NCBI RefSeq assembly: GCF_002563855.1
Contig: NZ_PDJQ01000001.1
Coordinates: 992,001 to 1,056,000, forward strand
From: Tepidiforma thermophila
GTDB taxonomy: Bacteria > Chloroflexota > Dehalococcoidia > Tepidiformales > Tepidiformaceae
Direction of reading: 5' to 3'
Length of the DNA stretch: 64,000 bases
Part shown: in pieces, positions 1-64,000 of the stretch
How positions within the stretch are numbered: position 1 is the first letter of the stretch
Layout: each line of letters begins with the position of its first letter
Translations under genes and position numbers: made by a program
The notes under the pieces: model-generated
Seen by the model: the letters and a program-made list of their open reading frames with translations, nothing else
Told to the model about the DNA's origin: nothing
Database searches by the model: none

Positions 1-658
1 ACGCCCGGCTCAGGTGGTAGTGGTGGGCCCGGTGCGAAGCGATGTACCCCTCGTTCTCCGCCGTCCACGAATCGATCTCCGGCCGTCCCGCAAGGTGCGC
101 CGCGACCGTCACCACCATCCGCAACGCCCGCTCGCGGAGCACCGGCACGCCCGAGAGGTCCATCCCCTCCCGCAGCTCCACCCCCTCCAGCGCCCACGCC
201 GGGATGTAGAACTCCGGGTGGCGCTGCGCCTTCATCCCGATAGAAACGTTCGCCGTCGCCCCGGCGGCCCGCACCGCATCGAGCTGCGCCTCGATCACGG
301 AAAAGTCGAACTGTCCCTCCTCCGGCTCCACCTCGTCCCACTGCACGCTCAATCGCACCAGCCGGATGCCCGTCCGCTCGATCAGCTCGCGGAGCACCCC
401 CGCGCACCACTCCGCCCGCCCCGGCCGCCCGTCCGGCGCGTGGCCGTCCGGGCCGGCGCCCGGCTCCTCCAGCAGCAGGTACTCCGCCTGGTCGCAGCTG
501 AAGTTGAACCCAATCGCCGAATCAGCCAGCGGCTCCCGGTTCGTCCACTGCAGGTGCAGCGTCAGCCAGAGCTGCCCCGCCAGCAGGCCGAGCGCCAGCA
601 CCGCCCCGCCGACGATCCCCGCCGCCTGCCAGCGCCGCCGGTGCCCCATCGGCACCAT
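1..658 (-). CDS. Glycoside-hydrolase-like TIM-barrel protein, membrane-anchored (C-terminus cut by window)
   Basis: Read by hand from the minus strand; the gene runs off the left edge. The N-terminus is basic and is followed by a hydrophobic segment (about residues 12-34), so the product is probably secreted or membrane-tethered. About 120 residues later come VRLSVQWDEVEP, typical of an early beta strand of GH5/GH42-like barrels, and SWTAENEGY near residue 202, where Asn-Glu fits the family's acid/base position. The nucleophile Glu lies beyond the window. ATG is at 658; a second in-frame ATG at 649 has better spacing to GGGGAG. It sits 18 bp downstream of the M20 peptidase, probably in the same operon. 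Substrate unknown. Confidence 0.6.
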   Translation of the reverse strand, partial: MVPMGHRRRWQAAGIVGGAVLALGLLAGQLWLTLHLQWTNREPLADSAIGFNFSCDQAEYLLLEEPGAGPDGHAPDGRPGRAEWCAGVLRELIERTGIRLVRLSVQWDEVEPEEGQFDFSVIEAQLDAVRAAGATANVSIGMKAQRHPEFYIPAWALEGVELREGMDLSGVPVLRERALRMVVTVAAHLAGRPEIDSWTAENEGYIASHRAHHYHLSRA

Positions 659-676
659 TCTCCCCGCCCGCGCCGC

Positions 677-1981
677 TTAGCTCACCATCCGCCGCACAAT
701 CTCGTACATCAGCTCGCAGCCGAGGTTGAGGTTCTCCACCGTCAGGAACTCGTCGTTCCCGTGGAACCCGCGCCGCTCCTCCGGCGAGAGCAGGCATGGG
801 ATGAACCCGTACGCCGGGATGCCCCGCTCCCGCAGGAACCGGTTGTCCGTCCCGCCGATCGTCATCCCCGGCACCACCACCGCATCCTCCATCGCCTCCT
901 TCACCACCGACGTGATCGTCCGGAACAGCTCCGTATCCCACGGCACCGCCGCCGGCTCCCCGTGGTCCGGCGAAAGCAGCTCCACCGAGACCCGCTCGTC
1001 GCCGATCCGCTCCCGCACCTGCCGGATCCAGTCCCGCTTCGATTGCCCCGGCAGCAGGCGGCAGTCGATCACCGCTTCGCTCCGCGCCGGGATGACGTTC
1101 GCCTTGATGCCCGCCTGCAGCATCGTCAGGTTCAGCGTGTTCTGGAACATCGCCAGCAGCTCCGGCGACCGCCGGATCCGCTCCTCCACCGCCTTCCGGT
1201 CCGACCGCGGCGGCATCAGCCCCGCCTCGGCCAGCCGGTCGAGGTACGCCTCCGTGTCCGGCGTAAACACCAGCGGCCGCTCCCAGTCCACGAGCCGCTG
1301 GAGCGCCCGCACCAGGTACACCGCCGAGTTGTCCTCATGCGGCACGCTCCCGTGCCCCGGCCGCCCGACTGCCGTCAGCTTCAGCCAGCAGATATCCTTC
1401 TCGTTCGTCGCCACGCTGAACAGCCGCGTCTCCTGCCGCCCGAACCGCGTCGTCCCGCCCGCACCCTCGCTCAGCTCGTACTCCACATCCACGATGTCCG
1501 GCCGGTGCTCGCACAGCCACGCCATCCCGTAGTCGCTCCCCGCCTCCTCGTCCGGCACCGCGCAGAACACCACATCCCGCTTCAGCGGCACCCCCTCCCG
1601 CTTCAGCAGCAGCAGCGCCATCAGCTGCATCACCCCGCACCCCTTCATATCCACCGCCCCCCGCCCGTACACCCGCCCGTCCTGCACCAGCCCCGCAAAC
1701 GCCGGCACGCTCCAGTACTGCTCCTCCACCGGCACCACGTCGGTGTGGTTGCACAGCATGATCGGCCGCTTCGAACCGTCCCCCCGCAGCCGCGCCACCA
1801 GCACCTCCCGGTTCGGCGCCGTTTCGATGTACTCGACCGGGATCCCCTCCGCCTCGCAAATCGCCCCGAGGAAGCGCGCAGCCGGCTTCTCGTTCCCCGG
1901 CGGGTTCGAAGTGTCGATCTGCAGGTACTGCACCAGGATGTCCAGCGCCTCGCGGTGCACCGCCGGCCAGTCAATCGCCAT
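677..1981 (-). CDS. M20 family metallopeptidase (ArgE/DapE/carboxypeptidase-like)
   Basis: 434 residues, the usual M20 length. Visible metal-site motifs are CNHTDVVPV (His and Asp), GRGAVDMKG (bridging Asp) and VPDEEAGSDYG (catalytic Glu-Glu). The central dimerisation domain and the C-terminal metal-site region (MTIGGTDNRF) are present. The family removes acyl or amino-acid groups from small peptides or amides with two zinc ions; the substrate cannot be told from the sequence. The start at 1981 follows GGAGG with a 6-nt gap; the open frame continues upstream but the extra residues look non-coding. It diverges from the thioesterase gene and precedes the partial glycoside hydrolase. Confidence 0.88.
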   Translation of the reverse strand: MAIDWPAVHREALDILVQYLQIDTSNPPGNEKPAARFLGAICEAEGIPVEYIETAPNREVLVARLRGDGSKRPIMLCNHTDVVPVEEQYWSVPAFAGLVQDGRVYGRGAVDMKGCGVMQLMALLLLKREGVPLKRDVVFCAVPDEEAGSDYGMAWLCEHRPDIVDVEYELSEGAGGTTRFGRQETRLFSVATNEKDICWLKLTAVGRPGHGSVPHEDNSAVYLVRALQRLVDWERPLVFTPDTEAYLDRLAEAGLMPPRSDRKAVEERIRRSPELLAMFQNTLNLTMLQAGIKANVIPARSEAVIDCRLLPGQSKRDWIRQVRERIGDERVSVELLSPDHGEPAAVPWDTELFRTITSVVKEAMEDAVVVPGMTIGGTDNRFLRERGIPAYGFIPCLLSPEERRGFHGNDEFLTVENLNLGCELMYEIVRRMVS

Positions 1982-2103
1982 CCAACGCCTCCGACCGCAG
2001 GGGTGGGCCGGATTCTCCCCCGGCCGGGCCGTCCTTCGCAAGTTCGTTGCATCAAGCAACGAACAGGCGCAGGATGTCTGCACCCTCTCCCCGGAGCGCA
2101 TCC

Positions 2104-2547
2104 ATGCCAGCCGATTCCGCCGACGCCGACGACCGGGCCACGATCGCCTACTGGGCCGAGCGCTCCCGCGGCCGCCTGCCCGGCCGCATGGGCATCGAGG
2201 TCACCGCCATCGGCCGCGGTTTCGCCGAAGGCCGCCTCGTCGTCCAGCCCGACCACCTCGCCCCCAACGGCTACCTCCACGCCGCAACCGTCGTCGCCCT
2301 CGCCGATACCCTCTGCGGCTACGGCTGCACCGTCAGCCTGCCCGACGGCGCCACCGGCTTCACCACCATCGAACTGAAGGCGAACTTCCTCGGCACCGCC
2401 ACCGACGGCGTCATCGCATCCCGCGCCACCATGCTCCACGGCGGCCGCACCACCCAGGTCTGGGATGCCGCTGTCACCCACGTTGAGACCGGCCGCACGC
2501 TCGCCGTCTTCCGCTGCACCCAGGCCGTCCTCTGGCCCCGCCCATAG
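2104..2547 (+). CDS. PaaI-type hotdog-fold thioesterase
   Basis: 147 residues. The hotdog helix region reads GYLHAATVVALADTLCGYG, followed by a strand pattern ending in TTIELKANFLGTA, typical of the PaaI/YigI acyl-CoA thioesterase group. These enzymes release CoA from aryl- or medium-chain acyl-CoA; the substrate here is open. The start was chosen at 2104 because GGAG lies 7 nt upstream; an in-frame ATG at 2074 lacks this. Probably monocistronic, diverging from the M20 peptidase. Confidence 0.82.
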   Translation: MPADSADADDRATIAYWAERSRGRLPGRMGIEVTAIGRGFAEGRLVVQPDHLAPNGYLHAATVVALADTLCGYGCTVSLPDGATGFTTIELKANFLGTATDGVIASRATMLHGGRTTQVWDAAVTHVETGRTLAVFRCTQAVLWPRP

Positions 2548-2567
2548 CCCGGACCACGAAGCCGGAG

Positions 2568-2573
2568 TACAAT
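2568..2573 (+). promoter_or_regulatory. Candidate -10 box (TACAAT) upstream of the SGNH-like gene
   Basis: TACAAT lies 53 bases before the ATG at 2627, giving a leader of about 45 nt. No clear -35 box is seen. Confidence 0.35.
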
Positions 2574-2626
2574 CCCGGCGCCCGGTGACCTCGTTCGCCA
2601 GGCCCGCCACGATCAGGAGCCTGGCC

Positions 2627-3382
2627 ATGAAAGTCCTGAAGCTCTCTAACAGCAACGACGTTCTCGAAGGGGCCACCACCAACCGGCCCCGCCTCCTGGC
2701 TGAGAAACTGGAGGCCCACTTCGACGAGCCCGTCGAGGTCGTGGTCAAAACCCCCTGGCCGACCGACACCATGCCGGCCGCCATCGAACGATGGGTCGAA
2801 CGCGAACAGCCCGACGTCGTGCTGCTGCAGATCGTCAACTACTGGATTGCCTATCCGTCGGTCCCGCTGCGGCTCCGGCGGCTGCTCGGCCCCTTCGGAG
2901 AACGCCTCGCCGCGCTCGGTTTTCGGGCAGCCGAACACCGCATTATCGGTCCCTCCCTCCCGTTCCGGGCTGCTCGCAACCTGCTGCTCCGCACCCTCGG
3001 CGGGGATTACCATTTCGAGCCCGAGGAAGTGGCCGCCCGGGTCGAGGAGAGCGCCCGCCGCATCCTGCGCCGCGAAGGGGTGCTCCTCGCTGTCTGGGGC
3101 CCCCATGGGCGCTCCGACTGGTCGGTGACTCGCCGGCAAAAACGAGCCTCTGTTGAGCGCCAGGCCCGGCTCGTGGCGGCGCTCCAGCGGGTCTGCCGGG
3201 ACCTCCATGTCCCATACCACGCGTCCGCTAAGCCGGTGTATCTCTCGGGGGAGTCGCCGGAGTTTGCCGCCGACCACTTCCACTACGCCGAGAGCTACGG
3301 CAAAGCCTCCGCGGAAGAAGAATTCCAGTTCCTGCGCCAGGCCATCGAAGCAGAACGCGGCGGACCCGGCACCCGCCCCTGA
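2627..3382 (+). CDS. SGNH/GDSL-like hydrolase family protein (putative)
   Basis: 251 residues. The N-terminus (MKVLKLSNSND) is a beta strand followed by a Ser/Asn turn, and PDVVLLQIVNYWI resembles the third SGNH block with its Asn. Near the C-terminus, FAADHFHYAESYG offers an Asp-x-x-His-like pair. This suggests a lipase/acylhydrolase fold without a clear GDSL block, so the assignment is tentative. No signal peptide is seen; likely cytoplasmic. A much longer open frame exists upstream, but its codons overlap the thioesterase end, so ATG 2627 is preferred. Followed by gyrB on the same strand. Confidence 0.5.
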   Translation: MKVLKLSNSNDVLEGATTNRPRLLAEKLEAHFDEPVEVVVKTPWPTDTMPAAIERWVEREQPDVVLLQIVNYWIAYPSVPLRLRRLLGPFGERLAALGFRAAEHRIIGPSLPFRAARNLLLRTLGGDYHFEPEEVAARVEESARRILRREGVLLAVWGPHGRSDWSVTRRQKRASVERQARLVAALQRVCRDLHVPYHASAKPVYLSGESPEFAADHFHYAESYGKASAEEEFQFLRQAIEAERGGPGTRP

Positions 3383-3423
3383 CCTCGCCCGGAACCCCAA
3401 AACCTGCTAAACTGTGAAGGTGA

Positions 3424-5470
<2,047 letters not shown>

Positions 5471-5486
5471 CGGCCCGGCCCCTGCC

Positions 5487-6332
5487 TCACCCGGCGCTGC
5501 GCGGCGGCTCCCAGCTCACAATGCCGATGAACCGGCGGAACGCCGGCATTCGGATCCCCTCCGGCGCGCCCCACCACGCCTCCATCAGCTCCCGCATCCG
5601 CACATCCTTCGCGCTGCCCGGCGCCAGCCAGAGCATCCGCCGCGCCATCTCGAACGCCTGCTCCCGCTCCATCAGCTCATACTCCCGCCCGCTGCTCACC
5701 ACCCGCACCTCGTACTTCCGGTTCCGCGCGCCCAGCAGCGCCACGAACTCCTTCAGTGCCGGAAGCGCCTGGAGCGGCTCCCCATGCACCGCCTCGAACA
5801 GCGGCGCGAGGTTCGCCCCCCGCGCAAATTGCCCGAACATCGCCACGCACAGCCGCCGCGTGTGCCGCTCCATCGCGTCCAGGAACGGCCCAATCTCCCC
5901 AATGTCGTAGCACGCGTGCGCCGCAAGGCTCACATCCGCCTCCTCCGTCCACCCCTCCGCCGGCCAGCGCAGGTCGTGCACCTCCACGCTCACGCCGGCC
6001 TCCGCCGCTGCCGCCGCCAGCGTCTCCCGCATTGCCCCGCTCGGCTCAATCGCGATCACCCTGCAGCCCTTCTGCGCCAGCGGCACCGCAAACCGCCCGC
6101 CCCCCGCGCCGATATCCAGCACCGTCTCCCCCGGCGCCACGAGCGCATCCAGCACCGGCCACTCCAACGATTCGAACGCCCCCGGCCGGAAGCGCGCCGC
6201 CACTGCCGCGTAGTGGTCCGCTGGCGGCTCCGGCTCCCGCACCCGCACCACCTGCTCCGCGTCGGCGGCCACCAGTGCCCTCCACGCGGCCAGCGCTTCC
6301 TCTTCTGTCGGCCTCAGGACATTCGTCGGCAT
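5487..6332 (-). CDS. Class I SAM-dependent methyltransferase
   Basis: 281 residues. The SAM-binding glycine motif is VLDIGAGGGRFAVPLA (about residue 70-85), followed by an acidic loop VIAIEPSGAMRE and a post-motif strand EADVSLAAHACYDI. The C-terminal half has no recognised feature. Family members transfer a methyl group from SAM to small molecules or macromolecules; the acceptor is unknown. GGAG lies 7 nt before ATG 6332. It converges on gyrB and lies upstream of no co-directional partner closer than the nuclease gene, so it is probably a single-gene unit. Confidence 0.82.
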   Translation of the reverse strand: MPTNVLRPTEEEALAAWRALVAADAEQVVRVREPEPPADHYAAVAARFRPGAFESLEWPVLDALVAPGETVLDIGAGGGRFAVPLAQKGCRVIAIEPSGAMRETLAAAAAEAGVSVEVHDLRWPAEGWTEEADVSLAAHACYDIGEIGPFLDAMERHTRRLCVAMFGQFARGANLAPLFEAVHGEPLQALPALKEFVALLGARNRKYEVRVVSSGREYELMEREQAFEMARRMLWLAPGSAKDVRMRELMEAWWGAPEGIRMPAFRRFIGIVSWEPPRSAG

Positions 6333-6387
6333 CGTGCAGCTCCAGCGCAGGCGTCGCCGCCGAGCCTACGCCCCCTGAGACGCTGTT

Positions 6388-7344
6388 TCAATCGCCGTCG
6401 TCGAACCGCTGCACCAGCCGGCCCGTGCAGTCGTACAGCAGCGCGTCGTCGTCCTGGCTGTTATTCCAGAGCGGCTCCGACGACCACCACAGCCGCGTTG
6501 CCGTGTTCGGGAACTGCGGCACCCCGCTCCACACCTCCACCCGGCCGGCCAGCACGAACCCGTTCGGGAAAACAAACTGCTGGTTGCCGCGCTCGCTCAC
6601 CAGCCGCCAGCCGGTCAGGTCGCCGCTCCCCTCGATGACGACCACCTCCGCGGCCTTGTTCAGCGACACGATGCGCGCCGTTGCTGCCGCGCAGCTCCCT
6701 CCCGGCGTCGGCGTTGCCGGCGGGGTTGGCGTCGCCGTCCGTGTCGGAGTCGCCGTCGCCGTCCTTGCCGCTGTCGGTGTCGGCGTCGCCGGCGTGTTCA
6801 GCCCGCCGCAGGCCCCCCAGAGCCCCCGGTTGGCCGCCTTCGCCTCCGCTTCTGCCGCCGCGATCCGGTCGCGGTACTTCACATCCGGCGGAAAGACCGC
6901 CAGCACCGCGTAGCCGTCCCGCACCATCCGCTCGTTGAACAGCTCCCCGTCCACCCAGACGTACCGCAGGTAGCGGTCGTACCGGTCCCGGTTCGAAACA
7001 TCCCGCTCCAGCTCGACTGTCCGCCCCAGCAGCCGGGCTTTCACGTAGTCGGTCGCCTCCTTGCTGAAACAGCGCGCCCCTCCCGAGCTCTCCGGAGCAT
7101 CAATAAGAATCAGCCGGACCCGCCCCGTGTCCGCGCAGCCGCCCACGTCGATGGTGTCCCCGTCGACCACATTCGTGACCACGCATTGCGCCCGGCCCGC
7201 GGGCGTCGGCGCAGAGTCGGCCGCAACCATCGGCGCGACCGCCCGCGGGGTCGTCCCCTGCGGCTGTGCCGCTGCCCGGCAGGCCGCCGCTCCGCCAAGG
7301 AGCAGCAAGAGCACACTCGCAACAAGTCCCCAGCGCTTCAGCAT
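6388..7344 (-). CDS. Secreted thermonuclease (SNase) with C-terminal lamin-tail domain
   Basis: 318 residues. Hydrophobic signal peptide at 1-25, then an SNase domain: DGDTIDVGG (Ca2+ site), RVRLILIDAPE (catalytic Arg, Asp, Glu) and a later Arg in DRYDRYLRYVW. A Thr/Pro-rich linker (about 185-215) leads to a lamin-tail-like beta domain (GDLTGWRLVSERGNQQF). The SNase domain cleaves DNA and RNA with Ca2+; the tail may bind the surface or nucleic acid. Start 7344 is set by GGGAGG 8 nt upstream. Acts outside the cell or at the envelope, perhaps for nutrient scavenging (inference). Confidence 0.88.
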   Translation of the reverse strand: MLKRWGLVASVLLLLLGGAAACRAAAQPQGTTPRAVAPMVAADSAPTPAGRAQCVVTNVVDGDTIDVGGCADTGRVRLILIDAPESSGGARCFSKEATDYVKARLLGRTVELERDVSNRDRYDRYLRYVWVDGELFNERMVRDGYAVLAVFPPDVKYRDRIAAAEAEAKAANRGLWGACGGLNTPATPTPTAARTATATPTRTATPTPPATPTPGGSCAAATARIVSLNKAAEVVVIEGSGDLTGWRLVSERGNQQFVFPNGFVLAGRVEVWSGVPQFPNTATRLWWSSEPLWNNSQDDDALLYDCTGRLVQRFDDGD

Positions 7345-7448
7345 CACACACACCTCCCGCCTCTGCTGTCTTCCACTTACCAGATCGGCGCGACATCCAC
7401 CGTCGCGAAGTGTTGCCGGCATTCGCTGGCCCGTCAGCCAGCCTACTT

Positions 7449-7462
7449 TGACGTTCGCGTCA
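7449..7462. promoter_or_regulatory. Palindrome TGACG-ttcg-CGTCA upstream of the ABC exporter
   Basis: A perfect 5-bp inverted repeat with a 4-bp spacer lies in the divergent gap between the nuclease and the ABC exporter, just before TATGAT (7465-7470), a possible -10. It could be an operator; no regulator is encoded next to it. Confidence 0.35.
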
Positions 7463-7502
7463 ACGTATGATACCGTCCTTCCCCGAGGAGGGACACCGCC
7501 GC

Positions 7503-9431
7503 GTGCGCTGGCTTTTGCGACTGCTCCCCTATCTCAAGGCCTACCGCGGCCAGTTCATCCTCGCTTGGGTCTGCGTCATCCTCGCCGGCGCCTTCGTCAT
7601 GATCAGCCCCCTGCTGATCAAGTTCGCCATCGACTTCGGCCTCCAGCCCGTCCGCGACGCCGAAGGACGCCTCATCGGCCTCGATGGCAACGAGCGGCTC
7701 CTCATCCTCGGCGCCTCCGCGATCATCGCCTTCGCCATCGCCCGCGGCGCAGCAGCCTTCGGCCAGCAGTACCTCGGCGAAACCATCGGCCAGAGCGTCG
7801 CCTACGACATTCGCAACCGCATCTACGACAACCTCCAGCGCCTCAGCTTCGCCTACCACGATAAGGTCCAGACCGGCCAGATCATGAGCCGCGCCACCCA
7901 GGACGTGGAGAACATCCGCATCTTCTTCTCCATGGGCCTCCTCCGCCTCTCCTACGTCGTGCTCATGATCGTCATCTCGATCGTGGGCATGCTCGTTATC
8001 AACTGGCAGCTCGCCCTCGTCTCCTTCATCTCCCTCCCCATCCTCGCCTGGCGCTCCATCGTCACCAGCCGCCGCCTCCGCCCCATGTGGCTCCAGATCC
8101 AGCAGAACCAGGCCGAAATGACCCAGGTCGCCGAAGAGGGCCTCTCCGGCATCCGCGTTGTCAAAGCCTTCGCCCGCGAAGACTACGAGAGCAAAAAATT
8201 CGCCGACGCTGCAAAACGCCAGGCCGACCTCTCCTACCAGGCCGCCCTGATCCAGGCGAACAACCAGCCCCTCCTCCAGGGCATCTCCGCCGCCCAGATC
8301 GCCCTCACCGTCGGGGTCGGCTCCTGGCTCGTCTCCCGCGGCTCACTCCAGGCCCAGGACGTCCTCACCTTCACCCTCTGGCTCAACCTCCTCCAGCTCC
8401 CCGTCCGCACCCTCGGCTTCATGATCAACATCATCGCCCGCGCCATCAGCTCCGCAGAGCGCGTCTTCGAACTGATCGACGCCCAGTCCGCCGTCCAGGA
8501 AAAGCCCGGCGCCATCCCCCTCGCCGACGTCAAAGGCCACGTCGTCTTCGAAAACGTCAGCTTCAGCTACGACAACCTCAGCCCCGTCCTCTCCGGCATC
8601 AACATCGATGCAAAGCCCGGCCAGGTCATCGCCCTGCTCGGCCCGACCGGCTCCGGCAAGTCCACCATCGTCAACCTCATCCCCCGCTTCTACGACGTCA
8701 CCGAAGGCCGCATCCTCATCGACGGCATCGACATCCGCGACGTCACCATCGACTCCCTCCGCCGCAACATCGGCATCGTCCAGCAGGACGTCTTCCTCTT
8801 CATCGGCACCATCCGCGACAACATCGCCTACGGCAAACCCGATGCCTCCCAGGAAGAGATCGAGCACGCCGCCAAAGCCGCCCGCATCCACGACTTCATC
8901 GTCTCCCTCCCCTACGGCTACGACGAATGGGTCGGCGAACGCGGCGTCACCCTCTCCGGCGGCCAAAAACAGCGCATCGCCATCGCCCGCACCCTCCTCC
9001 TCGACCCCAAAATCCTCATCTTCGATGACTCCACCGCCAGCGTGGATACCCAGACCGAATTCCTCATCCAGCAGGCCCTCCAGGAGCTCATGAAGGGCCG
9101 CACCACTTTCGTCATCGCACAGCGCCTCCGCACCGTCATGCGCGCCGACCAAATCATCGTGCTCGACCGGGGCCGCATCATCCAGCGCGGCACCCATCAG
9201 GAGCTCATCCAGCAGGAAGGCCTCTACCGCCGCATCTACGAGCTCGAACTCAGAGACCAGGAAGAGGCCCTCGGGCGCCCCGTCGCTCCTGTCCCCGCCG
9301 ACAGCTCCGCCCTTGCCGAGCGCATCCGCGAACGCGTCCGCCGCGGCGACACCGAAGGCCTGCCCCAGCAGCTCGTTGAGCGCGTCCGCACCCGCCTCCT
9401 CGCCGAAGGCCAGGCCGGGGGAGGCTCCTGA
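7503..9431 (+). CDS. ABC exporter half-transporter, degenerate ATPase subunit
   Basis: About 642 residues: six membrane helices (1-320) and an ABC ATPase domain. Walker A GPTGSGKST near 379 and signature LSGGQKQR near 483 are intact, but Walker B ends FDDSTASVD (Asp in place of catalytic Glu) and the H-loop reads VIAQRLRT (Gln for His). In heterodimeric exporters such as TM287/288 one subunit is altered this way. GTG 7503 is preferred because GAGGAGG lies 11 nt upstream and RWLLRLLPYLKAYRG matches family N-termini; ATG 7467 is possible but has no ribosome site and overlaps a -10-like TATGAT. TGATG overlap couples it to the next gene. Confidence 0.88.
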   Translation: MRWLLRLLPYLKAYRGQFILAWVCVILAGAFVMISPLLIKFAIDFGLQPVRDAEGRLIGLDGNERLLILGASAIIAFAIARGAAAFGQQYLGETIGQSVAYDIRNRIYDNLQRLSFAYHDKVQTGQIMSRATQDVENIRIFFSMGLLRLSYVVLMIVISIVGMLVINWQLALVSFISLPILAWRSIVTSRRLRPMWLQIQQNQAEMTQVAEEGLSGIRVVKAFAREDYESKKFADAAKRQADLSYQAALIQANNQPLLQGISAAQIALTVGVGSWLVSRGSLQAQDVLTFTLWLNLLQLPVRTLGFMINIIARAISSAERVFELIDAQSAVQEKPGAIPLADVKGHVVFENVSFSYDNLSPVLSGINIDAKPGQVIALLGPTGSGKSTIVNLIPRFYDVTEGRILIDGIDIRDVTIDSLRRNIGIVQQDVFLFIGTIRDNIAYGKPDASQEEIEHAAKAARIHDFIVSLPYGYDEWVGERGVTLSGGQKQRIAIARTLLLDPKILIFDDSTASVDTQTEFLIQQALQELMKGRTTFVIAQRLRTVMRADQIIVLDRGRIIQRGTHQELIQQEGLYRRIYELELRDQEEALGRPVAPVPADSSALAERIRERVRRGDTEGLPQQLVERVRTRLLAEGQAGGGS

Positions 9432-11413
9432 TGGGCATGTGGGGCGGCGCAGGCGCCGGAGGCTGGAGCTCCGGCATCGGCGGCCAGCCGGGCGGGCCCC
9501 TCGGCCGCGCCATGATGGGCCGCGGCGCCGACGGCTGGGACGACGAGTACCTCGGCAAGGTCTACGACGCCAAAGTCGTCCGCCGCATCCTCCCCTACCT
9601 CGCCGAATACAAACTGCAGGCCGTCATCGCCGTCGCCTGCATGGTCCTCTCCGCCCTCGCCAGCTTCTTCCAGCCGCTCCTCATCGGCCTCACCGTCCAG
9701 GCCGGCATCAACCACGACACCGAGCGGATCTTCACCCTCCTCGGCACCATGCTCGGCCTCGCGGTCCTCCAGTGGCTCGCCGCCTACGGCCAGCAGCGCA
9801 CCACCGCCTGGATGGGCAACCGCATCCTCATGAAGCTCCGCACCCAGATGTACGACCACATGCAGGGCCTCTCCCTCTCCTTCTACGACGAGATGGAAGT
9901 CGGCCGCATGATCTCCCGCCTCACCAGCGACGTCACCGTCATGCAGGAGCTGCTCACCAGCGGCTCCCTCACCTTCTTCGCCGACATCATCGGCCTCACG
10001 ATCATCGTCGTCGTCCTCCTCAACATCGACCTCACCCTCGCCCTCGTCACCTTCGCCATCGTCCCCCCGCTCGTCCTCGTCATGATCTTCTGGGCCCGCC
10101 ACGCCCGCCAGGCCTTCATCAACGTCCGCATCAAAGTCTCTACCCTCTACGGCACCCTCGCCGAGAACGTCTCCGGCGTCAAAGCCGTCCAGTCCATGTC
10201 CCGCGAGGACGAAAACGCCCGCCGCTTCGACCGCCTCAACCAGGACAACCGGCGCGCCAATATCTGGGCCGGCATGCTCAGCGCCGCCATCATGCCCGTC
10301 ATCGAACTCTCCGTCGCCATCGCCACCGCCTCCGTCGTCATCGTCGGCGGCCTCCGCGCCCTCAACGCCTCCGACGTCGACGTCGCCCACTTCTTCTTCG
10401 TCCTCACCTCCTTCACCCTTTACGTCGGCCGCTTCTTCGATCCCATCCGCGACCTCGTCCTCCAGTACACCATGCTCCAGCGCGCCATGGCCGGCGGCGA
10501 ACGCATCTTCCAGGTCCTCGATACCGTCCCCCGCGTCCAGGACCGCCCCGATGCCATCGAACTCGACCACGTCGAAGGCCGCGTCGATTTCGAAGACGTC
10601 CACTTCCACTACGTCGAGGGCGTCCCCATCCTCCGCGGCATCACCCTCCACGTCGAGCCCGGCGAAACCATCGCCCTCGTCGGCGCCACCGGAGCCGGCA
10701 AAACCACCATCACCTCCCTCCTCATGCGCGGCTACGACGTCACCGCCGGCGCCATCAAAATCGACGGCCACGACATCCGCGATATCAAGCGCCGCTCCCT
10801 CACCCGCCACATGGGCGTCGTCCTCCAGAACCCCTACCTCTTCTCCGGCACCGTCCGCGAAAACATCGCCTACGGCCGGCCCGAAGCCACCCAGGAAGAG
10901 ATCGAGCGCGCCGCCAAAGCCGTCGGCGCCCACGACTTCATCATGCGCCTCGAGCACGGCTACGATACCGTCCTCCAGCAGCGCGGCCAGAACCTCTCCG
11001 TCGGCCAGCGGCAGCTCATCAGCTTCGCCCGCGCGATCCTCGCCTCGCCCCGCATCCTCATCCTCGACGAAGCGACCGCCTACGTGGATACCCAGACCGA
11101 GGTCATCATCCAGCGGGCCCTCCGCGAACTCCTCAAGAACCGCACCTCGTTCGTCATCGCCCACCGCCTCTCCACCATCCGCGAGGCCTCCCGCATCGTC
11201 GTCCTCGACAAAGGCCAGATCGCCGAGATCGGCACCCACGAAGAACTCCTCGCCCGCGGCGGCATCTACGCCAACCTCTACCGCATGACCTACGACCAGG
11301 AGCAGGCCCGCCAGGCCGCCGCCGCCGTCAGCGAAGACGAAGCCTTCGCCTCCCGCCGCCGCGGAGAAGTCTTCGGCGGCGCAGCCCCCCAGCCCGCCGC
11401 CGGCGGCCAGTAA
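9431..11413 (+). CDS. ABC exporter half-transporter, catalytic subunit
   Basis: 660 residues with a Gly-rich 40-residue lead, six membrane helices and an ATPase domain. Walker A GATGAGKTT is near 417, Walker B LILDEATAYVD near 542 with catalytic Glu, and IAHRLST supplies the H-loop His. The signature motif is altered to LSVGQRQL near 522. The altered signature here and the altered Walker B in the partner would together form the one degenerate nucleotide site of a heterodimer, leaving one competent site. Its ATG overlaps the stop of the previous gene, so the two are made together. Substrate (drug, lipid or peptide) not deducible. Confidence 0.92.
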   Translation: MGMWGGAGAGGWSSGIGGQPGGPLGRAMMGRGADGWDDEYLGKVYDAKVVRRILPYLAEYKLQAVIAVACMVLSALASFFQPLLIGLTVQAGINHDTERIFTLLGTMLGLAVLQWLAAYGQQRTTAWMGNRILMKLRTQMYDHMQGLSLSFYDEMEVGRMISRLTSDVTVMQELLTSGSLTFFADIIGLTIIVVVLLNIDLTLALVTFAIVPPLVLVMIFWARHARQAFINVRIKVSTLYGTLAENVSGVKAVQSMSREDENARRFDRLNQDNRRANIWAGMLSAAIMPVIELSVAIATASVVIVGGLRALNASDVDVAHFFFVLTSFTLYVGRFFDPIRDLVLQYTMLQRAMAGGERIFQVLDTVPRVQDRPDAIELDHVEGRVDFEDVHFHYVEGVPILRGITLHVEPGETIALVGATGAGKTTITSLLMRGYDVTAGAIKIDGHDIRDIKRRSLTRHMGVVLQNPYLFSGTVRENIAYGRPEATQEEIERAAKAVGAHDFIMRLEHGYDTVLQQRGQNLSVGQRQLISFARAILASPRILILDEATAYVDTQTEVIIQRALRELLKNRTSFVIAHRLSTIREASRIVVLDKGQIAEIGTHEELLARGGIYANLYRMTYDQEQARQAAAAVSEDEAFASRRRGEVFGGAAPQPAAGGQ

Positions 11414-11564
11414 CCGCTCCGGGCGTCAGGCGCCGGCTCCGCCGATGGCCCCGGCGCCAGGTCCCGGGGCCGCCCCGCCGCCACGCACACCCTCCCGCCG
11501 CCGAAGACCTGCGGCTCCGTGCAGCAAGCCCCGGACGTCCCGCCCCCGCGGAGCCCTGCCCGGT

Positions 11565-12926
11565 TCACACCCCCGGGTTTCGGCCTCTTTCGTCCCCTCC
11601 GTGAGCGCCCTCGCCGTTCCCCGTCCCCACTTTCGTCACCAGCACCCGGTCCACCCGCCGCCCGTCCATCGCCATCACCCGGAACTGGTACCCCGGCACC
11701 TCCACCCGGTCCCCCACCCGCGGGATCCGCCCCAGCCGCGCCATGATAAACCCGCCGACCGTGTCGTAATCCTCATCCGCCAGCTCCGCTCCCGTCGCAT
11801 CCTCCACGTCCGCAATCAGCGCCAGCCCCGAAACCAGCAGATTGCCCGAAGGCAGCGTCCGCAGCGTCTCGCCCCCCTGCGCGCGCCCGCCCAGCCACCG
11901 CCCCAGCAGCCGGTAGAGCACCTCGTCCGCCGTCAGAATGCCGCTCGTCCCCCCGTGTTCGTCCACCAGCACCACAATCTGCACCTGCTTCGCCCGCATC
12001 GCCTGCACCGCCACCTCCACACTCACCGACTCCGGGATCGCCACCGCCGGCCGCACCAGCGGCCTCCACTCCGTCTCACCCCGGCGAACCAGCGCCACCA
12101 GGTCCTTCACCTCCAGGATCCCCACGATGTGGTCCAGGCTCTCCTCATAGACCGGGTAGCGCGAATGGTGGTGGCGCTCCACCACCTCCAGCACCTCGTC
12201 CAGCGTTGACCCTGCCTCGATCGCCACCACCTCCGTCCGCGGCACCATGATCTGGTCCGCCTGGATCGCGCTGAACTCCAGCGCCCGCCGGGCCAGCATC
12301 AGCTCACTCGTCGAGAGCAGCCCGGCCCGCGCCGAGGCTTCGATAACCAGCTCCAGCTCCTCCGGGTCCAGCGACTCCTCCGCCGGAGACCGCTGCCGGA
12401 TACCCAGCGACCGGACCACCAGCGCCCCCGACCGGTGCAGGAACCACACGAACGGCCGGAACACCCGCGCGAACACCAGCACCGGCGGCGCCACGAACAG
12501 CCCCACCTGCTCCGTCCGCGCCAGCGCAATCGATTTCGGCGCCAGCTCCGCAAAAATGATCACCAGCGCCGTCACCAGCAGGAATGCGAGCACCGTCGCA
12601 GCAATCCCCGCCGTCTGCGCCGGCGCCCAGGAAAGCGCCTCCGCCAGCCCCGGCTCAATCAGCCCGGCCAGCACCGGCTCCCCGAGCCATCCCAGCGCCA
12701 GCCCGCACATCGTAATACCGAGCTGCGTCGCCGCAATCGTCGCATCCAGCTGCCGCAGCGCCCCGAGCAGCAGCCGCGCCCGCGCCTGCCCCGACGCCGC
12801 CAGCTGCTCCACCCGCGTCCGCCGCACCCCAACAAAGGCGAACTCCGCCGCCACGAACAGCGCGTTCAGCCCGATGAGCACCACCAGGCCCGCAAGCCCG
12901 AAACCGATCAGTGCAGGGTCATCCAT
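11565..12926 (-). CDS. CNNM/CorC-type membrane protein with CBS pair (hemolysin-like)
   Basis: 453 residues. An N-terminal DUF21/CNNM membrane domain (about 1-200, hydrophobic helices, VIIFAELAPKSIAL motif) is followed by a CBS pair (IMVPRTEVVAIEAGS; VVLVDEHGGTSGILTADEV) and a CorC_HlyC domain (YDTVGGFIMARLGRIP). Relatives move or regulate Mg2+/Co2+; the hemolysin name is historical. The start at 12926 is supported by TACAAT placed 6 nt upstream, implying a leaderless message; 27 further in-frame upstream residues look non-coding. Converges with the ABC exporter. Confidence 0.9.
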   Translation of the reverse strand: MDDPALIGFGLAGLVVLIGLNALFVAAEFAFVGVRRTRVEQLAASGQARARLLLGALRQLDATIAATQLGITMCGLALGWLGEPVLAGLIEPGLAEALSWAPAQTAGIAATVLAFLLVTALVIIFAELAPKSIALARTEQVGLFVAPPVLVFARVFRPFVWFLHRSGALVVRSLGIRQRSPAEESLDPEELELVIEASARAGLLSTSELMLARRALEFSAIQADQIMVPRTEVVAIEAGSTLDEVLEVVERHHHSRYPVYEESLDHIVGILEVKDLVALVRRGETEWRPLVRPAVAIPESVSVEVAVQAMRAKQVQIVVLVDEHGGTSGILTADEVLYRLLGRWLGGRAQGGETLRTLPSGNLLVSGLALIADVEDATGAELADEDYDTVGGFIMARLGRIPRVGDRVEVPGYQFRVMAMDGRRVDRVLVTKVGTGNGEGAHGGDERGRNPGV

Positions 12927-12932
12927 GCCGGC

Positions 12933-12938
12933 ATTGTA
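12933..12938 (-). promoter_or_regulatory. Leaderless-type -10 box (TACAAT) for the CorC gene
   Basis: On the minus strand TACAAT ends 6 nt before ATG 12926, so transcription should begin at or next to the start codon. Confidence 0.6.
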
Positions 12939-13008
12939 CGGCCGCCCCCGCCCGCCGCCGCCGAAATCCCTCGCTCCTCCCCGTTCACCACGCTCCGCCC
13001 GCAGCAAA

Positions 13009-13034
13009 ACGGCCCGGCATCATGGCCGGGCCGT
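13009..13034 (-). terminator. Rho-independent terminator of tRNA-Ser
   Basis: Perfect 10-bp stem (ACGGCCCGGC / GCCGGGCCGT) with a 6-nt loop, followed on the minus strand by TTTT. It lies 12 nt beyond the tRNA 3' end. Confidence 0.8.
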
Positions 13035-13046
13035 CAGTCTCTTCGC

Positions 13047-13134
13047 TGGCGGAGAGGGGGAGATTCGAACTCCCGGTGGGTTGCCCCACACCGCTTTTCG
13101 AGAGCGGCACCATAAACCACTCGGACACCTCTCC
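13047..13134 (-). tRNA. tRNA-Ser (anticodon CGA), CCA encoded
   Basis: 88 nt including CCA. The acceptor stem GGAGAGG pairs perfectly with CCTCTCC, discriminator G, and GTTCGAATC forms the T-loop. The anticodon stem CCGCT/AGCGG holds the loop CTCGAAA, anticodon CGA, reading UCG. A long variable arm (GTGTGGGGCAACCCAC region) is the class II hallmark of Ser. A terminator follows directly. Confidence 0.95.
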
Positions 13135-13202
13135 GCCCTCCAGTCTACCAGCACCGCCACCTTCGAGGTATCCGCACCCGCTGCCGCCGCTCCCCGCGGC
13201 GC

Positions 13203-13520
13203 TCAGTTCAGCCGGAACGTGTCTTCATCCTCCTCGTCGTCATCCAGCTCGTTGTCGCTGTACACGCCCGCCGGCGACCCCCGCCACACCGTCACAATGA
13301 AATCCTCCCGGTACGGATCCGCCGTCATCACCAGCTGCTCATCCGTCGCATCGATCAGCTGCTGAATCCGCTCCTCGTCCGCGTCCGCCGTCGTGCAGAG
13401 CGTCGCATACACGTTCGTGCCCTGGTAGTGAAGGTCCACCCGCCCCACAATGCTCCCGTCTTCGAAAATCGTGTACGACTCCGAGTGCGGAGTCCGGCAT
13501 TCCCGTTCGAACGTAATCAC
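13203..13520 (-). CDS. Small acidic-tailed protein of unknown function
   Basis: 105 residues. GTG start at 13520 overlaps the proA stop (GTGA), so it is translated right after ProA. The body mixes beta-strand-like segments (GSIVGRVDLHYQGTNVYATL) with a C-terminal run rich in Asp/Glu (ELDDDEEDEDTF). No signal peptide or membrane segment; cytoplasmic. I do not recognise a family. The longer open frame upstream lies inside proA in another phase and is discarded. Confidence 0.7.
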   Translation of the reverse strand: MITFERECRTPHSESYTIFEDGSIVGRVDLHYQGTNVYATLCTTADADEERIQQLIDATDEQLVMTADPYREDFIVTVWRGSPAGVYSDNELDDDEEDEDTFRLN

Positions 13521-14788
13521 AGCGGTCGCACCTGCCCTCTGCCGATAATGGTCCACTTGTAGCTCGTCAGCTCGCGCAGGCCCATCGGACCCCGCGCGTG
13601 CATCTTCTGCGTCGAAATCCCGACCTCGGCCCCCAGCCCGAACTGCGCGCCGTCCGTGAACTGCGTACTGGCGTTCACGTACACCGCCGCCGAATCCACC
13701 ACGTCCAGGAACTCCAGCGCCCGGCTGTAGTTCTCCGTCAAAATCGCATCCGAGTGGTGGCTCCCGTACCGCTCGATGTGCTCCGTCGCCTCCTCCATCG
13801 CGTCCACCACCCGCACGCCCACCCGCAGCGCCAGGTGCTCCGTCCGCCACGTCGCCTCCGTCGCCCGCTCCACCGGCGCCCCGGCCGCCGCCAGCACCGG
13901 GTACGCCCGCTCATCCGCGATGAACGTCACCTTCCCGTTCCACCGCGCGGCCATCCGCCGCAGGAACGGCTCCGCAATCGCACGGTGCACCAGCAGCGTG
14001 TCCACCGCATTGCAGATGCTGTATCGCCGCGTCTTGGCGTTGTCCACCACCTTCTCCGCAAGGTCCAGGTCGGCAAATTCATCGACATAAATCTGGACGA
14101 CCGCATCCCCGTGCGCGATCACCGGCATTGTCGCCTTCCGCCGCACATAGTCGATGAGCTGCGCCCCGCCCCGCGGCACCACCACATCCACCAGGTCGTT
14201 CATCTCCAGCAGCTCATCCACATGCGCCCGGTCCGGGTCGCTGATCACCTGCACCGCATCGGCCGGCACCGCCGTCCCCGCCAGCGCGCGCTGCACCAGC
14301 TCGCCGAGCGCCGCATTGCTGTTCCGCGCCTCCTTGCCGCCCCGCAGGATCGCCGCATTGCCGCTCTTCAGCGCCAGCGCCGCAATGTCGATCGTCACGT
14401 TCGGCCGCGATTCGTAGATGCAGGCCACGACCCCCAGCGGCACCCGCCGCCGCCCGATCCACAGCCCGTTCGGCAGCGTCCGCGAATCGAACACCTCGCC
14501 CACCGGGTCAGGCAGCTGCATCACACTCCGCGTGTCGTTCGCAATGCCGCGCAGCCGCTCCGGCGTCAGCGTCAGCCGCTCCACGAACGCGTCTTCCAGC
14601 CCCGCCTCCTTCGCAGCGGCGAGGTCCTTCGCGTTCGCCTCCAGCACCGCCTCCTGTTCCTGCTCGAGCAGCGCCGCGATCCGCCCCAGCGCAGCGTTCT
14701 TCTCCGCCGTCGAGAGGCGCGCGAGCACCCGCGACGCCTTCCGCGCAGCCATGGCCCGTTCCCGCAACAGTGAAACCGTCGATGTCAT
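13517..14788 (-). CDS. proA: Glutamate-5-semialdehyde dehydrogenase (gamma-glutamyl phosphate reductase)
   Basis: 423 residues, normal ProA length. It reduces gamma-glutamyl phosphate with NADPH in the second step of proline synthesis. The aldehyde-dehydrogenase-type catalytic Cys sits in SICNAVDTLLVH near residue 260; the N-terminal region ESRPNVTIDIAALALKSGN and C-terminal GLGAEVGISTQKMHARGP are diagnostic. Start 14788 follows TACACT by 7 nt, indicating a leaderless transcript. proB is not in this window. Its stop overlaps the start of a small unknown gene. Confidence 0.97.
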   Translation of the reverse strand: MTSTVSLLRERAMAARKASRVLARLSTAEKNAALGRIAALLEQEQEAVLEANAKDLAAAKEAGLEDAFVERLTLTPERLRGIANDTRSVMQLPDPVGEVFDSRTLPNGLWIGRRRVPLGVVACIYESRPNVTIDIAALALKSGNAAILRGGKEARNSNAALGELVQRALAGTAVPADAVQVISDPDRAHVDELLEMNDLVDVVVPRGGAQLIDYVRRKATMPVIAHGDAVVQIYVDEFADLDLAEKVVDNAKTRRYSICNAVDTLLVHRAIAEPFLRRMAARWNGKVTFIADERAYPVLAAAGAPVERATEATWRTEHLALRVGVRVVDAMEEATEHIERYGSHHSDAILTENYSRALEFLDVVDSAAVYVNASTQFTDGAQFGLGAEVGISTQKMHARGPMGLRELTSYKWTIIGRGQVRPL

Positions 14789-14795
14789 GCGCGCA

Positions 14796-14801
14796 AGTGT
14801 A
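14796..14801 (-). promoter_or_regulatory. Leaderless-type -10 box (TACACT) for proA
   Basis: TACACT on the minus strand ends 7 nt before the proA ATG. It faces a matching box for the divergent gene 90 bp away. Confidence 0.6.
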
Positions 14802-14891
14802 CCACCCCGGCTTCCCCGCTCAGCCCCGATTCCGCCCTTCGGCCGCCCCCGCCCGGTCCCCCTGCCCGTCCCCCGACGCACCGCCGCCGCG

Positions 14892-14897
14892 TACACT
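14892..14897 (+). promoter_or_regulatory. Leaderless-type -10 box (TACACT) for the baeRF-like gene
   Basis: TACACT ends 7 nt before ATG 14905. Confidence 0.6.
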
Positions 14898-14904
14898 GGT
14901 GCCC

Positions 14905-15999
14905 ATGACCAGCGAAACACCATCGTTCGAAACCGAACTCTCCGAACTCCTCCGCCGCGTCGCCCGCTGGCAGGCCCCGGAAGGCGTCGGCATCCTCTCC
15001 GTCTACCTCGACCGCCGGCCCCAGGCCACCGGCGAACGCCCCGAACACCGCCCTGGCGACACCGTCCTCAAAGACCGCCTCCGCCAGATCGAGCACAGCC
15101 TCGGCGTCCGCGGCCCGGCCCTCGAATCCTTCCGCGGCGACGCTGAACGCGTCCACGCTGCCGTCGCCGCAGCCAACCCCGCCGCCGAAGGGCTCGCCAT
15201 CTTCTCCTGCTCCGCCGCCGGCCTCTTTGAATCCATCGAAGCCCCAGCGCCCTTCGAGAACCAGGTCGTCTACGACCGCTACCCCCGCCTCTACCAGCTC
15301 GCCAGGCTCCTCGACGAGTACGAAACCGCCGTCGTCGCCGTCGCCGATACCAACACCCTCCGCCTCTTCGTCGTCCGCGGCGAACGCATCGCCGAAATGC
15401 CCGGCAAAGACGAAGACCCATACAACTACCAGATGCGCTCCACCAGCGGCATGAACGAGCACCGCTTCCGCCGCCACGTCGAAAACCACCGCCGCGAATT
15501 CGCCGAAGAAGCCGCGAAGCTCATCGAACAGCTCTGCGAGCACGAGCGCGCAACCCGACTGGTCATCGCCGGCGACGAAATCGCCCTCCACCACCTCCGC
15601 GAAGCCCTGCCCGAATCGCTGACCCGCCGCGTCACCGAAGGCGAATTCCACATCGATATCCGCGCCGGCCTCGAACACGTCCGCCGCACCGTCGAGCACT
15701 TCCTCCTCCAGACCGAAGACGACCAGTCGCAGCACACCGCCGACATCCTCGTCGGCGAGGTCGAAGAGGGCGACCTCGGCGTCGCCGGCTACGAACGCAC
15801 GAAAGCCGCGCTCGAACTCGGCGCTGCCGATGTCGTCGTCATCGACGACGCCTACGAGCCCGCCGAGCGGAAGGACGAGCTCGCCCGCCTCGCCGCGGCG
15901 ACCGGCGCCCGGGTCGAAGTGGTCCGCGAGCACCACGGCCTGCGCGCCCTCGGCGGCGTCGGCGCCATCCTCCGCTACCGCGTCCCCGAGCCCGCGTAG
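14905..15999 (+). CDS. Bacterial eRF1-domain / Vms1-like protein (baeRF family)
   Basis: 364 residues. The arrangement resembles baeRF proteins: an N-terminal beta-rich domain (GVGILSVYLDRRP), a central loop DPYNYQMRSTSGMNEHRFRR in the place where eRF1/Vms1 carries its peptidyl-tRNA hydrolysis loop, then an eRF1 domain 3-like fold ending in HHGLRALGGVGAILRYRVP. These relatives are thought to release stalled peptides from tRNA or ribosomes; activity here is inferred. No membrane segment. A -10 box 7 nt upstream fixes the start; upstream in-frame residues are not used. Confidence 0.75.
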   Translation: MTSETPSFETELSELLRRVARWQAPEGVGILSVYLDRRPQATGERPEHRPGDTVLKDRLRQIEHSLGVRGPALESFRGDAERVHAAVAAANPAAEGLAIFSCSAAGLFESIEAPAPFENQVVYDRYPRLYQLARLLDEYETAVVAVADTNTLRLFVVRGERIAEMPGKDEDPYNYQMRSTSGMNEHRFRRHVENHRREFAEEAAKLIEQLCEHERATRLVIAGDEIALHHLREALPESLTRRVTEGEFHIDIRAGLEHVRRTVEHFLLQTEDDQSQHTADILVGEVEEGDLGVAGYERTKAALELGAADVVVIDDAYEPAERKDELARLAAATGARVEVVREHHGLRALGGVGAILRYRVPEPA

Positions 16000-16060
16000 C
16001 CGCGCACCCTGCAGCAGACCCCGGGCGTGAGGTCTGCTGGGCAGGTCGGGAGCACAGCAA

Positions 16061-16090
16061 CCGGGGGCCGGTCACATGACCGGCCCCCGG
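16061..16090. terminator. Perfect GC hairpin between convergent genes
   Basis: Two 14-nt arms (CCGGGGGCCGGTCA and its complement) around a 2-nt centre lie 62 bp after the baeRF-like gene and 23 bp before the end of the convergent secreted-protein gene. There is no T-run, so it may stop transcription from either side only partly. Confidence 0.55.
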
Positions 16091-16112
16091 GGCGCGCCTC
16101 TCCAGGCGAGCG

Positions 16113-17402
16113 CTAGTTCGTGGTCGGCGTGCTGCCGCAGTGACCCGGGCCCGTCGTCCCTTCGTTGAAGGCGGCGAGGATGCCCGCCAGCGTCAGCGCC
16201 TGCGTCCGCGCCGTGCCGGACGGCGCGGCGTCGTTCGTGCGGCCCATGAACCAGGTATCCGCATCGGTCAGCGCCTGCGCCACCGCCGCGGGCGGCACGG
16301 CGCCGTTCGCCACGTTCAGCTTCGCCGCGATGTACTGGTGCGCCAGGATGTAGTACGCGTTCCCCTTCGCCGGCGGCGTCCAGAGCACCGTCATCCAGCT
16401 CTTCCCGCTGCTGTAGAAGATCGCCGTCGTCGGGTAGCCGGTCGGCCAGGCTTCGCCGTGGGTCTTCCAGTACCCTTGCGTGTAGGTGCACTGCTCGAGC
16501 ACCTGGCACGCCGGCGCCCGCACCGTCACCGTCGCCGAGGATGTCCGCACCTGCCCCGAATCGCCCTCGGTGAGCGTTGCGGTGTTCACCAGCGTGGTTT
16601 CGGTGTCGCAGGCCGTATTGTTGGTGATCGTCAGCGTCAGCGTTCTGGTATCGCTGTCCGTCAGCGACCAGGGGCCCCAGTCGCCCAGCAGCGTGCAGGT
16701 GAACCCCGCCGGGCAGCTCCCCAGCGCGTCCGAGAGGCTGGCCGTCTCGTCAATCTCGGTCGGGCTCGACGGCAGCGAGAAGCCCGCATCCGGCGACGGG
16801 CCCTTTGGCGTTCCGAGCGAGCCCGAATGGTTCGTGATGGTCACCTGCGCGCTGTTCTTGTAGCTCGCGCCTGGGACCGGAGTGAACTCGATTTCGTAGG
16901 GGTAGCAGTGGCTCTCGCCCGGATCGAGCACCGGGTTCGCGCTCACATCGACCGGAACATTCGTCGCGCCGGCGAGCGGCTGATAGGGCCCGCCGCCGTC
17001 CTGATACAGGACGGTGTCGGCGATCGCCAGCCCTTCGGTCGGGACGCCCCCGTCGTTCGTGACGCAGATCTCCCCGCGCACGCCGATGCGCTCGCTCACC
17101 TTCGTCCGCGTCGCGGTGATGGTGAAGGTCACGTCCTGCGAATTCCCGGTCGACAGCAGCACCGCGGCCGGGCTGGCCGTCTTCTCGACCGTCCAGTCGT
17201 ACGTAATCTCCCAGAAGCCCTCGGCGGTCTTGTAAGCGCTCAGCGTCGTCCCGGCCTGGCCTCCGCCCCCTCCGCCGCCGCCTCCGCCTCCCCCTGGGTC
17301 ATCGGGCTTGCCCTGCCCCTGGACGGCCGCCGCCGGCAGCGCCGCCAGCAGCAGCGCAACGATGCCGAACGCGACAGTTCGGCGCCAAAATGTGGATGAC
17401 AT
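16113..17402 (-). CDS. Secreted repeat-rich protein with C-terminal TQGYWKTH domain
   Basis: 429 residues. Signal peptide at 1-30, a run of 12 Gly (about 38-49), two beta-sandwich-like segments (DVTFTITATRT; TRTLTLTITNNTACDTETTLVNT, a DUF11/CARDB-like pattern) with paired Cys, then a C-terminal domain opening with CTYTQGYWKTHG near 305. That motif recurs in surface proteins of many bacteria, but its role is unknown. No membrane anchor at the end. ATG 17402 has GGGGGAAG upstream. It follows the MBL-rhodanese gene on the same strand after a 151-bp gap with its own leader, so it may be transcribed separately. Confidence 0.8.
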   Translation of the reverse strand: MSSTFWRRTVAFGIVALLLAALPAAAVQGQGKPDDPGGGGGGGGGGGGQAGTTLSAYKTAEGFWEITYDWTVEKTASPAAVLLSTGNSQDVTFTITATRTKVSERIGVRGEICVTNDGGVPTEGLAIADTVLYQDGGGPYQPLAGATNVPVDVSANPVLDPGESHCYPYEIEFTPVPGASYKNSAQVTITNHSGSLGTPKGPSPDAGFSLPSSPTEIDETASLSDALGSCPAGFTCTLLGDWGPWSLTDSDTRTLTLTITNNTACDTETTLVNTATLTEGDSGQVRTSSATVTVRAPACQVLEQCTYTQGYWKTHGEAWPTGYPTTAIFYSSGKSWMTVLWTPPAKGNAYYILAHQYIAAKLNVANGAVPPAAVAQALTDADTWFMGRTNDAAPSGTARTQALTLAGILAAFNEGTTGPGHCGSTPTTN

Positions 17403-17553
17403 GTCTGCTTCCCCCGCCAAAATTTCGGGGCTCGACTCCCCTCGGTTGTAGGGTATTCCCCCATATTGCGGTGTCAACCCCCTGTCCACCGGCGGTTCAC
17501 CAGGTTGCGACGTTCGGGTCTCACGCTGGGGCCGAACGGACCGGCGGAGCCCC

Positions 17554-18894
17554 TCATCCCACTGCGGCCGCCAGCGCGCGGCGCACCTCCGCCGCGCCGC
17601 CCGCGATGAACGGCCGCGCCGCCACGCCGCGCCGCTCCAGGTAGCTCGCCGCCATCGCCGCCCGCTGTCCGCTCGCGCACGACACCAGCACCGGGCCCTC
17701 CACCTCCGGCGCCCACTCCGGCATTCGGTCGAACGGCAGCGGCCGCGCCCCGGGCACCGGCTCGTCGCGCAGCTCCTGCGCGTACCGCACATCGAGCACC
17801 GGCACCCGCCCGCTCCGCAGCGCCTCGGCAATCTCCTCCGCGCTTACGGTCTCCGTCCGCGCCGTGAGCGGCAGCTCCCCGGCCGGCGCATAGCCGACCA
17901 CGTGCTCGTACCCGATCCTGAACAGGTCGACCGTCACCCGCTCTGCCTGCCGTGCGTCGTACGTCACGAGCGCAATCGGCGCATTGAACGGGATCAGCCA
18001 CCCAACGTACGCCAGCATCGAGGTGCTCTCCTCGATCTCGAGCGAACCCGGCAGGTGCCCCGCGGCGTAGTCCGCCCGCGTCCGCACGTCCACCACCCAC
18101 GTCTCGCTCCCCAGCCCGAGCAGCTCGCCGGCGCTCAGCCGCCGGGGGCGCGGCGGTTCGCCGTACACCTTCGGCCCCTTCCGGTTGATCGGCGCCATGT
18201 ACCGGTAGTACCCCGGGATCGGCATCTCGCTCGCGAGGTGCATCGCCCGGAACTCCTCGTACGTCTTCGCGATGAGCGCCGGGTTGCGCAGCAGCTCCGC
18301 CGCCATCGGCCCGCACCGGCCCAGGTCCGTCCCGGTCGCGCTGCAGAACGACCCCGCCCCGTGCGTCGGCAGCACATCGGCCGTCGCCGGCACCAGCTTC
18401 CGCAGCTTCTGCGCCGTCTCCCACTGCAGCCGCGTCAGCGTCTCCGTGTGGTCCGGCCCCAGCAGGTCCGTCCGCCCGGCGGCGGCCATCAGCAGCGCAC
18501 CGCCCGTGAACGCCCTGCGCACTTCCCCCGAAGGCGTCACGCCGAGGTACGCCACGTGCTCGTACGTGTGCCCCGGCGCGGCCGTCACGAGCAGCTTCGC
18601 CCCGCCGAGGTCGATAACGTCGCCGTCCTCCACCGGCCGGTGCGGGAACTCCAGCTTCCCCGCCGCCGGCGCGATCACCTCCGCGCCCAGCGCCGCCAGC
18701 TCCCGCCCGCCCGACACGTAGTCGTTGTGGACATGCGTCTCCACCACATACCGGATCGTCGCGCCGTGCTCCCGCGCCGCCTGCACGAACGGCCGAATGT
18801 CCCGCTGCGGGTCGATGACCGCTGCCTCCTCGCCCTGCACGACGAGGTACGACGCATCGCCCAGCGCCTCAGCCACGAACTGGATCGTCTTCAT
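17554..18894 (-). CDS. MBL-fold/rhodanese fusion, persulfide-dioxygenase-like
   Basis: 446 residues. The metallo-beta-lactamase domain (about 1-245) has THVHNDYVSGG near residue 50, the form seen in this subfamily, where Tyr replaces the last metal His of HxHxDH. Two rhodanese domains follow: the first (about 265-345, WVVDVRTRADYAAGHLPGS) lacks an active Cys; the second ends with SCASGQRA, Cys near 401, able to carry a persulfide. Relatives oxidise glutathione or CoA persulfide to sulfite. The ATG overlaps the stop of the upstream ArsR gene (ATGA), so the two are co-translated. Role in sulfide detoxification is inference. Confidence 0.88.
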   Translation of the reverse strand: MKTIQFVAEALGDASYLVVQGEEAAVIDPQRDIRPFVQAAREHGATIRYVVETHVHNDYVSGGRELAALGAEVIAPAAGKLEFPHRPVEDGDVIDLGGAKLLVTAAPGHTYEHVAYLGVTPSGEVRRAFTGGALLMAAAGRTDLLGPDHTETLTRLQWETAQKLRKLVPATADVLPTHGAGSFCSATGTDLGRCGPMAAELLRNPALIAKTYEEFRAMHLASEMPIPGYYRYMAPINRKGPKVYGEPPRPRRLSAGELLGLGSETWVVDVRTRADYAAGHLPGSLEIEESTSMLAYVGWLIPFNAPIALVTYDARQAERVTVDLFRIGYEHVVGYAPAGELPLTARTETVSAEEIAEALRSGRVPVLDVRYAQELRDEPVPGARPLPFDRMPEWAPEVEGPVLVSCASGQRAAMAASYLERRGVAARPFIAGGAAEVRRALAAAVG

Positions 18895-19235
18895 TGCTGC
18901 CCTCCCGGGGTGAGTCCCACCAGTGCTGCCTCTTCCGCGACCTGCCGCCGGATCCCCCCGCAGACGATGTCGCACAGCTCTTCCACGCTCGGGTCAACGA
19001 CGCGGTAGAACGCCATCGTCCCCTCCGCCCGCCGGCGCACCACACGGGCATCGTGCAGCAGGCGGAGGTGCTTGCTCACGTTCGCCTGCGAACAGCCCGT
19101 CGCCGCCGCAATTTCGCCCACGGGGGCCTCCCCGCGCGCAAGCAGGAAGCGGATGATCCGCAGCCGCGTCCCGTCGCCCAGCAGCCGGAACCGCTCCGCG
19201 ACAAGCTCCACGAGGTCGTCAGGCAGGTCGTTCAT
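18891..19235 (-). CDS. ArsR-family winged-helix repressor
   Basis: 114 residues: a typical ArsR fold with recognition helix CSQANVSKHLRLLHDA (48-63) and wing RRRAEGTMAFYRVV. Three Cys are present: C48 at the start of the recognition helix, and C88 and C92 near the C-terminus (ELCDIVCGG). Such Cys pairs can sense metals or, in BigR/SqrR-type members, persulfides. Its stop overlaps the MBL-rhodanese ATG, so it probably controls that gene and itself. It diverges from the crotonase gene across a 97-bp gap that should contain the operator; I see no convincing palindrome there. Confidence 0.9.
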   Translation of the reverse strand: MNDLPDDLVELVAERFRLLGDGTRLRIIRFLLARGEAPVGEIAAATGCSQANVSKHLRLLHDARVVRRRAEGTMAFYRVVDPSVEELCDIVCGGIRRQVAEEAALVGLTPGGQQ

Positions 19236-19332
19236 GTCGGTAACTCTATAACCATCTACGCATGAATGCAAGCGTTGCGCCCCGCGCTGCCCTGCCCCAC
19301 GATCGCCGCACCCCATCGCCCGGAGGCCCGCT

Positions 19333-20163
19333 GTGTCCGATGTCCTCCTCGAGCGCCGCGACGGCGTCGCGCTCATCACCCTCAACCGCCCCGAAACCCT
19401 GAACGCCATGGGCGGCGACCTCGTGCCCCGGCTCGCCGAGACCCTCGCCGACGTCGAAGCCGACCCCGCCGTCCGCTGCGTCGCCATCACCGGCGCCGGC
19501 CGCGCCTTCTGCGCCGGCGGCGATATCCGCGCCATGCAGGAGCGGAACGACCGCATCGCCGCCGCAGCCGCCAGCGAAGGCCCCGGCGCCGTCATCGCCG
19601 AATTCGACCGTCTCGTCGCCGAACTCCGCCAGCGCCACCGCGAGATCTCCCTCCGCCTCCACACGATGCCGAAGCCCGTCGTCGCCCTCGTGAACGGCCC
19701 GGCCGTCGGCGCCGGCTTCAGCATCGCCCTCGCCTGCGACATCCGCCTCGCCTCCGACCGCGCCCGCTTCGGCGCTGCCTTCCGCAACGTCGGCCTCCCC
19801 GGCGATTTCGGCGGCTCCTACTTCCTCCAGCGCCTCTGCGGCGCCGGCATCGCCCGCGAACTCTACTTCACCGCCGAAATCATCGACGCCGCCCGCGCCC
19901 TCGAGCTCCGCATCGTCAACCGCGTCATCCCCCACGACGAGCTCCTCGCGCAGGGCCTCGACTTCTGCCGCCGCCTCGCCGAAGGCCCGACCGGCGCCTA
20001 CGCCCGCATGAAGGAAAACCTGAACGTCGCCGAAACCGCCACCCTCGAGCAGCTCCTCGACCAGGAGGCGCTCCACATGCGCATCGCCGGCTTCTCCGCC
20101 GACTCCCGCGAAGCCGTCGCCGCCTTCCTCGAAAAGCGCGAACCCCGCTTCATCGGCCGCTGA
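19333..20163 (+). CDS. Crotonase-family protein, PaaG-like enoyl-CoA isomerase
   Basis: 276 residues. Oxyanion-hole segments GAGRAFCAGGDIRAM (about 53) and NGPAVGAGFSIALACDIRLAS (about 119) are intact. Both Glu residues that hydrate enoyl-CoA in classic hydratases are replaced: Ser in GAGFSIAL and Phe in GAAFRNVGL. An Asp in GLPGDFGGSYFL matches the Asp used by PaaG-type ring-1,2-epoxyphenylacetyl-CoA isomerases, so isomerisation is more likely than hydration. GTG start with CGGAGG 8 nt upstream. No other aromatic-degradation genes lie nearby; the pathway is open. Confidence 0.85.
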   Translation: MSDVLLERRDGVALITLNRPETLNAMGGDLVPRLAETLADVEADPAVRCVAITGAGRAFCAGGDIRAMQERNDRIAAAAASEGPGAVIAEFDRLVAELRQRHREISLRLHTMPKPVVALVNGPAVGAGFSIALACDIRLASDRARFGAAFRNVGLPGDFGGSYFLQRLCGAGIARELYFTAEIIDAARALELRIVNRVIPHDELLAQGLDFCRRLAEGPTGAYARMKENLNVAETATLEQLLDQEALHMRIAGFSADSREAVAAFLEKREPRFIGR

Positions 20164-20173
20164 GCCGGCCCCC

Positions 20174-20611
20174 TCACTGCAGGTGCACAATCTCCATGCC
20201 GCCCCAGCGGTCGGCCAGGTACTCCGCCACCAGCCGCCGGTGGCACTGGTCCGGCGTCGCCTCGCTGCACAGGAGCACGGCTCCGTCAATGAGCTCGCGC
20301 GGGACCCGCTCTTCGATCCTCCGCTCGCGCATCAGCCGCAGAAACTCCTCCTCGTACCAGCTCCACGGCCGCCGCTCCTTCTGAACCCCGGCGAGCAGCT
20401 CCGGCGTCGGCGCGAGCTGCGGTTCGTGCACATAGCCGATGCCGAGAATCGCATCCAGGAAGTGCTCCAGGTCGTCCCGCCTGGTGAAACCGGCGAGCTG
20501 GGAAGAGTTGTTCAGCCGCACATCAACGAGCCGACTCGCCCCCGCCCGGCCAATCATCTCGAAGAACTGGCGTGCTGATTTTTTCGTGAAGCCGATCGTC
20601 AGAACGCGCAT
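20174..20611 (-). CDS. DUF488 family protein
   Basis: 145 residues. The N-terminal VLTIGFTKKSARQFFEMI and RLVDVRLNNSSQ, and the C-terminal LLCSEATPDQCHRRLVAEYL with conserved Cys and His, match DUF488. No biochemical role is established; the Cys-His motif hints at metal or redox chemistry. Converges with the crotonase gene (10-bp gap). No clear Shine-Dalgarno beyond a G-rich stretch. Confidence 0.88.
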   Translation of the reverse strand: MRVLTIGFTKKSARQFFEMIGRAGASRLVDVRLNNSSQLAGFTRRDDLEHFLDAILGIGYVHEPQLAPTPELLAGVQKERRPWSWYEEEFLRLMRERRIEERVPRELIDGAVLLCSEATPDQCHRRLVAEYLADRWGGMEIVHLQ

Positions 20612-20831
20612 CGCCGAAACCCCCGCGAGTCCACCGTCCCCGCTCCGCGGACGGCCGTCGCAGCGGACGCCCGCACGGCCGCGGCCGGGCAGAGGCCGGC
20701 ATGCTACCACACGCGGCTGGCTGCCCGCCCCGCGGCGGTTTGGTCCGTGGTCACCTGCGTCGTACGCCCCCGTGAACCCCCGCCCGGCATCTGGTACAGT
20801 CCGCGGGCACCCCCTGAGGAGAACCGCAGCC

Positions 20832-21656
20832 GTGCTCCCCCTCGAAGGCAAAACCGCCATCATTACCGGCGGCGCCCGCGGCATCGGCGCCGGCATCGCC
20901 GCCGTCATGGCCCGCCAGGGCGCCCGCGTCGCCATCCTCGACCTCGATGGCGAGCAGGCCGCAGCCACCGCCGCCACCCTCCCCACCCCCGGGCTCGGCC
21001 TCGCCTGCGACGTCATCGTCGAAGACCAGCTCCGCGAGGCCGTCCGCGCCGCCGTTGATGCCCTCGGCGGTCTCGACATCATGGTCAACAACGCCGGCGC
21101 CGGCCGCGGCCCCGTCGACCTCTCTGCGCTCCCCGCAGCCGCGGCGGGCGGCGGCCGCGTCGAAGACATGGCCCCCGCCGCCTGGGACGAACAGCTCGCC
21201 CAGAACCTCCGCTCCACCTTCCTCGGCACGAAGTACGCCCTTCCCTACCTCAAGCAGCGCGGCGGTGCCATCATCAATATCGCCAGCATCGCAGCCCTCC
21301 AGGCCGCCCCAACCCTTCCCGCCTACGCCGCCGCCAAGGCTGGCGTCATCTCCCTCACCAAAAGCTGCGCGCTCGAATACGCGCCGTTCGATATCCGCGT
21401 CAACGCCATCTGCCCCGGTTTCCTCTGGACCCGCGCCTGGGAGGGCATGGCCGCCATGATGCAGCGCACCGTGCCCCGCTTCGCCGGCCTCTCCCCGCGC
21501 GACATCTTCCTCGAAGTGGTCAAAACCGGCGTCCCCCTCGGCCGCGAGCAAACCCCGGAGGACATCGGCGAACTCGCCGCCTTCCTCGCCAGTCCCGCCG
21601 CCCGCAACATCACCGGCCAGGCCATCGCCGTCGACGGCGGAATCACCCTCCGCTGA
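20832..21656 (+). CDS. Short-chain dehydrogenase/reductase (SDR)
   Basis: 274 residues. Cofactor motif TGGARGIGAGIA (about 12-23), Asp after beta-2 (ILDLDGEQ), favouring NAD(H), NNAGAG, and catalytic Ser (NIASIAAL) with YAAAK. The C-terminal GQAIAVDGGITLR is typical of FabG-like classical SDRs. Substrate unknown. GTG 20832 follows GAGGAG by 10 nt, and TACAGT about 35 bp upstream may be the -10. A longer open frame upstream overlaps the divergent DUF488 gene and is rejected. Confidence 0.9.
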   Translation: MLPLEGKTAIITGGARGIGAGIAAVMARQGARVAILDLDGEQAAATAATLPTPGLGLACDVIVEDQLREAVRAAVDALGGLDIMVNNAGAGRGPVDLSALPAAAAGGGRVEDMAPAAWDEQLAQNLRSTFLGTKYALPYLKQRGGAIINIASIAALQAAPTLPAYAAAKAGVISLTKSCALEYAPFDIRVNAICPGFLWTRAWEGMAAMMQRTVPRFAGLSPRDIFLEVVKTGVPLGREQTPEDIGELAAFLASPAARNITGQAIAVDGGITLR

Positions 21657-21667
21657 CAGCTCCCCGC

Positions 21668-22325
21668 TCCCTCCTCCCTCCGGGCGGCGTGGCGGCCGGG
21701 CGGGTCTCCTCCCTCCTCCCTCCTCCCCTGGCGGCGCGGGGATGGTGGGTCGGGGCTCCCTCCTCCCTCCTCCCCTGGCGGCGCGGGGATGGTGGGTCGG
21801 GGCTCCCTCCTCCTTCCTCCCCTGGCGGTGCGGGGATGGTGGGTCGGGGCTCCCTCCTCCCTCCTCCCCTGGCGGCGCGGGGATGGTGGGTCGGGGCTCC
21901 CTCCTCCTTCCTCCCCTGGCGGCGCGGGGATGGTGGGTCGGGGCTCCCTCCTCCCTCCTCCCTCCTCCCTTGGCGGCGCGGGGATGGTGGGTCGGGGCTC
22001 CCTCCTCCCTCGTCCCTTGGCGGCGCGGGGATGGTGGGTCGGGGCTCCCTCCTCCCTCCTCCCCTGGCGGCGCGGGGATGGTGGGGCAGGGCTCCCTCCT
22101 CCCTCCTCCCCCGGGGCGGTCGTGTGGCCGGGGCAGGGCTCCCTCCTCCCCCGGGGCGGGGCGTGCTGGCGGGGCAGGGCTCCCTCCTCCCTTGGCGGCG
22201 CGGTCGGGCGTCCGGGGCAGGGCTCCCTCCTCCCTCCTCCCCCGGGGCGGGGCGTGCTGGCGGGGCAGGGCTCCCTCCTCCCTTCTCCCTTGGGGTAGTG
22301 CGGCGGCCGGGCGGGTCTCCTCCCT
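21668..22325. repeat. GC-rich minisatellite, about 14 units of ~47 bp
   Basis: Fills the gap between convergent SDR and CAP genes. Each unit joins a C-rich half (CCCTCCTCCCTCCTCCCC) to a G-rich half ending in GGGTCGGGGCT; later units switch to GGGGCGGGGCGTGCTGGC. Unit lengths vary (41-54 bp, mostly 47), so no reading frame is kept, and long open frames across it are artefacts. Both strands carry G-runs able to form quadruplexes. Confidence 0.93.
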
Positions 22326-22326
22326 C

Positions 22327-23079
22327 CTACCGCTCCGCCACGATGTTCGGCACCAGCGCCCGCCGCGACAGGTTCGGGTTCGATGACGGCAACGACGCCC
22401 CGCCCGGCGTCGGCGTCGCAGTCGGCGGCAGTGTCGGCGTCGCCGGAGGGGTCGGCTGGCCGCCGGGAGGCGTCGGCTGACTCCCCGGCTGCGTCGGCGT
22501 GGCAGTGGGCGTCGCCGCCGGGAAGGTCGCCGTGGCCGTTGGCGTCGGCGGCTGCGGGGAATCCCACGGCTCGTTCGAGTCGTCATACGTCCCGAAATCG
22601 AGCGTCCAGTAGCCGCCAGCCCGCCCCACGCCCGCAACCACCCACATCGAGCGCAGCATGTTCTCCCGGTGCCCCCTCGTCGAATTCACCCACAGGGTGA
22701 ACGCCTGCTGCGCGCTCCCCGCAATCGCCAGGTTCTCCCCCGCGCCCATTGTCGCGTAGCCGCAATCCTTCACCCGCTGGAAGGGCGAACGCCCCAGGCT
22801 GTCGGTGTGGCTGAAGTACCCCTTCGCCGCCATGTCCTCCGACATCCACGCCGCCGCCCGCGAGAGGTTCGGCGACGCCTTGAGCGGCGCTACCCCGTTC
22901 GCAACGCGGAACTCGTTCACCAGCCGCAGCAGCTCCTGCTCCGCCGCATCCAGCGCCTGCGAATTGGTCGAACAGTTCGTCAGCGCGTGCGCCGGCTGCG
23001 AACCCCCGCCCCACGCCCAGCTCCCCGCTGCCGCCGCCAGCAGCAGGGAACCCGCCATCGCCCAGGCAATCCGTCGCAT
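22327..23079 (-). CDS. Secreted CAP/SCP-domain protein with Thr/Pro-rich tail
   Basis: 250 residues. Signal peptide at 1-34 (MRRIAWAMAGSLLLAAAAG), then a CAP domain: LLRLVNEFRVANGVAPLK, GYFSHTDSLGRSPFQRV and GENLAIAG, with GHRENML, the His/Glu positions of the CAP cavity. The last 75 residues are Thr/Pro/Gly-rich, like the linker of the secreted nuclease at 6.4 kb. Bacterial CAP proteins are extracellular and their roles (wall binding, lipid or protease-like) are mostly unknown. An overlapping GTG at 23085 is possible. Ends right at the minisatellite. Confidence 0.87.
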   Translation of the reverse strand: MRRIAWAMAGSLLLAAAAGSWAWGGGSQPAHALTNCSTNSQALDAAEQELLRLVNEFRVANGVAPLKASPNLSRAAAWMSEDMAAKGYFSHTDSLGRSPFQRVKDCGYATMGAGENLAIAGSAQQAFTLWVNSTRGHRENMLRSMWVVAGVGRAGGYWTLDFGTYDDSNEPWDSPQPPTPTATATFPAATPTATPTQPGSQPTPPGGQPTPPATPTLPPTATPTPGGASLPSSNPNLSRRALVPNIVAER

Positions 23080-23152
23080 CGTCACCCCCGGCCGGCGGGG
23101 AAGCCGGCGTCACGCTGGTGTCGCCTCCATCTTGGCCGCCGACGTGCGAACG

Positions 23153-23169
23153 AAAAACCCCGGCCGGGG
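23153..23169 (-). terminator. Hairpin plus T-run downstream of fic
   Basis: On the minus strand CCCCGGCCGGGG (23158-23169) is followed by TTTTT (23153-23157). It separates fic from the CAP gene. The stem is short. Confidence 0.55.
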
Positions 23170-23221
23170 CACGCCTCTTACGATTTACCAACAATTTACG
23201 CCCGACATCGCCCCGCAGCAG

Positions 23222-23287
23222 CTGTTCCCAAACTGCAAATACCGCCGCCCGCTATTCGCAGTTTCCGCCCTTTCCGCAAATAACGCA
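23222..23287. repeat. 66-bp direct repeat, copy 1 (downstream of fic)
   Basis: Identical to 24466-24531 except for one base (A/G at position 62). It contains an inverted repeat AAACTGCAAATA-N11-TATTCGCAGTTT (23230-23264; one mismatch between arms) and a further half-site CGCAAATA. It begins 5 bp beyond the fic stop. Confidence 0.97.
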
Positions 23288-23292
23288 TCAGC

Positions 23293-24453
23293 TCACCCTG
23301 GTGGCTCTGTTCCCTCGGTAAGGATGTCGAGGTACTCGCGGTAGACGTATACCCGATCGCGCTGCCGTCCCGTCACCTCGCGGACAACTCCGAGTTCCGC
23401 CAGGCGGCTCAGGCTCCGTTCCACCGTCGAAAAGCTCAGTTGCGCATCCTCAGCGATCCGCGTGGCCGTCGAGAGAACCCTGTTCCGGAGCACTTCCAGC
23501 ACGCGCAGCATGCTGCCGGCTGCCCGCCCGCTCCCCCGCACCCGCTCGGCGTCCCGCTCGAACAGCTCCACGAGCCGGTGCGCGGTCCCCACAGCCCCGT
23601 TCGCTGTCTGCTCGACACCGGTGAAGAAGAACGCCAGCCACTGTTCCCAGTCGCCTCGCTCCCGTACCAGGTTGAGGAGCCGGTAATACTCCCGCCGATG
23701 CTGTTTGAAGTAAAGGGACAGGTACAGCAGCGGTTGCGTCAGCAGGCCCGCCTCGACCAGCACGAGCGCGATCAGCAGCCGGCCGACCCGCCCGTTTCCA
23801 TCGAGGAACGGGTGGATAGTCTCGAACTGCACGTGCGCGAGGCCTGCCCTGGTCAGCGCTCCCCCCGGTGCAGGTGCGTTGAGAAACCGCTCCAGCTGAG
23901 CCATACACGGTTCCACCTGCTCCGGCGGCGGAGGCACGAACTCGGCGGTTGCCGGGTTCGCCCCTCCGATCCAGACTGGCTCGCGCCGGAACTCGCCAGG
24001 CCTCCGCGACGACCCGCGCCCCGATGCAAGCAGGCGGCGATGCACCTCGCGGATCAAACGGTTGGAGAGGGGCAGCCCGCTGCGCAACAGCTCCAGCCCG
24101 TGGTTCAGCGCCGACACGTAGTTCGACACCTCCCTCACGTCGTCGAGCGGGACCCCGGGCGCCTGGTCGAGTTCGAACAGCAGCAAGTCCGAGAGCGACG
24201 ATTGCGTCCCCTCGATCTGGCTCGAAAGCACTGCCTCCCGCCGAACGTACCCGTAGAGGAAGAGTGTGGGATTTGGCAGCAGGGCCGAAATGGCATCCAG
24301 CCTGCCGATGGCCACGAGCGCACGTTCGAGCAGCGACTGCAGCTCACCGCCCAGGTCGAGCGGCGGCTCAGGCGGCAGCGGAAACGGAACGAACCCGTAG
24401 AAGGTCGTCCCGCCCCATGAGATCAGCTCGAGCCGTCCGGTTTCGCGTTCCAG
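23293..24453 (-). CDS. Fic-domain AMPylator-like protein with winged-helix C-terminus
   Basis: 386 residues if started at CTG 24453. Catalytic motif HPFLDGNGRVGR is complete; SSQIEGTQSS supplies the inhibitory (S/T)xxxE(G/N) helix on the N-terminal side (class II). The C-terminal 70 residues (RIAEDAQLSFSTVERSLSRL) form a winged helix, so it may bind DNA. Known Fic enzymes transfer AMP to target proteins. No ATG/GTG/TTG precedes the N-terminal homologous segment SWGGTTFYGFVPFPLPP; CTG 24453 has GGGAGG 7 nt upstream, while GTG 24315 would remove 46 residues. Flanked by 66-bp direct repeats. Confidence 0.85.
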   Translation of the reverse strand: MERETGRLELISWGGTTFYGFVPFPLPPEPPLDLGGELQSLLERALVAIGRLDAISALLPNPTLFLYGYVRREAVLSSQIEGTQSSLSDLLLFELDQAPGVPLDDVREVSNYVSALNHGLELLRSGLPLSNRLIREVHRRLLASGRGSSRRPGEFRREPVWIGGANPATAEFVPPPPEQVEPCMAQLERFLNAPAPGGALTRAGLAHVQFETIHPFLDGNGRVGRLLIALVLVEAGLLTQPLLYLSLYFKQHRREYYRLLNLVRERGDWEQWLAFFFTGVEQTANGAVGTAHRLVELFERDAERVRGSGRAAGSMLRVLEVLRNRVLSTATRIAEDAQLSFSTVERSLSRLAELGVVREVTGRQRDRVYVYREYLDILTEGTEPPG

Positions 24454-24465
24454 CGGCGCGCCTCC

Positions 24466-24531
24466 CTGTTCCCAAACTGCAAATACCGCCGCCCGCTATT
24501 CGCAGTTTCCGCCCTTTCCGCAAATAGCGCA
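24466..24531. repeat. 66-bp direct repeat, copy 2 (upstream of fic)
   Basis: Second copy of the element at 23222. Its inverted repeat occupies 24474-24508, ending 21 bp before the proposed fic start, where an operator would sit. The outer edge is 4 bp from the rhomboid stop codon. Confidence 0.97.
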
Positions 24532-24535
24532 CCCC

Positions 24536-25318
24536 CTACCGTCGCCGCCGCCCCACCCCCGTCATCGCCACCAGCGCCCCGAACAGGAACCCTCCGATGT
24601 GCGCGAACCACGCCACCCCGCCCCCGGTCGACGCCGTGTCCACGATCGTCGCGTACCCCGCAAACAGGTTCTGCAGGAACCACAGCCCGATCATCAGGAA
24701 CGCCGGCACCGGCAGCGGAATGAACAGCAGAATGAAGAACGGGATCACCACGTGCACCGTCGACCGCGGAAACCACACCAGGTACGCACCCAGCACCCCC
24801 GCCACCGCCCCGCTTGCCCCCACCACCGGCACCACGCTCGTCGGGTCCATCAGTCCCTGCACGAGCGACGCAACCACCCCCGAGGCCAGGTAGAACAACA
24901 GGAACCCGAGCTTCCCCAGTCGGTCCTCGATGTTGTCGGCGAATACCCACAGGAACAGCATGTTCCCCAGGATGTGCAGCCACCCGCCGTGGATGAACAC
25001 CGCCGTCACGATCGCCAGCAGCGCCTCGCGCGCGGAGCTCCCGCTCAGTCCCGAGGTGCCCCTGATGGTGTCGAAAAACTCCTTCGGCTGGAACCCCCAC
25101 CGGCAGATGAACTCGTTCAGGTCGTTCGGCGGCGCCCGGAAGCCGTAGCATGGGCCGGTCGTCTGCTCCACGAACCGCTGCGTCGCCCCCGGCGTTGGCC
25201 GCGGCACCGTCGCGTCCATCCCCAGCATGGCGATGAACACGGCGAAGTTCGCCAGGATGATCGCGTAGGTCACCCACGGCGTTGCATGCCGCCGCGTGCT
25301 GTCGCCGACCGGGATCAC
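24536..25318 (-). CDS. Rhomboid-family intramembrane serine protease
   Basis: 260 residues with about six to seven hydrophobic helices. The catalytic Ser is in GASGAVAG near residue 167 and the His in WFAHIGGF near 237; the family's HGGWLHILGNM motif is present. Rhomboids cut membrane proteins within the bilayer. GTG 25318 overlaps the stop of the upstream phosphatase (GTGA), so the pair is translationally coupled. Substrate unknown. Confidence 0.92.
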   Translation of the reverse strand: MIPVGDSTRRHATPWVTYAIILANFAVFIAMLGMDATVPRPTPGATQRFVEQTTGPCYGFRAPPNDLNEFICRWGFQPKEFFDTIRGTSGLSGSSAREALLAIVTAVFIHGGWLHILGNMLFLWVFADNIEDRLGKLGFLLFYLASGVVASLVQGLMDPTSVVPVVGASGAVAGVLGAYLVWFPRSTVHVVIPFFILLFIPLPVPAFLMIGLWFLQNLFAGYATIVDTASTGGGVAWFAHIGGFLFGALVAMTGVGRRRR

Positions 25319-25941
25319 CCGAGCCCGTCCAGGTGCGCCGCGTCGTTCATCCGCACCACCGCCAGCCGCCCGTTCCGCTCCTCGACCTCGAACAGCGCGC
25401 AATGCCGGACGTCGAAGCGGAACACGTGCGTCTCCGGCATCCCCAGCACCATCGAAACGAGGCAGTTCAGCATCGTGCCGTGCCCCACAACCAGCACGGT
25501 GCCGCCCGGGTGCGCCGCGGCAATCTCCCGCAGCGCCGCGAAGGTCCGCACCCGCACCATCGTCGTCGTCTCCCCGCCGGGCGGCTGCCATGCCGGGTCC
25601 TCAGCCTCCATCTGCGCGAACCGCTGCGGGTCGCGGCGCCGCACATCCTCTTCCCGCTCCAGCTCCCACGCACCGTAGTGCCGCTCGCGCAGCTCCGCCC
25701 GCGGCACCGGCGCAATGCCGCGTTCGCCCAGCGCCAGCCTCGCCGTCGCAATCGCCCGCCCAAGGTCCGAAGTGTAACAGGCATCGATCCGCGTCCCGGC
25801 CAGCCGCCGCCCCAGCGCCCGCGCCTGCTCCCGGCCCAGCGGCGTCAGCTCCGTCTCGCTGTGCCCGCAGAACCGCCCCTCAACGTTCGCCACCGTCTGC
25901 CCGTGCCGCGTCAGCAGCAGCCGCGTCACCCGTCGTTCCAC
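25315..25941 (-). CDS. Histidine phosphatase (phosphoglycerate mutase-like)
   Basis: About 208 residues. TRHGQTVANVEGRFCG gives the phosphohistidine; ELRERHYGAWE has the acid/base Glu; VVGHGTMLNCLV carries the second catalytic His. The family hydrolyses or moves phosphate on small metabolites (for example CobC, GpmB). GTG 25941 is preferred because TATGCT sits 7 nt upstream, overlapping an in-frame ATG at 25953 used in the longer reading. Coupled to the rhomboid gene; upstream lies the second minisatellite. Confidence 0.87.
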   Translation of the reverse strand: MERRVTRLLLTRHGQTVANVEGRFCGHSETELTPLGREQARALGRRLAGTRIDACYTSDLGRAIATARLALGERGIAPVPRAELRERHYGAWELEREEDVRRRDPQRFAQMEAEDPAWQPPGGETTTMVRVRTFAALREIAAAHPGGTVLVVGHGTMLNCLVSMVLGMPETHVFRFDVRHCALFEVEERNGRLAVVRMNDAAHLDGLG

Positions 25942-25948
25942 GCGCGCC

Positions 25949-25954
25949 AGCATA
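25949..25954 (-). promoter_or_regulatory. Leaderless-type -10 box (TATGCT) for the histidine phosphatase
   Basis: TATGCT on the minus strand ends 7 nt before GTG 25941 and overlaps the alternative ATG 25953. Confidence 0.5.
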
Positions 25955-25996
25955 GCCGCTCATCGACCCCCGCGGAATCTCCCGGGCACCCCCGCT

Positions 25997-26380
25997 CCCC
26001 GCTCCCTCCTCCCTCCTCCCTCCTCCCTCGGGGCGGGGCGTGGTGGCGGGGCAGGGCTCCCTCCTCCCTCGGGGAGGTGGCGGTGGTGGTGGCAGGGCTC
26101 CCTCCTCCCTCCTCCCTCCTCCCTCCTCCCTCGGGGCGGGGTGTGCTGGCGGGGCAGGGCTCCCTCCTCCCTCCTCCCTCCTCCCTCCTCCCTCGGGGCG
26201 GGGCGTGCTGGCGGGGCAGGGCTCCCTCCTCCCTCCTCCCCCGGGGCGGGGCGTGCTGGCGGGGCAGGGCTCCCTCCTCCCTCCTCCCCCGGGGCGGGGC
26301 GTGCTGGCGGGGCAGGGCTCCCTCCTCCCTCGGGGAGGTGGCGGTGGTGGTGGCAGGGCTCCCTCCTCCCTCCTCCCTTC
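25997..26380. repeat. GC-rich minisatellite, about 7 units of 41-62 bp
   Basis: Same family as the array at 21.7 kb. Units pair (CCCTCCT)n with GGGGCGGGGCGTGCTGGC or GGGGAGGTGGCGGTGGTGG. It separates the divergent phosphatase and XdhC genes and ends next to the xdhC -10 box. No gene is seen inside. Confidence 0.92.
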
Positions 26381-26383
26381 CCC

Positions 26384-26389
26384 TACACT
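26384..26389 (+). promoter_or_regulatory. Leaderless-type -10 box (TACACT) for the XdhC gene
   Basis: TACACT ends 6 nt before ATG 26396, directly after the minisatellite. Confidence 0.6.
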
Positions 26390-26395
26390 CTCGCT

Positions 26396-27208
26396 ATGCT
26401 CGAACTGACACAACGGCTCATCGACGCCGCCGAAGGAGGCGCCCCCGTCCTCCTCGCCGTGCTCGTCGACCCCGGCCCCCTCCAGCTCCCACCCGGCGCA
26501 CGCCTCCTCGTCGAGCCCGACGGCCGCACCCTCGGCACCCTCGGCGACCCCGCCCTCGATGCCGCCGTCGCCCGCGCCGCCCCCGGCCTCTTCTCCCGCC
26601 ACGGCGCCCGCACCCTCTACGCCGCCGGCGAAACCCTCGCTGAGCGCCACACCGAAGGCGCCCCCGCCATCTACGTCGAAGTCGTCGAAGCCCGGCCCAC
26701 CTTCCTCGTCGTCGGCGCCGGCCACATCGGCCGCGCCCTCGCCCGCCTCGCGAACTTCCTCGGCTACCGCGTTGCCGTCATCGACGACCGTCCCGATTTC
26801 GCCGACCCCGCCCTCATCCCCGAGGCCGACGAGGTCATCTGCGACGATTTCGAGGCCGCCCTCGAACGCTTCCCCATCGGCCCCTCGACCACCATCGTCC
26901 TCGTCACCCGTGGCCACAAACAGGACGAACTCTCCCTGCGCAAATGCCTCGGCCGCGGCGCCGCCTACCTCGGCATGATCGGCTCCCGCAGGCGCACCAC
27001 CGCCGTCCTCGACCACCTCCGCGCCGAAGGCTTCCCCGAGACCGAACTCGACCGCGTCCGCACCCCCATCGGGCTCGATATCGGCGCCGAAACGCCCGAA
27101 GAGATCGCCGTCAGCATCGTCGCCGAGGTCATCCTCCTCCGCCGGGGCGGAACCGGCGCCCCGATGTACTACCGCGCCCGGCGGAGCGCTACTCCAGCGC
27201 GCTCCTGA
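26396..27208 (+). CDS. XdhC/CoxI family protein
   Basis: 270 residues: a short N-terminal XdhC_CoxI part (GARLLVEPDGRTLGTLGDP) and a C-terminal Rossmann domain FLVVGAGHIGRALARLANFL with YLGMIGSRRRTTAVLDHLRA, the XdhC_C hallmark. XdhC inserts sulfurated molybdenum cofactor into xanthine-dehydrogenase-type enzymes. No molybdenum enzyme is encoded nearby, so its client is elsewhere. The start is fixed by the -10 box 6 nt upstream. Its 3' end overlaps the convergent murT by 20 bp. Confidence 0.88.
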   Translation: MLELTQRLIDAAEGGAPVLLAVLVDPGPLQLPPGARLLVEPDGRTLGTLGDPALDAAVARAAPGLFSRHGARTLYAAGETLAERHTEGAPAIYVEVVEARPTFLVVGAGHIGRALARLANFLGYRVAVIDDRPDFADPALIPEADEVICDDFEAALERFPIGPSTTIVLVTRGHKQDELSLRKCLGRGAAYLGMIGSRRRTTAVLDHLRAEGFPETELDRVRTPIGLDIGAETPEEIAVSIVAEVILLRRGGTGAPMYYRARRSATPARS

Positions 27209-28568
27209 CGGCCCCTCTGCGCACCAGCTCCGCCCGCAGGTCGAGCATCGCCGTGTACGTCGGGATGACGAACACCCGCTCCCCCGGCGACGTCCCCGCA
27301 AGGATCGCATCGAGCAGCGCCCCCGGCCCCCGCACCACCGCCAGCGGCGCCGGCCAGCCGGCGTAATCGAACCGCAGCGCGAGGTCCTCCGCCCGGTCGC
27401 CGCCGGCCCAGCACCGCGCGACCCGCCCCGCCAGCAGCTCGTAGTCGACGTCCCAAATCCAGCTCACATCCTGCCCATCCGCGAAACGGTCGTTCAACAG
27501 CACCGCCACTGCCAGGTCCGGCCCGCCGGCCTGCTCGAGCAGCAGCAGCACCTGGTTGGCACCCGCCGGGTTCTTCGTCAGCAGCAGCCAGAGTTCGCGC
27601 CCCTCCAGCGCCACCACCTCCTGCCGGCCGAACGCCGCCCGCGCATCGCCCAGCCCGGCCCGGATCGCCGCCGCAGGCAGCCCGAGCGCACGCCCGGCCG
27701 CAATCGCCGCCAGCGCGTTGTACACGTTGTACAGCCCGGCGAGGCGCATCGCCGCGATGCCCAGCCCGGGCACCTCCCAGCGCGTTCGGTCGAGCCCGAG
27801 CTCCACCCTCCGCCCCTCCGTCTCCGGCGCCGGTCGGGCCCGGCCGCACTGCGTGCACCGCCACCAGCCCACATGCGCAAAGTACCGCCGCTCATAGGTG
27901 AAATCGCCGCCGCAGCCGCACCACCGCGCATCCGTCGCCCCGGCAGCCTCGCGGTGCAGCTCGGGCGCATCCAGCCCGAACCAGTGGACCCGTCCCGGCC
28001 AGCCCTCGGCCAGCCCCGCCACCGATGGGTCGTCCGTGTTCAGCACCAGCGTCGTGCCCGGCCCTGCCGCGGCCAGCCCTTCGCGCAGTATGCCAGCCAC
28101 CGTATCCACCTCGCCGTACCGGTCGAGCTGGTCGCGGAACAGGTTCGTCACAACCATGACCGTCGGGTCGAGCGCCCGGACCGCCGCCGGGAAGGTCGCC
28201 TCATCGGTCTCGAACACCCCGGTCAGCTGAGCCGCGCCCGGGATCTTGCCCCGCCAGTCCGCCCGCGCGGCCAGCGTGCTCGCGAACCCGCGGACCAGGT
28301 TGCTCCCCTCGCGGTTGTGCACGTACCCCCGGCCCGCCGCCTCCAGCATCGCCGCCAGCAGCCGCGCCGTCGTCGTCTTCCCGTTTGTGCCCGTCACCAG
28401 CACCCGGCCGCCGCCGAGCTGCCGCCCCAGCTGCGCCACCACCCCGGGGTCGATCCGCGTGGCGACGAGCCCCGGGAGCGCCGTCCCGCTTCCCCGCCGC
28501 AGGGCCCGCGTCGCCGCCCCGGTCAGCTTCGCGGCCGCGACGGCCCCCATCGTCCGAACCGGTGCCAT
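27189..28568 (-). CDS. murT: MurT-like Mur ligase (lipid II isoglutaminyl synthase subunit)
   Basis: 459 residues. N-terminal ATP motif VTGTNGKTTTARLL, central Mur ligase domain, and a four-Cys zinc ribbon (CGCG ... CTQC) characteristic of MurT; the C-terminal part has the DUF1727 region. MurT with the glutaminase GatD amidates the D-Glu of lipid II. GatD usually lies next to murT, but here the neighbours are an M50 protease and XdhC, so GatD must be elsewhere or absent. ATG 28568 chosen; no strong ribosome site. Converges with xdhC. Confidence 0.85.
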   Translation of the reverse strand: MAPVRTMGAVAAAKLTGAATRALRRGSGTALPGLVATRIDPGVVAQLGRQLGGGRVLVTGTNGKTTTARLLAAMLEAAGRGYVHNREGSNLVRGFASTLAARADWRGKIPGAAQLTGVFETDEATFPAAVRALDPTVMVVTNLFRDQLDRYGEVDTVAGILREGLAAAGPGTTLVLNTDDPSVAGLAEGWPGRVHWFGLDAPELHREAAGATDARWCGCGGDFTYERRYFAHVGWWRCTQCGRARPAPETEGRRVELGLDRTRWEVPGLGIAAMRLAGLYNVYNALAAIAAGRALGLPAAAIRAGLGDARAAFGRQEVVALEGRELWLLLTKNPAGANQVLLLLEQAGGPDLAVAVLLNDRFADGQDVSWIWDVDYELLAGRVARCWAGGDRAEDLALRFDYAGWPAPLAVVRGPGALLDAILAGTSPGERVFVIPTYTAMLDLRAELVRRGAVRSALE

Positions 28569-28608
28569 GCCCCCATCTTGCGGCCGTGCCGCCCGGTGCG
28601 AAAGCGCC

Positions 28609-29760
28609 CTACGCCCGCGCCGTGCCGAGCAGCCCCGCCTGCCGCAGCAGCCCCACAATCCGGTCCCGCGCAACGATGCCGATCACCCGCCCGTTCTCCA
28701 CCACCGGCATGTGGAGCAGCTCCTCCATCTCCATCTCCAGCAGCACATCCGAGACCAGCCGGTCCCGCGCCGTCGCCCGCAGCGCATCCTTCGGGACCAT
28801 CACCGCTCCCGCCGGCGTGCTGTCCCACAGCGGCTCCGGCACCCCCTGCAGCTCATACCCAGAAAGCACCCCCGCCAGCCGGTCACCGTCGCTCACCAGG
28901 TACACCGCCCGCGGGTTGAGCTCAAGCACCCCGCGCGCCAGCGGCCCCACCGGCTGCCGCGCATCCACCACCGGCGCATCGGCCACCATCACGTCCTCGG
29001 CCCGGTAGCGCGCCAGCTCGCGGACGAACCGGTTTTGCAGCAGCGACTGCCGCGCCGCGTTCTCGAGGAACAGACCGATCAGCACCAGCCACGCTCCGCC
29101 TGCCAGCGAATCCGCCACGACCACATCGCGCCCGAGCACCGCCAGCACCCCCAGCCCGGCCATCGTCCACGCGAAGCCGCGCCCCGTCCAGGCCGCGATG
29201 CCGGTCGCAAGCGCGTGGTTCCGCGTCACCAGCCAGAGCGCCGCCCGGAACACCCGCCCGCCGTCCATCGGGAAGGCTGGCAGCAGGTTGAACAGCCCCA
29301 GCGCCGCGTTCATGATCGCCAGCCACACGAGCACGTAATCGACTGCGCGGTCCGCCCGCGCCCCCAGCAGCCACCAGCACCCCGCAAACGCCGCCCCCAG
29401 CGCCAGGCTCATCAGCGGCCCCGCGAGCGCCATCAGCAGCTCCTGCAGCGGCCGCGCCGCCTCCCGCGTGATCTGGGCCACGCCTCCGAACACGAACAGC
29501 GTGATGCTCTTCACCGGGATGCGGAACCACCGCGCCACCACGCTGTGGGCCAGCTCGTGCAGCACGATCGACGCAAAGAACGCCGCCACGCTCGCCCCGG
29601 CCATCAAGAGATGCGTCCAGCGCGACGCCCCTTCGAACGCCGCCGGGTAGAACTGCGTCGCCAGGAACCAGGTCGTCAGCCCCGCAAGCAGAAACCAGCT
29701 CGGGTTCAAGAGCAGCGGAATGCCGAACAGCGCCCCCAGCCGGATCGAGCGCAACCGCAT
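28609..29760 (-). CDS. M50 (site-2-type) membrane protease with CBS domains
   Basis: 383 residues. Zinc motif HELAH at 68-72 and the distal Asp in LLPAFPMDGGR near 168, within a multi-helix membrane region (1-230). Two CBS domains fill the C-terminus (AEDVMVADAPVVDARQPVG; HMPVVENGRVIGIVARD). This matches the Rip3/SpoIVFB-CBS class, which cuts membrane proteins in response to ligand or energy state. The substrate is unknown. No clear Shine-Dalgarno. Lies upstream of murT with a 40-bp gap, perhaps co-transcribed. Confidence 0.92.
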   Translation of the reverse strand: MRLRSIRLGALFGIPLLLNPSWFLLAGLTTWFLATQFYPAAFEGASRWTHLLMAGASVAAFFASIVLHELAHSVVARWFRIPVKSITLFVFGGVAQITREAARPLQELLMALAGPLMSLALGAAFAGCWWLLGARADRAVDYVLVWLAIMNAALGLFNLLPAFPMDGGRVFRAALWLVTRNHALATGIAAWTGRGFAWTMAGLGVLAVLGRDVVVADSLAGGAWLVLIGLFLENAARQSLLQNRFVRELARYRAEDVMVADAPVVDARQPVGPLARGVLELNPRAVYLVSDGDRLAGVLSGYELQGVPEPLWDSTPAGAVMVPKDALRATARDRLVSDVLLEMEMEELLHMPVVENGRVIGIVARDRIVGLLRQAGLLGTARA

Positions 29761-29803
29761 GTACCTACCCTACGCCGTTTCCGGTCATGCCGCGGTCAGC
29801 GGC

Positions 29804-30025
29804 TCAGCCCTGGCTGCGCGACGGCGGCGGGGGCGGCCCCTGCTCGTCGTCCCCCTCCACGACCGCCTCCCAGCACAGGTAGAAGTAGAACAGGCCCATC
29901 AGGATCGGGATGAGGAACGCCGGGTGCCGGCTCTCCACCAGCCCCCAGATCCCCCCGAGCGTCATGAACATCAGCGCAAAGACGTAGACGAGGAATGCTC
30001 CCCAGCTGAAACCAAGCGGCAACAT
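29804..30025 (-). CDS. Small two-helix membrane protein
   Basis: 73 residues: two hydrophobic segments (LVYVFALMFMTLGGIWGLV; FLIPILMGLFYFYLCWEAVV) and a Pro-rich C-terminal tail. GGAGG lies 8 nt before the ATG. Function not recognised. It precedes the M50 protease on the same strand by 43 bp and may share its transcript. Confidence 0.75.
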   Translation of the reverse strand: MLPLGFSWGAFLVYVFALMFMTLGGIWGLVESRHPAFLIPILMGLFYFYLCWEAVVEGDDEQGPPPPPSRSQG

Positions 30026-30258
30026 GACAGACGCCTCCGCCCGGCATCCTACCAGCCCGTATCGGCAGCTGCCCCCCGGGGAACAGCAAGAATTTTGTTA
30101 GAAATAGTCTCCCGCCTGGCGCCCCGCGGGTTTTACGAACGTTTTACAGCCTGCTGGCAACTCTCTGCACCTGGCACGCGTTTTCTCCGGTGCGTGTACC
30201 TTCCCGTGTTGCTACGGTACAGGCTGGAGAGCGCCCTCCCGGCGCCGCTGGAGGTTCT

Positions 30259-30702
30259 ATGAGCTGGATGCAGAAAAAAGCCCTCGCCGTCGTCGCCATC
30301 GGCGCCGGCGTTGCCACCATCCTCGGGGCAGGCCTCGGTATCGCCCTCGCGAAGCACACCAGCACCGTCGGCGGTGTCTGCGCCAACGGCAGCCCCGGCT
30401 GCAACATCCATTACGTCGGCACCATCAAGCCGCAGCCCGTCAGCCCCGCCACCTTCACCCGGTGCCTGCCCGTCGGCGACTGGATCGGCATCTACATCTG
30501 GGACGGCCCCAACCAGAAGTGGCTCCACTACTTCAACACCAACCCCGGCAATCCCGGCAACTACCCCTCCTACCTCAACAACACCTCCGTCGGCGGCATC
30601 TCCACCATCCCCGGCTTCTCCGGCGTCGTCCTCGTGATGCGCCCCGGCGCACCAACCCAGCAGGTCACACTCCTCGACGCGTCCGGCGAGACCTGCAACT
30701 AG
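30259..30702 (+). CDS. Secreted protein of unknown function
   Basis: 147 residues with a signal anchor (about 5-30, ALAVVAIGAGVATILGAGL). The mature part is Gly/Asn/Trp-rich (GDWIGIYIWDGPNQKWLHYF) with four Cys that could form two disulfides. GGAGG lies 5 nt before ATG 30259. No family recognised. The 230-bp gap upstream includes AT-rich stretches (TTTTGTTAGAAATAG) and probably its promoter. A GC hairpin follows the gene. Confidence 0.75.
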   Translation: MSWMQKKALAVVAIGAGVATILGAGLGIALAKHTSTVGGVCANGSPGCNIHYVGTIKPQPVSPATFTRCLPVGDWIGIYIWDGPNQKWLHYFNTNPGNPGNYPSYLNNTSVGGISTIPGFSGVVLVMRPGAPTQQVTLLDASGETCN

Positions 30703-30734
30703 CCCTCCCAGCGTCCTTCATCCATTCATTGCCG

Positions 30735-30758
30735 GGGCCCCCGCACCAGCGGGGGCCC
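30735..30758 (+). terminator. GC hairpin terminator after the secreted-protein gene
   Basis: Stem GGGCCCCCGC/GCGGGGGCCC with a 4-nt loop, 32 bp past the stop codon; followed by a weakly T-rich tract. Confidence 0.65.
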
Positions 30759-30795
30759 GTTCCGTCTCCCGGCAGCCAGTAGCCGCGCTGCCCCG

Positions 30796-30801
30796 TACCA
30801 T
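30796..30801 (+). promoter_or_regulatory. Leaderless-type -10 box (TACCAT) for the EamA transporter
   Basis: TACCAT ends 8 nt before ATG 30810. Confidence 0.45.
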
Positions 30802-30809
30802 GCCCGCCG

Positions 30810-31748
30810 ATGGGTGAACTCGCCGCCCTCCTCGCCGCCCTCACCTGGTCCGCCACCAGCGTCGCCCTGACCTCCCTCTCCGCCCGCACCTCGCCCGTCG
30901 TCCTCTCCGGCCTCCGTCTCGGCTTCGGCGCCCTCGTCATGCCGATCGTCCTCTGGGCCAGCGGTGAATCCTCCACCATCGCCGATGCCCCGCTTTCGAC
31001 GATCGCCCAGGTCGTGGCCTCCGGCGCCCTCGGCTACGGCCTCGGCGATACCCTCTACATCCTCGCCCTCAACCGCCTCGGCATGCAGCGCACCTTCCCC
31101 GTCTCCATGGCGCTCTACATTGGGCTCACCGTCGTCTTCGGCGTGCTCCTCCTCAATGAACCGTTCTCCTGGGGCCTGCCCGCCGGCGCGCTGCTCATCG
31201 GTGTCGGCATCTGGCTCATCGTCATCCCGGCGGCTGCGGACGCACCGCCCCCGCCGCCGGCGCTGGCGCAGCCCGAACCGGCGCCCGTCCTGGTCCAGCC
31301 CGCACCCCTCTACGCCGCGCCCGGCCCCGCCGGCTACGCCCTCCTCGGCGGCGTCGGCATCACCTGGGCAGCCGCAACCCTCTGGCTTGCCGCCGCCAGC
31401 GGCGACCTCGGCGCCATCGCCGCCGGCACCATCCGCACCCCGGCCGGCGCCGTCGCCCTCCTCGGCTTCGCCCTCGCCTTCCAGCGGCCCGCCCTGGCGG
31501 CACCGCTCCGCAACCCCCGCCACGTCGGCGCCATCGCCCTCGCCGGGCTGGTCGGCACCACCATCGGCAGCCTGCTCTACGTCTACGCTGTCGTCACGGC
31601 CGGGGCGGCCCGCACCGCTATCCTCTCCTCGACCTCCCCCCTCCTCGCCCTGCCGCTTTCCGTCGCCTTCCTCGGCGAGCGCCTCACCCGCCGCATCCTT
31701 GCTGGAACCTTGCTCTGCGTCGCTGGTATCGTCCTCGTCGTCCTGTGA
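30810..31748 (+). CDS. EamA/DMT-superfamily transporter
   Basis: 312 residues with about ten hydrophobic helices in two EamA halves, separated by a Pro/Ala-rich cytoplasmic loop (about 145-180). GALGYGLGDTLYILALNRLG and ILSSTSPLLALPLSVAFLGERL are typical EamA signatures. Such proteins export or import small metabolites; the substrate is unknown. The stop overlaps the GTG of the DUF192 gene, so both are likely co-translated. Confidence 0.87.
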   Translation: MGELAALLAALTWSATSVALTSLSARTSPVVLSGLRLGFGALVMPIVLWASGESSTIADAPLSTIAQVVASGALGYGLGDTLYILALNRLGMQRTFPVSMALYIGLTVVFGVLLLNEPFSWGLPAGALLIGVGIWLIVIPAAADAPPPPPALAQPEPAPVLVQPAPLYAAPGPAGYALLGGVGITWAAATLWLAAASGDLGAIAAGTIRTPAGAVALLGFALAFQRPALAAPLRNPRHVGAIALAGLVGTTIGSLLYVYAVVTAGAARTAILSSTSPLLALPLSVAFLGERLTRRILAGTLLCVAGIVLVVL

Positions 31749-32257
31749 ACCCGCCGCCTGCCCCCGGAGCCGAACGCCTGCGAAGCATCGCCCTTCCGTT
31801 CGTCTTCGTGCTCTTCATCGTTGCCTGCGCCCGTGACGCCGAAGGCCCCCCGCGCCCCGTCGTCACCGTCGAACAGGGCGACGCCCGCGCCTCGGTGACC
31901 GTCGAACTCGCCGTCACCCCCCAGCAGCGCGCGCAGGGGCTGATGTACCGCCGCGCCCTCGACCCCGATGCCGGCATGCTCTTCATCTTCCCCGCCGACA
32001 GCCGGACCGGCTTCTGGATGCGCAACACCTACATCCCGCTTGACATCGCCTACATCAGCGCCGACCTGGTCGTCATCGACATCCGCCAGGGCACGCCCCT
32101 CGACGACACCATCCTCACGCCCTCCGGCCCCTACCGCTACGTCCTCGAAGTCAACCGGGGCTGGTTCGCGGCCAACGGCCTCGGCGTCGGCGCGCGCGTC
32201 ACCCTCCCGCCCGGCCTCCTCCCCGCTCCCTGGCTCCCGCCCCCCTTGGTGAGGTGA
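31745..32257 (+). CDS. DUF192 family lipoprotein
   Basis: 170 residues. The N-terminal hydrophobic segment ends in a lipobox (FIVAC, Cys near 28), predicting an outer-leaflet lipoprotein. The DUF192 core shows QQRAQGLMYRRALDPDAGMLF and FWMRNTYIPLDIAYI. The role of the family is unknown. GTG start overlaps the EamA stop. The last codons and the stop lie within a minisatellite unit, so its C-terminal tail (PAPWLPPPLVR) is probably repeat-derived. Confidence 0.87.
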   Translation: MNPPPAPGAERLRSIALPFVFVLFIVACARDAEGPPRPVVTVEQGDARASVTVELAVTPQQRAQGLMYRRALDPDAGMLFIFPADSRTGFWMRNTYIPLDIAYISADLVVIDIRQGTPLDDTILTPSGPYRYVLEVNRGWFAANGLGVGARVTLPPGLLPAPWLPPPLVR

Positions 32258-32327
32258 CGGAGCCGGTGCGGGGGCTTCCCGCCCCCTTGGTGCGGTGATG
32301 GAGCCGGTGCGGGGGCTCCCTCCTCCC
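32239..32327. repeat. Two-unit GC-rich repeat between convergent genes
   Basis: Two ~42-bp units (CCCCCTTGGTGAGGTGACGG... and CCCCCTTGGTGCGGTGATGG...) end in GGGGGCT(T/C)CC, close to the 21.7-kb array in layout. The first unit provides the DUF192 stop codon; the second ends 3 bp from the GGDEF-EAL stop. Confidence 0.85.
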
Positions 32328-32329
32328 GC

Positions 32330-34006
32330 TCACCCCGCCCTCAGCAGCGGCCCCCACGCAGCCGCCGGCCGCAGCGAAGCCGCCAGCCGGCGGAACTGCC
32401 CGGAGGCGAGCGGGCCCGCAAACAGCCGTCCCTGCCCAAGCTGGCACCCGATCTCCCGCAGATACGCGAGCTGCCACTCCGTCTCGACTCCCTCCGCGAC
32501 GACCCGCATCCCCAATGCGTGCCCCATCTCCACGATCGCCCGGGTGAGCGGCCCCGATGTCGGGTCCGCGCCCAGGCGGCCCACGAACGACTGGTCGACC
32601 TTGAGCGTGTCGACCGGCAGCCGCTGCAGATAGCTCAGCGAGGAGTACCCCGTCCCGAAATCGTCCAGCGCCAGCCCGACGCCAAGCCTCCCCAGCTCGT
32701 CGAGGCTCGCCATTGCGGCGGCGGTATCGTGCAGCAGGACACTCTCGGTGAGTTCGAGCGTCAGCGCATGCGGCTCCAGCCCCGTCGACTCCAGGACCCG
32801 CTGGACGCGCCCCGGGAGGTCAGCCTGCCGGAACTCAGCGGCCGAGATATTGACGCTCACGGTCAGCGGCAGACCCGGCCGGAGCTGCTGAACACGCGCC
32901 GTTTCCCTGCAGGCTTCCTCCAGCACCCAGTTGCCAATCCGCACAATCTCGCCAGTCTCCTCAGCGACCGCGATGAACGTCGCCGGCGAAAGCACGCCCC
33001 GGTGCGGGTGATTCCACCGGAGCAGCGCCTCCATCCCCACCAGCGCGCCGGTTTCCAGGTCCACAATCGGCTGGTAGAGAAGCTGGAGCTCCTTCCGCTC
33101 CACCGCCCGTCGCAGCCCGTTGTCCAGGTCGAACCGCTCCGCCGGGTCCGCGTCCAGCTCGGCGGAATAGACAACGAATCGTGCACGCCCTTCCGACTTC
33201 GCCCGGTAGAGCGCAACGTCTGCCTTCCGCAGCAGCTCCGTCGTTGTCCGGTCCTCCGGGCCGTTCACCGCAATCCCAATGCTCGAGCTGACGAACATCT
33301 CCTGCCCGGCCACTGAGAACGGGCGCCGCAGCGCCTGCAACACCCGGCGGGCCACCCGCACCGCCTCTGATGCCGCGCCTTCGCCGCGCACCAGCACCGT
33401 GAATTCATCCCCGCCCAGGCGGGCCACCATGTGGCCCTCAGCCGCGCCGACCAGCCGCTGCGCGAACACCGAGAGCAGCTGGTCGCCCACCCCGTGGCCG
33501 AGCGTATCGTTTAGGTACTTGAACCGGTCGACGTCCATGAACAGGATTGCGACCCGGTTCGGCCGCCGCTCCTCGCTCAATGCCCGCGCAAAGGCCGCAA
33601 GGAACATCGCGCGGTTCGGCAGCTCCGTCAGCGGGTCGTGGAATGCCCGGTAGATGAGCGAGTCCGTCGACGCCTGCAGCGAGGCCAGCGACCGACGGAG
33701 GTCGGCACTTAGTTCGTCGATCTCGCGCACCGGTGAGAGCGGCGCTTCGAGGTTAAGGTCGCCCGCCTGCACCTGGAGCACTGCCGAACGGATCCTGAGC
33801 AGCGGCCGCCGAATAGCCCGGTCCGCAGCCGCGGCTGCCAGCCCCGCGCTCGCCACTGCGGCCCCGGCCTCAGCAGCGAGTTCAAGCCGCCCCGGGGCAA
33901 AGAACGCCGCATGGATGGCCGGCCCGCCGAGGGCCGCCGCTCCAAAGAGGCTGGCCCACAGCCAGCCGAGTGGCACCCGCCAGCCGCCTCCCGATCGAAA
34001 CCGCAT
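32330..34006 (-). CDS. Membrane GGDEF-EAL protein (c-di-GMP synthesis/breakdown)
   Basis: 558 residues. Two hydrophobic segments at 11-60 and a HAMP-like stretch precede a GGDEF domain (RLGGDEFTVLVRG near 200, intact active site) and an EAL domain (MEALLRWNHP near 328; DDFGTGYSSLSYL; VDTLKVDQSFV; EGVET all present). Both activities could work; many such fusions keep one. It could feed the c-di-GMP receptor (PilZ protein) of the flagellar locus. Ribosome site GGGAG lies near ATG 34006. No extracytoplasmic sensor domain of size. Confidence 0.95.
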   Translation of the reverse strand: MRFRSGGGWRVPLGWLWASLFGAAALGGPAIHAAFFAPGRLELAAEAGAAVASAGLAAAAADRAIRRPLLRIRSAVLQVQAGDLNLEAPLSPVREIDELSADLRRSLASLQASTDSLIYRAFHDPLTELPNRAMFLAAFARALSEERRPNRVAILFMDVDRFKYLNDTLGHGVGDQLLSVFAQRLVGAAEGHMVARLGGDEFTVLVRGEGAASEAVRVARRVLQALRRPFSVAGQEMFVSSSIGIAVNGPEDRTTTELLRKADVALYRAKSEGRARFVVYSAELDADPAERFDLDNGLRRAVERKELQLLYQPIVDLETGALVGMEALLRWNHPHRGVLSPATFIAVAEETGEIVRIGNWVLEEACRETARVQQLRPGLPLTVSVNISAAEFRQADLPGRVQRVLESTGLEPHALTLELTESVLLHDTAAAMASLDELGRLGVGLALDDFGTGYSSLSYLQRLPVDTLKVDQSFVGRLGADPTSGPLTRAIVEMGHALGMRVVAEGVETEWQLAYLREIGCQLGQGRLFAGPLASGQFRRLAASLRPAAAWGPLLRAG

Positions 34007-34163
34007 TTACCGGCTCCCCGCTCCCCGCCCGGGGAACCGGCGGCGGATGATTGGTGAATAGTGCATGACATCCGTGCATTCGGCAGCCCGCTTGCCCCTC
34101 TGAAGCCCGCCTCGAACCCGGTTCGTTCACTGCAACTGATCGAACCCTTGACGATCCAACGAA

Positions 34164-34679
34164 ATGAGCGCAACATCCCCCGATTTTCCCGGGGGGCTGC
34201 ACCCCGAACGCCCACCGCATCCTCTTCTACCCCATATCGCGCCCGTCTTCGTCGGGCTCGGCACAACCTTTGCCTTCCCCATCCTGCAGGCTGCCGGCGA
34301 GGCCCAGGGCACCGGAGTCACCCGATTCGCCATCCGCACCACTGGACGGCTCGAAACGCTCATCGTAAAACCCGCCGTCGTCCCCCTCTTGCTCATGGGG
34401 GTTGGCCTCATCTTCGACGACCACACCGGCTACCGCGACGACTTCCCGCTCTGGCTCGGCGTCGCCATCGCCTGGTTCCTCGCGGCCTTCACCCTCTCCA
34501 GCGTCGTCCAGCGCCGGAACCTCTCCCGGGCCCCCCAGCTCCTCGACGGTACGCCCGACGATGCACCCCTCCCCGCAGGCTACCTCGCCCACGCCCCGCG
34601 CATCAGGGTCGTCGGCGCCATCCTCGGGGCGTCTGCCCTCGGTATCCTCTTCCTGATGGTCTGGAAGCCCGGCCAGTAG
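34164..34679 (+). CDS. Four-helix membrane protein, DUF2269-like
   Basis: 171 residues. Hydrophobic segments HIAPVFVGLGTTFAFPILQA, VVPLLLMGVGLIF, LWLGVAIAWFLAAFTL and VVGAILGASALGILFLM; RLETLIVKPAVVPLLL resembles the DUF2269 core. Function unknown. The start is uncertain, as there is no clear ribosome site. It diverges from the GGDEF-EAL gene and converges with the CitE-like gene. Confidence 0.7.
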   Translation: MSATSPDFPGGLHPERPPHPLLPHIAPVFVGLGTTFAFPILQAAGEAQGTGVTRFAIRTTGRLETLIVKPAVVPLLLMGVGLIFDDHTGYRDDFPLWLGVAIAWFLAAFTLSSVVQRRNLSRAPQLLDGTPDDAPLPAGYLAHAPRIRVVGAILGASALGILFLMVWKPGQ

Positions 34680-34680
34680 C

Positions 34681-34729
34681 CCCCGTTCCCCGTTCCCCGC
34701 TCCCCGTTCCCCGTTCCCCGCTCCCCGCC
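34681..34729. repeat. Heptamer array (CCCCGTT/CCCCGCT)
   Basis: Seven tandem 7-bp units alternate CCCCGTT and CCCCGCT just after the DUF2269-like stop. The complementary strand has regularly spaced GGGG runs. Confidence 0.9.
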
Positions 34730-34736
34730 ACAGCAA

Positions 34737-34763
34737 ACGGCCCGGGGCATCAGCCCGGGCCGT
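34737..34763 (-). terminator. Terminator between convergent genes
   Basis: ACGGCCCGGG and CCCGGGCCGT pair around a 7-nt loop; on the minus strand TTTGCTG follows. It lies 23 bp beyond the CitE-like gene and may serve both directions. Confidence 0.7.
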
Positions 34764-34786
34764 CGTCTGTCTGTCGCCGCGCCGGC

Positions 34787-35794
34787 TCAGTTCTGGGCCG
34801 CGACCGCGTCCGGGAAGAACGCCCGCATCACCTCGTCGCTCAGCGGCACATTCTGGATGCGCGCCCGCTGCAGCGTCTCCCAGTAGTACCGGTAGGTCGC
34901 GCGGTCGTGAAGGTTCCCCTCGTGCTGGATCGGCCCCCAGTCAGCCGCATACGCCTTCAGCAGGATCGCCTGCGCCTCCTCCACCTCGTCGTGCGACGGC
35001 GCCATCGCCCGCGTAATCGGCTCAATCTGCGCCGGGTAAATACTCCACATCCGCAGGAAGCCGAACTCCATCCGCGCCCGCCGTGCGTCGTTGTAGATGA
35101 ACTCCGTGTCCTTCAGCTCCAGCGTCACGTTGTGCGCCGGCACCACGCCGTTCGCCAGCGCGGCCGCCACCATCTCCGCCTTCGCGCGCCGCAGCAGCGC
35201 GTGGTCGAACTGGTGCGGCGACCGCATCGCATACGACGGGATCGCCCCGTGGTGCGCGCTCACAAAGTCCATCAGCCCGAAGTCGAGCACCTGCACATTC
35301 GGCAGCGTTGCGATCTCCCACACCTCCCGCAGCGCCCCGTGCGTCTCAATCAGCGCATGGATCGGGATCTCCCTCCGGATCCCCGCCCGAGCTGCCGTGT
35401 TCCGGATGTACTCGATCATCTCGGCGAGCTCCCGCGCCCGCACCGTCTTCGGAATCGTGATGTAGGCGATCCGCTCGCCCGCCGCCGGCACGATGATGTC
35501 GACGTCCGCCTTCCAGTGCTCGTGCGTGTAGTCGTGGATGCGCACGCCCGCCATGTTGTGCTGGTTCAGCGGGCTGTTCTGCATCCGCACCACCATCTCC
35601 GCGTGCTCCCGCTCGCGGCCCGTCGGCGCGCCATCCTCGCAGTCCATCGTAATATCGAAGACGCCCCCCATCCTGTTTTGCAGCTCGAGCGCCTTCGCGA
35701 TGCGCTCCTCCGTGCCGGCGAAGTGCTCGCAGGTCGGGATGATGGGGAACGGCTTTTCGCCCTCGAAAAGAACCTCGTTCGGGTGACGTGGCAT
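34787..35794 (-). CDS. HpcH/HpaI aldolase, CitE/malyl-CoA-lyase-like
   Basis: 335 residues. The TIM-barrel lyase family is shown by GVFDITMDCEDGAPTGRE (Mg2+-binding Glu/Asp), ITIPKTVRARELAEMI, HALIETHGALREVWEIA (active-site Glu) and LDFGLMDFVSAHHG. Members cleave or form beta-hydroxy acyl-CoAs such as malyl-CoA or citramalyl-CoA. The exact substrate is unresolved. ATG 35794 preferred over TTG 35806; neither has a clear ribosome site. Divergent from recF. Confidence 0.85.
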   Translation of the reverse strand: MPRHPNEVLFEGEKPFPIIPTCEHFAGTEERIAKALELQNRMGGVFDITMDCEDGAPTGREREHAEMVVRMQNSPLNQHNMAGVRIHDYTHEHWKADVDIIVPAAGERIAYITIPKTVRARELAEMIEYIRNTAARAGIRREIPIHALIETHGALREVWEIATLPNVQVLDFGLMDFVSAHHGAIPSYAMRSPHQFDHALLRRAKAEMVAAALANGVVPAHNVTLELKDTEFIYNDARRARMEFGFLRMWSIYPAQIEPITRAMAPSHDEVEEAQAILLKAYAADWGPIQHEGNLHDRATYRYYWETLQRARIQNVPLSDEVMRAFFPDAVAAQN

Positions 35795-35967
35795 GGCGTG
35801 GTCCAATCAGGTGGAGTAATTGATGCGGCAGGCCGCCACGGCCGCAGGCCGCCGGCCGGACACTCCCCCAAGTATGCCCGCCCCACTCCCCTCGGTGAAG
35901 CGGCGCGAGCCGCCCGCCGCCCGGTCAAGCCCCGGAAAAAATAAGCCCAAAGCTAACGAACCCGGGC

Positions 35968-35973
35968 TATAAT
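35968..35973 (+). promoter_or_regulatory. -10 box (TATAAT) of recF
   Basis: Perfect TATAAT ending 11 nt before the recF GTG; transcription would start 4-5 nt upstream of the start codon, leaving almost no leader. Confidence 0.65.
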
Positions 35974-35984
35974 ACTCATCCACC

Positions 35985-37154
35985 GTGTTTATCTTTGACC
36001 TCGAGCTCGTCAACTTCCGCAACTACGTCCGCGCACACATCCGCCTCGACCGCGGCCTCAACCTCTTCGTTGGCGATAACGCCCAGGGCAAAAGCAACCT
36101 GCTCGAGGCCATCTACCTCCTCTCCACCCTTCGCTCCAGCCGCGCCAGCCAGGACTCCGACCTCGTCCGCCGCGACATCCTCGAATCCGACTTCCCCGTC
36201 GCCCGCCTCGCCTGCCAGGTCGAACGCGCAGCCGGCAACCTCGCCCTCGAACTCGCCATCATCGGCCGCACCATCGACCCGGCCCACCGCGCCGGCAAGC
36301 GCGTCCGCGTCAACGGCGTCCCCCGCAAGGCCTCCGAGGCCGTCGGCCAGCTCTGCGCCGTCCTCTTCACCACCCTCGATATCGACATCGTCGCCGGCCC
36401 CCCGCTCATGCGCCGCCGCTACCTCGACATGATGATCTCCCAGGTCGACCGCGGCTACCTCCGCGCCATGCAGAAATACGCCCGCGTCATCCAGCAGCGC
36501 AACAGCCTCCTCAAGCGCATCCAGGCCCGCGAAGCCCAGGCCCACGAACTCACCTTCTGGGACCAGGAGCTCGCCCACGCCGGCGGCACCATCTACTGGG
36601 CCCGCGCCGATGCCCTCGGCCACCTCGCCCTCCAGGCCGAACAGCAGATGGAGCGCCTCTCCGATGGCCTCGAATCGCTCACCCTCATCTACCGCCCCTC
36701 CATCGGCGGGCTCGACCAGTACGATGCCCCCATCGACGACGCCGAGTGGACCGGCCGCATGATCAGAGCCCTCCAGGCCGCCCGCCCCAGGGAGATCGCC
36801 GCCGGCGCCACCCTCGTCGGGCCCCACCGCGACGACGTCGAAATCCTCATCGACGGCATGCCCGCCGACGCCTTCGCATCCCGCGCCCAGCAGCGCACCG
36901 CCGCACTCGCCATGCGCCTCGCCGAGGCCAGCTACCTCCGCCGGGCACTCGGCGACGACCCCGTCGTCCTCCTCGATGACGTCCTCAGCGAACTCGACGC
37001 CCGCCGCCGCCGCGCACTCCTCGAATACATCGACACCTTCCAGCAGACCCTCGTCACCACTGCCGACCCCGACCGCCTGCGCGACATCTACACCCGCGCC
37101 TCAGGCCGCTTCGTCGTCAACGCCGGCACCATCACCCGCTTCGAAGGCGAATAG
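35985..37154 (+). CDS. recF: DNA replication/repair protein RecF
   Basis: 389 residues. N-terminal LELVNFRNYV and Walker A GDNAQGKSN at 30-38; the ABC-like signature region is AAGATLVGPHRDDVEIL with SRAQQRTAALAMRLAE; Walker B is VVLLDDVLSELD near 328. RecF loads RecA onto gapped DNA with RecO and RecR. GTG start with a near-leaderless promoter. It is not adjacent to dnaA/dnaN; gyrB is 30 kb away in the same direction, so the classic dnaA-dnaN-recF-gyrB block has been dispersed. Confidence 0.96.
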   Translation: MFIFDLELVNFRNYVRAHIRLDRGLNLFVGDNAQGKSNLLEAIYLLSTLRSSRASQDSDLVRRDILESDFPVARLACQVERAAGNLALELAIIGRTIDPAHRAGKRVRVNGVPRKASEAVGQLCAVLFTTLDIDIVAGPPLMRRRYLDMMISQVDRGYLRAMQKYARVIQQRNSLLKRIQAREAQAHELTFWDQELAHAGGTIYWARADALGHLALQAEQQMERLSDGLESLTLIYRPSIGGLDQYDAPIDDAEWTGRMIRALQAARPREIAAGATLVGPHRDDVEILIDGMPADAFASRAQQRTAALAMRLAEASYLRRALGDDPVVLLDDVLSELDARRRRALLEYIDTFQQTLVTTADPDRLRDIYTRASGRFVVNAGTITRFEGE

Positions 37155-37188
37155 CCGCCAGCCGGGCCCGTTTCGCCGACAGCACGAA

Positions 37189-37213
37189 GGGCGGCTCCTC
37201 AAAGGAGCCGCCC
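37189..37213. terminator. Terminator between recF and the DUF4397 gene
   Basis: GGGCGGCTCC/GGAGCCGCCC stem with a 5-nt loop, 35 bp after recF; no strong T-run on either side. Confidence 0.65.
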
Positions 37214-37248
37214 CTCACCCTTGCCCGCTGTTGCGGGCGCTGCTCCGG

Positions 37249-38103
37249 TTACCGGGAGCGCCGGGCAGCGAAGGCCAGGCCGCCCGAGGCCGCCGCCAGC
37301 GCCAGGCCGGCAGCCAGCATCCACGGCGCGAGCGTCCCGCTGCCCGCGGTCATCGAGTCGCCTGTCCGCGGCGGCGCCGGGGCGGCCGGCGCCGGGGCAT
37401 CCACGAGCGGCACCACCCGCAGCGTCCCGTTGCCCGCGAGGCCCACCGCAACCGCCGTGTACACCGTCCGGGCATCCAGCTTCAGGTTCGGGATGGTCAG
37501 CACCGTCTCCCCGGTCGCATTCACCTTCACGTCGAGGCTGTACGTGCCCGCCGGGACCGGCACGTACGGGCTCACGTTCCGGAAGGCCACGCCGGTGAAG
37601 ACGTTCGTATCGGTGCCCGCCACCGCCACGTTCACCGGCGGCGCATCCGGCGACGCGTGGATCAGGCGGATGTGCGCGTTATTCCCGCTCGGCGTCCCGT
37701 TGTCATCCTCGAAAATCGTCAGCGCCAGCGAGCCGTCGCCAACCCGCCCCGTCGCCAGGACCGTCACGTCCTTGCCGGCCACAACCTCCAGCGTCGCCTG
37801 CAGGGCCGGCGTGCCCGTCCCGTCCGAGGGCGAAACGAACACCTTCACATCGTGCCCGCCCGCAGGCAACGCCACGTACCCCGTAGTGTTCGGGAACGCC
37901 AGCGCCGTGACAGCTTTCTGCCCATCGACAAAAATGTCTACCGGCGGCGTGTCCGGGCTCGCGTGCATGATGCGAACGCGGCCCGTCGCCTGCTGCGCAT
38001 CCGCGCCCTGCGGCGCCATCACCACCCCCGCAGCCAGCGCTGCCACCAGCGCCGCGGCCACGAGGAGCTTCGACCGGGTCATGAATGCCCGTGCCAGGTT
38101 CAT
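37249..38103 (-). CDS. DUF4397 surface protein with sortase-like C-terminal anchor
   Basis: 284 residues. Signal peptide (about 1-36), then two tandem DUF4397 beta-sandwich repeats, each opening with R(I/L)(M/I)HASPD(T/A)PPV(D/N). The C-terminus has PPRTGD, a hydrophobic helix (APWMLAAGLALAAASGGLAF) and RRSR, the order of an LPXTG sorting signal with a weakened motif. Likely wall- or membrane-attached on the outside. GGAGG precedes ATG 38103. It diverges from the ECF sigma gene and may be its target. Confidence 0.87.
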   Translation of the reverse strand: MNLARAFMTRSKLLVAAALVAALAAGVVMAPQGADAQQATGRVRIMHASPDTPPVDIFVDGQKAVTALAFPNTTGYVALPAGGHDVKVFVSPSDGTGTPALQATLEVVAGKDVTVLATGRVGDGSLALTIFEDDNGTPSGNNAHIRLIHASPDAPPVNVAVAGTDTNVFTGVAFRNVSPYVPVPAGTYSLDVKVNATGETVLTIPNLKLDARTVYTAVAVGLAGNGTLRVVPLVDAPAPAAPAPPRTGDSMTAGSGTLAPWMLAAGLALAAASGGLAFAARRSR

Positions 38104-38223
38104 CCTTCGTTCCTCCGTAGTGGTGCGTCTGCAACTGCCGGCCGGCCAGTCGCGTACACCCCATGTACGCACCCTTGACAACACTTCGATCACACACCGC
38201 CGAAACTTCGCGGAGCGCCCCGC

Positions 38224-38778
38224 GTGACAAGCCACTTCGAACGGTTCCGCGCCGGCGACACCGCTGCCTTCGATGCCCTCGTCGCCGAGTACACCGGGCC
38301 CGCCTTCGCCGCAGCCGTCCAGGTCCTGCGCGATCCCTCCCTCGCCGAAGAAGCCGTCCAGGATGCCTTCGTCCGCATCTGGCAGCGGGGCCGCCAGTTC
38401 GACCCCGCACGCGGCAACGAACGCTCCTGGATCCTCGCCATCGCCCGCAACGCCGCAATCGACCTCCTCCGTAAGCGTGCCCGCGCCTTCGAGCGATCGA
38501 TAGACGACGCCCCTTCCGTATATGCACTGCGAGACCCCGACGATACCTGGCAGCTCGTGCTCGCCAGCCTCACCGGGGATCGCGTGCGGCAGGCACTGGA
38601 GGAGCTGCCAGCCGAACAGCAGGACGTCATCGTGCGCGCCTACTACCAGGGCCAGCGCCCCGTCGATATCGCCCGGGAGCTCGGGCTCCCCGAAGGCACC
38701 ATCCGGAGCCGCCTCCGGCTCGCCCTCACCAAACTGCGCGATTCCCTCGCGCCAGTCCGCGAGGCCCTCGAACCATGA
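38224..38778 (+). CDS. ECF RNA polymerase sigma factor
   Basis: 184 residues. Region 2 (AEEAVQDAFVRIWQRGRQFD and GNERSWILAIARNAAIDLLR) and region 4 helix-turn-helix (QRPVDIARELGLPEGTIRSRLRLAL) are complete; a linker of ordinary length separates them. GTG start at 38224. The stop overlaps the ATG of the anti-sigma gene (ATGA). It is most like RskA-controlled SigK-type ECFs from its partner. A TTGACA at 38173 may be part of its promoter, but no matching -10 is seen. Confidence 0.93.
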   Translation: MTSHFERFRAGDTAAFDALVAEYTGPAFAAAVQVLRDPSLAEEAVQDAFVRIWQRGRQFDPARGNERSWILAIARNAAIDLLRKRARAFERSIDDAPSVYALRDPDDTWQLVLASLTGDRVRQALEELPAEQQDVIVRAYYQGQRPVDIARELGLPEGTIRSRLRLALTKLRDSLAPVREALEP

Positions 38779-39488
38779 ACCGCGACCAGGCCCTCGACCT
38801 GCTCCCCGAGTACGCCCTCGGCCTCCTTGAGCCGGAGGAGGCCGAAGCCCTCGAGCGGCTCCTCGCCGCCGATGCCGGGCTGCGCGCCGCCCTCCAGCCC
38901 CTCCTCCAGGCCGCCGAAGCCCTCGCCCACGGCTACGAGGAGCAGCCCCTCCCGCCCGGCGCCGCCGACCGCATCGCCGCCGGCGTCCGCGCACGCCTGC
39001 AGCCGCCCCAGCCTCTCCCCCTCCGCCGGCCGGCCCGCGCCGGCGCCCCCTGGCGCCTCGTTGCCCTCGCCTCCGCCGCGGCGGTCCTCGTCCTCACCGT
39101 CGGCCTTGCCGCCGCCGTCATCGCCTACCTCGACGCCCGCAGCGAAGCCGATGACCTCCGCGCGCAGCTCGCTGCCCGCGCCATCGAAATCCCCCTCTCC
39201 GGCGATGGCGCCCGCGGCGCCGTCTTCGTCGCCTCCGACTTCTCCTTCGCCGTCCTCCGCGTCGTCGGCCTGCCCCCCGCGCCCGAAGGCCACCACTACC
39301 AGGTCTGGAGCGAAGGCCCCTACGGCGCCCGCTCCGCCGCTGACTTCGAAGGCGCCCCCAACGGCGAACTCATCGTTCGCCTGCCCTCCCTCCCGCGCGA
39401 GATGACCCGCATGTTCGTCACCCTCGAGCCGGACGGCGCCGCCGGCGACCGCCCGCAGGGCCCCGAGATCCTGACCTCCCCCCGCTGA
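38775..39488 (+). CDS. RskA-like membrane anti-sigma factor
   Basis: 237 residues. N-terminal cytoplasmic helical domain (1-75, LLPEYALGLLEPEEAEALE) without zinc-binding Cys, one membrane helix (about 97-118), and an extracytoplasmic RskA_C domain (FSFAVLRVVGLPPAPEGHHY; YQVWSEG). It should hold the ECF sigma factor inactive at the membrane until cleaved; the M50 and rhomboid proteases encoded in this window are possible but unproven cutters. Translationally coupled to the sigma gene. Confidence 0.88.
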   Translation: MNRDQALDLLPEYALGLLEPEEAEALERLLAADAGLRAALQPLLQAAEALAHGYEEQPLPPGAADRIAAGVRARLQPPQPLPLRRPARAGAPWRLVALASAAAVLVLTVGLAAAVIAYLDARSEADDLRAQLAARAIEIPLSGDGARGAVFVASDFSFAVLRVVGLPPAPEGHHYQVWSEGPYGARSAADFEGAPNGELIVRLPSLPREMTRMFVTLEPDGAAGDRPQGPEILTSPR

Positions 39489-39531
39489 GCCGCTGGCTTC
39501 TTCCGTGCGGCCCGTTCATGATCGGCGAACC

Positions 39532-40317
39532 ATGCCCACCGATGCCTTCTTCCTCCCCGAGGGCGAGGCCTTCGTGCCCCAGCCCGTCTGCCGCGGCCCG
39601 TGGGACCCGAACTCCCTCCACGGCCGCGTCGTCGCCGGCCTGCTCGGCGCCGAAATCGAACGCCGCCACGCCGAACCGCACCTCCGCGTCGCCCGGATGA
39701 CCGTCGACCTCTGGCGGCTCCCCACCTTCATCCCCATCACCGTCGAGACCGCCGTCCGCCGCGAGGGCAGCCGCATCCGCGTCGTCGATGCCGAGGCCTT
39801 CGCCGGCGGCCAGTCCATCGGCCGCGCCAGCTGCGTCCTCCTCCGCGAAGGCGAACAGCCCCCCGGCGAGGTCTGGGCGCCCCCGCCGTGGGACTTCCCG
39901 CCGCCCTCCGCCCTCCAGCCCGATCCGCGCCCTCCCATCGCCAACGAAGGCTGGCAGCCCATGTGGGAGAGCCGCTCGCAGGGCCGCACGTTTGGGACCG
40001 TCGGCCAGAAGCGCACCTGGATGCGCGAACTCCGCCCTCTTGTCGCCGGCCGCGAACTCACCCCCTTCCAGCGCGTCGCCCTCGCCTGCGATTTCGCCAG
40101 CCCGCTCGCCAACTCCGGCAGCGCCGGCCTCGCCTACATCAACGTCGATATCACCCTCTACCTCCACCGCTACCCCGCCGGGGAGTGGATCGGCTTCGAA
40201 TCCACCGACCACGGCGCCAGCGACGGCATCTGCATGGGCCAGTGCCGCCTCTACGACGAAACCGGGCCGATCGGCGCCGCCACCGTCGCCGGGCTCGCCC
40301 AGCGCCGCCGCAGCTGA
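39532..40317 (+). CDS. Acyl-CoA thioesterase, double-hotdog (TesB-like)
   Basis: 261 residues. Two hotdog halves: the first has LHGRVVAGLLGAEIERRHA and the second SGSAGLAYINVDITLYLHRYP with EWIGFESTDHGASDGICMG. The order matches the thioesterase-like superfamily (Acyl-CoA_thio_3). Likely hydrolyses an acyl-CoA; substrate unknown. ATG 39532 chosen; a GTG 27 nt upstream is possible, and no clear ribosome site exists. It follows the anti-sigma gene by 43 bp. Confidence 0.8.
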   Translation: MPTDAFFLPEGEAFVPQPVCRGPWDPNSLHGRVVAGLLGAEIERRHAEPHLRVARMTVDLWRLPTFIPITVETAVRREGSRIRVVDAEAFAGGQSIGRASCVLLREGEQPPGEVWAPPPWDFPPPSALQPDPRPPIANEGWQPMWESRSQGRTFGTVGQKRTWMRELRPLVAGRELTPFQRVALACDFASPLANSGSAGLAYINVDITLYLHRYPAGEWIGFESTDHGASDGICMGQCRLYDETGPIGAATVAGLAQRRRS

Positions 40318-40341
40318 ACCCGGGGCCGGCGCTTTCCGGCG

Positions 40342-41289
40342 CTACACCCCGGCGTAGCTATGCAGCCCGCTGATCCAGAGGTTCACCCCAAAGTAGGTGA
40401 ACATCACCAGCCCCCACATCACCACCAGCCACCACATCGGGTCCGGCCGCCAGCCGCGCCGCAGCCGCGCCGGAACCAGTCGCCGGATCCCCGGGGCGCC
40501 CGCCACCGAGCCGCTCCCCGCCCGGGCATGGAAGTAGGCCACAAGGCTCAGCCACGTCACCAGCGCGCTCGTCTCCTTCGGGTCCCAGCCCCAGTACCGC
40601 CCCCAAGCGCTGTTCGCCCACCACGCGCCGAGCGCAATCCCCAGTCCCAGCAGCGGAAAGCCGACCAGCACCGCCCGGTGTGCCAGGTCCCCAGCCGCCT
40701 CGGCCGAAGGCAGCGCAGCGAACCGCCGCTTCCCCTCGCCGCCCTGCACCAGGTACACCACCGCGGCGCAGAAGGCCACCGTCAGCACCGCGTACGACAG
40801 CATCATCACCGAGACATGGATCGTCAGCAGCGGACCGTTCTGCAGCGCCGGGATGAGCGGCACAATCTCCTTCGGGAAGGCCGCCGCAATCCCCAGCATC
40901 GCCGACGCGATCGGCAGCACCAGCGCACCGTACCGCCGGTTCCGCGAGGTCCGCTCGAACACGAGGTACGCCGCGCAGATCCCGAACGCGAAGGCCGTCG
41001 TGAACTCGTACAGGTTCGAAAGCGGCGCATAGCCGCGTGCCGCCCACCGCGCCGCAAACCACCCTGCCAGGAACAGCGTCGTCAGCCCCGTAAACGTCGT
41101 CGCGAGGCGGCCAATCCCCGCGTTCGGGCCCCCGGCCGGCAGGCTCACGCTCATCGTGCCCGCGCTCGTCTGCGCCGCCACCCGCCGCACCGCCAGCGCC
41201 GCGCTCCCGAAGTAGCCCCAGTAGAGCACCGCCGCGATCGGCGCGGTCACCACCGAGGTCCAGTACAGGTACAGCGCGAGCTCAGCCAA
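40342..41289 (-). CDS. Cytochrome c biogenesis protein CcsB/CcsA-like
   Basis: 315 residues with about eight membrane helices. The heme-handling motif WGRYWGWDPKETSALVTW is intact, with conserved His in LTIHVSVMMLSYAV and SLVAYFHARA. CcsA-type proteins present heme for attachment to apocytochrome c in system II. A CcsB/Ccs1 partner is not adjacent. TTG start at 41289 with GGGG about 8 nt upstream. The gene converges with the thioesterase. Confidence 0.9.
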   Translation of the reverse strand: MAELALYLYWTSVVTAPIAAVLYWGYFGSAALAVRRVAAQTSAGTMSVSLPAGGPNAGIGRLATTFTGLTTLFLAGWFAARWAARGYAPLSNLYEFTTAFAFGICAAYLVFERTSRNRRYGALVLPIASAMLGIAAAFPKEIVPLIPALQNGPLLTIHVSVMMLSYAVLTVAFCAAVVYLVQGGEGKRRFAALPSAEAAGDLAHRAVLVGFPLLGLGIALGAWWANSAWGRYWGWDPKETSALVTWLSLVAYFHARAGSGSVAGAPGIRRLVPARLRRGWRPDPMWWLVVMWGLVMFTYFGVNLWISGLHSYAGV

Positions 41290-41357
41290 CGTTCGTTCCC
41301 CGTTTCACAAATCCTACCCCGTTTCCTAGCCGCGGTCAGGCAGCATTGCCCCGCCCT

Positions 41358-42323
41358 TTACCCGGTCTCCGCCTCCACGAGCGGGATTGCCCCCTCGATT
41401 GCACCGCGGCACTCCCGCTCGTACCGCGCGGCCCGCCGCAGCGCCATTGCCGCCGCCCGCCGCAGGCCCGGCACCTGGACATTCCCGTGCCCTCCGCTTG
41501 GGAACGGGAAGAGCGTAATCAGCGGCGCAAGCGCCTTCGTCTCCTCTTCCAGCGCCCGCGCCGCCGCCGCAAGCGGCTCCGCCGCCCCCGGCAGGGCCCC
41601 CGCCAGGTCGCGCAGGAAGGCTGCCCCGTCGGTCCGCGCCGCCGCAAGCACCGCCAGCGTGTACGCGTTCCCGGCACGGTCCACCTCCGCCGTCCCTTCG
41701 AGCGCCTCGGCCCACGCCTCGATGCCGCCGGCCCCCCGGGGCTGGCCGTCGGCCGGGCCCTCCTCCCCGCCCAGCAGTGCCGCTGCTGTGCGCAAAGCCT
41801 CAACCACGACCTCCGGCCCGGCTTCCACCGGCTCTACCGGCGCCCAGAGCTCAATCTCCCCGAGCGGCGCCCACGCCTCCCATGCCACGAACGGCCCCAC
41901 CTGTTCCGTGATGACGTCCTGCACAAAGAAGCCGCCCCGTGCCCGGTCGTAGCCGTCGATGATGCCGAACTCGTGCAGGTGGAGGTCCCATCCGATGAGC
42001 GGCACCCCCGCATCCAGCCGCTCCGCCGCCCACGCGATCGCCCGCTCCTTCGTCGCCGCATCCGCCGGACCGGCAAACCGCTCGAACCGCAGCCCCGTCC
42101 GCGCGTAGCGCGCCACCATCGCCGCCCGGTCGAAGCTGGACGGCCCGCTCGGCAGCGCCACGACACCCTCCCGCGTGCCGAGGCAGAAGTGGAACGCATG
42201 CCCCGTCAGCCCCATCACCGCATGCCGCGGCAGGTCGATCCCCGCGTGCCGCAGGATTCCCTCCAGCGCCGCCGCCGCGCTCGTCCAGTTCGGCGCCAGC
42301 TCAATCCCCGGGATCCTTCCCAT
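41358..42323 (-). CDS. BtrH_N / C39-like domain protein of unknown function
   Basis: 321 residues. The N-terminal half resembles the BtrH N-terminal papain-like fold (HAVMGLTGHAFHFCLG; GVPLIGWDLHLHEFGIIDGY), as in butirosin-type acyl handling or inactive C39 proteases. The helical C-terminal half (about 190-310) is Ala/Glu-rich. No signal peptide. No antibiotic or peptide cluster surrounds it. A -10 box 8 nt upstream of ATG 42323 supports this start. Function not assigned. Confidence 0.6.
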   Translation of the reverse strand: MGRIPGIELAPNWTSAAAALEGILRHAGIDLPRHAVMGLTGHAFHFCLGTREGVVALPSGPSSFDRAAMVARYARTGLRFERFAGPADAATKERAIAWAAERLDAGVPLIGWDLHLHEFGIIDGYDRARGGFFVQDVITEQVGPFVAWEAWAPLGEIELWAPVEPVEAGPEVVVEALRTAAALLGGEEGPADGQPRGAGGIEAWAEALEGTAEVDRAGNAYTLAVLAAARTDGAAFLRDLAGALPGAAEPLAAAARALEEETKALAPLITLFPFPSGGHGNVQVPGLRRAAAMALRRAARYERECRGAIEGAIPLVEAETG

Positions 42324-42331
42324 CGCTTTCC

Positions 42332-42337
42332 AGTCTA
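42332..42337 (-). promoter_or_regulatory. Leaderless-type -10 box (TAGACT)
   Basis: TAGACT on the minus strand ends 8 nt before ATG 42323. Confidence 0.45.
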
Positions 42338-42424
42338 GCCTGCCGCCGCTCCCGCCCGGTCGGCTGCCCCCTTGCGCCTTCCCCGCCGATCCGTACGATG
42401 CGGCTTCACCCGCGTGGAGGGCCT

Positions 42425-43693
42425 ATGTCCGACTACGAAATCACAACGCTCCCGAACGGACTCCGCGTCATCACGGCCACCATGCCGTCCACCCAGGCCG
42501 CCTCCGTCAACATCTTTGTGGGGGTCGGCTCCCGCTCCGAGCCGCAGCACCTCAACGGCATCACCCACTTCCTCGAGCACATGGTCTTCAAGGGCACCGA
42601 AAAGCGCCCCTCGGCCATCCAGATCGCCCAGGAGATCGAAGGCGCCGGCGGCACCCTCAACGCCTACACCAACAAAGAGTTCACCTGCTACTGGAACATC
42701 GTCCCCTTCGACCGCTTCCCCACGGCCATCGACGTCGCCGCCGATATGCTCCTCAACTCGAAACTCGAGCAGCAGGAAATCGAACGCGAATGCCCCGTCG
42801 TCCAGCAGGAGCTGAAGCGCAACCACGATAACCCCGCCGCCTGGGCCGCCCGCCTCATCGGCCAGGCCGTCTACGGCCCGCAGCCCGCCGGCTGGGACGT
42901 CGGCGGCACCGTCGAACTCGTCGCCACCTGGAAGCGCGAGGACTTCCTCAGCCACATCCGCGAGTGGTACAAACCCGGCAACATCGTCCTCTCCGTCGCC
43001 GGCAACGTCACCCACCAGCAGGTGCTCGAGTACACCATTCCCCTCCTCGGCGGCATGGAGCCCGGCCCCATCCCGCCCGTCCAGCCCTACGACCCCGCCA
43101 TCACCGGCCCCCGCGTCGTCACCGAAAGCCGCCCCATCGACCAGTGCACCCTCTACCTCGGCCTCCCCATCTTCGGCCGCGACGACCCCGACCGCTACAT
43201 CCTTCGCATCCTCAACGACGTCCTCGGCGCCGGTATGTCCTCCCGTCTCTTCCTCGAAGTCCGCGAGCGCCGCGGCCTCGCCTATTCCGTCTCCTCCGGC
43301 TACGGCTACCTCTCCGATGCCGGCGTCTTCACCATCTCCGCCGGCGTCAACCGCGACCGCCTCTGCGAAACCATTCAGGTCTGCCTCGCCGAGGCCGACC
43401 GCCTCGTCCGCGAACCCGTCCCGCCCGAGGAGCTCCGCAAAGCCAAGGACCACAATATCGGCCGCTTCCGCCTCTCCCTCGAAACCGCCTTCGCCATCGG
43501 CCAGCGCAACGGCGAACTCCTGCTCACCAAAGGCCGCGTCGAAACCATCGACGAAGTGGTCGCTGCTATCGAAGCCGTCACCCCCGACGACATCCAGCGC
43601 GTCGCCGCCCGCATCTTCGACCGCGCGAAGCTCCACGCCGCCGTCGTCGGGCCCGACCTCGACGAGGCCGAAATCGAAGCCGCGCTCGGCTGA
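42425..43693 (+). CDS. M16 family zinc peptidase (processing-peptidase-like)
   Basis: 422 residues, single-chain bacterial M16B length. Zinc motif HFLEH at 48-52 with the distal Glu about 75 residues later (ERECPVVQQE), and the C-terminal M16 domain with RERRGLAYSVSSGYGYL. These enzymes degrade or trim short peptides and often act near the membrane. GGAGG precedes ATG 42425 by 5 nt. Only one M16 is present, so a homodimer is likely. It converges with the Eis-like gene. Confidence 0.95.
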   Translation: MSDYEITTLPNGLRVITATMPSTQAASVNIFVGVGSRSEPQHLNGITHFLEHMVFKGTEKRPSAIQIAQEIEGAGGTLNAYTNKEFTCYWNIVPFDRFPTAIDVAADMLLNSKLEQQEIERECPVVQQELKRNHDNPAAWAARLIGQAVYGPQPAGWDVGGTVELVATWKREDFLSHIREWYKPGNIVLSVAGNVTHQQVLEYTIPLLGGMEPGPIPPVQPYDPAITGPRVVTESRPIDQCTLYLGLPIFGRDDPDRYILRILNDVLGAGMSSRLFLEVRERRGLAYSVSSGYGYLSDAGVFTISAGVNRDRLCETIQVCLAEADRLVREPVPPEELRKAKDHNIGRFRLSLETAFAIGQRNGELLLTKGRVETIDEVVAAIEAVTPDDIQRVAARIFDRAKLHAAVVGPDLDEAEIEAALG

Positions 43694-43697
43694 GCCG

Positions 43698-44921
43698 CTA
43701 CCAAATCTCCGGCGCCCACGGCTCCGGGTGCCAGCGGAACAGCAGCTCCGCCGCCCGCGCCGCAGCCTCGCTCCCTTCGACCCGCCCCGCCCGCCAGAGG
43801 GCCAGCGCGCTCGCCTGCCCCAGGTAGAGCGCCCCCAGTTCCTCGGCCGGCAGGGTGAGCATCGCCGTCTCCCCGGTCGGCCGGCAGCGGGCCCCGTCCG
43901 GTCCGCCCTCGAGCACGAACCGCCCGCCGGCGTACCCGCCGAAGTCGTCGACGACCTCGAACACCAGCCGCCCCTCCCGCCCGTACCGCCGGCCCTCCAG
44001 CGCGGCCGCCGGGTCCAGCACCCGGCAGAACAGCGCATCCACCGGATACCGCTCGAGCCGCCGCGGGTCCTCGAGCAGCCCGAAGAGCGGCTCATCGAAC
44101 GGCCGGTTGTGCGCCGCCACCGTCTCGATCAGGTCGACCCCGAACACGTACTCCCAGAGCGCCGCCTCCGCCCCGCCGTCCACGCCGACAAGTTCGAGCA
44201 CCTCCAGCTCGCCGGCCGCCAGCCCGTGCCGCCAGCCCCGCTTCACCCGGTAGCGAACGTACCCGATCGTCTCCCCGCCGTCTTCGAGGCTGACGAGGAA
44301 CGCCGGGCTCCAGCCCGCTTCCGGCCGGTCCTGCTCGGGCAGCACGCGGACCTCCCACCACGCCGCCGTGCGTGAGTGCAGCCCCGCGCGCTGCGCCCGC
44401 GCCGCCTCCCAGGCGGCCGGCCATGTTGCCAGCGCCTCCGCCCGGTCCACCAGCCGCGCCCTGCCCCGCGCGCCGGGGTGGCCCCGGAGCTGCGCGTGCA
44501 CCCGCGCCAGCCGCACCTCCTCGTACTGCTGCATCGCCAGTCCGTAGCCGAACCGCCCGTAGATCGGCGCCTCCGACGCCCAGAGCGCCGCAATCGCCTC
44601 GCCCCGCTCCCGGATCTGCGCCAGCTGCGTCGTCATCAGCGCCGTCAGGATGCCCCGCCGCCGGTGCGTCGGCGCCACCCCCACCCACGTCACCCCGCCG
44701 CACGCCAGCGACGCCCCCGGCACCGAGAGTTCGAACGTGAACGCGCCCGCCGAGCCGACGCACCGCCCATCGACCCACGCCCCGAGCAGCCGCTCCCGGT
44801 CGGCCAGCTTCAGCGAAAGCTCCACCCGCTCCGCGCTTGGCGGCATCCCGAACGAGAACGAATTCACCGCAAACAGCTCGTCGAGTTCGCCCGGCTCCGG
44901 AATTCGCACGTCGAATGCCAT
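43698..44921 (-). CDS. Eis-like GNAT N-acetyltransferase
   Basis: 407 residues: an N-terminal GNAT domain with acetyl-CoA motif GVAPTHRRRGILTALM (about 84-99), a second GNAT-like domain, and an SCP2-like C-terminus (GRFVLEGGPDGARCRPTGE), the three-part layout of Eis/COG4552. Relatives acetylate aminoglycosides or protein lysines. ATG 44921 follows GGAGG by 5 nt; GTG 44924 is too close to it. Substrate unknown. Confidence 0.88.
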   Translation of the reverse strand: MAFDVRIPEPGELDELFAVNSFSFGMPPSAERVELSLKLADRERLLGAWVDGRCVGSAGAFTFELSVPGASLACGGVTWVGVAPTHRRRGILTALMTTQLAQIRERGEAIAALWASEAPIYGRFGYGLAMQQYEEVRLARVHAQLRGHPGARGRARLVDRAEALATWPAAWEAARAQRAGLHSRTAAWWEVRVLPEQDRPEAGWSPAFLVSLEDGGETIGYVRYRVKRGWRHGLAAGELEVLELVGVDGGAEAALWEYVFGVDLIETVAAHNRPFDEPLFGLLEDPRRLERYPVDALFCRVLDPAAALEGRRYGREGRLVFEVVDDFGGYAGGRFVLEGGPDGARCRPTGETAMLTLPAEELGALYLGQASALALWRAGRVEGSEAAARAAELLFRWHPEPWAPEIW

Positions 44922-45039
44922 CACGGCCTCCTCTCATCCCCCGGCGGGAGCTGCCAGCGTACCTGTTCGCCGCCGCACCGTCGCCCCGGCCTCCCGCGCG
45001 GGAACATTTCGCCCGCCTGCCGCCGTTCTCCTCAGCAGG

Positions 45040-45456
45040 ATGCCCGGGTCGGTGCGCTGGGCTGGCTGGCTCATCGTTTGCACCCTGCTCGCCCATGCGG
45101 CGGCAGGACTCCGGGCGGAATCACCCGGCCCGGGCATCCTCGATCCCCCTCCTGCTCCAGCCGCGTCGCCGCCCGCGGCCCTCCCGTCCGGCGCCGAGGC
45201 CGTCGGGGGCGATCCCCTGCCGCCGCCCGAGGCCCTCGCCCTCGCGCAGGCCGCCGTCCCCGCGCTCGCCCCCGCCGCTCTTCTCGCCGCCCGGCCGGCC
45301 ACCTGGCCGTCAGCCTGCCTGGGCCTCCCGCCGCCGGGAGGGGTCTGCGCCCAGGCCGTCGTCAACGGCTGGGTCATCGTCTTGGCCGGCCCGGATGGGC
45401 GAACCGCCGTCGTCCACGTCGGCGCCGGCGCCGCCCGCCTCGCCGAAAGCCCGTAG
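45040..45456 (+). CDS. Hypothetical secreted protein
   Basis: 138 residues with a signal peptide (VRWAGWLIVCTLLAHAAAG) and a Pro/Ala-rich mature part ending in a small hydrophobic beta pair (VVNGWVIVLAGPDGRTAVV). Two Cys. No family seen. Ribosome site weak, so the start is uncertain. The preceding in-frame codons overlap the divergent gene. A -10 box for the next gene lies just after its stop. Confidence 0.5.
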   Translation: MPGSVRWAGWLIVCTLLAHAAAGLRAESPGPGILDPPPAPAASPPAALPSGAEAVGGDPLPPPEALALAQAAVPALAPAALLAARPATWPSACLGLPPPGGVCAQAVVNGWVIVLAGPDGRTAVVHVGAGAARLAESP

Positions 45457-45468
45457 CCGCCGTGCCGG

Positions 45469-45474
45469 TACAAT
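45469..45474 (+). promoter_or_regulatory. Leaderless-type -10 box (TACAAT) for the PAC2 gene
   Basis: TACAAT ends 6 nt before GTG 45481. Confidence 0.6.
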
Positions 45475-45480
45475 GGCAGC

Positions 45481-46377
45481 GTGGACGGTTTCTCCATCAC
45501 CCCCGTCGACCAGCCCCTCCGCGCCCCCATCGTCATCCTCGCCTTCACCGGCTGGAGCGACACCGGCACCGTCACCACCGACACCGCCGCCCACCTCGTC
45601 CAGACCTACGGCGGCACCCGCTTCCTCGAGGTCGACCCCGAGGACTACTACGTCTTCACCGACGTCCGTCCCACCGTCTCCATCGACGAATCCGGCGTCC
45701 GCCGCCTCCACTGGCCCGAGAACCGCGGCGATATCGTTCGCACCGGCACCGGCGAGCACGACCTGGTCGTCATCCGCGGCGTCGAACCCAACCTCCGCTG
45801 GCGCACCTTCGCCACCCGCCTCGCAGAAGCGATCGTCCCGCTCCAGCCATTTCTCGTCTGCACCCTCGTCGCCCGCCCCGCGGCCACGCCCCACACCCGG
45901 CCCGTTCCCGTCACCGGCTCCAGCGCCGACCCCCGCCTCGCCGCCCGCTACGGGCTCGGCCGCTCGCTCTACCAGGGCCCCACCGGCATCCTCGGCGTCA
46001 TCCACGATGTCCTCCGCGGCTACCGGCTCGACCTCATCAGCCTCGCCGCCGGCGTGCCCCACTACCTCAGCATCGACGAGAACCCCCCGGCCACCCTCGC
46101 ACTCGTCCGCGCCCTCGAACCGATCCTGGGCTTCCGCGTTCCCGAAGGCGACCTCCCCGAGCGCGCCCTCGCCTTCATCGAACGCGTCAACGAAGCCTCC
46201 CGCGGTGACGACCAGGTCGGCACCTACGTCCGCACGCTCGAAGACCAGTACGAAGAGGACGACGAGGACGACGAAGGCGCCGTCGACTTCGAAGAGCCCG
46301 GCGACAGCGAGCTCCCGTCCGCCGACGACATCCTCAAGGACGTCGAGGACTTCCTCCGCGGCACCGGCGACCGCTGA
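45481..46377 (+). CDS. PAC2 family protein
   Basis: 298 residues. The PAC2 fold is indicated by IVILAFTGWSDTGTVTTDTA, FVCTLVARPAATPHTRPVPV, and GILGVIHDVLRGYRLDLISL with GVPHYLSID. The C-terminus is highly acidic (QYEEDDEDDEGAVDFEEP). In archaea and eukaryotes relatives help assemble proteasomes; in bacteria the role is unknown. GTG start right after a -10 box. No proteasome genes nearby. Confidence 0.88.
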   Translation: MDGFSITPVDQPLRAPIVILAFTGWSDTGTVTTDTAAHLVQTYGGTRFLEVDPEDYYVFTDVRPTVSIDESGVRRLHWPENRGDIVRTGTGEHDLVVIRGVEPNLRWRTFATRLAEAIVPLQPFLVCTLVARPAATPHTRPVPVTGSSADPRLAARYGLGRSLYQGPTGILGVIHDVLRGYRLDLISLAAGVPHYLSIDENPPATLALVRALEPILGFRVPEGDLPERALAFIERVNEASRGDDQVGTYVRTLEDQYEEDDEDDEGAVDFEEPGDSELPSADDILKDVEDFLRGTGDR

Positions 46378-46427
46378 GCGCCGGCCGCTGCCCATCGCCG
46401 GCACGGTTCCTCCCGGCCCCGCTGCAG

Positions 46428-46433
46428 TATCCT
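46428..46433 (+). promoter_or_regulatory. Leaderless-type -10 box (TATCCT) for the GntR gene
   Basis: TATCCT ends 6 nt before ATG 46440. Confidence 0.5.
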
Positions 46434-46439
46434 TGAACC

Positions 46440-46763
46440 ATGGCGATGCGGAACCCGCGCAAAACCAAAGCCGACCTCGTCTACGAAGCGCTCCAGGCCG
46501 CGATCCTCTCCGGCAACCTCAAAGAGGGTGAGCACCTCCGCCAGGAGGAGATTGCCGCCCGCTGGGGCGTGAGCCAGACCCCCGTGCGCGAAGCCTTCCG
46601 CCGCCTCGAAAGCGAAGGCCTCGTCGAACACGCCCCCAACCGCGGCGTCATCGTTCGCGGCCTCCCCTGGACGCCCCCGCCCGCCCCCCTCGACGTCATC
46701 CGCCGCCGCTGGGAAGAACTCGTCCGCGACCCCGAAAGCATCCCCGGCAGCGACTTCCCCTAA
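46440..46763 (+). CDS. Short GntR-type winged-helix regulator
   Basis: 107 residues: a GntR DNA-binding domain (LVYEALQAAILSGNLKEGEH; GVSQTPVREAFRRLESEGLV) followed by only about 30 residues (VIRRRWEELVRDPES). The usual FCD or UTRA ligand domain is missing, so it has no obvious effector pocket. It ends 156 bp before the first flagellar operon in the same direction and might regulate it, but this is inference from position. Confidence 0.82.
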   Translation: MAMRNPRKTKADLVYEALQAAILSGNLKEGEHLRQEEIAARWGVSQTPVREAFRRLESEGLVEHAPNRGVIVRGLPWTPPPAPLDVIRRRWEELVRDPESIPGSDFP

Positions 46764-46771
46764 CCACCGCT

Positions 46772-46799
46772 CCAACCTCCAACCTCCAACCTCCCACCT
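46772..46799. repeat. Heptamer array CCAACCT x3 plus variant
   Basis: Three CCAACCT units and one CCCACCT lie directly before the first ATCAGGG element of the flagellar promoter region. Confidence 0.85.
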
Positions 46800-46800
46800 C

Positions 46801-46891
46801 ATCAGGGTTCTCCCCGCCCAACCTCAGCGCCCTCTCCCCAGCCGTCAGGGTCTTCCCCCAATCCCGGCCGCACGCCCGCACCCCCTACGCT
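46801..46891 (+). promoter_or_regulatory. Candidate flagellar operon promoter 1 (before flbD)
   Basis: ATCAGGGTTCTCC at 46801, related copies at 46824 and 46845 (about 22-bp steps), then TACGCTGG with TACGCT at 46886-46891, 28 nt before the flbD ATG. The same order and spacing recur at 50951 and 57181. Confidence 0.6.
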
Positions 46892-46919
46892 GGAGGCACC
46901 CACGCGTGGGAGCATCCGC

Positions 46920-47120
46920 ATGATCAGGCTCACCCGCATCGACGGCACCGAGTTCTACCTCAACCCTGACCTCTTCGAGGTCATGGAAGCCTCCCACGAC
47001 ACCCACATCACCCTCACCAACGGCCACCGCTACGTCTGCCAGGAATCGCCCGAAACCATCATCGAACGCATCGCCGAGTTCCGCCGCAAAGCGATCGGCG
47101 CCATCCGGAGGAGCGCCTGA
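46920..47120 (+). CDS. flbD: FlbD family flagellar protein
   Basis: 66 residues. MIRLTRIDGTEFYLNPDLFE and ITLTNGHRYVCQESPETIIE match the short FlbD/swarming protein family found at the head of flagellar stator operons in Gram-positive-type bacteria. Role is little known. GGGAG precedes ATG 46920. Its stop overlaps the motA ATG (TGATG). First gene of the operon after the conserved promoter region. Confidence 0.9.
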   Translation: MIRLTRIDGTEFYLNPDLFEVMEASHDTHITLTNGHRYVCQESPETIIERIAEFRRKAIGAIRRSA

Positions 47121-47917
47121 TGGACCTGGCCACCGTCATCGGCCTCGTCGTCGCCCTCGTCGGCATCATCGGAGGCAACATCCTCGAGGGCGGCAATCCC
47201 ATGAAGCTCATCAACCTCCCGGGCTTCTTCATCGTCATCCTCGGGTCACTCGGCGCCGTCATGATCTCGCAGCCGCTCTCCGTCATGGTGGGGCTTCCCA
47301 AAACCATCATGAAAGCCTTTTTTGCCGGCTCCAGCCACAACTCCGCCGAGACCGTCGAACTCTTCGTCCAGATGGCCGATAAGGCCCGCCGCGAAGGCCT
47401 CCTCGCCCTCGAGGCCGACATCGAGAAGATCCACGACCCGTTCACCCGCAAGGGCGTCCAGCTCATGATCGACGGCACCGACCCCGAGCTCCTCCGCGAA
47501 ATCATGGAGATCGAGCGGGAGTCCATGAAGCACCGCCACGAAAGCAACTTCGCCGCCCTCGAGTTCATGGGCGGCATCGCCCCCACCATCGGCGTCCTCG
47601 GCGCCGTCATGGGCCTCATGACCGTCATGTCCCACCTCGACGAGCCCGACCACATCGGCCCCGGCATCGCCACCGCCTTCGTCGCCACCTTCTACGGCGT
47701 CTTCACCGCCAACGTCCTCTGGCTCCCCCTCGCGGCCAAGCTCAAGAGCAACTCCAAGCACGAACTCCACGCCCTCGACGTCGTCATCGAAGGCCTCATG
47801 TCCATCCAGGCCGGCGATAACCCCCGCATCGTCCGCGAAAAGCTCGAAGGCTTCCTCCAGCCCTCCCTGCGCGGCAAGAAGGATGAGGCCGGCGCGGCCC
47901 GGCGGGAGGCCGCATGA
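47120..47917 (+). CDS. motA: Flagellar stator protein MotA
   Basis: 265 residues, four membrane helices, with conserved GNILEGGNP near the start, a cytoplasmic domain (RREGLLALEADIEKIHDPFTRKG, charged residues meeting FliG) and the last helices GIAPTIGVLGAVMGLMTVM and IATAFVATFYGVFTANVLWL. With MotB it forms the ion-driven stator. The ion is likely H+ or Na+, undecidable here. Stop overlaps motB start (ATGA). Confidence 0.95.
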   Translation: MDLATVIGLVVALVGIIGGNILEGGNPMKLINLPGFFIVILGSLGAVMISQPLSVMVGLPKTIMKAFFAGSSHNSAETVELFVQMADKARREGLLALEADIEKIHDPFTRKGVQLMIDGTDPELLREIMEIERESMKHRHESNFAALEFMGGIAPTIGVLGAVMGLMTVMSHLDEPDHIGPGIATAFVATFYGVFTANVLWLPLAAKLKSNSKHELHALDVVIEGLMSIQAGDNPRIVREKLEGFLQPSLRGKKDEAGAARREAA

Positions 47918-48669
47918 GCCGCAAAGCCCCCGAGGCCGAAAAGCCCGAAAACCACGAACGATGGATCGTCTCCTATGCCGACATGGTGACGCTCCTCTTC
48001 GCCCTCTTTGTCGTCCTCTACGCCACCAGCGACGCCAACCCCCAGAAGCTCCAGTCCGTCCGCGTCTCCATCGAGCAGGCCTTCTCCATCGGCGTCCTCC
48101 AGGGCTCCAACGGCTCCTCCGCCGTGCTCAACCAGGGCGGCGGCCTCACCCCTTCCCTCAACGAAATCCGCTCCAACACCTTCGAAGGCCTCAACAAGAC
48201 GCTGACCGAATTCGCCGCCGCCAACGGCCTCGAAGGCAAAATCCAGCTCCGCTCCGATTCCACCTCCATCACCATCTCCCTCGCCGATAACCTGCTCTTC
48301 GATTCCGGCAGCGCCGACCTCCGGCCCGGCAGCGTCGATGTCCTCCTCCAGGTCGCCGATGCCCTCCGCGGCCTGCCCAACACCCTCCGCATCGAAGGCC
48401 ACACCGACAACATTCCCCCCAACAGCCGTGACTTCCCCACCAACTGGGAGCTCTCCACCGCCCGCGCCACCCGCGTCCTCCGCGTCCTCGTCGAACAGGG
48501 CGGCCTCGATCCGGCAAAGCTCTACGCCGCCGGCTACGCTGAGACCCGCCCCCTCGCCGATAACAGCACCCCCGAAGGCCGCGCCCTCAACCGCCGGGCC
48601 GACATCGTCATCCTCTATCCCACCATCGAAGACCTGCAGAAAGCCCTCTCCGGGAGCCAGCGGAGGTAG
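47914..48669 (+). CDS. motB: Flagellar stator protein MotB
   Basis: 251 residues. One membrane helix (about 20-42) with the ion-binding Asp in VSYADMVTLLF (Asp23), then a plug/linker and an OmpA-like peptidoglycan-binding domain (about 115-245; LRIEGHTDNIPP and NWELSTARATRVLRVLVEQ). It anchors the stator to the wall. Operon partner of motA. Confidence 0.95.
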   Translation: MSRKAPEAEKPENHERWIVSYADMVTLLFALFVVLYATSDANPQKLQSVRVSIEQAFSIGVLQGSNGSSAVLNQGGGLTPSLNEIRSNTFEGLNKTLTEFAAANGLEGKIQLRSDSTSITISLADNLLFDSGSADLRPGSVDVLLQVADALRGLPNTLRIEGHTDNIPPNSRDFPTNWELSTARATRVLRVLVEQGGLDPAKLYAAGYAETRPLADNSTPEGRALNRRADIVILYPTIEDLQKALSGSQRR

Positions 48670-48672
48670 CCC

Positions 48673-49212
48673 ATGTTCAAAGACAAAAAGATCCTCGCCG
48701 GCGGCGCCGTCCTCTTCGCAGCCGCCTTCTGGTTTTACATCAAGCCCAACTACATGGACCCCAAGCCCGTGCCCGTCTACACCGCCGAGCAGATCGCTGC
48801 CGCGCCGCGGCCCACCGTCTTCATCGGCAAACCCAACGCCGGCGGCGGCCACGGCGGCAAACCCTCCAACGCCCCCGAAGGCATCGTCCTCAACCTCAAG
48901 CCCACCGGCACCACCCAGCGCTACGTCAAAGTCATCATGGCCCTCGAGTTCGGCCCCGCCACGCCGCCATGGGTCGGGCTGAGCGCGGACAAGGTCGCGG
49001 CCAAGAACGCCGAATTCGCCCACCACCTCGAGCCCGAGATGCACAAGATCCTCGACGCCATCGCCTACGTCATCGGTTCCCATACCGCCGAGGAAGTCTC
49101 CACCGTCGAAGGCAAAGAAAAGCTCAAAGAAGAGCTCAAAGAAGCAATCAACCATCACCTTCACGGCGAAAAAGTAGAAAAAATCTACTTCGAAACCTTC
49201 ATCGTCCAGTAG
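48673..49212 (+). CDS. fliL: Flagellar basal-body protein FliL
   Basis: 179 residues. One N-terminal membrane helix (ILAGGAVLFAAAFWFYI), a Gly/His-rich linker and a FliL domain (YVKVIMALEFGP ... VEKIYFETFIVQ). FliL surrounds MotB and stabilises stator function. Starts 3 nt after motB stop with a GGAGG overlap. Fits the mot-fliL order. Confidence 0.92.
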   Translation: MFKDKKILAGGAVLFAAAFWFYIKPNYMDPKPVPVYTAEQIAAAPRPTVFIGKPNAGGGHGGKPSNAPEGIVLNLKPTGTTQRYVKVIMALEFGPATPPWVGLSADKVAAKNAEFAHHLEPEMHKILDAIAYVIGSHTAEEVSTVEGKEKLKEELKEAINHHLHGEKVEKIYFETFIVQ

Positions 49213-49224
49213 GAGGGCCCATCA

Positions 49225-50097
49225 ATGGCGGACCCCGTCGACGTCCTCGCCCAGCTCCTCTCCCCGCAGCAGGCCGCCACCCTCGATGCCGTCGGGCGTC
49301 GCGCCTGGCAGGCTGCCGCCCGCGCCCTCCAGGTCATCCAGGGCGCCGAACCCTCCGCCGCCATCCGCGATGCCCGGCTCGTCATGCCCGACGAGATCGC
49401 CGGCGAGTTCGGCGAACCCCACCTTGCCGTCCCCATCGAGCTCTCCACCGATAACGACCAGTCCGCCACGGCCTACCTCGTCCTCCCCACCGCACCCGCC
49501 GCCGCCTACCTCCAGACCGAAGCCGACAACCCCGAAGACCAGGAGCAGCAGACCCTCGTCGTCGCCTTCACCTTCCTCGGCCAGGTCCTCCAGGCCCTCA
49601 ACCAGGAGGTCTTCAGCAAGTCCTCCAACGGCCTCATCCTCTCCTTCGACGATGTCACCGCCAACACCATGGCCGGGACCCTCGCCGGGCTCGACGACGC
49701 CTGCCTCTACCTCACCGCAACCATCGCCCTGGCCCGCGAGCTCCCGCTCACCCTCGTCCTGCCGGGCACCTTCCTCGATATCGTCGCCGGCTCGATGGCC
49801 GGCGCCTTCGACCAGCCCGCGCCGGCCGCCGCCGATACCGCTGACACCCCGTTGATCACTCAGGAAGACCTCGAGGCTGCCGAGCTTCTTGATGTGGAAC
49901 TGAACCGCTTCGACCAGCCCCCGCCCGCCGCCGCGCGCCCGGCCGCCGGCCCGCCCCCCGCTCCGAACCCGCGGCCGGCCCCCCGCCGAAGCAGGAGCCG
50001 CAGGTCACCGCCCAGCGCGCCCGCTTCGCGCCGCTCCCCGAGCCCGGCCAGGTCGACTACTCCTCTGGGATCGAGCTCCTCGCCGGGCTCGAGATGA
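49225..50097 (+). CDS. fliY: FliY/FliN C-ring protein, N-terminal part (reading frame breaks)
   Basis: 290 residues as read, but only the first about 240 look genuine: a CheC/FliY-like region ([19 protein letters not shown] ... [13 protein letters not shown]) and a Pro-rich linker. After the C-runs at 49954-49959 and 49979-49984 the product becomes a Ser/Arg/Pro string. The minus-one frame continues as [18 protein letters not shown] and [17 protein letters not shown] into the SpoA domain of the next entry. Thus one base appears missing, or ribosomes shift frame. It forms the flagellar switch ring with FliM/FliG. See next entry. Confidence 0.8.
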
Positions 50098-50336
50098 ACG
50101 TCACCGTCGAGCTCGGCCGCACCCGGCTCACCGTCGCCGAAGTCCTCGGCCTCGGCCCAGGCTCCGTCATCGAACTTGACCGCATCGCTGGCGAACCCGT
50201 CGACATCCTCGTCAACGACCGCCTCGTCGCACGCGGCGAAGTCGTCGTGGTCGACGAAAACTTCGGCGTCCGCGTCGTCGAGGTCGTCCGCCGCGGCCAC
50301 GAGCACGAGGTCGAAGAGCCGGAAGCCGTCGCATGA
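50094..50336 (+). CDS. fliN: FliN/SpoA domain (C-terminal part of FliY or separate FliN)
   Basis: 80 residues from ATG 50094: the complete SpoA core [40 protein letters not shown] and VRVVEVVRR. Its ATG overlaps the upstream stop as ATGA, the coupling form common in this genome, so separate translation is possible. Yet the same frame stays open with linker-like residues back to about 49905, suggesting it was one gene. It builds the lower C-ring and docks the export ATPase complex. Followed by fliO (ATGA overlap). Confidence 0.82.
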
Positions 50337-50950
50337 ACGACCCCGCGTCCCGCCGGCGCCTCACCTGGCTGGTCGCTATCGGCGGCGCGCTGCTCATCGC
50401 CGTCCTCTTCATCTCCTTCGCTGCGCCCGCGCCCCGGGAAGCCGCCGGCCCCACCCTCGTCCCTGCCGCCGAGGACGCCTCGCCCTCCCGGGTCGAAGGC
50501 ACCCCGGACGGCACGGGTTTCTCGCTCGGTCCCGGCGACCTCCTCTCCCTCGGCTGGCGGCTCGCCCTCGTTGCAGCGGTCATCGGCGGCTCGATCGTCG
50601 GCCTCCGCTGGTGGGCCCGCCGCATGGCCGCCCCGCGCAGCACCACCGGCTTCCTCCGCGTCGTCGATACCCTCCCCATCGCCAACGGGCGCACCATCCA
50701 CCTCCTCGCCCTCGGCGACCGCGTCATCGCCATCGGGGCCACCGCCCAGCAGATCACCATGCTCGAGGCGCTCACCCCCGAAGAAGCCGCCAGCGTCCTC
50801 GCCGCCGCCGATGCCCGGCGCGACCCCCTCCCCATCGGCGACTTCGCTGCACAGCTCCTCGAATCCCTCCGCCGCCGCGAGAGCCGCGCCGCCGCCGAGC
50901 CCGTCATCGGCGCCGAACCGGACCCGGCATCCGCGCTCCGCCGCCGCTGA
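50333..50950 (+). CDS. fliO: Flagellar export protein FliO
   Basis: 205 residues. Two membrane segments ([39 protein letters not shown]), then a FliO domain ([39 protein letters not shown]). FliO helps assemble the FliP ring of the export gate. The N-terminal extra helix with a spacer is like FliO/FliZ of Gram-positives. Last gene of operon 1; a new promoter region follows. Confidence 0.9.
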
Positions 50951-51042
50951 ATCAGGGTTCTCCGCCGCCGCAGCGTGAGGGTTCTCCCGGCCCTCCAGCG
51001 GGAGTCTCCGGATACTGGCCCTGCCGCCCCCGCCGATACGCT
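50951..51042 (+). promoter_or_regulatory. Candidate flagellar operon promoter 2 (before fliP)
   Basis: ATCAGGGTTCTCC at 50951, copies at 50976 (TGAGGGTTCTCC) and 50998 (GCGGGAGTCTCC), then GCCGATACGCTGG with TACGCT at 51037-51042, 29 nt before the fliP GTG. Same order and spacing as before flbD. CCGATA also resembles the FliA -10 consensus. Confidence 0.6.
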
Positions 51043-51071
51043 GGCCTCACCTTCCTTGCCTGGGGGCCAGC

Positions 51072-51860
51072 GTGGCGAACCGCCCAGCATCCCGCCGCCG
51101 CCGGCGCATCCTCCTCCCCCTCGCCCTCGCCGGGCTCGCACTTCTCCTGCTCACCGGCTGCGTCCAGCAGACCGCCGCCCCCGGCCAGCCCGCCCCCCCG
51201 CAGAACCCGGCGCTCGCCGCCCAGGACCCCGCCACCGTCTCCGCCGCCCTCCAGCTCCTCGTCCTCATCACCGTCCTCTCCCTCGCCCCGGCCATCCTCG
51301 TCATGGTCACCTCCTTCACCCGCATCATCGTCGTCCTCTCCCTCGTCCGGAACGCCATCGGCATCCCCCAGCTCCCGCCCAACCAGGTCCTCATCGGCCT
51401 CGCCCTCTTCCTCACCGCCTTCGTCATGGCCCCCACCATCAAAACCATCAACGACGAAGCCATCCAGCCCTACCTCGCCGGCTCCATCTCCCAGCAGGAA
51501 GCCTTCGAACGCGGCGAACAGCCCCTCCGCGCATTCATGCTCAAGCAAACCCGCGAGCAGGACCTCGCCCTTTTCCTCAAGCTCTCCGGCAGCCCCAAAC
51601 CCAGCTCCCCCGCTGACGTCCCCACCTACGTCCTCGTGCCCGCCTTCACCATCAGCGAGCTGAAGACAGCCTTCCAGATGGGCTTCGTCATGTTCATCCC
51701 CTTCCTCATCATCGACCTCGTCATCTCCTCCGCCCTCCTCAGCATGGGCATGATGATGCTCCCGCCCGTCATCGTCTCCCTCCCCTTCAAAATCCTCCTC
51801 TTCGTCCTCGTCGATGGCTGGTATCTCATCGTCGGCTCCCTCGTCGGGAGCTTCGCCTAG
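51072..51860 (+). CDS. fliP: Flagellar export gate protein FliP with lipobox
   Basis: 262 residues. FliP family segments [42 protein letters not shown] and [15 protein letters not shown] are intact, with four membrane helices. The N-terminal signal ends in LLLTGCVQQ, which satisfies a lipoprotein lipobox with Cys near 34; ordinary FliP has a cleaved signal peptide without Cys. It forms the core of the type III export gate with FliQ and FliR. GTG 51072. First gene of operon 2. Confidence 0.93.
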
Positions 51861-51869
51861 GAGGCATCC

Positions 51870-52139
51870 GTGAACGAAGGCGTCATCCTCGGACTCATGC
51901 GCGAAGCCCTCACCGTCGGCATGCTCGTCGGCGCCCCCATCCTCGCCACCACCCTCGTCGTCGGCATGGTCGTCTCCATCATCCAGGCCGCCACCCAGGT
52001 CAACGAAGCCACCCTCACCTTCGTCCCCAAGCTCGTCGCCGTCTTCGTCGCCATGCTCCTCTTCGGCCCCTGGATGATGGCCACCCTCCTCGACTTCTCA
52101 GCCGGCATCTTCGCCAACATGGCCGCCTACGGTCGCTGA
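51870..52139 (+). CDS. fliQ: Flagellar export gate protein FliQ
   Basis: 89 residues, two membrane helices (LVGAPILATTLVVGMVVSII and FVPKLVAVFVAMLLFGPWMM) with the family motif IQAATQVNEATLTFVPK. GTG start, GGAGG overlaps the end of fliP. Gate subunit between FliP and FliR. Confidence 0.93.
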   Translation: MNEGVILGLMREALTVGMLVGAPILATTLVVGMVVSIIQAATQVNEATLTFVPKLVAVFVAMLLFGPWMMATLLDFSAGIFANMAAYGR

Positions 52140-52141
52140 CC

Positions 52142-52921
52142 ATGCAGCTCGACCTCTCCCCCGAGGCCACCTACACCTTCCTCCTCATCCTGGTCCGCGC
52201 CTCGAGCATGCTCGTCTCGTCGCCGCTCCTCTCCCACCGCGGCATCCCGGCCCAGGCGAAGATCGGCTTCGCCGTCTTCACCGCCCTCGTCCTGGCGCCG
52301 ATCACGAAGCTCCCCGGCGGCCAGGCCCCCGACTCCTTCGCCCGCCTCATCGACGACGTCCTGCGCGAAGCCCTCTTCGGCCTCGGCCTCGGCCTCTCCA
52401 TGAACATCGTCGTCATCGGCCTCCAGATGGCCTCCCGCATCATCGGCCTCCAGGTCGGCTTCGGCCTCGGCGCCGTCTTCGACCCCATCACCGGCACCGA
52501 ATTCGGCGTCTTCGACCAGTTCTATTCCCTCCTCGTCACCCTCGTCTTCTTCTCCATCAACGGCCACCACCTCGTTATTCAGTCCCTCGCTGAGACCCTC
52601 CAGGCCGTGCCGCCCGGCACCTTCGACCCCTTCAGCCTCTCCCCGTCCGGCATCACCTCTCTCGTCGCCGGCCTCACCGTCACCGCCATCCGGATCGCCA
52701 TGCCCGTGATGGCCGCCCTCCTCCTCACCGACGTCGGCATGGGCATCGTCGCCCGCACCGTGCCCCAGGTCCAAATCCTCATCGTCGGCGCGCCGGTCAA
52801 GATCGGCGTCGGCGTCCTCGTCCTCGCGGCCGCCCTCCCGGTGACCATGCAGCTCATGAACGGCGTCTTCGGCGCTTCCCTCGCCGGCTCGAGCCGCGTT
52901 CTCCTCGGAGGTGCGTCTTAA
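52142..52921 (+). CDS. fliR: Flagellar export gate protein FliR
   Basis: 259 residues, six to eight membrane helices; family segment IIGLQVGFGLGAVFDPITG and TEFGVFDQFYSLLVTLVFFS. Completes the FliPQR gate. ATG 2 nt after fliQ stop; stop directly abuts flhB ATG (TAAATG). Confidence 0.93.
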   Translation: MQLDLSPEATYTFLLILVRASSMLVSSPLLSHRGIPAQAKIGFAVFTALVLAPITKLPGGQAPDSFARLIDDVLREALFGLGLGLSMNIVVIGLQMASRIIGLQVGFGLGAVFDPITGTEFGVFDQFYSLLVTLVFFSINGHHLVIQSLAETLQAVPPGTFDPFSLSPSGITSLVAGLTVTAIRIAMPVMAALLLTDVGMGIVARTVPQVQILIVGAPVKIGVGVLVLAAALPVTMQLMNGVFGASLAGSSRVLLGGAS

Positions 52922-54004
52922 ATGGCCGGCGAACGCACCGAAGCGCCAACCCCAAAACGCCTGCGCGATGCCCGCCAGAAGGGCGACGTCGCCCACAGCG
53001 ATGAGGTCGTCTCCATCGGCGTCCTCCTCCTTGCCGTCCTCGCCCTTCGCTTCCTCGGGCCCCAGCTCTGGAACGACATGGCTGCCATCCTCGCCCAGGA
53101 CCTCGGCCACCCCGTCCCCGAGCTCACCCCCGAATCCGCCCAGCAACTCGCCCGCGAGTCCGCCTGGCGCATGATCCAGGCGCTCCTCCCCCTCCTTGCC
53201 CTCCTCGCGGTCGCCGCCATCGCCCTCAACATCGTCCAGACCGGGCCGCTCCTCGCCGGCGCCCGCATCAGGCCCCAGCTCAGCCGCGTCAACCCCGGCG
53301 CCGGCCTCAAGCGCATCGTCTCCTGGGATGGCGCCTTCCGCCTGGTCAAATCCCTCCTCAAATTCGCCATCATCGCCGTCGTTGTCGGCCTAACCCTTCG
53401 CGGCCAGTTCGGCGACCTTGCCGGCCTCGGCGCGCTCAGCATCGGCGCCGCCACCGCGAAACTCGCCGCCCTCGGCTTCGATATCGCCTTCCGCGCCGCC
53501 GGCGTCCTCTTCCTCCTCGCCCTCGCCGATTACGCCTGGCAGCGACGCCAGCACCTCAAACGCCTCCGCATGACCCGCCACGAGCTCAAACAGGAGCTGA
53601 AGGAAACCGATGGCGACCCGCAAATCAAAGCCGCCATCCGACGCCGGCGCCAGCAGCTCCTCAACCGCATGATCGCGGCCGTCAAAACCGCCGACGTCGT
53701 CGTCACCAACCCCACCCACTACGCCGTCGCCCTCAAGTACGACGCCGTCTCCATGCCCGCCCCCATGGTCGTCGCCAAGGGCCAGGACTACCTTGCCCTC
53801 CGCATCCGCGACGTCGCCCGCGAGGCCGGCGTCCCCGTCCTCGAAGAGCCGCCCCTCGCCCGCGCCCTCCACGCCAGCGTCCAGGTCGGCCAGTACATCC
53901 CGGCCAGCCTCTTCCACGCCGTCGCCGAAGTGCTCGCGTGGGTCTACGCCCTCCGCGCCCGCGCCGGCCGCCGCACCAATCCCGCTCAAGGAGCCGCCCG
54001 GTGA
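52922..54004 (+). CDS. flhB: Flagellar export switch protein FlhB
   Basis: 360 residues. N-terminal EAPTPKRLRDARQKGDVAHS, four membrane helices, and a cytoplasmic domain with the self-cleavage motif NPTH near 263 (VVTNPTHYAVALKYD). Cleavage at this site switches substrate from rod/hook to filament in known systems. Stop overlaps the flhA GTG (GTGA). Confidence 0.95.
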   Translation: MAGERTEAPTPKRLRDARQKGDVAHSDEVVSIGVLLLAVLALRFLGPQLWNDMAAILAQDLGHPVPELTPESAQQLARESAWRMIQALLPLLALLAVAAIALNIVQTGPLLAGARIRPQLSRVNPGAGLKRIVSWDGAFRLVKSLLKFAIIAVVVGLTLRGQFGDLAGLGALSIGAATAKLAALGFDIAFRAAGVLFLLALADYAWQRRQHLKRLRMTRHELKQELKETDGDPQIKAAIRRRRQQLLNRMIAAVKTADVVVTNPTHYAVALKYDAVSMPAPMVVAKGQDYLALRIRDVAREAGVPVLEEPPLARALHASVQVGQYIPASLFHAVAEVLAWVYALRARAGRRTNPAQGAAR

Positions 54005-56115
54005 CCGTCCAGGCCCAGCCACGCCCCGCCAGCGCCAGCCTCGGCCGCCTCCTCGGCCAGACCGACATCCTCCTCGCCGTCGGCCTCATCACCATCGTCG
54101 GGATGATGATCATCCCGCTGCCGCCGACCCTCATCGATGTCCTCCTGACCATCAACCTGGCAGTCTCCGTCGTCATCCTCCTCGTCGCCATCTATACCGA
54201 AGAGCCGCTCAAGTTCTCCGTCTTCCCCTCCCTCCTCCTCATCACCACCCTCTACCGTCTCGCCCTCAACGTCTCCACCTCCCGCCTCATCCTCCTCCAG
54301 GGCGACGCCGGCGAAGTCGTCCACTCCTTCGGCAGCTTCGTCGTCGGCGGCAACCTCGTCGTCGGCCTCGTCGTCTTCCTCATCCTCGTGGTCATCCAGT
54401 TCGTCGTCATCACCAACGGCGCCGGCCGCGTCGCAGAAGTCGCCGCCCGCTTCACCCTCGATGCCATGCCCGGCAAGCAGATGGCCATCGACGCCGACCT
54501 CAACGCCGGCCTCATCAACGAAGCCGAAGCCCGTGAGCGCCGCAAAGCCATCGGCCAGGAAGCCGACTTCTACGGCGCCATGGACGGCGCCTCCAAGTTC
54601 GTCAAAGGCGATGCCATCGCCGGCATCGTCATCATCCTCGTCAACATCATCGGCGGCCTCTCCATCGGCATCCTCCAGCAGGGCGTCGGCCCCGCCGAAG
54701 CCCTCAACCTCTACGCAAAGCTCACCGTCGGCGATGGCCTCGTCTCCCAGCTCCCCGCCCTCCTCATCTCCACCGCTACCGGCATCATCGTCACCCGCGC
54801 CGCCGGCGAAACCAACCTCGGATCCCAGGTCTTCTCCCAGGTCACCATGCAGTCGCGGCCGATGTACGTCGCCGCCGCCATGCTCGCCCTCTTCGCCGCC
54901 ATGCCCGGCCTCCCCCGCCTCCCCTTCCTCATGGTGGCTGCCGCCATCGGCGCCGGCGGCTACCTCATCGACCGCTCGAAGCGCCAGGCCGAGCTGGCGG
55001 CCCTCGCCGCCCGCCCCGAGCCGCTCCCCGAGCCCGAGCAGCTCGGCCCCCAGCAGGTCATCCAGATGATGACCGTCGACCCCCTCGAAATCGAAGTCGG
55101 CTACGGCCTCATCCCCATCGTCGACGAACAGGCCGGCGGCACCCTCCTCCGCCGCATTACCCAGATCCGCCGCCAGCTCGCCCTCGAACTCGGCATCGTC
55201 CTCCCCACCGTCCGCGTCCGCGACAACCTCGGCCTTGCCCCCAACGCCTACGTCGTCAAGCTCCGCGGCGTCGAAATCGCCCGCGGCTCCCTCCAGCCCG
55301 GCCACTACCTCGCCATGGACCCCGGCACCGCCGAAGGCGACATCCCCGGCATCGAAACCGTCGAGCCCGCTTTCGGCCTCCCTGCCCGCTGGATCACCCC
55401 CGCCTACCGCGAACGCGCCGAGCTCCTCGGCTACACCGTCGTCGACGCCGAATCCGTCCTCGCCACCCACCTCACCGAGCTCGTCCGCCGCTTCGCCCCC
55501 GACCTCCTCAGCCGCCAGGACGTCCAGGACCTCCTCGAAAACCTCCGCAAGGAGTACCCGGCCCTCGTCGACGACCTCATCCCCTCCACCCTCACCGTCG
55601 GCGAAGTCCAGGAAGTCCTCCAGAACCTCCTCGCCGAGCGCGTCTCCATCCGCGACCTCGTCACCATCTGCGAAACCCTCGCCACCCACGCCCGCGTCAC
55701 CCGCGATATCGACCTTCTCACCGAGTACGCCCGCGCCGCGCTCGCCCGCCAGATCAGCCGCCAGTACGCCGATGAATCCGGCACCATCCGCGTCATCACC
55801 GTCGGCCCCCGCACCGAAGAGGAGATCGCCGCCAGCATCCAGCAGACCGACCGCGGCAGCCAGGTCGCCATGCCCCCCTGGCAGGTCCAGCGCCTTATCG
55901 GCGTCGTCGCCGCCGAGGTCGAGCGTGTCGCCGCCTCCGGCCGCGAACCGATCATCCTCTGCTCCTCGCGCATCCGGCTCGCCCTCCGGCGCCTCCTCGA
56001 GCGCCGCCTGCCGAATGTCGCGGTCCTCTCCTTCGCCGAAATCACGCCCCAAACCCAGGTCGAAGCCATCGGCAATATCGAGGTGAACGTTGGAAACGAA
56101 GCGCTTCATCGGTAA
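54001..56115 (+). CDS. flhA: Flagellar export protein FlhA
   Basis: 704 residues. Eight membrane helices in the first half, with the FHIPEP signature region (SLLLITTLYRLALNVSTSRL; DAMPGKQMAIDADLNAGLI), then the four-part cytoplasmic docking domain (LIPIVDEQAGG; EYPALVDDLIPSTLTVGEVQ). It couples proton flow to protein export and receives chaperone cargo. GTG 54001 is coupled to flhB; the open frame goes further upstream inside flhB and is rejected. Confidence 0.96.
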   Translation: MTVQAQPRPASASLGRLLGQTDILLAVGLITIVGMMIIPLPPTLIDVLLTINLAVSVVILLVAIYTEEPLKFSVFPSLLLITTLYRLALNVSTSRLILLQGDAGEVVHSFGSFVVGGNLVVGLVVFLILVVIQFVVITNGAGRVAEVAARFTLDAMPGKQMAIDADLNAGLINEAEARERRKAIGQEADFYGAMDGASKFVKGDAIAGIVIILVNIIGGLSIGILQQGVGPAEALNLYAKLTVGDGLVSQLPALLISTATGIIVTRAAGETNLGSQVFSQVTMQSRPMYVAAAMLALFAAMPGLPRLPFLMVAAAIGAGGYLIDRSKRQAELAALAARPEPLPEPEQLGPQQVIQMMTVDPLEIEVGYGLIPIVDEQAGGTLLRRITQIRRQLALELGIVLPTVRVRDNLGLAPNAYVVKLRGVEIARGSLQPGHYLAMDPGTAEGDIPGIETVEPAFGLPARWITPAYRERAELLGYTVVDAESVLATHLTELVRRFAPDLLSRQDVQDLLENLRKEYPALVDDLIPSTLTVGEVQEVLQNLLAERVSIRDLVTICETLATHARVTRDIDLLTEYARAALARQISRQYADESGTIRVITVGPRTEEEIAASIQQTDRGSQVAMPPWQVQRLIGVVAAEVERVAASGREPIILCSSRIRLALRRLLERRLPNVAVLSFAEITPQTQVEAIGNIEVNVGNEALHR

Positions 56116-57154
56116 CGACACCACGCGCCTCTTCGCCCGGATCCGCCGCGAACTCGGGCCCGATGCCGTCATCCTCTCCACCCGCTCCCTCCACCGCGAG
56201 GGCGCACCGCCGCTCGTCGAGATCATCGCCGCCCCGCCCGGGCCCGCCGCCGAAGCCCTCCCCCTCCACCTCCAGCAGGTTGTCCTCGAAGAGACCCTCC
56301 GCCGCGTCGAAACCGCCCCCGGCGTCACCGTCGCCGACCTCGAAGCCCTCGCCGCCGCCGAGCCCCCGCCCCCGGCCCCCGACCCCCGCTTCCGCCCCGC
56401 CGCCCCGGCGCCGCTCCCCGCCCGCGAGGAGTCGCTCCTCGCCGCCTTCGAAGGCATCGGCTGGGACACCGCGGCTGCCCGCCGCGTCCTCGAAGCCGCG
56501 CCTGGTGCCCGCTCCCCGGCCGAAGCCGTCGAAGCCTGGCTCGCCGCCGCCCCCGCCTCCTACCCGCCCGAGGGCGCCACCGCCCTCATCTCCATCCAGG
56601 GCCCCGAAGGCGCGGGCCGGACCACCGCCCTCCTCAAGATGGCGCTCGACTGCGCCGATGCCGGCCGCCCCGCCGTCCTTGTCGCCGCCGATTCCGCCCG
56701 CGCCGGCGCCCACGACGCCATCCGCGCCTGCGCCGATGCCCTCGGCCTCCCCTGCAGCGAGGTCTTCGCCCCCGGCGACCTCGTCCGCGCGGTCAGCCGG
56801 GCCCCGCGCGGCGCCTGCCTCTTCGTCGATTGCCCCGCCGGCGCGTGGACCCCGCCGCCCATCCCCGGCGCCGCCCACTTCGCCTATCTAGCCATCCCGG
56901 CTCACTGGCAGCCCGCCGCCGTCCGGCCCGCCATCGAGATGCTTCCCCTCCCACGCTTCGCCGGCGCCGTGCTCACCGGCACGGACCTCGCTCCCTCCCT
57001 CGCCGGCGCGCTCCAACTGCTCGCCGAAACCGGCCTCGGCCTCGCCTTCCTCTCCGCCGGGCGCGATATCGCCGCCGGCATCGTCGTCGCCGAGCCCGCG
57101 AATCTCGCCGCCGGCCTCTTCCCCGCGCCGGCCGGGTTCGCCGCCATCGCCTGA
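56090..57154 (+). CDS. flhF: FlhF-like SRP GTPase with degraded nucleotide motifs
   Basis: 354 residues. N-terminal METKRFIGNDTTRLFARIRRELGPDAVILSTR is FlhF-like and a helical domain follows. The GTPase region has altered motifs: P-loop GPEGAGRTT (Arg for Lys), switch DCPAGAW instead of DTAGR, and TGTDLAP instead of TKLDE. GTP binding or hydrolysis is therefore doubtful. FlhF normally places flagella at the pole with FlhG, which is not seen here. TTG start at 56090 with GAGGTG 4 nt upstream; overlaps flhA by 26 bp. Confidence 0.85.
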   Translation: METKRFIGNDTTRLFARIRRELGPDAVILSTRSLHREGAPPLVEIIAAPPGPAAEALPLHLQQVVLEETLRRVETAPGVTVADLEALAAAEPPPPAPDPRFRPAAPAPLPAREESLLAAFEGIGWDTAAARRVLEAAPGARSPAEAVEAWLAAAPASYPPEGATALISIQGPEGAGRTTALLKMALDCADAGRPAVLVAADSARAGAHDAIRACADALGLPCSEVFAPGDLVRAVSRAPRGACLFVDCPAGAWTPPPIPGAAHFAYLAIPAHWQPAAVRPAIEMLPLPRFAGAVLTGTDLAPSLAGALQLLAETGLGLAFLSAGRDIAAGIVVAEPANLAAGLFPAPAGFAAIA

Positions 57155-57180
57155 GCGGCTCCGGGCCGCAGCCGCCCGCG

Positions 57181-57272
57181 ATCAGGGAAGTGCCCCGGCC
57201 CGCCGCGGGAACTCGCCGATCCACCCCGTGTCCCCCTCCTCGCGACCATAAACCTGCCCGGATTGCTACGTG
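57181..57272 (+). promoter_or_regulatory. Candidate flagellar operon promoter 3 (before the PilZ gene)
   Basis: ATCAGGG at 57181, a weaker repeat at 57205 (GCGGGAACTCGCC), then TACGTGG at 57267-57273. The distance of 86 bp matches the two other promoters. A further ATCAGGGCTCTCC stands at 57370-57382, 25 bp before ATG 57408. The rest of the 253-bp gap shows no gene or riboswitch. Confidence 0.5.
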
Positions 57273-57407
57273 GCCGTCACTGCCGGAAACCCCGGCCGCC
57301 CGTGCTCCGGACCTATCTTCAAACGTGCACGAGAGCCATGACGAACGCTTCGCCCCGCTTCACACGCGCATCAGGGCTCTCCATCACACCATCACGGGAG
57401 AAGTCGA

Positions 57408-58103
57408 ATGGGCGCCCCAGCCCCGCGGCCTAAGAATCCATTTATGGCCCAGGGTCTCCTCCCAGGCACCGCCCTCCGCATCGAGGTCTCCGCCCGCGAC
57501 GGCGACGAAAGCTACGCCACCCGCATCGAGGACGTCGATGATGAACGCGTCGCCATCCTCGTCCCCATGCGCGGCCTGAAGCCCCGCCCTCTCCCCGTCG
57601 GCACCCTCGTCCGCGCCGCCTACATCTTCCGCAACAAGCGCTGGCGGTTCGTCACCGAGGTCGCCGGCCACAGCGAAGACGGAGCCTGCGAGTACCTCCG
57701 CCTCCCCGCCTTCATCGATTGCCACGAGCGGCGCCGCAACTACCGCCTCCAGGTCGCCATCAAACCCTCCCGCATCTACCGCATCGCCGTCCCCGCCGAA
57801 GAAGAGACCGAAACCGAAGTCGAAATCGATGGCACCATCGTCGACCTCTCCGAGAGCGGCTGCTGCATCGCCTCCAAAGCCTTCGCCATGCCCGGCGAGC
57901 GCCTCGGCCTCGAGGCGCACCTCCCCGAGGCGGGCGACATCGCCGTCCGCGCCCGCATCGTCTTCGTCCGCGAACCCGAGCGCGGCTACCGCATGCGCCG
58001 CATCCACTGCGAGTTCCTCGATATGCCCCGCGGCCAGCGCGACCTCATCGCCCGCTACCTCATGCGCCGCCAGCTTGAAATGCGCCGGAGGGGCCAGCTG
58101 TGA
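57408..58103 (+). CDS. YcgR-like PilZ flagellar brake protein
   Basis: 231 residues. N-terminal YcgR-type beta domain (about 15-105) and a C-terminal PilZ domain with the c-di-GMP-binding motifs ERRRNYRL (RxxxR, near 107) and DLSESGCCI (near 147). Such proteins bind c-di-GMP and slow the motor. GGGAG sits 8 nt before ATG 57408; an ATG at 57444 is an alternative. It heads operon 3, and its stop overlaps the next GTG. The GGDEF-EAL protein at 32-34 kb could set its ligand level. Confidence 0.92.
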   Translation: MGAPAPRPKNPFMAQGLLPGTALRIEVSARDGDESYATRIEDVDDERVAILVPMRGLKPRPLPVGTLVRAAYIFRNKRWRFVTEVAGHSEDGACEYLRLPAFIDCHERRRNYRLQVAIKPSRIYRIAVPAEEETETEVEIDGTIVDLSESGCCIASKAFAMPGERLGLEAHLPEAGDIAVRARIVFVREPERGYRMRRIHCEFLDMPRGQRDLIARYLMRRQLEMRRRGQL

Positions 58104-58375
58104 ACCCCATCCCGCCCTTCACGATCGCCCGCTACGGCGTCTACGCCGCCCTGGCCATGGCCGTCGCGGCAGCCTGGCTCGGCACCCGCGCCGGCTACCC
58201 CTTCGACCAGGCCCTCATGCGCGCCATCTTCACCTTCGTCCTCGTCACCGCCGTCGCCTTCGGCGCCGAGGCCGTCATCCTCACCAGCCCCCCGAAGGCG
58301 CCGCCGCCGCAACCCCCCGCCGATTCCGCCGATTCCGGCGGCGAAACCCCCGAACACCCGGCGCCCGACGCCTGA
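58100..58375 (+). CDS. Small two-helix membrane protein in the flagellar operon
   Basis: 91 residues: helices AALAMAVAAAWLGTRAG and AIFTFVLVTAVAFGAEAVIL, then a Pro/Asp-rich tail. GTG start coupled to the PilZ gene (GTGA). No family recognised. Its position between PilZ and fliA suggests a role tied to the motor or its control; this is inference. Confidence 0.75.
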   Translation: MNPIPPFTIARYGVYAALAMAVAAAWLGTRAGYPFDQALMRAIFTFVLVTAVAFGAEAVILTSPPKAPPPQPPADSADSGGETPEHPAPDA

Positions 58376-58394
58376 CCCCTGAGGAGCCGCATCC

Positions 58395-59138
58395 ATGGCC
58401 ACCGCACGAGCTTCCAGCGCACCCCTCTTCGAAGACCGCGAAGCCGCTATCCGCCAGTACGCGCCGCTCGTGAAGTACGTCGTCGGCCGCCTCGCCATCG
58501 GCCTCCCCGCCATCCTCGATTACGAAGACATCCTCTCCTACGGCACCATCGGCCTCATCGAGGCCCTCGACCGCTTCGACGGCTCCAAGGGCGTCAAGTT
58601 CGAAACCTACGCCATCTCCCGCATCCGCGGCGCCATCATCGATGCCCTCCGCTCCCTCGACCGGCTTCCCCGCTCCGTCCGCCAGAAAGCCCGCAGGCTC
58701 GAGCAGATTCACACCGAGTTCGAGCGCGAGCACGGCCGCGAACCCACCGACGAGGAAGCCGCAGCGCTCATGGGCCTCACCCTCGAGCAGTACAACCAGG
58801 CCCTCATCGACGCCAGCTGGGTCACCGTCTCCCTCGATGGCCTCCTCGACCGCGACAACAACGAAGACGGCACCGCGCCGACCGAGCTCCCCGCTGACCC
58901 GAACGAGGAGGACTTCACCGAGCGCCTCGAAAAGCGCCAGCTCCTCGATGCCCTCACCGCCGCCATCAAGACCCTCCCCGAGCGCGAGTGGCTCATCATC
59001 AGCCTCTACTACCGCGACGAAATGACCATGAAGGAGATCGCCCAGATCCTCGACATCTCCGAGTCGCGCGTCTGCCAGCTCCACGGCCGCGCCCTCGGCC
59101 GCCTGCGCGCCCGCCTCGCCCGCGAGCGCAACCCCTAG
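58395..59138 (+). CDS. fliA: Flagellar sigma factor FliA (sigma-28, WhiG type)
   Basis: 247 residues. Region 2 LVKYVVGRLAIGLPAILDYE and EDILSYGTIGLIEALDRFD, region 3 ARRLEQIHTEFEREHGREPT, region 4 YYRDEMTMKEIAQILDISESR. It directs RNA polymerase to late flagellar promoters and is held by FlgM, encoded 3 kb downstream. Ribosome site GAGGAG precedes ATG 58395. Confidence 0.95.
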   Translation: MATARASSAPLFEDREAAIRQYAPLVKYVVGRLAIGLPAILDYEDILSYGTIGLIEALDRFDGSKGVKFETYAISRIRGAIIDALRSLDRLPRSVRQKARRLEQIHTEFEREHGREPTDEEAAALMGLTLEQYNQALIDASWVTVSLDGLLDRDNNEDGTAPTELPADPNEEDFTERLEKRQLLDALTAAIKTLPEREWLIISLYYRDEMTMKEIAQILDISESRVCQLHGRALGRLRARLARERNP

Positions 59139-59153
59139 CACCCGGAGGCTGCC

Positions 59154-59486
59154 ATGACCGACGTCATCGCCCTGCTCGCCATCTCCCAGCTCGTCACCCT
59201 CGGCGCCCTCTTCTACCTCTACCTCCAGGTCCAGCAGCTCCGCGCCGGCGCCCGCGCCATCCGCCACCGCTCGCCGCCCGCGGCCGAAACCGCTCCCGCG
59301 CCAGGCATCCCCGTCCGCGGCCCCGGCGCGGCCCGCGCGGCCCGCGCCTGCGCTGCCCCGCCCCGTCCCGCCATCGACCGGCTCCGCGCCGGCGGCCCCG
59401 TCGACGTCGCCGAGCTCGCCCGCCGCATGCACCGCAGCGAAGAGGAAGTCCGCCTCCTCCTCCGCCGCCAGGGGATCGCGTCATGA
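59154..59486 (+). CDS. Membrane-anchored small protein with HTH-like C-terminus
   Basis: 110 residues: one N-terminal membrane helix (IALLAISQLVTLGALFYLYL), an Ala/Pro/Arg-rich spacer and a C-terminal helical part resembling a helix-turn-helix (VDVAELARRMHRSEEEVRLL). Similar short proteins follow fliA-type genes in other bacteria (DUF6115-like), but I cannot assign a function. Coupled to the next gene (ATGA). Confidence 0.7.
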   Translation: MTDVIALLAISQLVTLGALFYLYLQVQQLRAGARAIRHRSPPAAETAPAPGIPVRGPGAARAARACAAPPRPAIDRLRAGGPVDVAELARRMHRSEEEVRLLLRRQGIAS

Positions 59487-60103
59487 CCCGCCGCGCGGCC
59501 GTCCTCGCCGCGGGCATCCTCGCCGCCCTCGTCGCCGCGCTCATCCCCCTCCCGGGAGCCGGCGCCAACGGCGTGCCCCAGCTCGTCAAGCTCACCTACC
59601 TCGAAGGCATCTCCAACTTCGGCCCCCGCAACGCCGAGGGCGTCCTCGAATTCTCCTTCTCCGAGGCCTACGCCCGCGTCGACGTCAAAAACCTCCCGCC
59701 CGTCGAGGGTTACGTCTACGAAGGCTGGCTCACCGGCGGCACGGCGGCCCCCTTCCGCGTCGGGACGATTCGCACCGGCGCCGACGGCATCGGCGTCCTC
59801 GATACCCGCCTCCAGGGCCTCACCTCCTACGACTACCGCCTCTTCGTCGTCGCCGCCCGGCCCGCCGGCGCCCCCGAGGACCAGCTCCCCGCAACCATCT
59901 CGATCGCCGGCCGCTTTACTGTCATCAGCGATGACGGCTCCTCCCCCGGCGACGTCCGCCCCGGCACCCTCCCTGACACGGGCGAGGCGCCCGGCCCCAC
60001 CACCATCGAGCGCGCCGCACGCGCCCTCTTCACCATGCTCGCCGTCGGCGGCATCGCCTTCGTGGCCCTGCGCATCACCTTCGCCAGGAGGAACTCCGCA
60101 TGA
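59483..60103 (+). CDS. Secreted protein with LPDTG sorting signal inside the flagellar operon
   Basis: 206 residues. Signal peptide (AAVLAAGILAALVAALIPLPG), one beta-rich extracellular domain (EGVLEFSFSEAYARVDVKNL; YVYEGWLTGGTAAPFRVGTI), an anti-sigma K/DUF-like layout, then LPDTGE, a hydrophobic helix (LFTMLAVGGIAFVALRITF) and ARRNSA. This is the form of a sortase substrate, though 18 residues separate motif and helix. Overlapping ATGA on both sides ties it to the unknown gene before and the rod/hook gene after. Possibly a basal-body sleeve or wall attachment; unproven. Confidence 0.82.
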   Translation: MTRRAAVLAAGILAALVAALIPLPGAGANGVPQLVKLTYLEGISNFGPRNAEGVLEFSFSEAYARVDVKNLPPVEGYVYEGWLTGGTAAPFRVGTIRTGADGIGVLDTRLQGLTSYDYRLFVVAARPAGAPEDQLPATISIAGRFTVISDDGSSPGDVRPGTLPDTGEAPGPTTIERAARALFTMLAVGGIAFVALRITFARRNSA

Positions 60104-60867
60104 TCAAAGGCCTCTACTCCGCCTTCACCGCCATGGAAGCCGCCTGGCGCTACCAGGACGTCCTCGCCAACAACATCGCCAACGCCAGTACCGTCGGCTT
60201 CAAGCGCGAAATCGCCTCCCTCGCACCCCTCGGCGATGTGCCGATCTCCCAGCAGGCCCCGGTCCCCGCGCCGCTTACCGCCCGCATCCAGGCCGTCGTA
60301 GGCCAGGTCGGCACCGGCAAGTTCGTCGCCGAGTTCGTCACCGATTTCCAGCAGGGCATGCTCCGCCAGACCGGCCTCGAACTCGACCTCGCCCTCGCCG
60401 CCGGCTTCTTCACCATCCGCGACGAGGTCGGCAACGTCTTCTACACCCGCGACGGCCGCTTCCAGCGCGATGCCGCAGGCTCCCTCGTCACCTCCGCCGG
60501 CTACTACGTCCTCGGCGAAGACGGCAACCCCATCACCCTCCCTCCCACCCCGGTCACGGTCGGCCCCGACGGCGCCATCCGCGATGACAACGGGAACGAA
60601 GTCGCCCGCCTGCGCATCCGCGACTTCGCCCCCCTCCAGCTCGCCCGCGCCGGCGAAGCGTACTTCCGCGCCCTCGACGGCGCCGAGGGCATCCCCGCCG
60701 CCGACCCCGGCCTCCGCCAGGGCTACCTCGAATCCTCGAACGCCAACCTCGTCGAAGAGCTGACCTCGCTCCTCGCCGTCCAGCGCGTCTACCAGGCCAG
60801 CCAGGCCGTCCTCGCCCGCCTCGATACCACCCTCGACCAGGCCTCCGGCGAGCTCGGCCGCCTCTAA
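60100..60867 (+). CDS. flgF: Flagellar rod/hook-basal-body protein (FlgF/FlgG family)
   Basis: 255 residues. N-terminal flagellar basal-body rod motif (LANNIANASTVGFKRE) and C-terminal signature GYLESSNANLVEELTSLLAV. It is the first of two such proteins here; by order and length it is probably the proximal one (FlgF), but the pair could also be both rod proteins. Exported through the type III gate without a signal peptide. Coupled to the LPDTG gene (ATGA). Confidence 0.85.
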   Translation: MIKGLYSAFTAMEAAWRYQDVLANNIANASTVGFKREIASLAPLGDVPISQQAPVPAPLTARIQAVVGQVGTGKFVAEFVTDFQQGMLRQTGLELDLALAAGFFTIRDEVGNVFYTRDGRFQRDAAGSLVTSAGYYVLGEDGNPITLPPTPVTVGPDGAIRDDNGNEVARLRIRDFAPLQLARAGEAYFRALDGAEGIPAADPGLRQGYLESSNANLVEELTSLLAVQRVYQASQAVLARLDTTLDQASGELGRL

Positions 60868-60891
60868 CCCGCCCGAAGGGAGTCGCCCGCC

Positions 60892-61647
60892 ATGCCCACC
60901 ATCCTCGCCGCAGCCGCCAGCGGCCTCCTCCACAACCAGGACATCCTCGATACCGTCGCCCACAACCTCGCCAACGCCAACACCAGCGGCTTCAAGGCCT
61001 CCCGCGCCCTCCACCAGGGTCTGCCCGATGCCGCCGCCACCGCCGAGAGCGGCCGCCTCGGCGTCGCCGTCACCACCCGCGACCTCCTCCTCACCCCCGC
61101 CGCCGTCATCGCCAGCGACTCGCCGCTTCACGCGGCCCTCCAGGACGACGCCTTCTTCGTCATCCGCGGCGATACCGGCGAACCCGTCTACACCCGCTAT
61201 GGCGGCTTCCTCCTCGACGGCGAAGGCACCCTCGTCGATTTCGCCGGCCGCATCGTCCCCGGCGAAAACGGCGACCCGATCCGCCTCCCCGAAGGCTGGT
61301 CCGCCGCCGCCATCGACAGCAGCGGCGTCCTCTCCGCCCTCGACGAAAACGGCGAACGCCAGGAGCTTGGCCGCATCCGCGTCGCCCGCTTCGCCAACCC
61401 CCAGGCCCTCGAACTGCTCGGCGACGGCCTCTACCAGCCAACCGCCAACAGCGGCGAACCGCAGGTCGCCTCACCCGGGGATGAGGGTTTTGCCCCATTG
61501 CGGCCCGGCACGCTCGAAAGCTCCAATGTGGATGTGGCCCAGGAGTTCGTCAGCATGATCATCGCCCAGCGCGCCTATAGCGCCTGCGCAAAGACCTTCG
61601 CCATCGGCGATGCCATGCTCGAGCTCGCCACCCGCATCACCCGCTAG
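60892..61647 (+). CDS. flgG: Flagellar distal rod/hook-basal-body protein (FlgG-like)
   Basis: 251 residues. N-terminal DTVAHNLANANTSGFKASR and C-terminal GTLESSNVDVAQEFVSMIIAQRAYSA, the characteristic end of FlgG/FlgE-family rod proteins. Ribosome site GAAGGGAG. Builds the rod with the preceding protein. Confidence 0.87.
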   Translation: MPTILAAAASGLLHNQDILDTVAHNLANANTSGFKASRALHQGLPDAAATAESGRLGVAVTTRDLLLTPAAVIASDSPLHAALQDDAFFVIRGDTGEPVYTRYGGFLLDGEGTLVDFAGRIVPGENGDPIRLPEGWSAAAIDSSGVLSALDENGERQELGRIRVARFANPQALELLGDGLYQPTANSGEPQVASPGDEGFAPLRPGTLESSNVDVAQEFVSMIIAQRAYSACAKTFAIGDAMLELATRITR

Positions 61648-61670
61648 CCCAGCCCGCCAGGAGGCACCCC

Positions 61671-61988
61671 ATGGCACGCATCGACGGTCTCAACCTCGGC
61701 GGAACCCACCTCAACCCCGCCGGCGGCCCCGGCTCCGCCGGGCAAACCGGCCAGGCCGGCGGCGCCCAGGGCGCAGGCGGCGCGCGCGCTGTCCACGACA
61801 TCCTGACCCTCTCCCCCCGCGGCCGCATCGTCGCCGAGGCCGCCCGCGCCGTCGCCGAAGCCCGCGACGTCCGCGCCGAAAAAGTCGCCGCCCTCAAGGC
61901 CGCCATCGCCAGCGGCACCTACTCCTCCAACGCCCGCGAAATCGCCGCCCGGCTCCTCGCCGACGGCATCGCCGGTGACCTCCCGTGA
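61671..61988 (+). CDS. flgM: Anti-sigma-28 factor FlgM
   Basis: 105 residues. A Gly-rich disordered N-terminal half and the FlgM C-terminal core (RAEKVAALKAAIASGTYSSN; AREIAARLLAD). It binds FliA until exported through the finished hook. GGAGG precedes the ATG; stop overlaps flgN GTG (GTGA). Confidence 0.9.
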   Translation: MARIDGLNLGGTHLNPAGGPGSAGQTGQAGGAQGAGGARAVHDILTLSPRGRIVAEAARAVAEARDVRAEKVAALKAAIASGTYSSNAREIAARLLADGIAGDLP

Positions 61989-62461
61989 ACGCAGCCGAAC
62001 TCGGGCGCATCCTCGACCTCCTCGCCGAAGAGGAGCGCCTGCTCGGTACACTCGTTACGCTCGCCCTCGAAGAGCAGCGCGCGCTCATCGCCTCCGACTA
62101 CCCCCGCATCGAAGTCGTCAGCCAGCGCATGCTCGAGACGGTGCACGCGATCGAAGCCCGCGAAGCCGAGCGTGTGAATCTCGTCAGAGCCATCGCGCCG
62201 GGGTGCGAAACCCTCGATGACCTCGCCGCCCTTGCCGACAACCTTGGTGTGACCGGCTTCGGCGAAACCCGCGACCGCCTCCTCGAGCGCGCCCGCGAAC
62301 TCCGCGAGGCCCAGGAAGCCAACGCCCGCCTCGTGCTCGCCGCACTCCGCCTCCGCGACCGCTGGGCCGCCATCCTCGCCGGCCACCTCTCGCCAACCTA
62401 CGGGCCAGCCGGCCAAACCACCCTCCAGGAAGGGAGCGGCTTCGTCTCGCGAAGCGCCTAG
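61985..62461 (+). CDS. flgN: FlgN-like export chaperone
   Basis: 158 residues, almost wholly helical with heptad-like Leu/Ala spacing (ILDLLAEEERLLGTLVTLAL; LERARELREAQEANARLVLA), as in FlgN. FlgN escorts FlgK and FlgL to the gate; flgK follows, which supports the call. GTG start coupled to flgM. Confidence 0.85.
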   Translation: MNAAELGRILDLLAEEERLLGTLVTLALEEQRALIASDYPRIEVVSQRMLETVHAIEAREAERVNLVRAIAPGCETLDDLAALADNLGVTGFGETRDRLLERARELREAQEANARLVLAALRLRDRWAAILAGHLSPTYGPAGQTTLQEGSGFVSRSA

Positions 62462-62471
62462 AGGTACGCCC

Positions 62472-64000
62472 ATGGCCCTCTCCATCGGCCTCGATACCGC
62501 CGTCAAAGCCCTCCGCGCACATCAGCTCGCCGTCGACGTCGCCGCCCACAACATCGCCAACGCCCAGACCCCCGGCTTCTCCCGCCAGCGCGTCCTCCTC
62601 CGCCCCATCGGCCTCGAAGGCTCCGCCTGGTCCGCCCGCGATAGCCTCCTCGGCAAGCCCGGCTTCGGCGTCGACGCCCGCGACGTCCACCGCATCCGCG
62701 ACGCCTTCATGGATTACCAGGCCCGCCAGGCCCTCTCCTCCCGCGGCCAGCACTCCGCCTTCGCAACACCCCTGCGCAACGCCGAATCCGTCTTCAACGA
62801 CCCCTCCGACGACGGCATCTCCGCCCTCCTCGCCCGCTTCTGGGCCGCCTGGCACGACGTCGTCAACGAACCCGAATCCTCCGCCGCACGCACCGCCCTC
62901 GTCCACGCCGCCCAGACCTTCACCCTCCGCGTCCAGGCCGCCCACAACGAACTCGACCTCCAGCGCCGCAACCTCAATCAGCAGGTCGCCGCCGTCGCCG
63001 ATGAAATCAACGCCTACGCCCGCGAAATCGCCGCCCTCAACCTCCAGATCAAACAGGTCGAACTCAACGGCGACCGCGCCAACGACCTCCGCGACCGCCG
63101 CGACCTCCTCCTCGATAAGCTCTCTGAACTCGCGAGCGTCCAGTACGCCGAATCCCAAACCGGCGAGGTCTCCATCTACCTCGGCTCCCACGAACTCGTC
63201 TTCGGGGCAACCGCCCGCACTATCGTCGCCGGCCCCGACCCCGGCGACCCGACCATGACGAAGCTCACCTGGCAGAACGACGGTTTCGACGTCGTCGCCA
63301 GCGGCGGCAAACTGAAGGGCATCCTCGACGCGCGCGACCAGGCCCTCCCCGACCTCCAGCGCAAGCTCGACGCCTTCGCCGTCGGCCTCATCAACGGCGT
63401 CAACACCCTCCACCGCCAGGGCTACGGCCTCGACAACTCCACCGGCCTCGACTTCCTCCAGGGCACCGGCGCCTCAGACATCCGACTCAACCCGGTGCTC
63501 GCCGCCAACCCCCACCGCATCGCCACCGCCGCCGCCCCGAACTCCCCCGGCGATGCCGCCATCGCCCTCCAGATCGCCAGCCTCGAACTCCGCCCGAACA
63601 TGGTCGCCGGCGCCCCCGCTACCCACCTCGTCACCGGCGAAACCCTCAGCCCCGGCGTCACCCTCGTCGGCCTCCAGGTCGCCCAGGGCCTCCAGCCCGG
63701 CACCTACACCATCGTCGAAAACCCGCCCGCCTCCGGCATCCTCGAGCTCCACTACGACGGCAATCCCATCGGCACCTACAACAGCGACGACATCTCCGCA
63801 CCCGGCGGCACCATCCAGTTCACGAACGGCTCCAACGTCGTCGCGACCCTTTACGTCGCCGTCACCGGCACCTACACCGATGCCCAGCAGGTCGCCGACC
63901 TCACCGCCGCCGGCAACAGCGCCATCCGCGTCGAGGTCGCCCCCGGCGACTTCTACGGCAACCTCGTTGCCGTCCTCGGCGCCGATGTCAACCGCGCCCT
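62472..64000 (+). CDS. flgK: Flagellar hook-associated protein FlgK (C-terminus cut by window)
   Basis: At least 509 residues; the frame is open to the window end. N-terminal ALSIGLDTAVKALRAHQLAV and VAAHNIANAQTPGFSRQRV match FlgK; the coiled segment RRNLNQQVAAVADEINAYA and DLRDRRDLLLDKLSEL are diagnostic. It joins hook and filament. GAGGT precedes ATG 62472. FlgL is expected next, outside the window. Confidence 0.94.
   Translation, partial: MALSIGLDTAVKALRAHQLAVDVAAHNIANAQTPGFSRQRVLLRPIGLEGSAWSARDSLLGKPGFGVDARDVHRIRDAFMDYQARQALSSRGQHSAFATPLRNAESVFNDPSDDGISALLARFWAAWHDVVNEPESSAARTALVHAAQTFTLRVQAAHNELDLQRRNLNQQVAAVADEINAYAREIAALNLQIKQVELNGDRANDLRDRRDLLLDKLSELASVQYAESQTGEVSIYLGSHELVFGATARTIVAGPDPGDPTMTKLTWQNDGFDVVASGGKLKGILDARDQALPDLQRKLDAFAVGLINGVNTLHRQGYGLDNSTGLDFLQGTGASDIRLNPVLAANPHRIATAAAPNSPGDAAIALQIASLELRPNMVAGAPATHLVTGETLSPGVTLVGLQVAQGLQPGTYTIVENPPASGILELHYDGNPIGTYNSDDISAPGGTIQFTNGSNVVATLYVAVTGTYTDAQQVADLTAAGNSAIRVEVAPGDFYGNLVAVLGADVNRA

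What the first reader, a model, noticed from the sequence alone, without database searches (positions are those of the whole stretch)
21668..22325. Strand-alternating G-rich minisatellite in a convergent gap
Around 14 units, each with C-tracts (quadruplex on the minus strand) beside G-tracts (quadruplex on the plus strand). The main 47-bp unit changes gradually to a GGGGCGGGGCGTGCTGGC variant at the right end, showing array evolution by duplication. It may act as a transcription barrier between colliding genes.
Basis: partly seen in the sequence, partly recalled or inferred. Interest (0 to 1): 0.5.

Follow-up and report, generated by a model that had tools for sequence, protein, structure and literature searches.

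The report
Origin-side seven-base repeats forming minisatellite
A 670-base repeat array fills the gap between two genes of a hot-spring bacterium; it is probably not a special roadblock but one of about thirty related repeat sites built from seven-base units that crowd around the likely replication origin and mostly point away from it.

Summary
The array is real: window 21657-22326, 13 complete units plus an end unit, mostly 47 bp, from the stop codon of an SDR gene to that of a CAP-domain gene. Each unit is a run of 7-mers (CTCCCTC) plus a G-rich spacer. The "quadruplex on both strands / transcription barrier" reading is weak: canonical G4 motifs do not exceed shuffles in array 1, RNA folds are no more stable than shuffles, no terminator-like site was found, and of 22 array sites examined 6 are convergent, 9 divergent. 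It belongs to a heptanucleotide repeat family of Tepidiforma. In the nearest relative the same gap is 34 bp of heptad seed; two others fill it with different heptads. Two right-end spacers are identical to units of a second array 3.7 kb away. The surprising part: 32 of 33 placed CTCCCTC-doublet loci lie within 520 kb of a six-site parS cluster in an rpmH-rnpA-yidD-yidC-jag-parAB neighbourhood (the inferred oriC), and 29 of 31 with a majority orientation read away from it; another heptad in T. flava does not follow this polarity. GC skew around that origin is inverted (leading strand C-rich). Known kind (heptameric intergenic repeats), origin-centred variant.

The parts
21657..22326 (+). Array 1: composite minisatellite, 13 complete units plus ends, CTCCCTC heptad runs + G-rich spacer; heptad strand is +
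21709..22091 (+). Homogenised core of array 1: eight units with spacer GGCGGCGCGGGGATGGTGGGTCGGGG and near variants (one unit of 54 bp = 47+7)
22139..22270 (+). Right part of array 1: three units, two of which have a spacer identical to array 2 units
25989..26384 (+). Array 2: same family, unit lengths 41, 48, 55, 62 (steps of 7), in the divergent gap between a histidine-phosphatase-family gene and an XdhC-family gene
34681..34727 (+). Short heptad array CCCCGTT/CCCCGCT, 6.7 units (same 7-nt class)
46770..46800 (+). Short heptad array CTCCAAC, 4.4 units (same 7-nt class)
20832..21656 (+). Left flanking gene, short-chain dehydrogenase (PF13561/PF00106), reads into array 1
22327..23085 (-). Right flanking gene, CAP-domain protein (PF00188), reads into array 1 (missed by my own gene caller, but conserved in the genus)
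25318..25953 (-). Gene left of array 2, histidine phosphatase family (PF00300)
26396..27205 (+). Gene right of array 2, XdhC family (PF13478)

Best explanation
Array 1 is an expanded composite minisatellite grown from a short heptanucleotide seed in an intergenic gap. Heptads (CTCCCTC and relatives such as GCTCCCN) gain and lose units by 7-bp slippage (inferred from 7-bp steps). Once a G-rich spacer is caught between heptad runs, the heptad-plus-spacer unit is amplified and homogenised by unequal recombination or gene conversion (inferred from within-locus similarity), and units are also copied into neighbouring arrays (shared spacers shown; array 2 to array 1 is the likelier direction, inferred). 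The CTCCCTC family is nearly confined to the origin side of the chromosome and mostly reads away from the inferred oriC (shown for the hits that were listed). For this family orientation is probably set when seeds arise, because the leading strand is C-rich in this genus (inferred; it does not hold for all heptads). The origin-side restriction is not explained by skew strength or by a lack of long gaps elsewhere and suggests that whatever creates or keeps these heptads works mainly near oriC (inferred). I expect no dedicated function at this gap; effects on transcription, if any, are by-products.
For: Same gap in relatives: in G004 (SDR 95% identical) it is 34 bp of heptad seed between the stop codons (CCGCTCCCTGCTCCCCGCTCCCCGCTCCTCCCTC) with the same right border as in G000 and a similar left one; G002 and G005 have about 30 bp without heptads; G001 and G003 fill it with other heptads. 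Array 2 exists in G004 as a shorter version with a related spacer. Unit lengths step by 7. Spacers are more alike within loci (0.57) than between (0.38); the one exact sharing between loci is array 1/array 2 (91 spacers); loci under 15 kb apart have more similar spacers than other pairs (0.68 v 0.56; 7 pairs of 18 loci, one of them arrays 1/2; permutation P 0.001). Of tandem runs with lag 5-9 in sampled DNA, 16 of 16 (G000) and 4 of 4 (G004) have lag 7. Origin: 32 of 33 loci within 520 kb of parS in G000, 18 of 19 in G004, 16 of 16 in G001; orientation away from parS at 29 of 31 (2 ties aside), 18 of 19, 13 of 16 (137 of 139 plus hits and 59 of 59 minus hits of the G000 doublet placed). Farther than about 510 kb from parS, 483 kb sampled hold 75 gaps of 150-1500 bp but 0 heptad runs.
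Against: The loci of the three genomes are partly shared by descent, so they are not independent tests; the 520 kb and 15 kb limits were drawn after seeing the data; 1 G000 and 1 G004 locus lie outside, and two G000 plus hits were not listed. Polarity is not general for all heptads: in T. flava (G001) the listed GGAGGTT hits (100 of 280) are on the plus strand on both sides of parS, G-rich on the C-rich side, and GGGATGA arrays in G000 are also G-rich on the CTCCCTC strand. The array's net GC skew is near zero (-0.05), so skew alone does not set its orientation. Loss rather than gain in G004 is not excluded. oriC is inferred, not measured, and skew is weak (0.02-0.09) in samples within about 90 kb of parS.
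Confidence: 0.68

Rival explanations
1. Transcription barrier: the array ends both converging transcripts through quadruplex, hairpin or Rho (C-rich rut-like RNA from the SDR side).
For: Lies exactly between two converging stop codons; long pyrimidine runs on the SDR-sense strand far beyond shuffles, the type of RNA that Rho binds (recalled). Convergent sites are 6 of 22 against 10 of 60 neighbour pairs in the window, a slight excess.
Against: No terminator-like site; folds no better than shuffles on either strand; canonical G4 not enriched in array 1; 9 of the 22 sites are divergent; three of five relatives have about 30 bp here.
Confidence: 0.12
2. Replication-linked sequence signal: origin-centred, polar heptads act as orientation or domain marks, for example for SMC/condensin or a fork-related process, comparable in logic to KOPS or AIMS (recalled).
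For: Centred on parS with mostly consistent polarity in three genomes; orientation not forced by net array skew; not explained by gap supply.
Against: Arrays are gained or lost at single sites between close species; main heptads differ between species and GGAGGTT in G001 does not follow the polarity; G002 nearly lacks them (2 GCTCCCN triplets, no CTCCCTC 19-mer), and G005 (72% complete) has none found.
Confidence: 0.12
3. Assembly artefact.
For: Repeat arrays are prone to mis-assembly; reads were not available.
Against: Related arrays in other assemblies, including the complete T. flava chromosome, and a shorter array 2 at the orthologous site in G004; units are diverged and orderly.
Confidence: 0.04

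Closest known systems
G-rich heptameric intergenic repeats (GGGNATC type) of Xanthomonas and Nostoc, Rehm et al. 2015, PMC4692102 (abstract and passages read)
   Same: 7-nt tandem units, G-rich on one strand, over-represented in non-coding regions, many loci, variable unit number
   Different: Those repeats are described as spread all over the genome, under-represented between divergent ORFs and with a preference for four units; here the CTCCCTC family crowds within about 0.5 Mb of the inferred origin, is mostly polar, is often in divergent gaps, and has composite heptad-plus-spacer units
TAACTGA heptamer direct repeats of Beggiatoaceae and cyanobacteria, MacGregor 2015, PMC4679880 (passages read)
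   Same: 7-nt intergenic direct repeats; differences between two Cyanothece strains mostly in 7-nt steps; in a small Microcystis sample the eight sets between stop codons all had one chromosomal orientation, a hint of polarity noted there
   Different: In the Maribeggiatoa genome mostly upstream of start codons in one orientation; A/T-richer unit; no origin-centred pattern in the passages read
Cyanobacterial STRR heptanucleotides (Calothrix; the name is recalled, the repeats are mentioned in PMC4692102)
   Same: Several different tandem heptanucleotides in one genome
   Different: Chromosome-scale pattern and sequence not compared here
Bacterial VNTR minisatellites (general, recalled)
   Same: Tandem 40-60 bp unit array with homogenised core and variant edges
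   Different: Unit is itself built from heptads whose number varies in steps of 7, and spacers are shared with a neighbouring locus

Membership tests
Heptameric intergenic simple-sequence repeats (STRR-like) | tandem units of 7 nt, varying by whole units | tested here: met
   pyrimidine runs 14/21/28/35 nt; array 2 unit lengths 41 + multiples of 7; only lag 7 found among lags 5-9 in samples
Heptameric intergenic simple-sequence repeats (STRR-like) | dispersed at many intergenic sites of one genome | tested here: met
   33 placed loci with the CTCCCTCCTCCC doublet in G000; of 22 array sites examined with a simple gene caller, 21 lie between called genes and one (L036) overlaps a called gene; six further loci with two or more doublets were not examined for context
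Heptameric intergenic simple-sequence repeats (STRR-like) | spread over the whole chromosome (as described in PMC4692102; a feature of that example, not of the class) | tested here: not met
   32 of 33 placed loci within 520 kb of parS; hence filed as a variant
Canonical G-quadruplex repeats | four G3 tracts with loops 1-7, enriched over shuffles | tested here: inconclusive
   array 1 not enriched, array 2 minus strand enriched
Intrinsic transcription terminator | GC-rich stem followed by T run | tested here: not met
   0 sites in 21400-22600
CRISPR array | unique spacers between constant repeats | tested here: not met
   spacers are near-identical in the core of the array and the heptad number varies
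CRISPR array | cas genes nearby | not tested
   no search for cas genes was made
Structured RNA family | match to an Rfam model | tested here: not met
   no match at gathering threshold in 20000-27500
KOPS/AIMS-like polar motifs | strand-polar along replichores | tested here: met
   CTCCCTC doublet: 29 of 31 loci with a majority orientation in G000; not for GGAGGTT in G001
KOPS/AIMS-like polar motifs | density rising towards the terminus (recalled) | tested here: not met
   heptad runs found only within 510 kb of the inferred origin in G000 samples

The most novel reading that the evidence does not exclude
In Tepidiforma a heptad-generating process acts in a replication-dependent way within about half a megabase of oriC, laying down 7-mer repeats, polar for the CTCCCTC family, in a chromosome whose leading strand is C-rich instead of G-rich; the heptads would be a footprint of an unusual replication or nucleoid organisation, perhaps used as an origin-domain mark.
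Probability: 0.22. Interest if true: 0.8.

Novelty: new variant of a known kind. Interest (0 to 1): 0.5.

Why it matters
Heptameric repeats are over-represented in several bacterial groups without a cause that I know of. Here their period, place and, for one family, strand are tied to the inferred replication origin, which turns an old curiosity into a testable link with replication or origin-domain organisation. The inverted GC skew also means that an origin call by skew alone would land half a chromosome away in this genus.

Tried and rejected
Coding function: 47 is not a multiple of 3 and the gene caller sees no gene there (the mechanical ORFs are no evidence). CRISPR, Rfam RNA, intrinsic terminator: see membership test. 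Wider search of the unit: GGCAGGGCTCCCTCCTCCC occurs only in arrays 1 and 2 among 61 genomes searched; GGGGCAGGGCTCCCTCCTCCC has 0 matches in genome contigs (the own genome may be left out there). At first I took the skew pole near 0.56 Mb for the terminus, because leading strands are usually G-rich; 16S and dnaA directions, parS and the gene neighbourhood reversed that. TTATNCACA gave no cluster of DnaA boxes. Gene strand bias was too weak to help. Skew as the only cause of orientation: not enough for composite arrays (net skew -0.05). Lack of long gaps far from the origin: not the cause. The reversed-pattern control of the genome search is not a chance control for CTCCCTC and GGAGSYT, since these heptads read nearly the same backwards (25/12 control hits in G000 and 181/108 in G001); it is for GCTCCCN and parS (0). 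Literature: eight searches listed no paper whose title or abstract start is about heptads or inverted skew in Tepidiforma (one search showed 15 of 21 papers holding that name); most subscription papers are not held.

Full report
What is there. The gap between a short-chain dehydrogenase gene (ends 21656, +) and a CAP-domain gene (ends 22327, -) is filled from stop codon to stop codon by a 670-bp array. Tandem Repeats Finder gives period 47 with 8.6 copies at 92%. Parsing gives 13 complete units plus an end unit: each is a C/T run of 14-28 nt made of CTCCCTC heptads and a G-rich spacer of 26-29 nt (one unit parses as run 14 plus spacer 33 because of a point change in a heptad). Eight units are 47 bp, one is 54, which is 47 plus one heptad. 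In array 2 (26002-26378) the seven complete units are 41, 48, 55 and 62 bp, all 41 plus multiples of 7, with C/T runs of 14, 21, 28 and 35 nt and 27-nt spacers.

Location, unit count and period hold. The right-end variant is not a gradual change: the spacer GGGGCGGGGCGTGCTGGCGGGGCAGGG occurs twice, with another variant between, and is identical to array 2 spacers; it is the only exact spacer shared between loci among 91 spacers compared, 89 from this genome and 2 from G004. Quadruplex potential was tested against 300 dinucleotide shuffles. For four G3 tracts with loops of 1-7, array 1 has 0 nt on plus and 24 nt on minus (shuffle means 65 and 26), array 2 has 0 and 109 nt (0 of 300 shuffles reach 109). 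With loops up to 12, array 1 stays below nearly all shuffles, array 2 is reached by 20 (plus) and 18 (minus) of 300. G2 motifs exceed shuffles on plus in both arrays and are at chance on minus. RNA folds of two stretches of array 1, both strands, are not more stable than shuffles (z 0.06 to 3.1, positive meaning less stable), and no terminator-like site was found.

A family, not a single site. The doublet CTCCCTCCTCCC occurs 198 times in the 2.74-Mb chromosome G000 (139 plus, 59 minus). I placed 196 of them (two plus hits were cut from the listing); they form 33 loci, six of them with a single doublet. Printed arrays show the same plan, heptads plus locus-specific G-rich spacers, often beside other 7-mers such as GCTCCCN, GGGATGA and TGGAGCY. 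In evenly spaced samples plus the window (779 kb of G000) and samples of G004 (500 kb), all tandem runs found with lags 5 to 9 and at least four units have lag 7: 16 of 16 and 4 of 4. Of 22 array sites examined (at least two doublets; six further such loci were not examined), 6 lie in convergent, 9 in divergent and 7 in tandem gaps, one of the tandem ones overlapping a called gene; the caller is simple and missed the CAP gene. Neighbour pairs in the window are 10 convergent, 11 divergent and 39 tandem, not matched for gap length.

Genus. GCTCCCN triplets number 314 in G000, 275 in G004, 99 in G001, 16 in G003, 2 in G002 and 0 in G005, which is 72% complete. G001 and G003 instead have many GGAGSYT triplets (280 and 161, those listed mostly GGAGGTT), one G001 array holding about 72 uninterrupted units.

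The same gap in relatives. G004, whose SDR is 95% identical, has 34 bp here: heptad seed with the same right border as in G000. G002 and G005 have about 30 bp without heptads. G001 and G003 have more than 500 and more than 400 bp, made of other heptads (GGTTGGA, GGGAAGC, CAACTCC) around a palindromic element. Array 2's gap is 178 bp with two spacers in G004 against 442 bp in G000, and one G004 spacer resembles the variant shared by arrays 1 and 2. The simplest order is: array 2 older, array 1 grown from a seed in the G000 line and receiving array 2 units. Loss in G004 is the alternative. Loci under 15 kb apart have more similar spacers than other pairs (permutation P 0.001, 7 pairs of 18 loci; one pair is arrays 1/2 themselves; the 15 kb limit was my choice), which fits local copying.

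Where the origin is. Sampled GC skew is positive from about 1.9 Mb through zero to 0.55 Mb and negative from 0.56 to 1.87 Mb, in genes of either orientation as a rule. A parS pattern (GTTNCACGTGNAAC) occurs six times within about 600 bp at 568.7-569.3 kb and nowhere else in G000; G004 and G001 likewise have one six-site cluster, G003 and G002 one of five sites, G005 none; the reversed control has 0. Next to it lie rpmH, rnpA, yidD, yidC, jag, parA and parB, the usual oriC neighbourhood (recalled). At the cluster the skew of adjacent 1-kb windows jumps from +0.27 to -0.21 in G000, +0.23 to -0.17 in G004 and +0.21 to -0.25 in G001, although the neighbouring genes are on one strand (G000). Against a simple picture, the jump fades within some kilobases and skew is weak in samples within about 90 kb of parS. 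The single 16S match and the best dnaA match (370 kb away in G000) are co-directional with forks leaving this point in G000, G004 and G001. So the origin is very probably here, and the leading strand is C-rich, opposite to the general rule stated in PMC5291525 (abstract and passages read).

Origin-centred heptads. In G000 32 of 33 loci lie within 520 kb of parS (38% of the chromosome) and at 29 of 31 loci with a majority orientation CTCCCTC reads away from the origin (2 ties); with the 19-mer, in G004 18 of 19 and 18 of 19, in G001 16 of 16 and 13 of 16. The 520 kb limit was chosen after seeing the data and the genomes share ancestry, so the binomial values overstate certainty. In the G000 samples all 16 heptad runs fall in the 296 kb sampled within 510 kb and none in the 483 kb beyond; 4 of the 16 are in the window itself; in G004 3 of 4 are within 510 kb. 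Skew is as strong at 1.1-1.3 Mb, where no doublet was placed (two plus hits unplaced), and gaps of 150-1500 bp exist in the far samples (75 in 483 kb, against 52 in 240 kb near the origin). So neither skew strength nor gap supply explains the restriction. Polarity does not extend to every heptad: the 100 of 280 GGAGSYT hits listed for G001 are all on plus and lie on both sides of parS, G-rich on the C-rich side to the right.

Mechanism. Shown: 7-bp steps, within-locus similarity, spacer sharing between neighbouring arrays, presence or absence of an entire array between close species, origin-centred and mostly polar placement of the CTCCCTC family. Inferred: slippage for heptads, unequal recombination or gene conversion for units, orientation inherited from C-rich seeds on a C-rich leading strand, and some origin-linked cause for where heptads arise or persist. 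Not supported: a dedicated convergent transcription barrier.

Comparison with what is known. Heptameric intergenic repeats are known from Xanthomonas and Nostoc (PMC4692102: abstract and passages read) and from Beggiatoaceae and cyanobacteria (PMC4679880: passages read). Those works describe repeats spread over the genome or near start codons; the second notes, in a small Microcystis sample, that eight sets between stop codons all share one chromosomal orientation. I saw no origin-centred pattern in what I read. In PMC10284905, on two Tepidiforma species, the passages found with six terms, among them repeat and GC skew, do not mention such repeats or skew. Hence: new variant of a known kind.

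Noticed in passing
G000 C1:567.6-575.0 kb (locus L149), and L150, L151: Inverted GC skew in Tepidiforma: at the parS/rpmH-rnpA-yidD-yidC-jag-parAB region (genes checked in G000) the leading strand becomes C-rich, opposite to the usual rule; skew-based origin finders would take the terminus for the origin.
   Followed up: partly
window 23222-23287 and 24466-24531: A Fic-family gene (23296-24315) is flanked by 66-bp direct repeats (98% identical); at this place G004 has no Fic match and one similar repeat copy, so the gene may have been gained or lost through the repeats. G001 and G005 do have Fic here.
   Followed up: partly
L153 4200-4800 and L154 4425-4910: In T. flava and KatS3mg064 the same gap holds a palindromic element (GTAGTCGCGGGGCTCCG...CGGAGCCCCGCGACTAC in T. 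flava, a similar one in the other) among heptads, possibly a small mobile element.
   Followed up: no
G001 C1:1351703-1352210: An uninterrupted array of about 72 GGAGGTT heptads in T. flava, G-rich on the C-rich leading strand.
   Followed up: no
G000 C1:940545-941015: The best dnaA match lies about 370 kb from the parS cluster, and no DnaA-box cluster was found with TTATNCACA.
   Followed up: partly
window 26380-26400; L022, L035: At three loci the array ends at a TACACT-like -10 box with a start codon a few bases on, as if it bordered a leaderless promoter (seen by eye).
   Followed up: no

Follow-up and report, generated by a model that had tools for sequence, protein, structure and literature searches.

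A Tepidiforma-family FlhF with altered GTPase motifs in genomes where FlhG is not found

Introduction

Nucleotide binding, hydrolysis and FlhG weigh differently in FlhF from species to species (PMC12826062, PMC12713375). The FlhF of V. alginolyticus has GTPase activity only with FlhG, and flagella are still built with the hydrolysis-dead R334A variant and likewise with G380A (PMC6092412). In the same study, the P-loop substitution K305A and the G4 substitution K437A reduce flagella, which still form, T306A, T436M and D439A abolish them, and a change of E440 to Lys kills the function of Vibrio FlhF. In P. aeruginosa, FlhF variants with impaired hydrolysis or nucleotide binding (K222A and D294A) are still bound by FliG (PMC6855561). 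In S. putrefaciens, FlhF binds FliG through its first 44-60 residues, and this FliG-interaction domain (FID) suffices alone (PMC11236974), while the NG domain of Shewanella FlhF binds HubP without GTP (PMC12713375). For the P-loop itself, a Walker-A Lys-to-Arg change in B. subtilis RecA removes ATPase activity and partly keeps ATP binding (PMC9769622). A pseudo-GTPase FlhF was sought without a match in the set of papers searched.

Tepidiforma, placed in the class Tepidiformia by NCBI and assigned to Dehalococcoidia in PMC10284905, is the sole cultivated flagellated genus of Chloroflexota; its strains are motile and the flagellum has been imaged by cryo-EM (PMC10284905). We analyzed the flhF locus in a window of 64,000 nucleotides (G000:C1:992001-1056000) taken from a single 2.74 Mb contig of a Tepidiforma genome that is 98.6% complete. 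An earlier note on this DNA had described an FlhF with degraded GTPase motifs and no FlhG next to it.

Results

The flhF locus and its neighbours

The window carries flhF within a run of flagellar and associated genes, all on the forward strand:

53938..56115, +, flhA, the upstream neighbour, which overlaps the start of flhF (TIGR01398, E 6e-268)
56090..57154, +, flhF, the sole FlhF of the genome (354 aa, TTG start)
57408..58103, +, gene for a YcgR-like PilZ protein, adjoining flhF in the slot that holds flhG in FlhG-bearing Chloroflexota
58100..58375, +, gene for a small membrane protein of two helices, the second of which carries an invariant Arg; candidate FlgV (PMC10802407)
58395..59138, +, fliA (sigma-28; TIGR02479, E 6e-74)

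The order flhB-flhA-flhF-PilZ-(small two-helix membrane protein)-fliA is common to all Tepidiforma-family loci examined, and so is the overlap of flhF with the end of flhA. An intact FliG is encoded elsewhere in the Tepidiforma genome.

The protein is an FlhF by descent and architecture

The identification of the 56090-57154 product as a true FlhF is supported by its FID, its NG fold and its adjacency to flhA. Pfam SRP54 matches it at 39 bits, above the cut-off, and TIGR03499 (FlhF) matches it with E 4e-22 and 79.5 bits, below the curated cut-off of 174.15. With this score, and without the G1 Lys, the DTAGR switch II and TKxD, the protein falls outside the GTPase equivalog. TIGR03499 gave no match above its cut-off in the genome, so that no second intact FlhF was found; the remaining NG-domain matches are FtsY and Ffh, which excludes a second intact copy elsewhere. 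Both proteins share the SRP-type NG fold and have intact GKTT and DTAGR motifs, showing that the change is specific to FlhF.

An AlphaFold2 model built from a 44-sequence alignment (mean pLDDT 90) confidently predicts an FlhF fold. Its nearest solved structure is S. putrefaciens FlhF 8r9r (Z 23.2 over 235 residues, 3.0 A), and an alignment profile matches 8r9r with E 3e-61. For the N-terminal end, the top PDB match of the family profile is the FlhF FID structure 9en1 (E 0.0012), and residues 1-48 form the same strand-helix-strand-strand arrangement as in a modelled intact Chloroflexota FlhF. The domains and motifs are laid out as follows:

56090..56233, +, FID, residues 1-48, strand-helix-strand-strand (pLDDT 92-97; omega 0.05-0.12)
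56234..56419, +, variable linker, with two helices predicted within residues 49-110
56420..56569, +, helical N domain, residues 111-160, from the AlphaFold2 model and structure comparison
56600..56626, +, G1/P-loop GPEGAGRTT, residues 171-179, in which Arg177 (56618-56620) replaces Lys
56642..56668, +, family signature ALDCADAGR, residues 185-193, in the helix after the P-loop; ALDCxxxGR is invariant in the family
56690..56722, +, G2/insertion-box region DSARAGAHDAI, residues 201-211, with Asp201 kept
56828..56842, +, G3 DCPAG, residues 247-251, with Asp kept and DTAGR gone
56843..56872, +, proline-rich loop, residues 252-261, at the site of the switch II helix deletion; 9 residues shorter in 19/19 relatives
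56885..56908, +, family signature YLAIPAHW, residues 266-273, at the site of the ATTK-like motif of FlhF
56975..56986, +, G4 TGTD, residues 296-299, with Thr and Asp invariant and Lys lost

Compared with the FlhF GTPases of B. subtilis (2px0/2px3), S. putrefaciens (8r9r) and Vibrio, Tepidiforma FlhF thus has the same FID-linker-NG layout, fold, flhA-flhF order and co-occurrence with flagellar genes, but differs in its P-loop Arg, in the absence of the switch II helix, G4 Lys, DTAGR and FlhG, and in scoring below the TIGR03499 cut-off.

GTPase motifs are altered throughout the family

The strings GPEGAGRTT, DCPAGAW and TGTDLAP are exactly as the earlier note had read them, and alignment to Chloroflexota FlhF, the check that it proposed, shows the changes to be clade-wide. 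We found 19 readable family orthologues, in a set of genomes of varying MAG quality where the T. flava and KatS3mg064 copies carry frame breaks. The P-loop is GxxxxGR in 17 of these and GxxxxGK in the two from one genus, and every one of the 19 has a G4 T-x-x-D without Lys and a 9-residue gap after G3, at the switch II helix. A shifted but intact P-loop was looked for and not found, as G171 and G176 are column-aligned with GxxGxGKTT in 44 FlhF. Since the changes are common to the clade, sequencing error or a frameshift is excluded as the source of the motifs.

In the FlhA tree, the Tepidiforma family forms one clade with full support, and the motif changes map to its base. Arg at position 177 (codon CGG at 56618-56620) is ancestral in the family; the Lys pair is nested within the Arg clade (codons CGN versus AAG), indicating a single Arg-to-Lys reversal. 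The loss of the switch motifs, also claimed earlier, is borne out by the absence of DTAGR and goes further in the model, where strand 243-247 leads to strand 262-270 with no helix in between. A model of an intact Chloroflexota FlhF, made likewise, has a 12-residue helix (311-322) at this site, so the switch II helix itself is gone and not only the DTAGR letters. The earlier view of an otherwise preserved domain is therefore an overstatement.

Outside these sites, the family has gained the invariant patches ALDCxxxGR and YLAxPAHW, while the G4 Lys, the DxxG Gly, the G2 Arg and the G2 Gln have drifted. Some relatives retain the G2 Arg, and the catalytic G2 Gln, absent in Tepidiforma, is present in most of them.

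The nucleotide-pocket skeleton and the FID are conserved

G171, G176, D247, T296 and D299 are invariant in the family, T178, T179 and D201 are conserved in more than 90% of members, and only K or R occurs at site 177. The sites of this pocket skeleton are much more conserved than other G-domain sites (Mann-Whitney p = 3.4e-5), a pattern suggesting that some nucleotide binding survives and that hydrolysis and cycling are lost. Against retained binding, the P-loop glycines and threonines could persist for folding alone, and a protein without switch II and the G4 Lys might bind no nucleotide either. That guanine specificity is lost, as had been proposed, is too strong a statement given the invariant Thr296 and Asp299; with the G4 Lys gone, it is better described as weakened.

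The conserved and changed sites can be set against the V. alginolyticus mutagenesis. Thr178, Thr296 and Asp299 are kept in Tepidiforma, and most of the changed sites are those that tolerate substitution in V. alginolyticus; the exception is the E440 equivalent, which is hydrophobic in the family (Leu300).

Among Tepidiforma genomes, omega is 0.05-0.12 for the FID end and 0.14-0.47 for the G domain, as expected under purifying selection, and by this measure no part of FlhF is better preserved than its N-terminal FliG-binding domain. Together with the match to 9en1, these values agree with the earlier view that the N-terminal region is kept. Of the 38 family genomes, 22 encode FlhF, and FlhA is found in precisely these 22; the flhF frame is open in the readable family members, with neither the broken frame nor the relaxed selection of a pseudogene.

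In the complete genome of T. flava, whose strain is reported to be motile, flhA and flhF are both broken by several indels; these are probably assembly errors, because flhA is affected as well.

At moderate distances, the G domain diverges faster relative to FlhA than it does in the majority of lineages with FlhG, but four pairs with FlhG show a similar speed when short distances are matched. This rate, which is confounded by divergence, was dropped as an argument.

FlhG is not found, and its absence does not force motif decay

We searched for FlhG with a profile built from ten Chloroflexota FlhG, which recovers the true FlhG of three control genomes at 1e-95 to 1e-136. In the Tepidiforma genome its best match, at 1.9e-22, is a CpaE-like protein. 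For the Tepidiforma family, the E-values reach about 1e-27 at best, and for the other members of the class that were searched, 1e-29; by this profile FlhG is absent from all flagellated family genomes searched. The MinD-like genes of the Tepidiforma genome encode ParA, two CpaE-like proteins and Mrp, which are excluded as an FlhG encoded elsewhere, since none contains DQAxxLR. The reported lack of an adjacent FlhG therefore extends to the whole genome.

Where a Chloroflexota FlhF adjoins an FlhG of the DQAxxLR type, its motifs are intact at 10 of 10 loci, a raw locus count that ignores kinship, and they are also intact at an eleventh locus (L104) with a more diverged FlhG. An enlarged search for FlhG-bearing comparison loci added nothing new. 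Loci L092-L101 share with Tepidiforma the phylum, the flhA neighbour and the FID; in contrast to Tepidiforma, they have GPTGVGKTT, D[ST]PG and [ST]KxDE motifs and flhG directly downstream.

The P-loop Lys and mostly TKLDE are also found at loci without a bona fide FlhG (L024, L028, L102, L103 and L105-L109). FlhG-less lineages are thus split between kept and altered motifs, so that FlhG loss does not force decay and is excluded as its sufficient or sole cause; it may instead permit it. Within the class, the FlhA tree separates three branches with independently altered FlhF motifs, namely the Tepidiforma family, L025 and L060/L061. The latter two, likewise without a bona fide FlhG, have G1 and G4 altered by separate changes on other branches.

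At L025 (G059, 1501-2520), the P-loop is GPPGAGSTT, the G3 Asp is absent and G4 reads TQAD. The motifs are intact at L024, the locus next to it in the tree. L060 and L061, of one genus (g106), have the P-loop GPPSTDKTS or GPASVDKTS and the G4 motif TGVDE or SGIDD. At L053-L059 (family f2), also without a bona fide FlhG, the P-loop is intact and TRCDE replaces TKxDE in G4.

Discussion

The explanation that we consider moderately probable is that the orthologous FlhF of this family has ceased to be a cycling GTPase and become a FliG-binding adaptor that needs no FlhG, perhaps locked on nucleotide. The FID would bind FliG and help to seed the MS/C-ring. The NG domain would fold as FlhF and retain the skeleton that contacts phosphate, Mg and guanine; without the switch II helix, the G4 Lys and, in 17 of 19 members, the P-loop Lys, it most likely would neither hydrolyze GTP nor cycle, and FlhF may stay permanently with weakly bound nucleotide. 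By analogy with RecA, the P-loop Lys-to-Arg change could spare binding and remove hydrolysis (PMC9769622). With FlhG gone, no GTPase activation would be required and selection on catalysis would fade, leaving the adaptor end and a folded, possibly nucleotide-stabilized NG domain under selection. The dispensability of hydrolysis in V. alginolyticus and the RecA precedent favour such a non-cycling FliG adaptor. We infer that Tepidiforma FlhF lacks hydrolysis, still binds nucleotide and FliG, and has a role in flagellar placement or number. The earlier note had suggested a pseudo-GTPase serving as a structural polar or basal-body factor; the altered motifs, the missing FlhG and the preserved FliG-binding end bear this out in part.

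An alternative that we regard as rather unlikely is a true pseudo-GTPase, which binds no nucleotide and uses its G domain as a rigid scaffold where pocket residues persist structurally. The joint change of the P-loop Lys, G4 Lys, DxxG Gly and switch II helix would fit it, as would the new invariant patches, the GTP-independent binding of HubP by the Shewanella NG domain (PMC12713375) and the binding of FliG by the FID alone (PMC11236974). However, the invariant Asp299, Thr296 and Asp247 and the always-basic site 177 are hard to attribute to folding alone, and one genus has reverted from Arg to Lys; between a non-cycling, perhaps nucleotide-locked adaptor and an empty scaffold, we consider the adaptor about twice as likely. 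That the protein is instead a working NTPase of altered chemistry, with Arg177 and other residues replacing catalytic parts and perhaps with relaxed base specificity, seems improbable. The positive charge at 177 is kept, most relatives have the G2 Gln and some the G2 Arg, yet the switch II helix is deleted in 19/19, Tepidiforma lacks the G2 Gln and the FlhG activator is not found. We give very little credence to a decaying, functionless relic, even with a G-domain omega of up to 0.47 and the faster divergence relative to FlhA at moderate distances. Omega stays below 1, the FID and pocket sites are strongly conserved, the frame is intact in readable members, FlhA co-occurrence is strict, and the T. 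flava breaks, shared with flhA, look like assembly errors.

On a broader reading, the family would provide a natural, ancient and fully FlhG-free FlhF with a frozen GTP switch, in which basal-body seeding proceeds family-wide without an FlhF GTPase cycle, and lineages of the class without FlhG would have undergone similar decay three or more times; to this broader picture we assign an even chance. Because this clade swims although its FlhF is devoid of catalytic parts and FlhG is missing, it offers a natural experiment in which the adaptor function (FID to FliG) stands apart from the switch and, as Tepidiforma is cultivable, the question is directly testable.

Other genes of the cluster

Two further products near flhF deserve mention. 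The small membrane protein at 58100-58375, between the PilZ gene and fliA, has a helix-2 Arg that is invariant across family orthologues and fits the FlgV family of PMC10802407, making it a candidate member. At 59483-60103, a secreted protein with a signal-like start, an LPDTG motif at 59969, a hydrophobic helix and an RR tail is, from these features, a predicted sortase-type anchor within the flagellar cluster.
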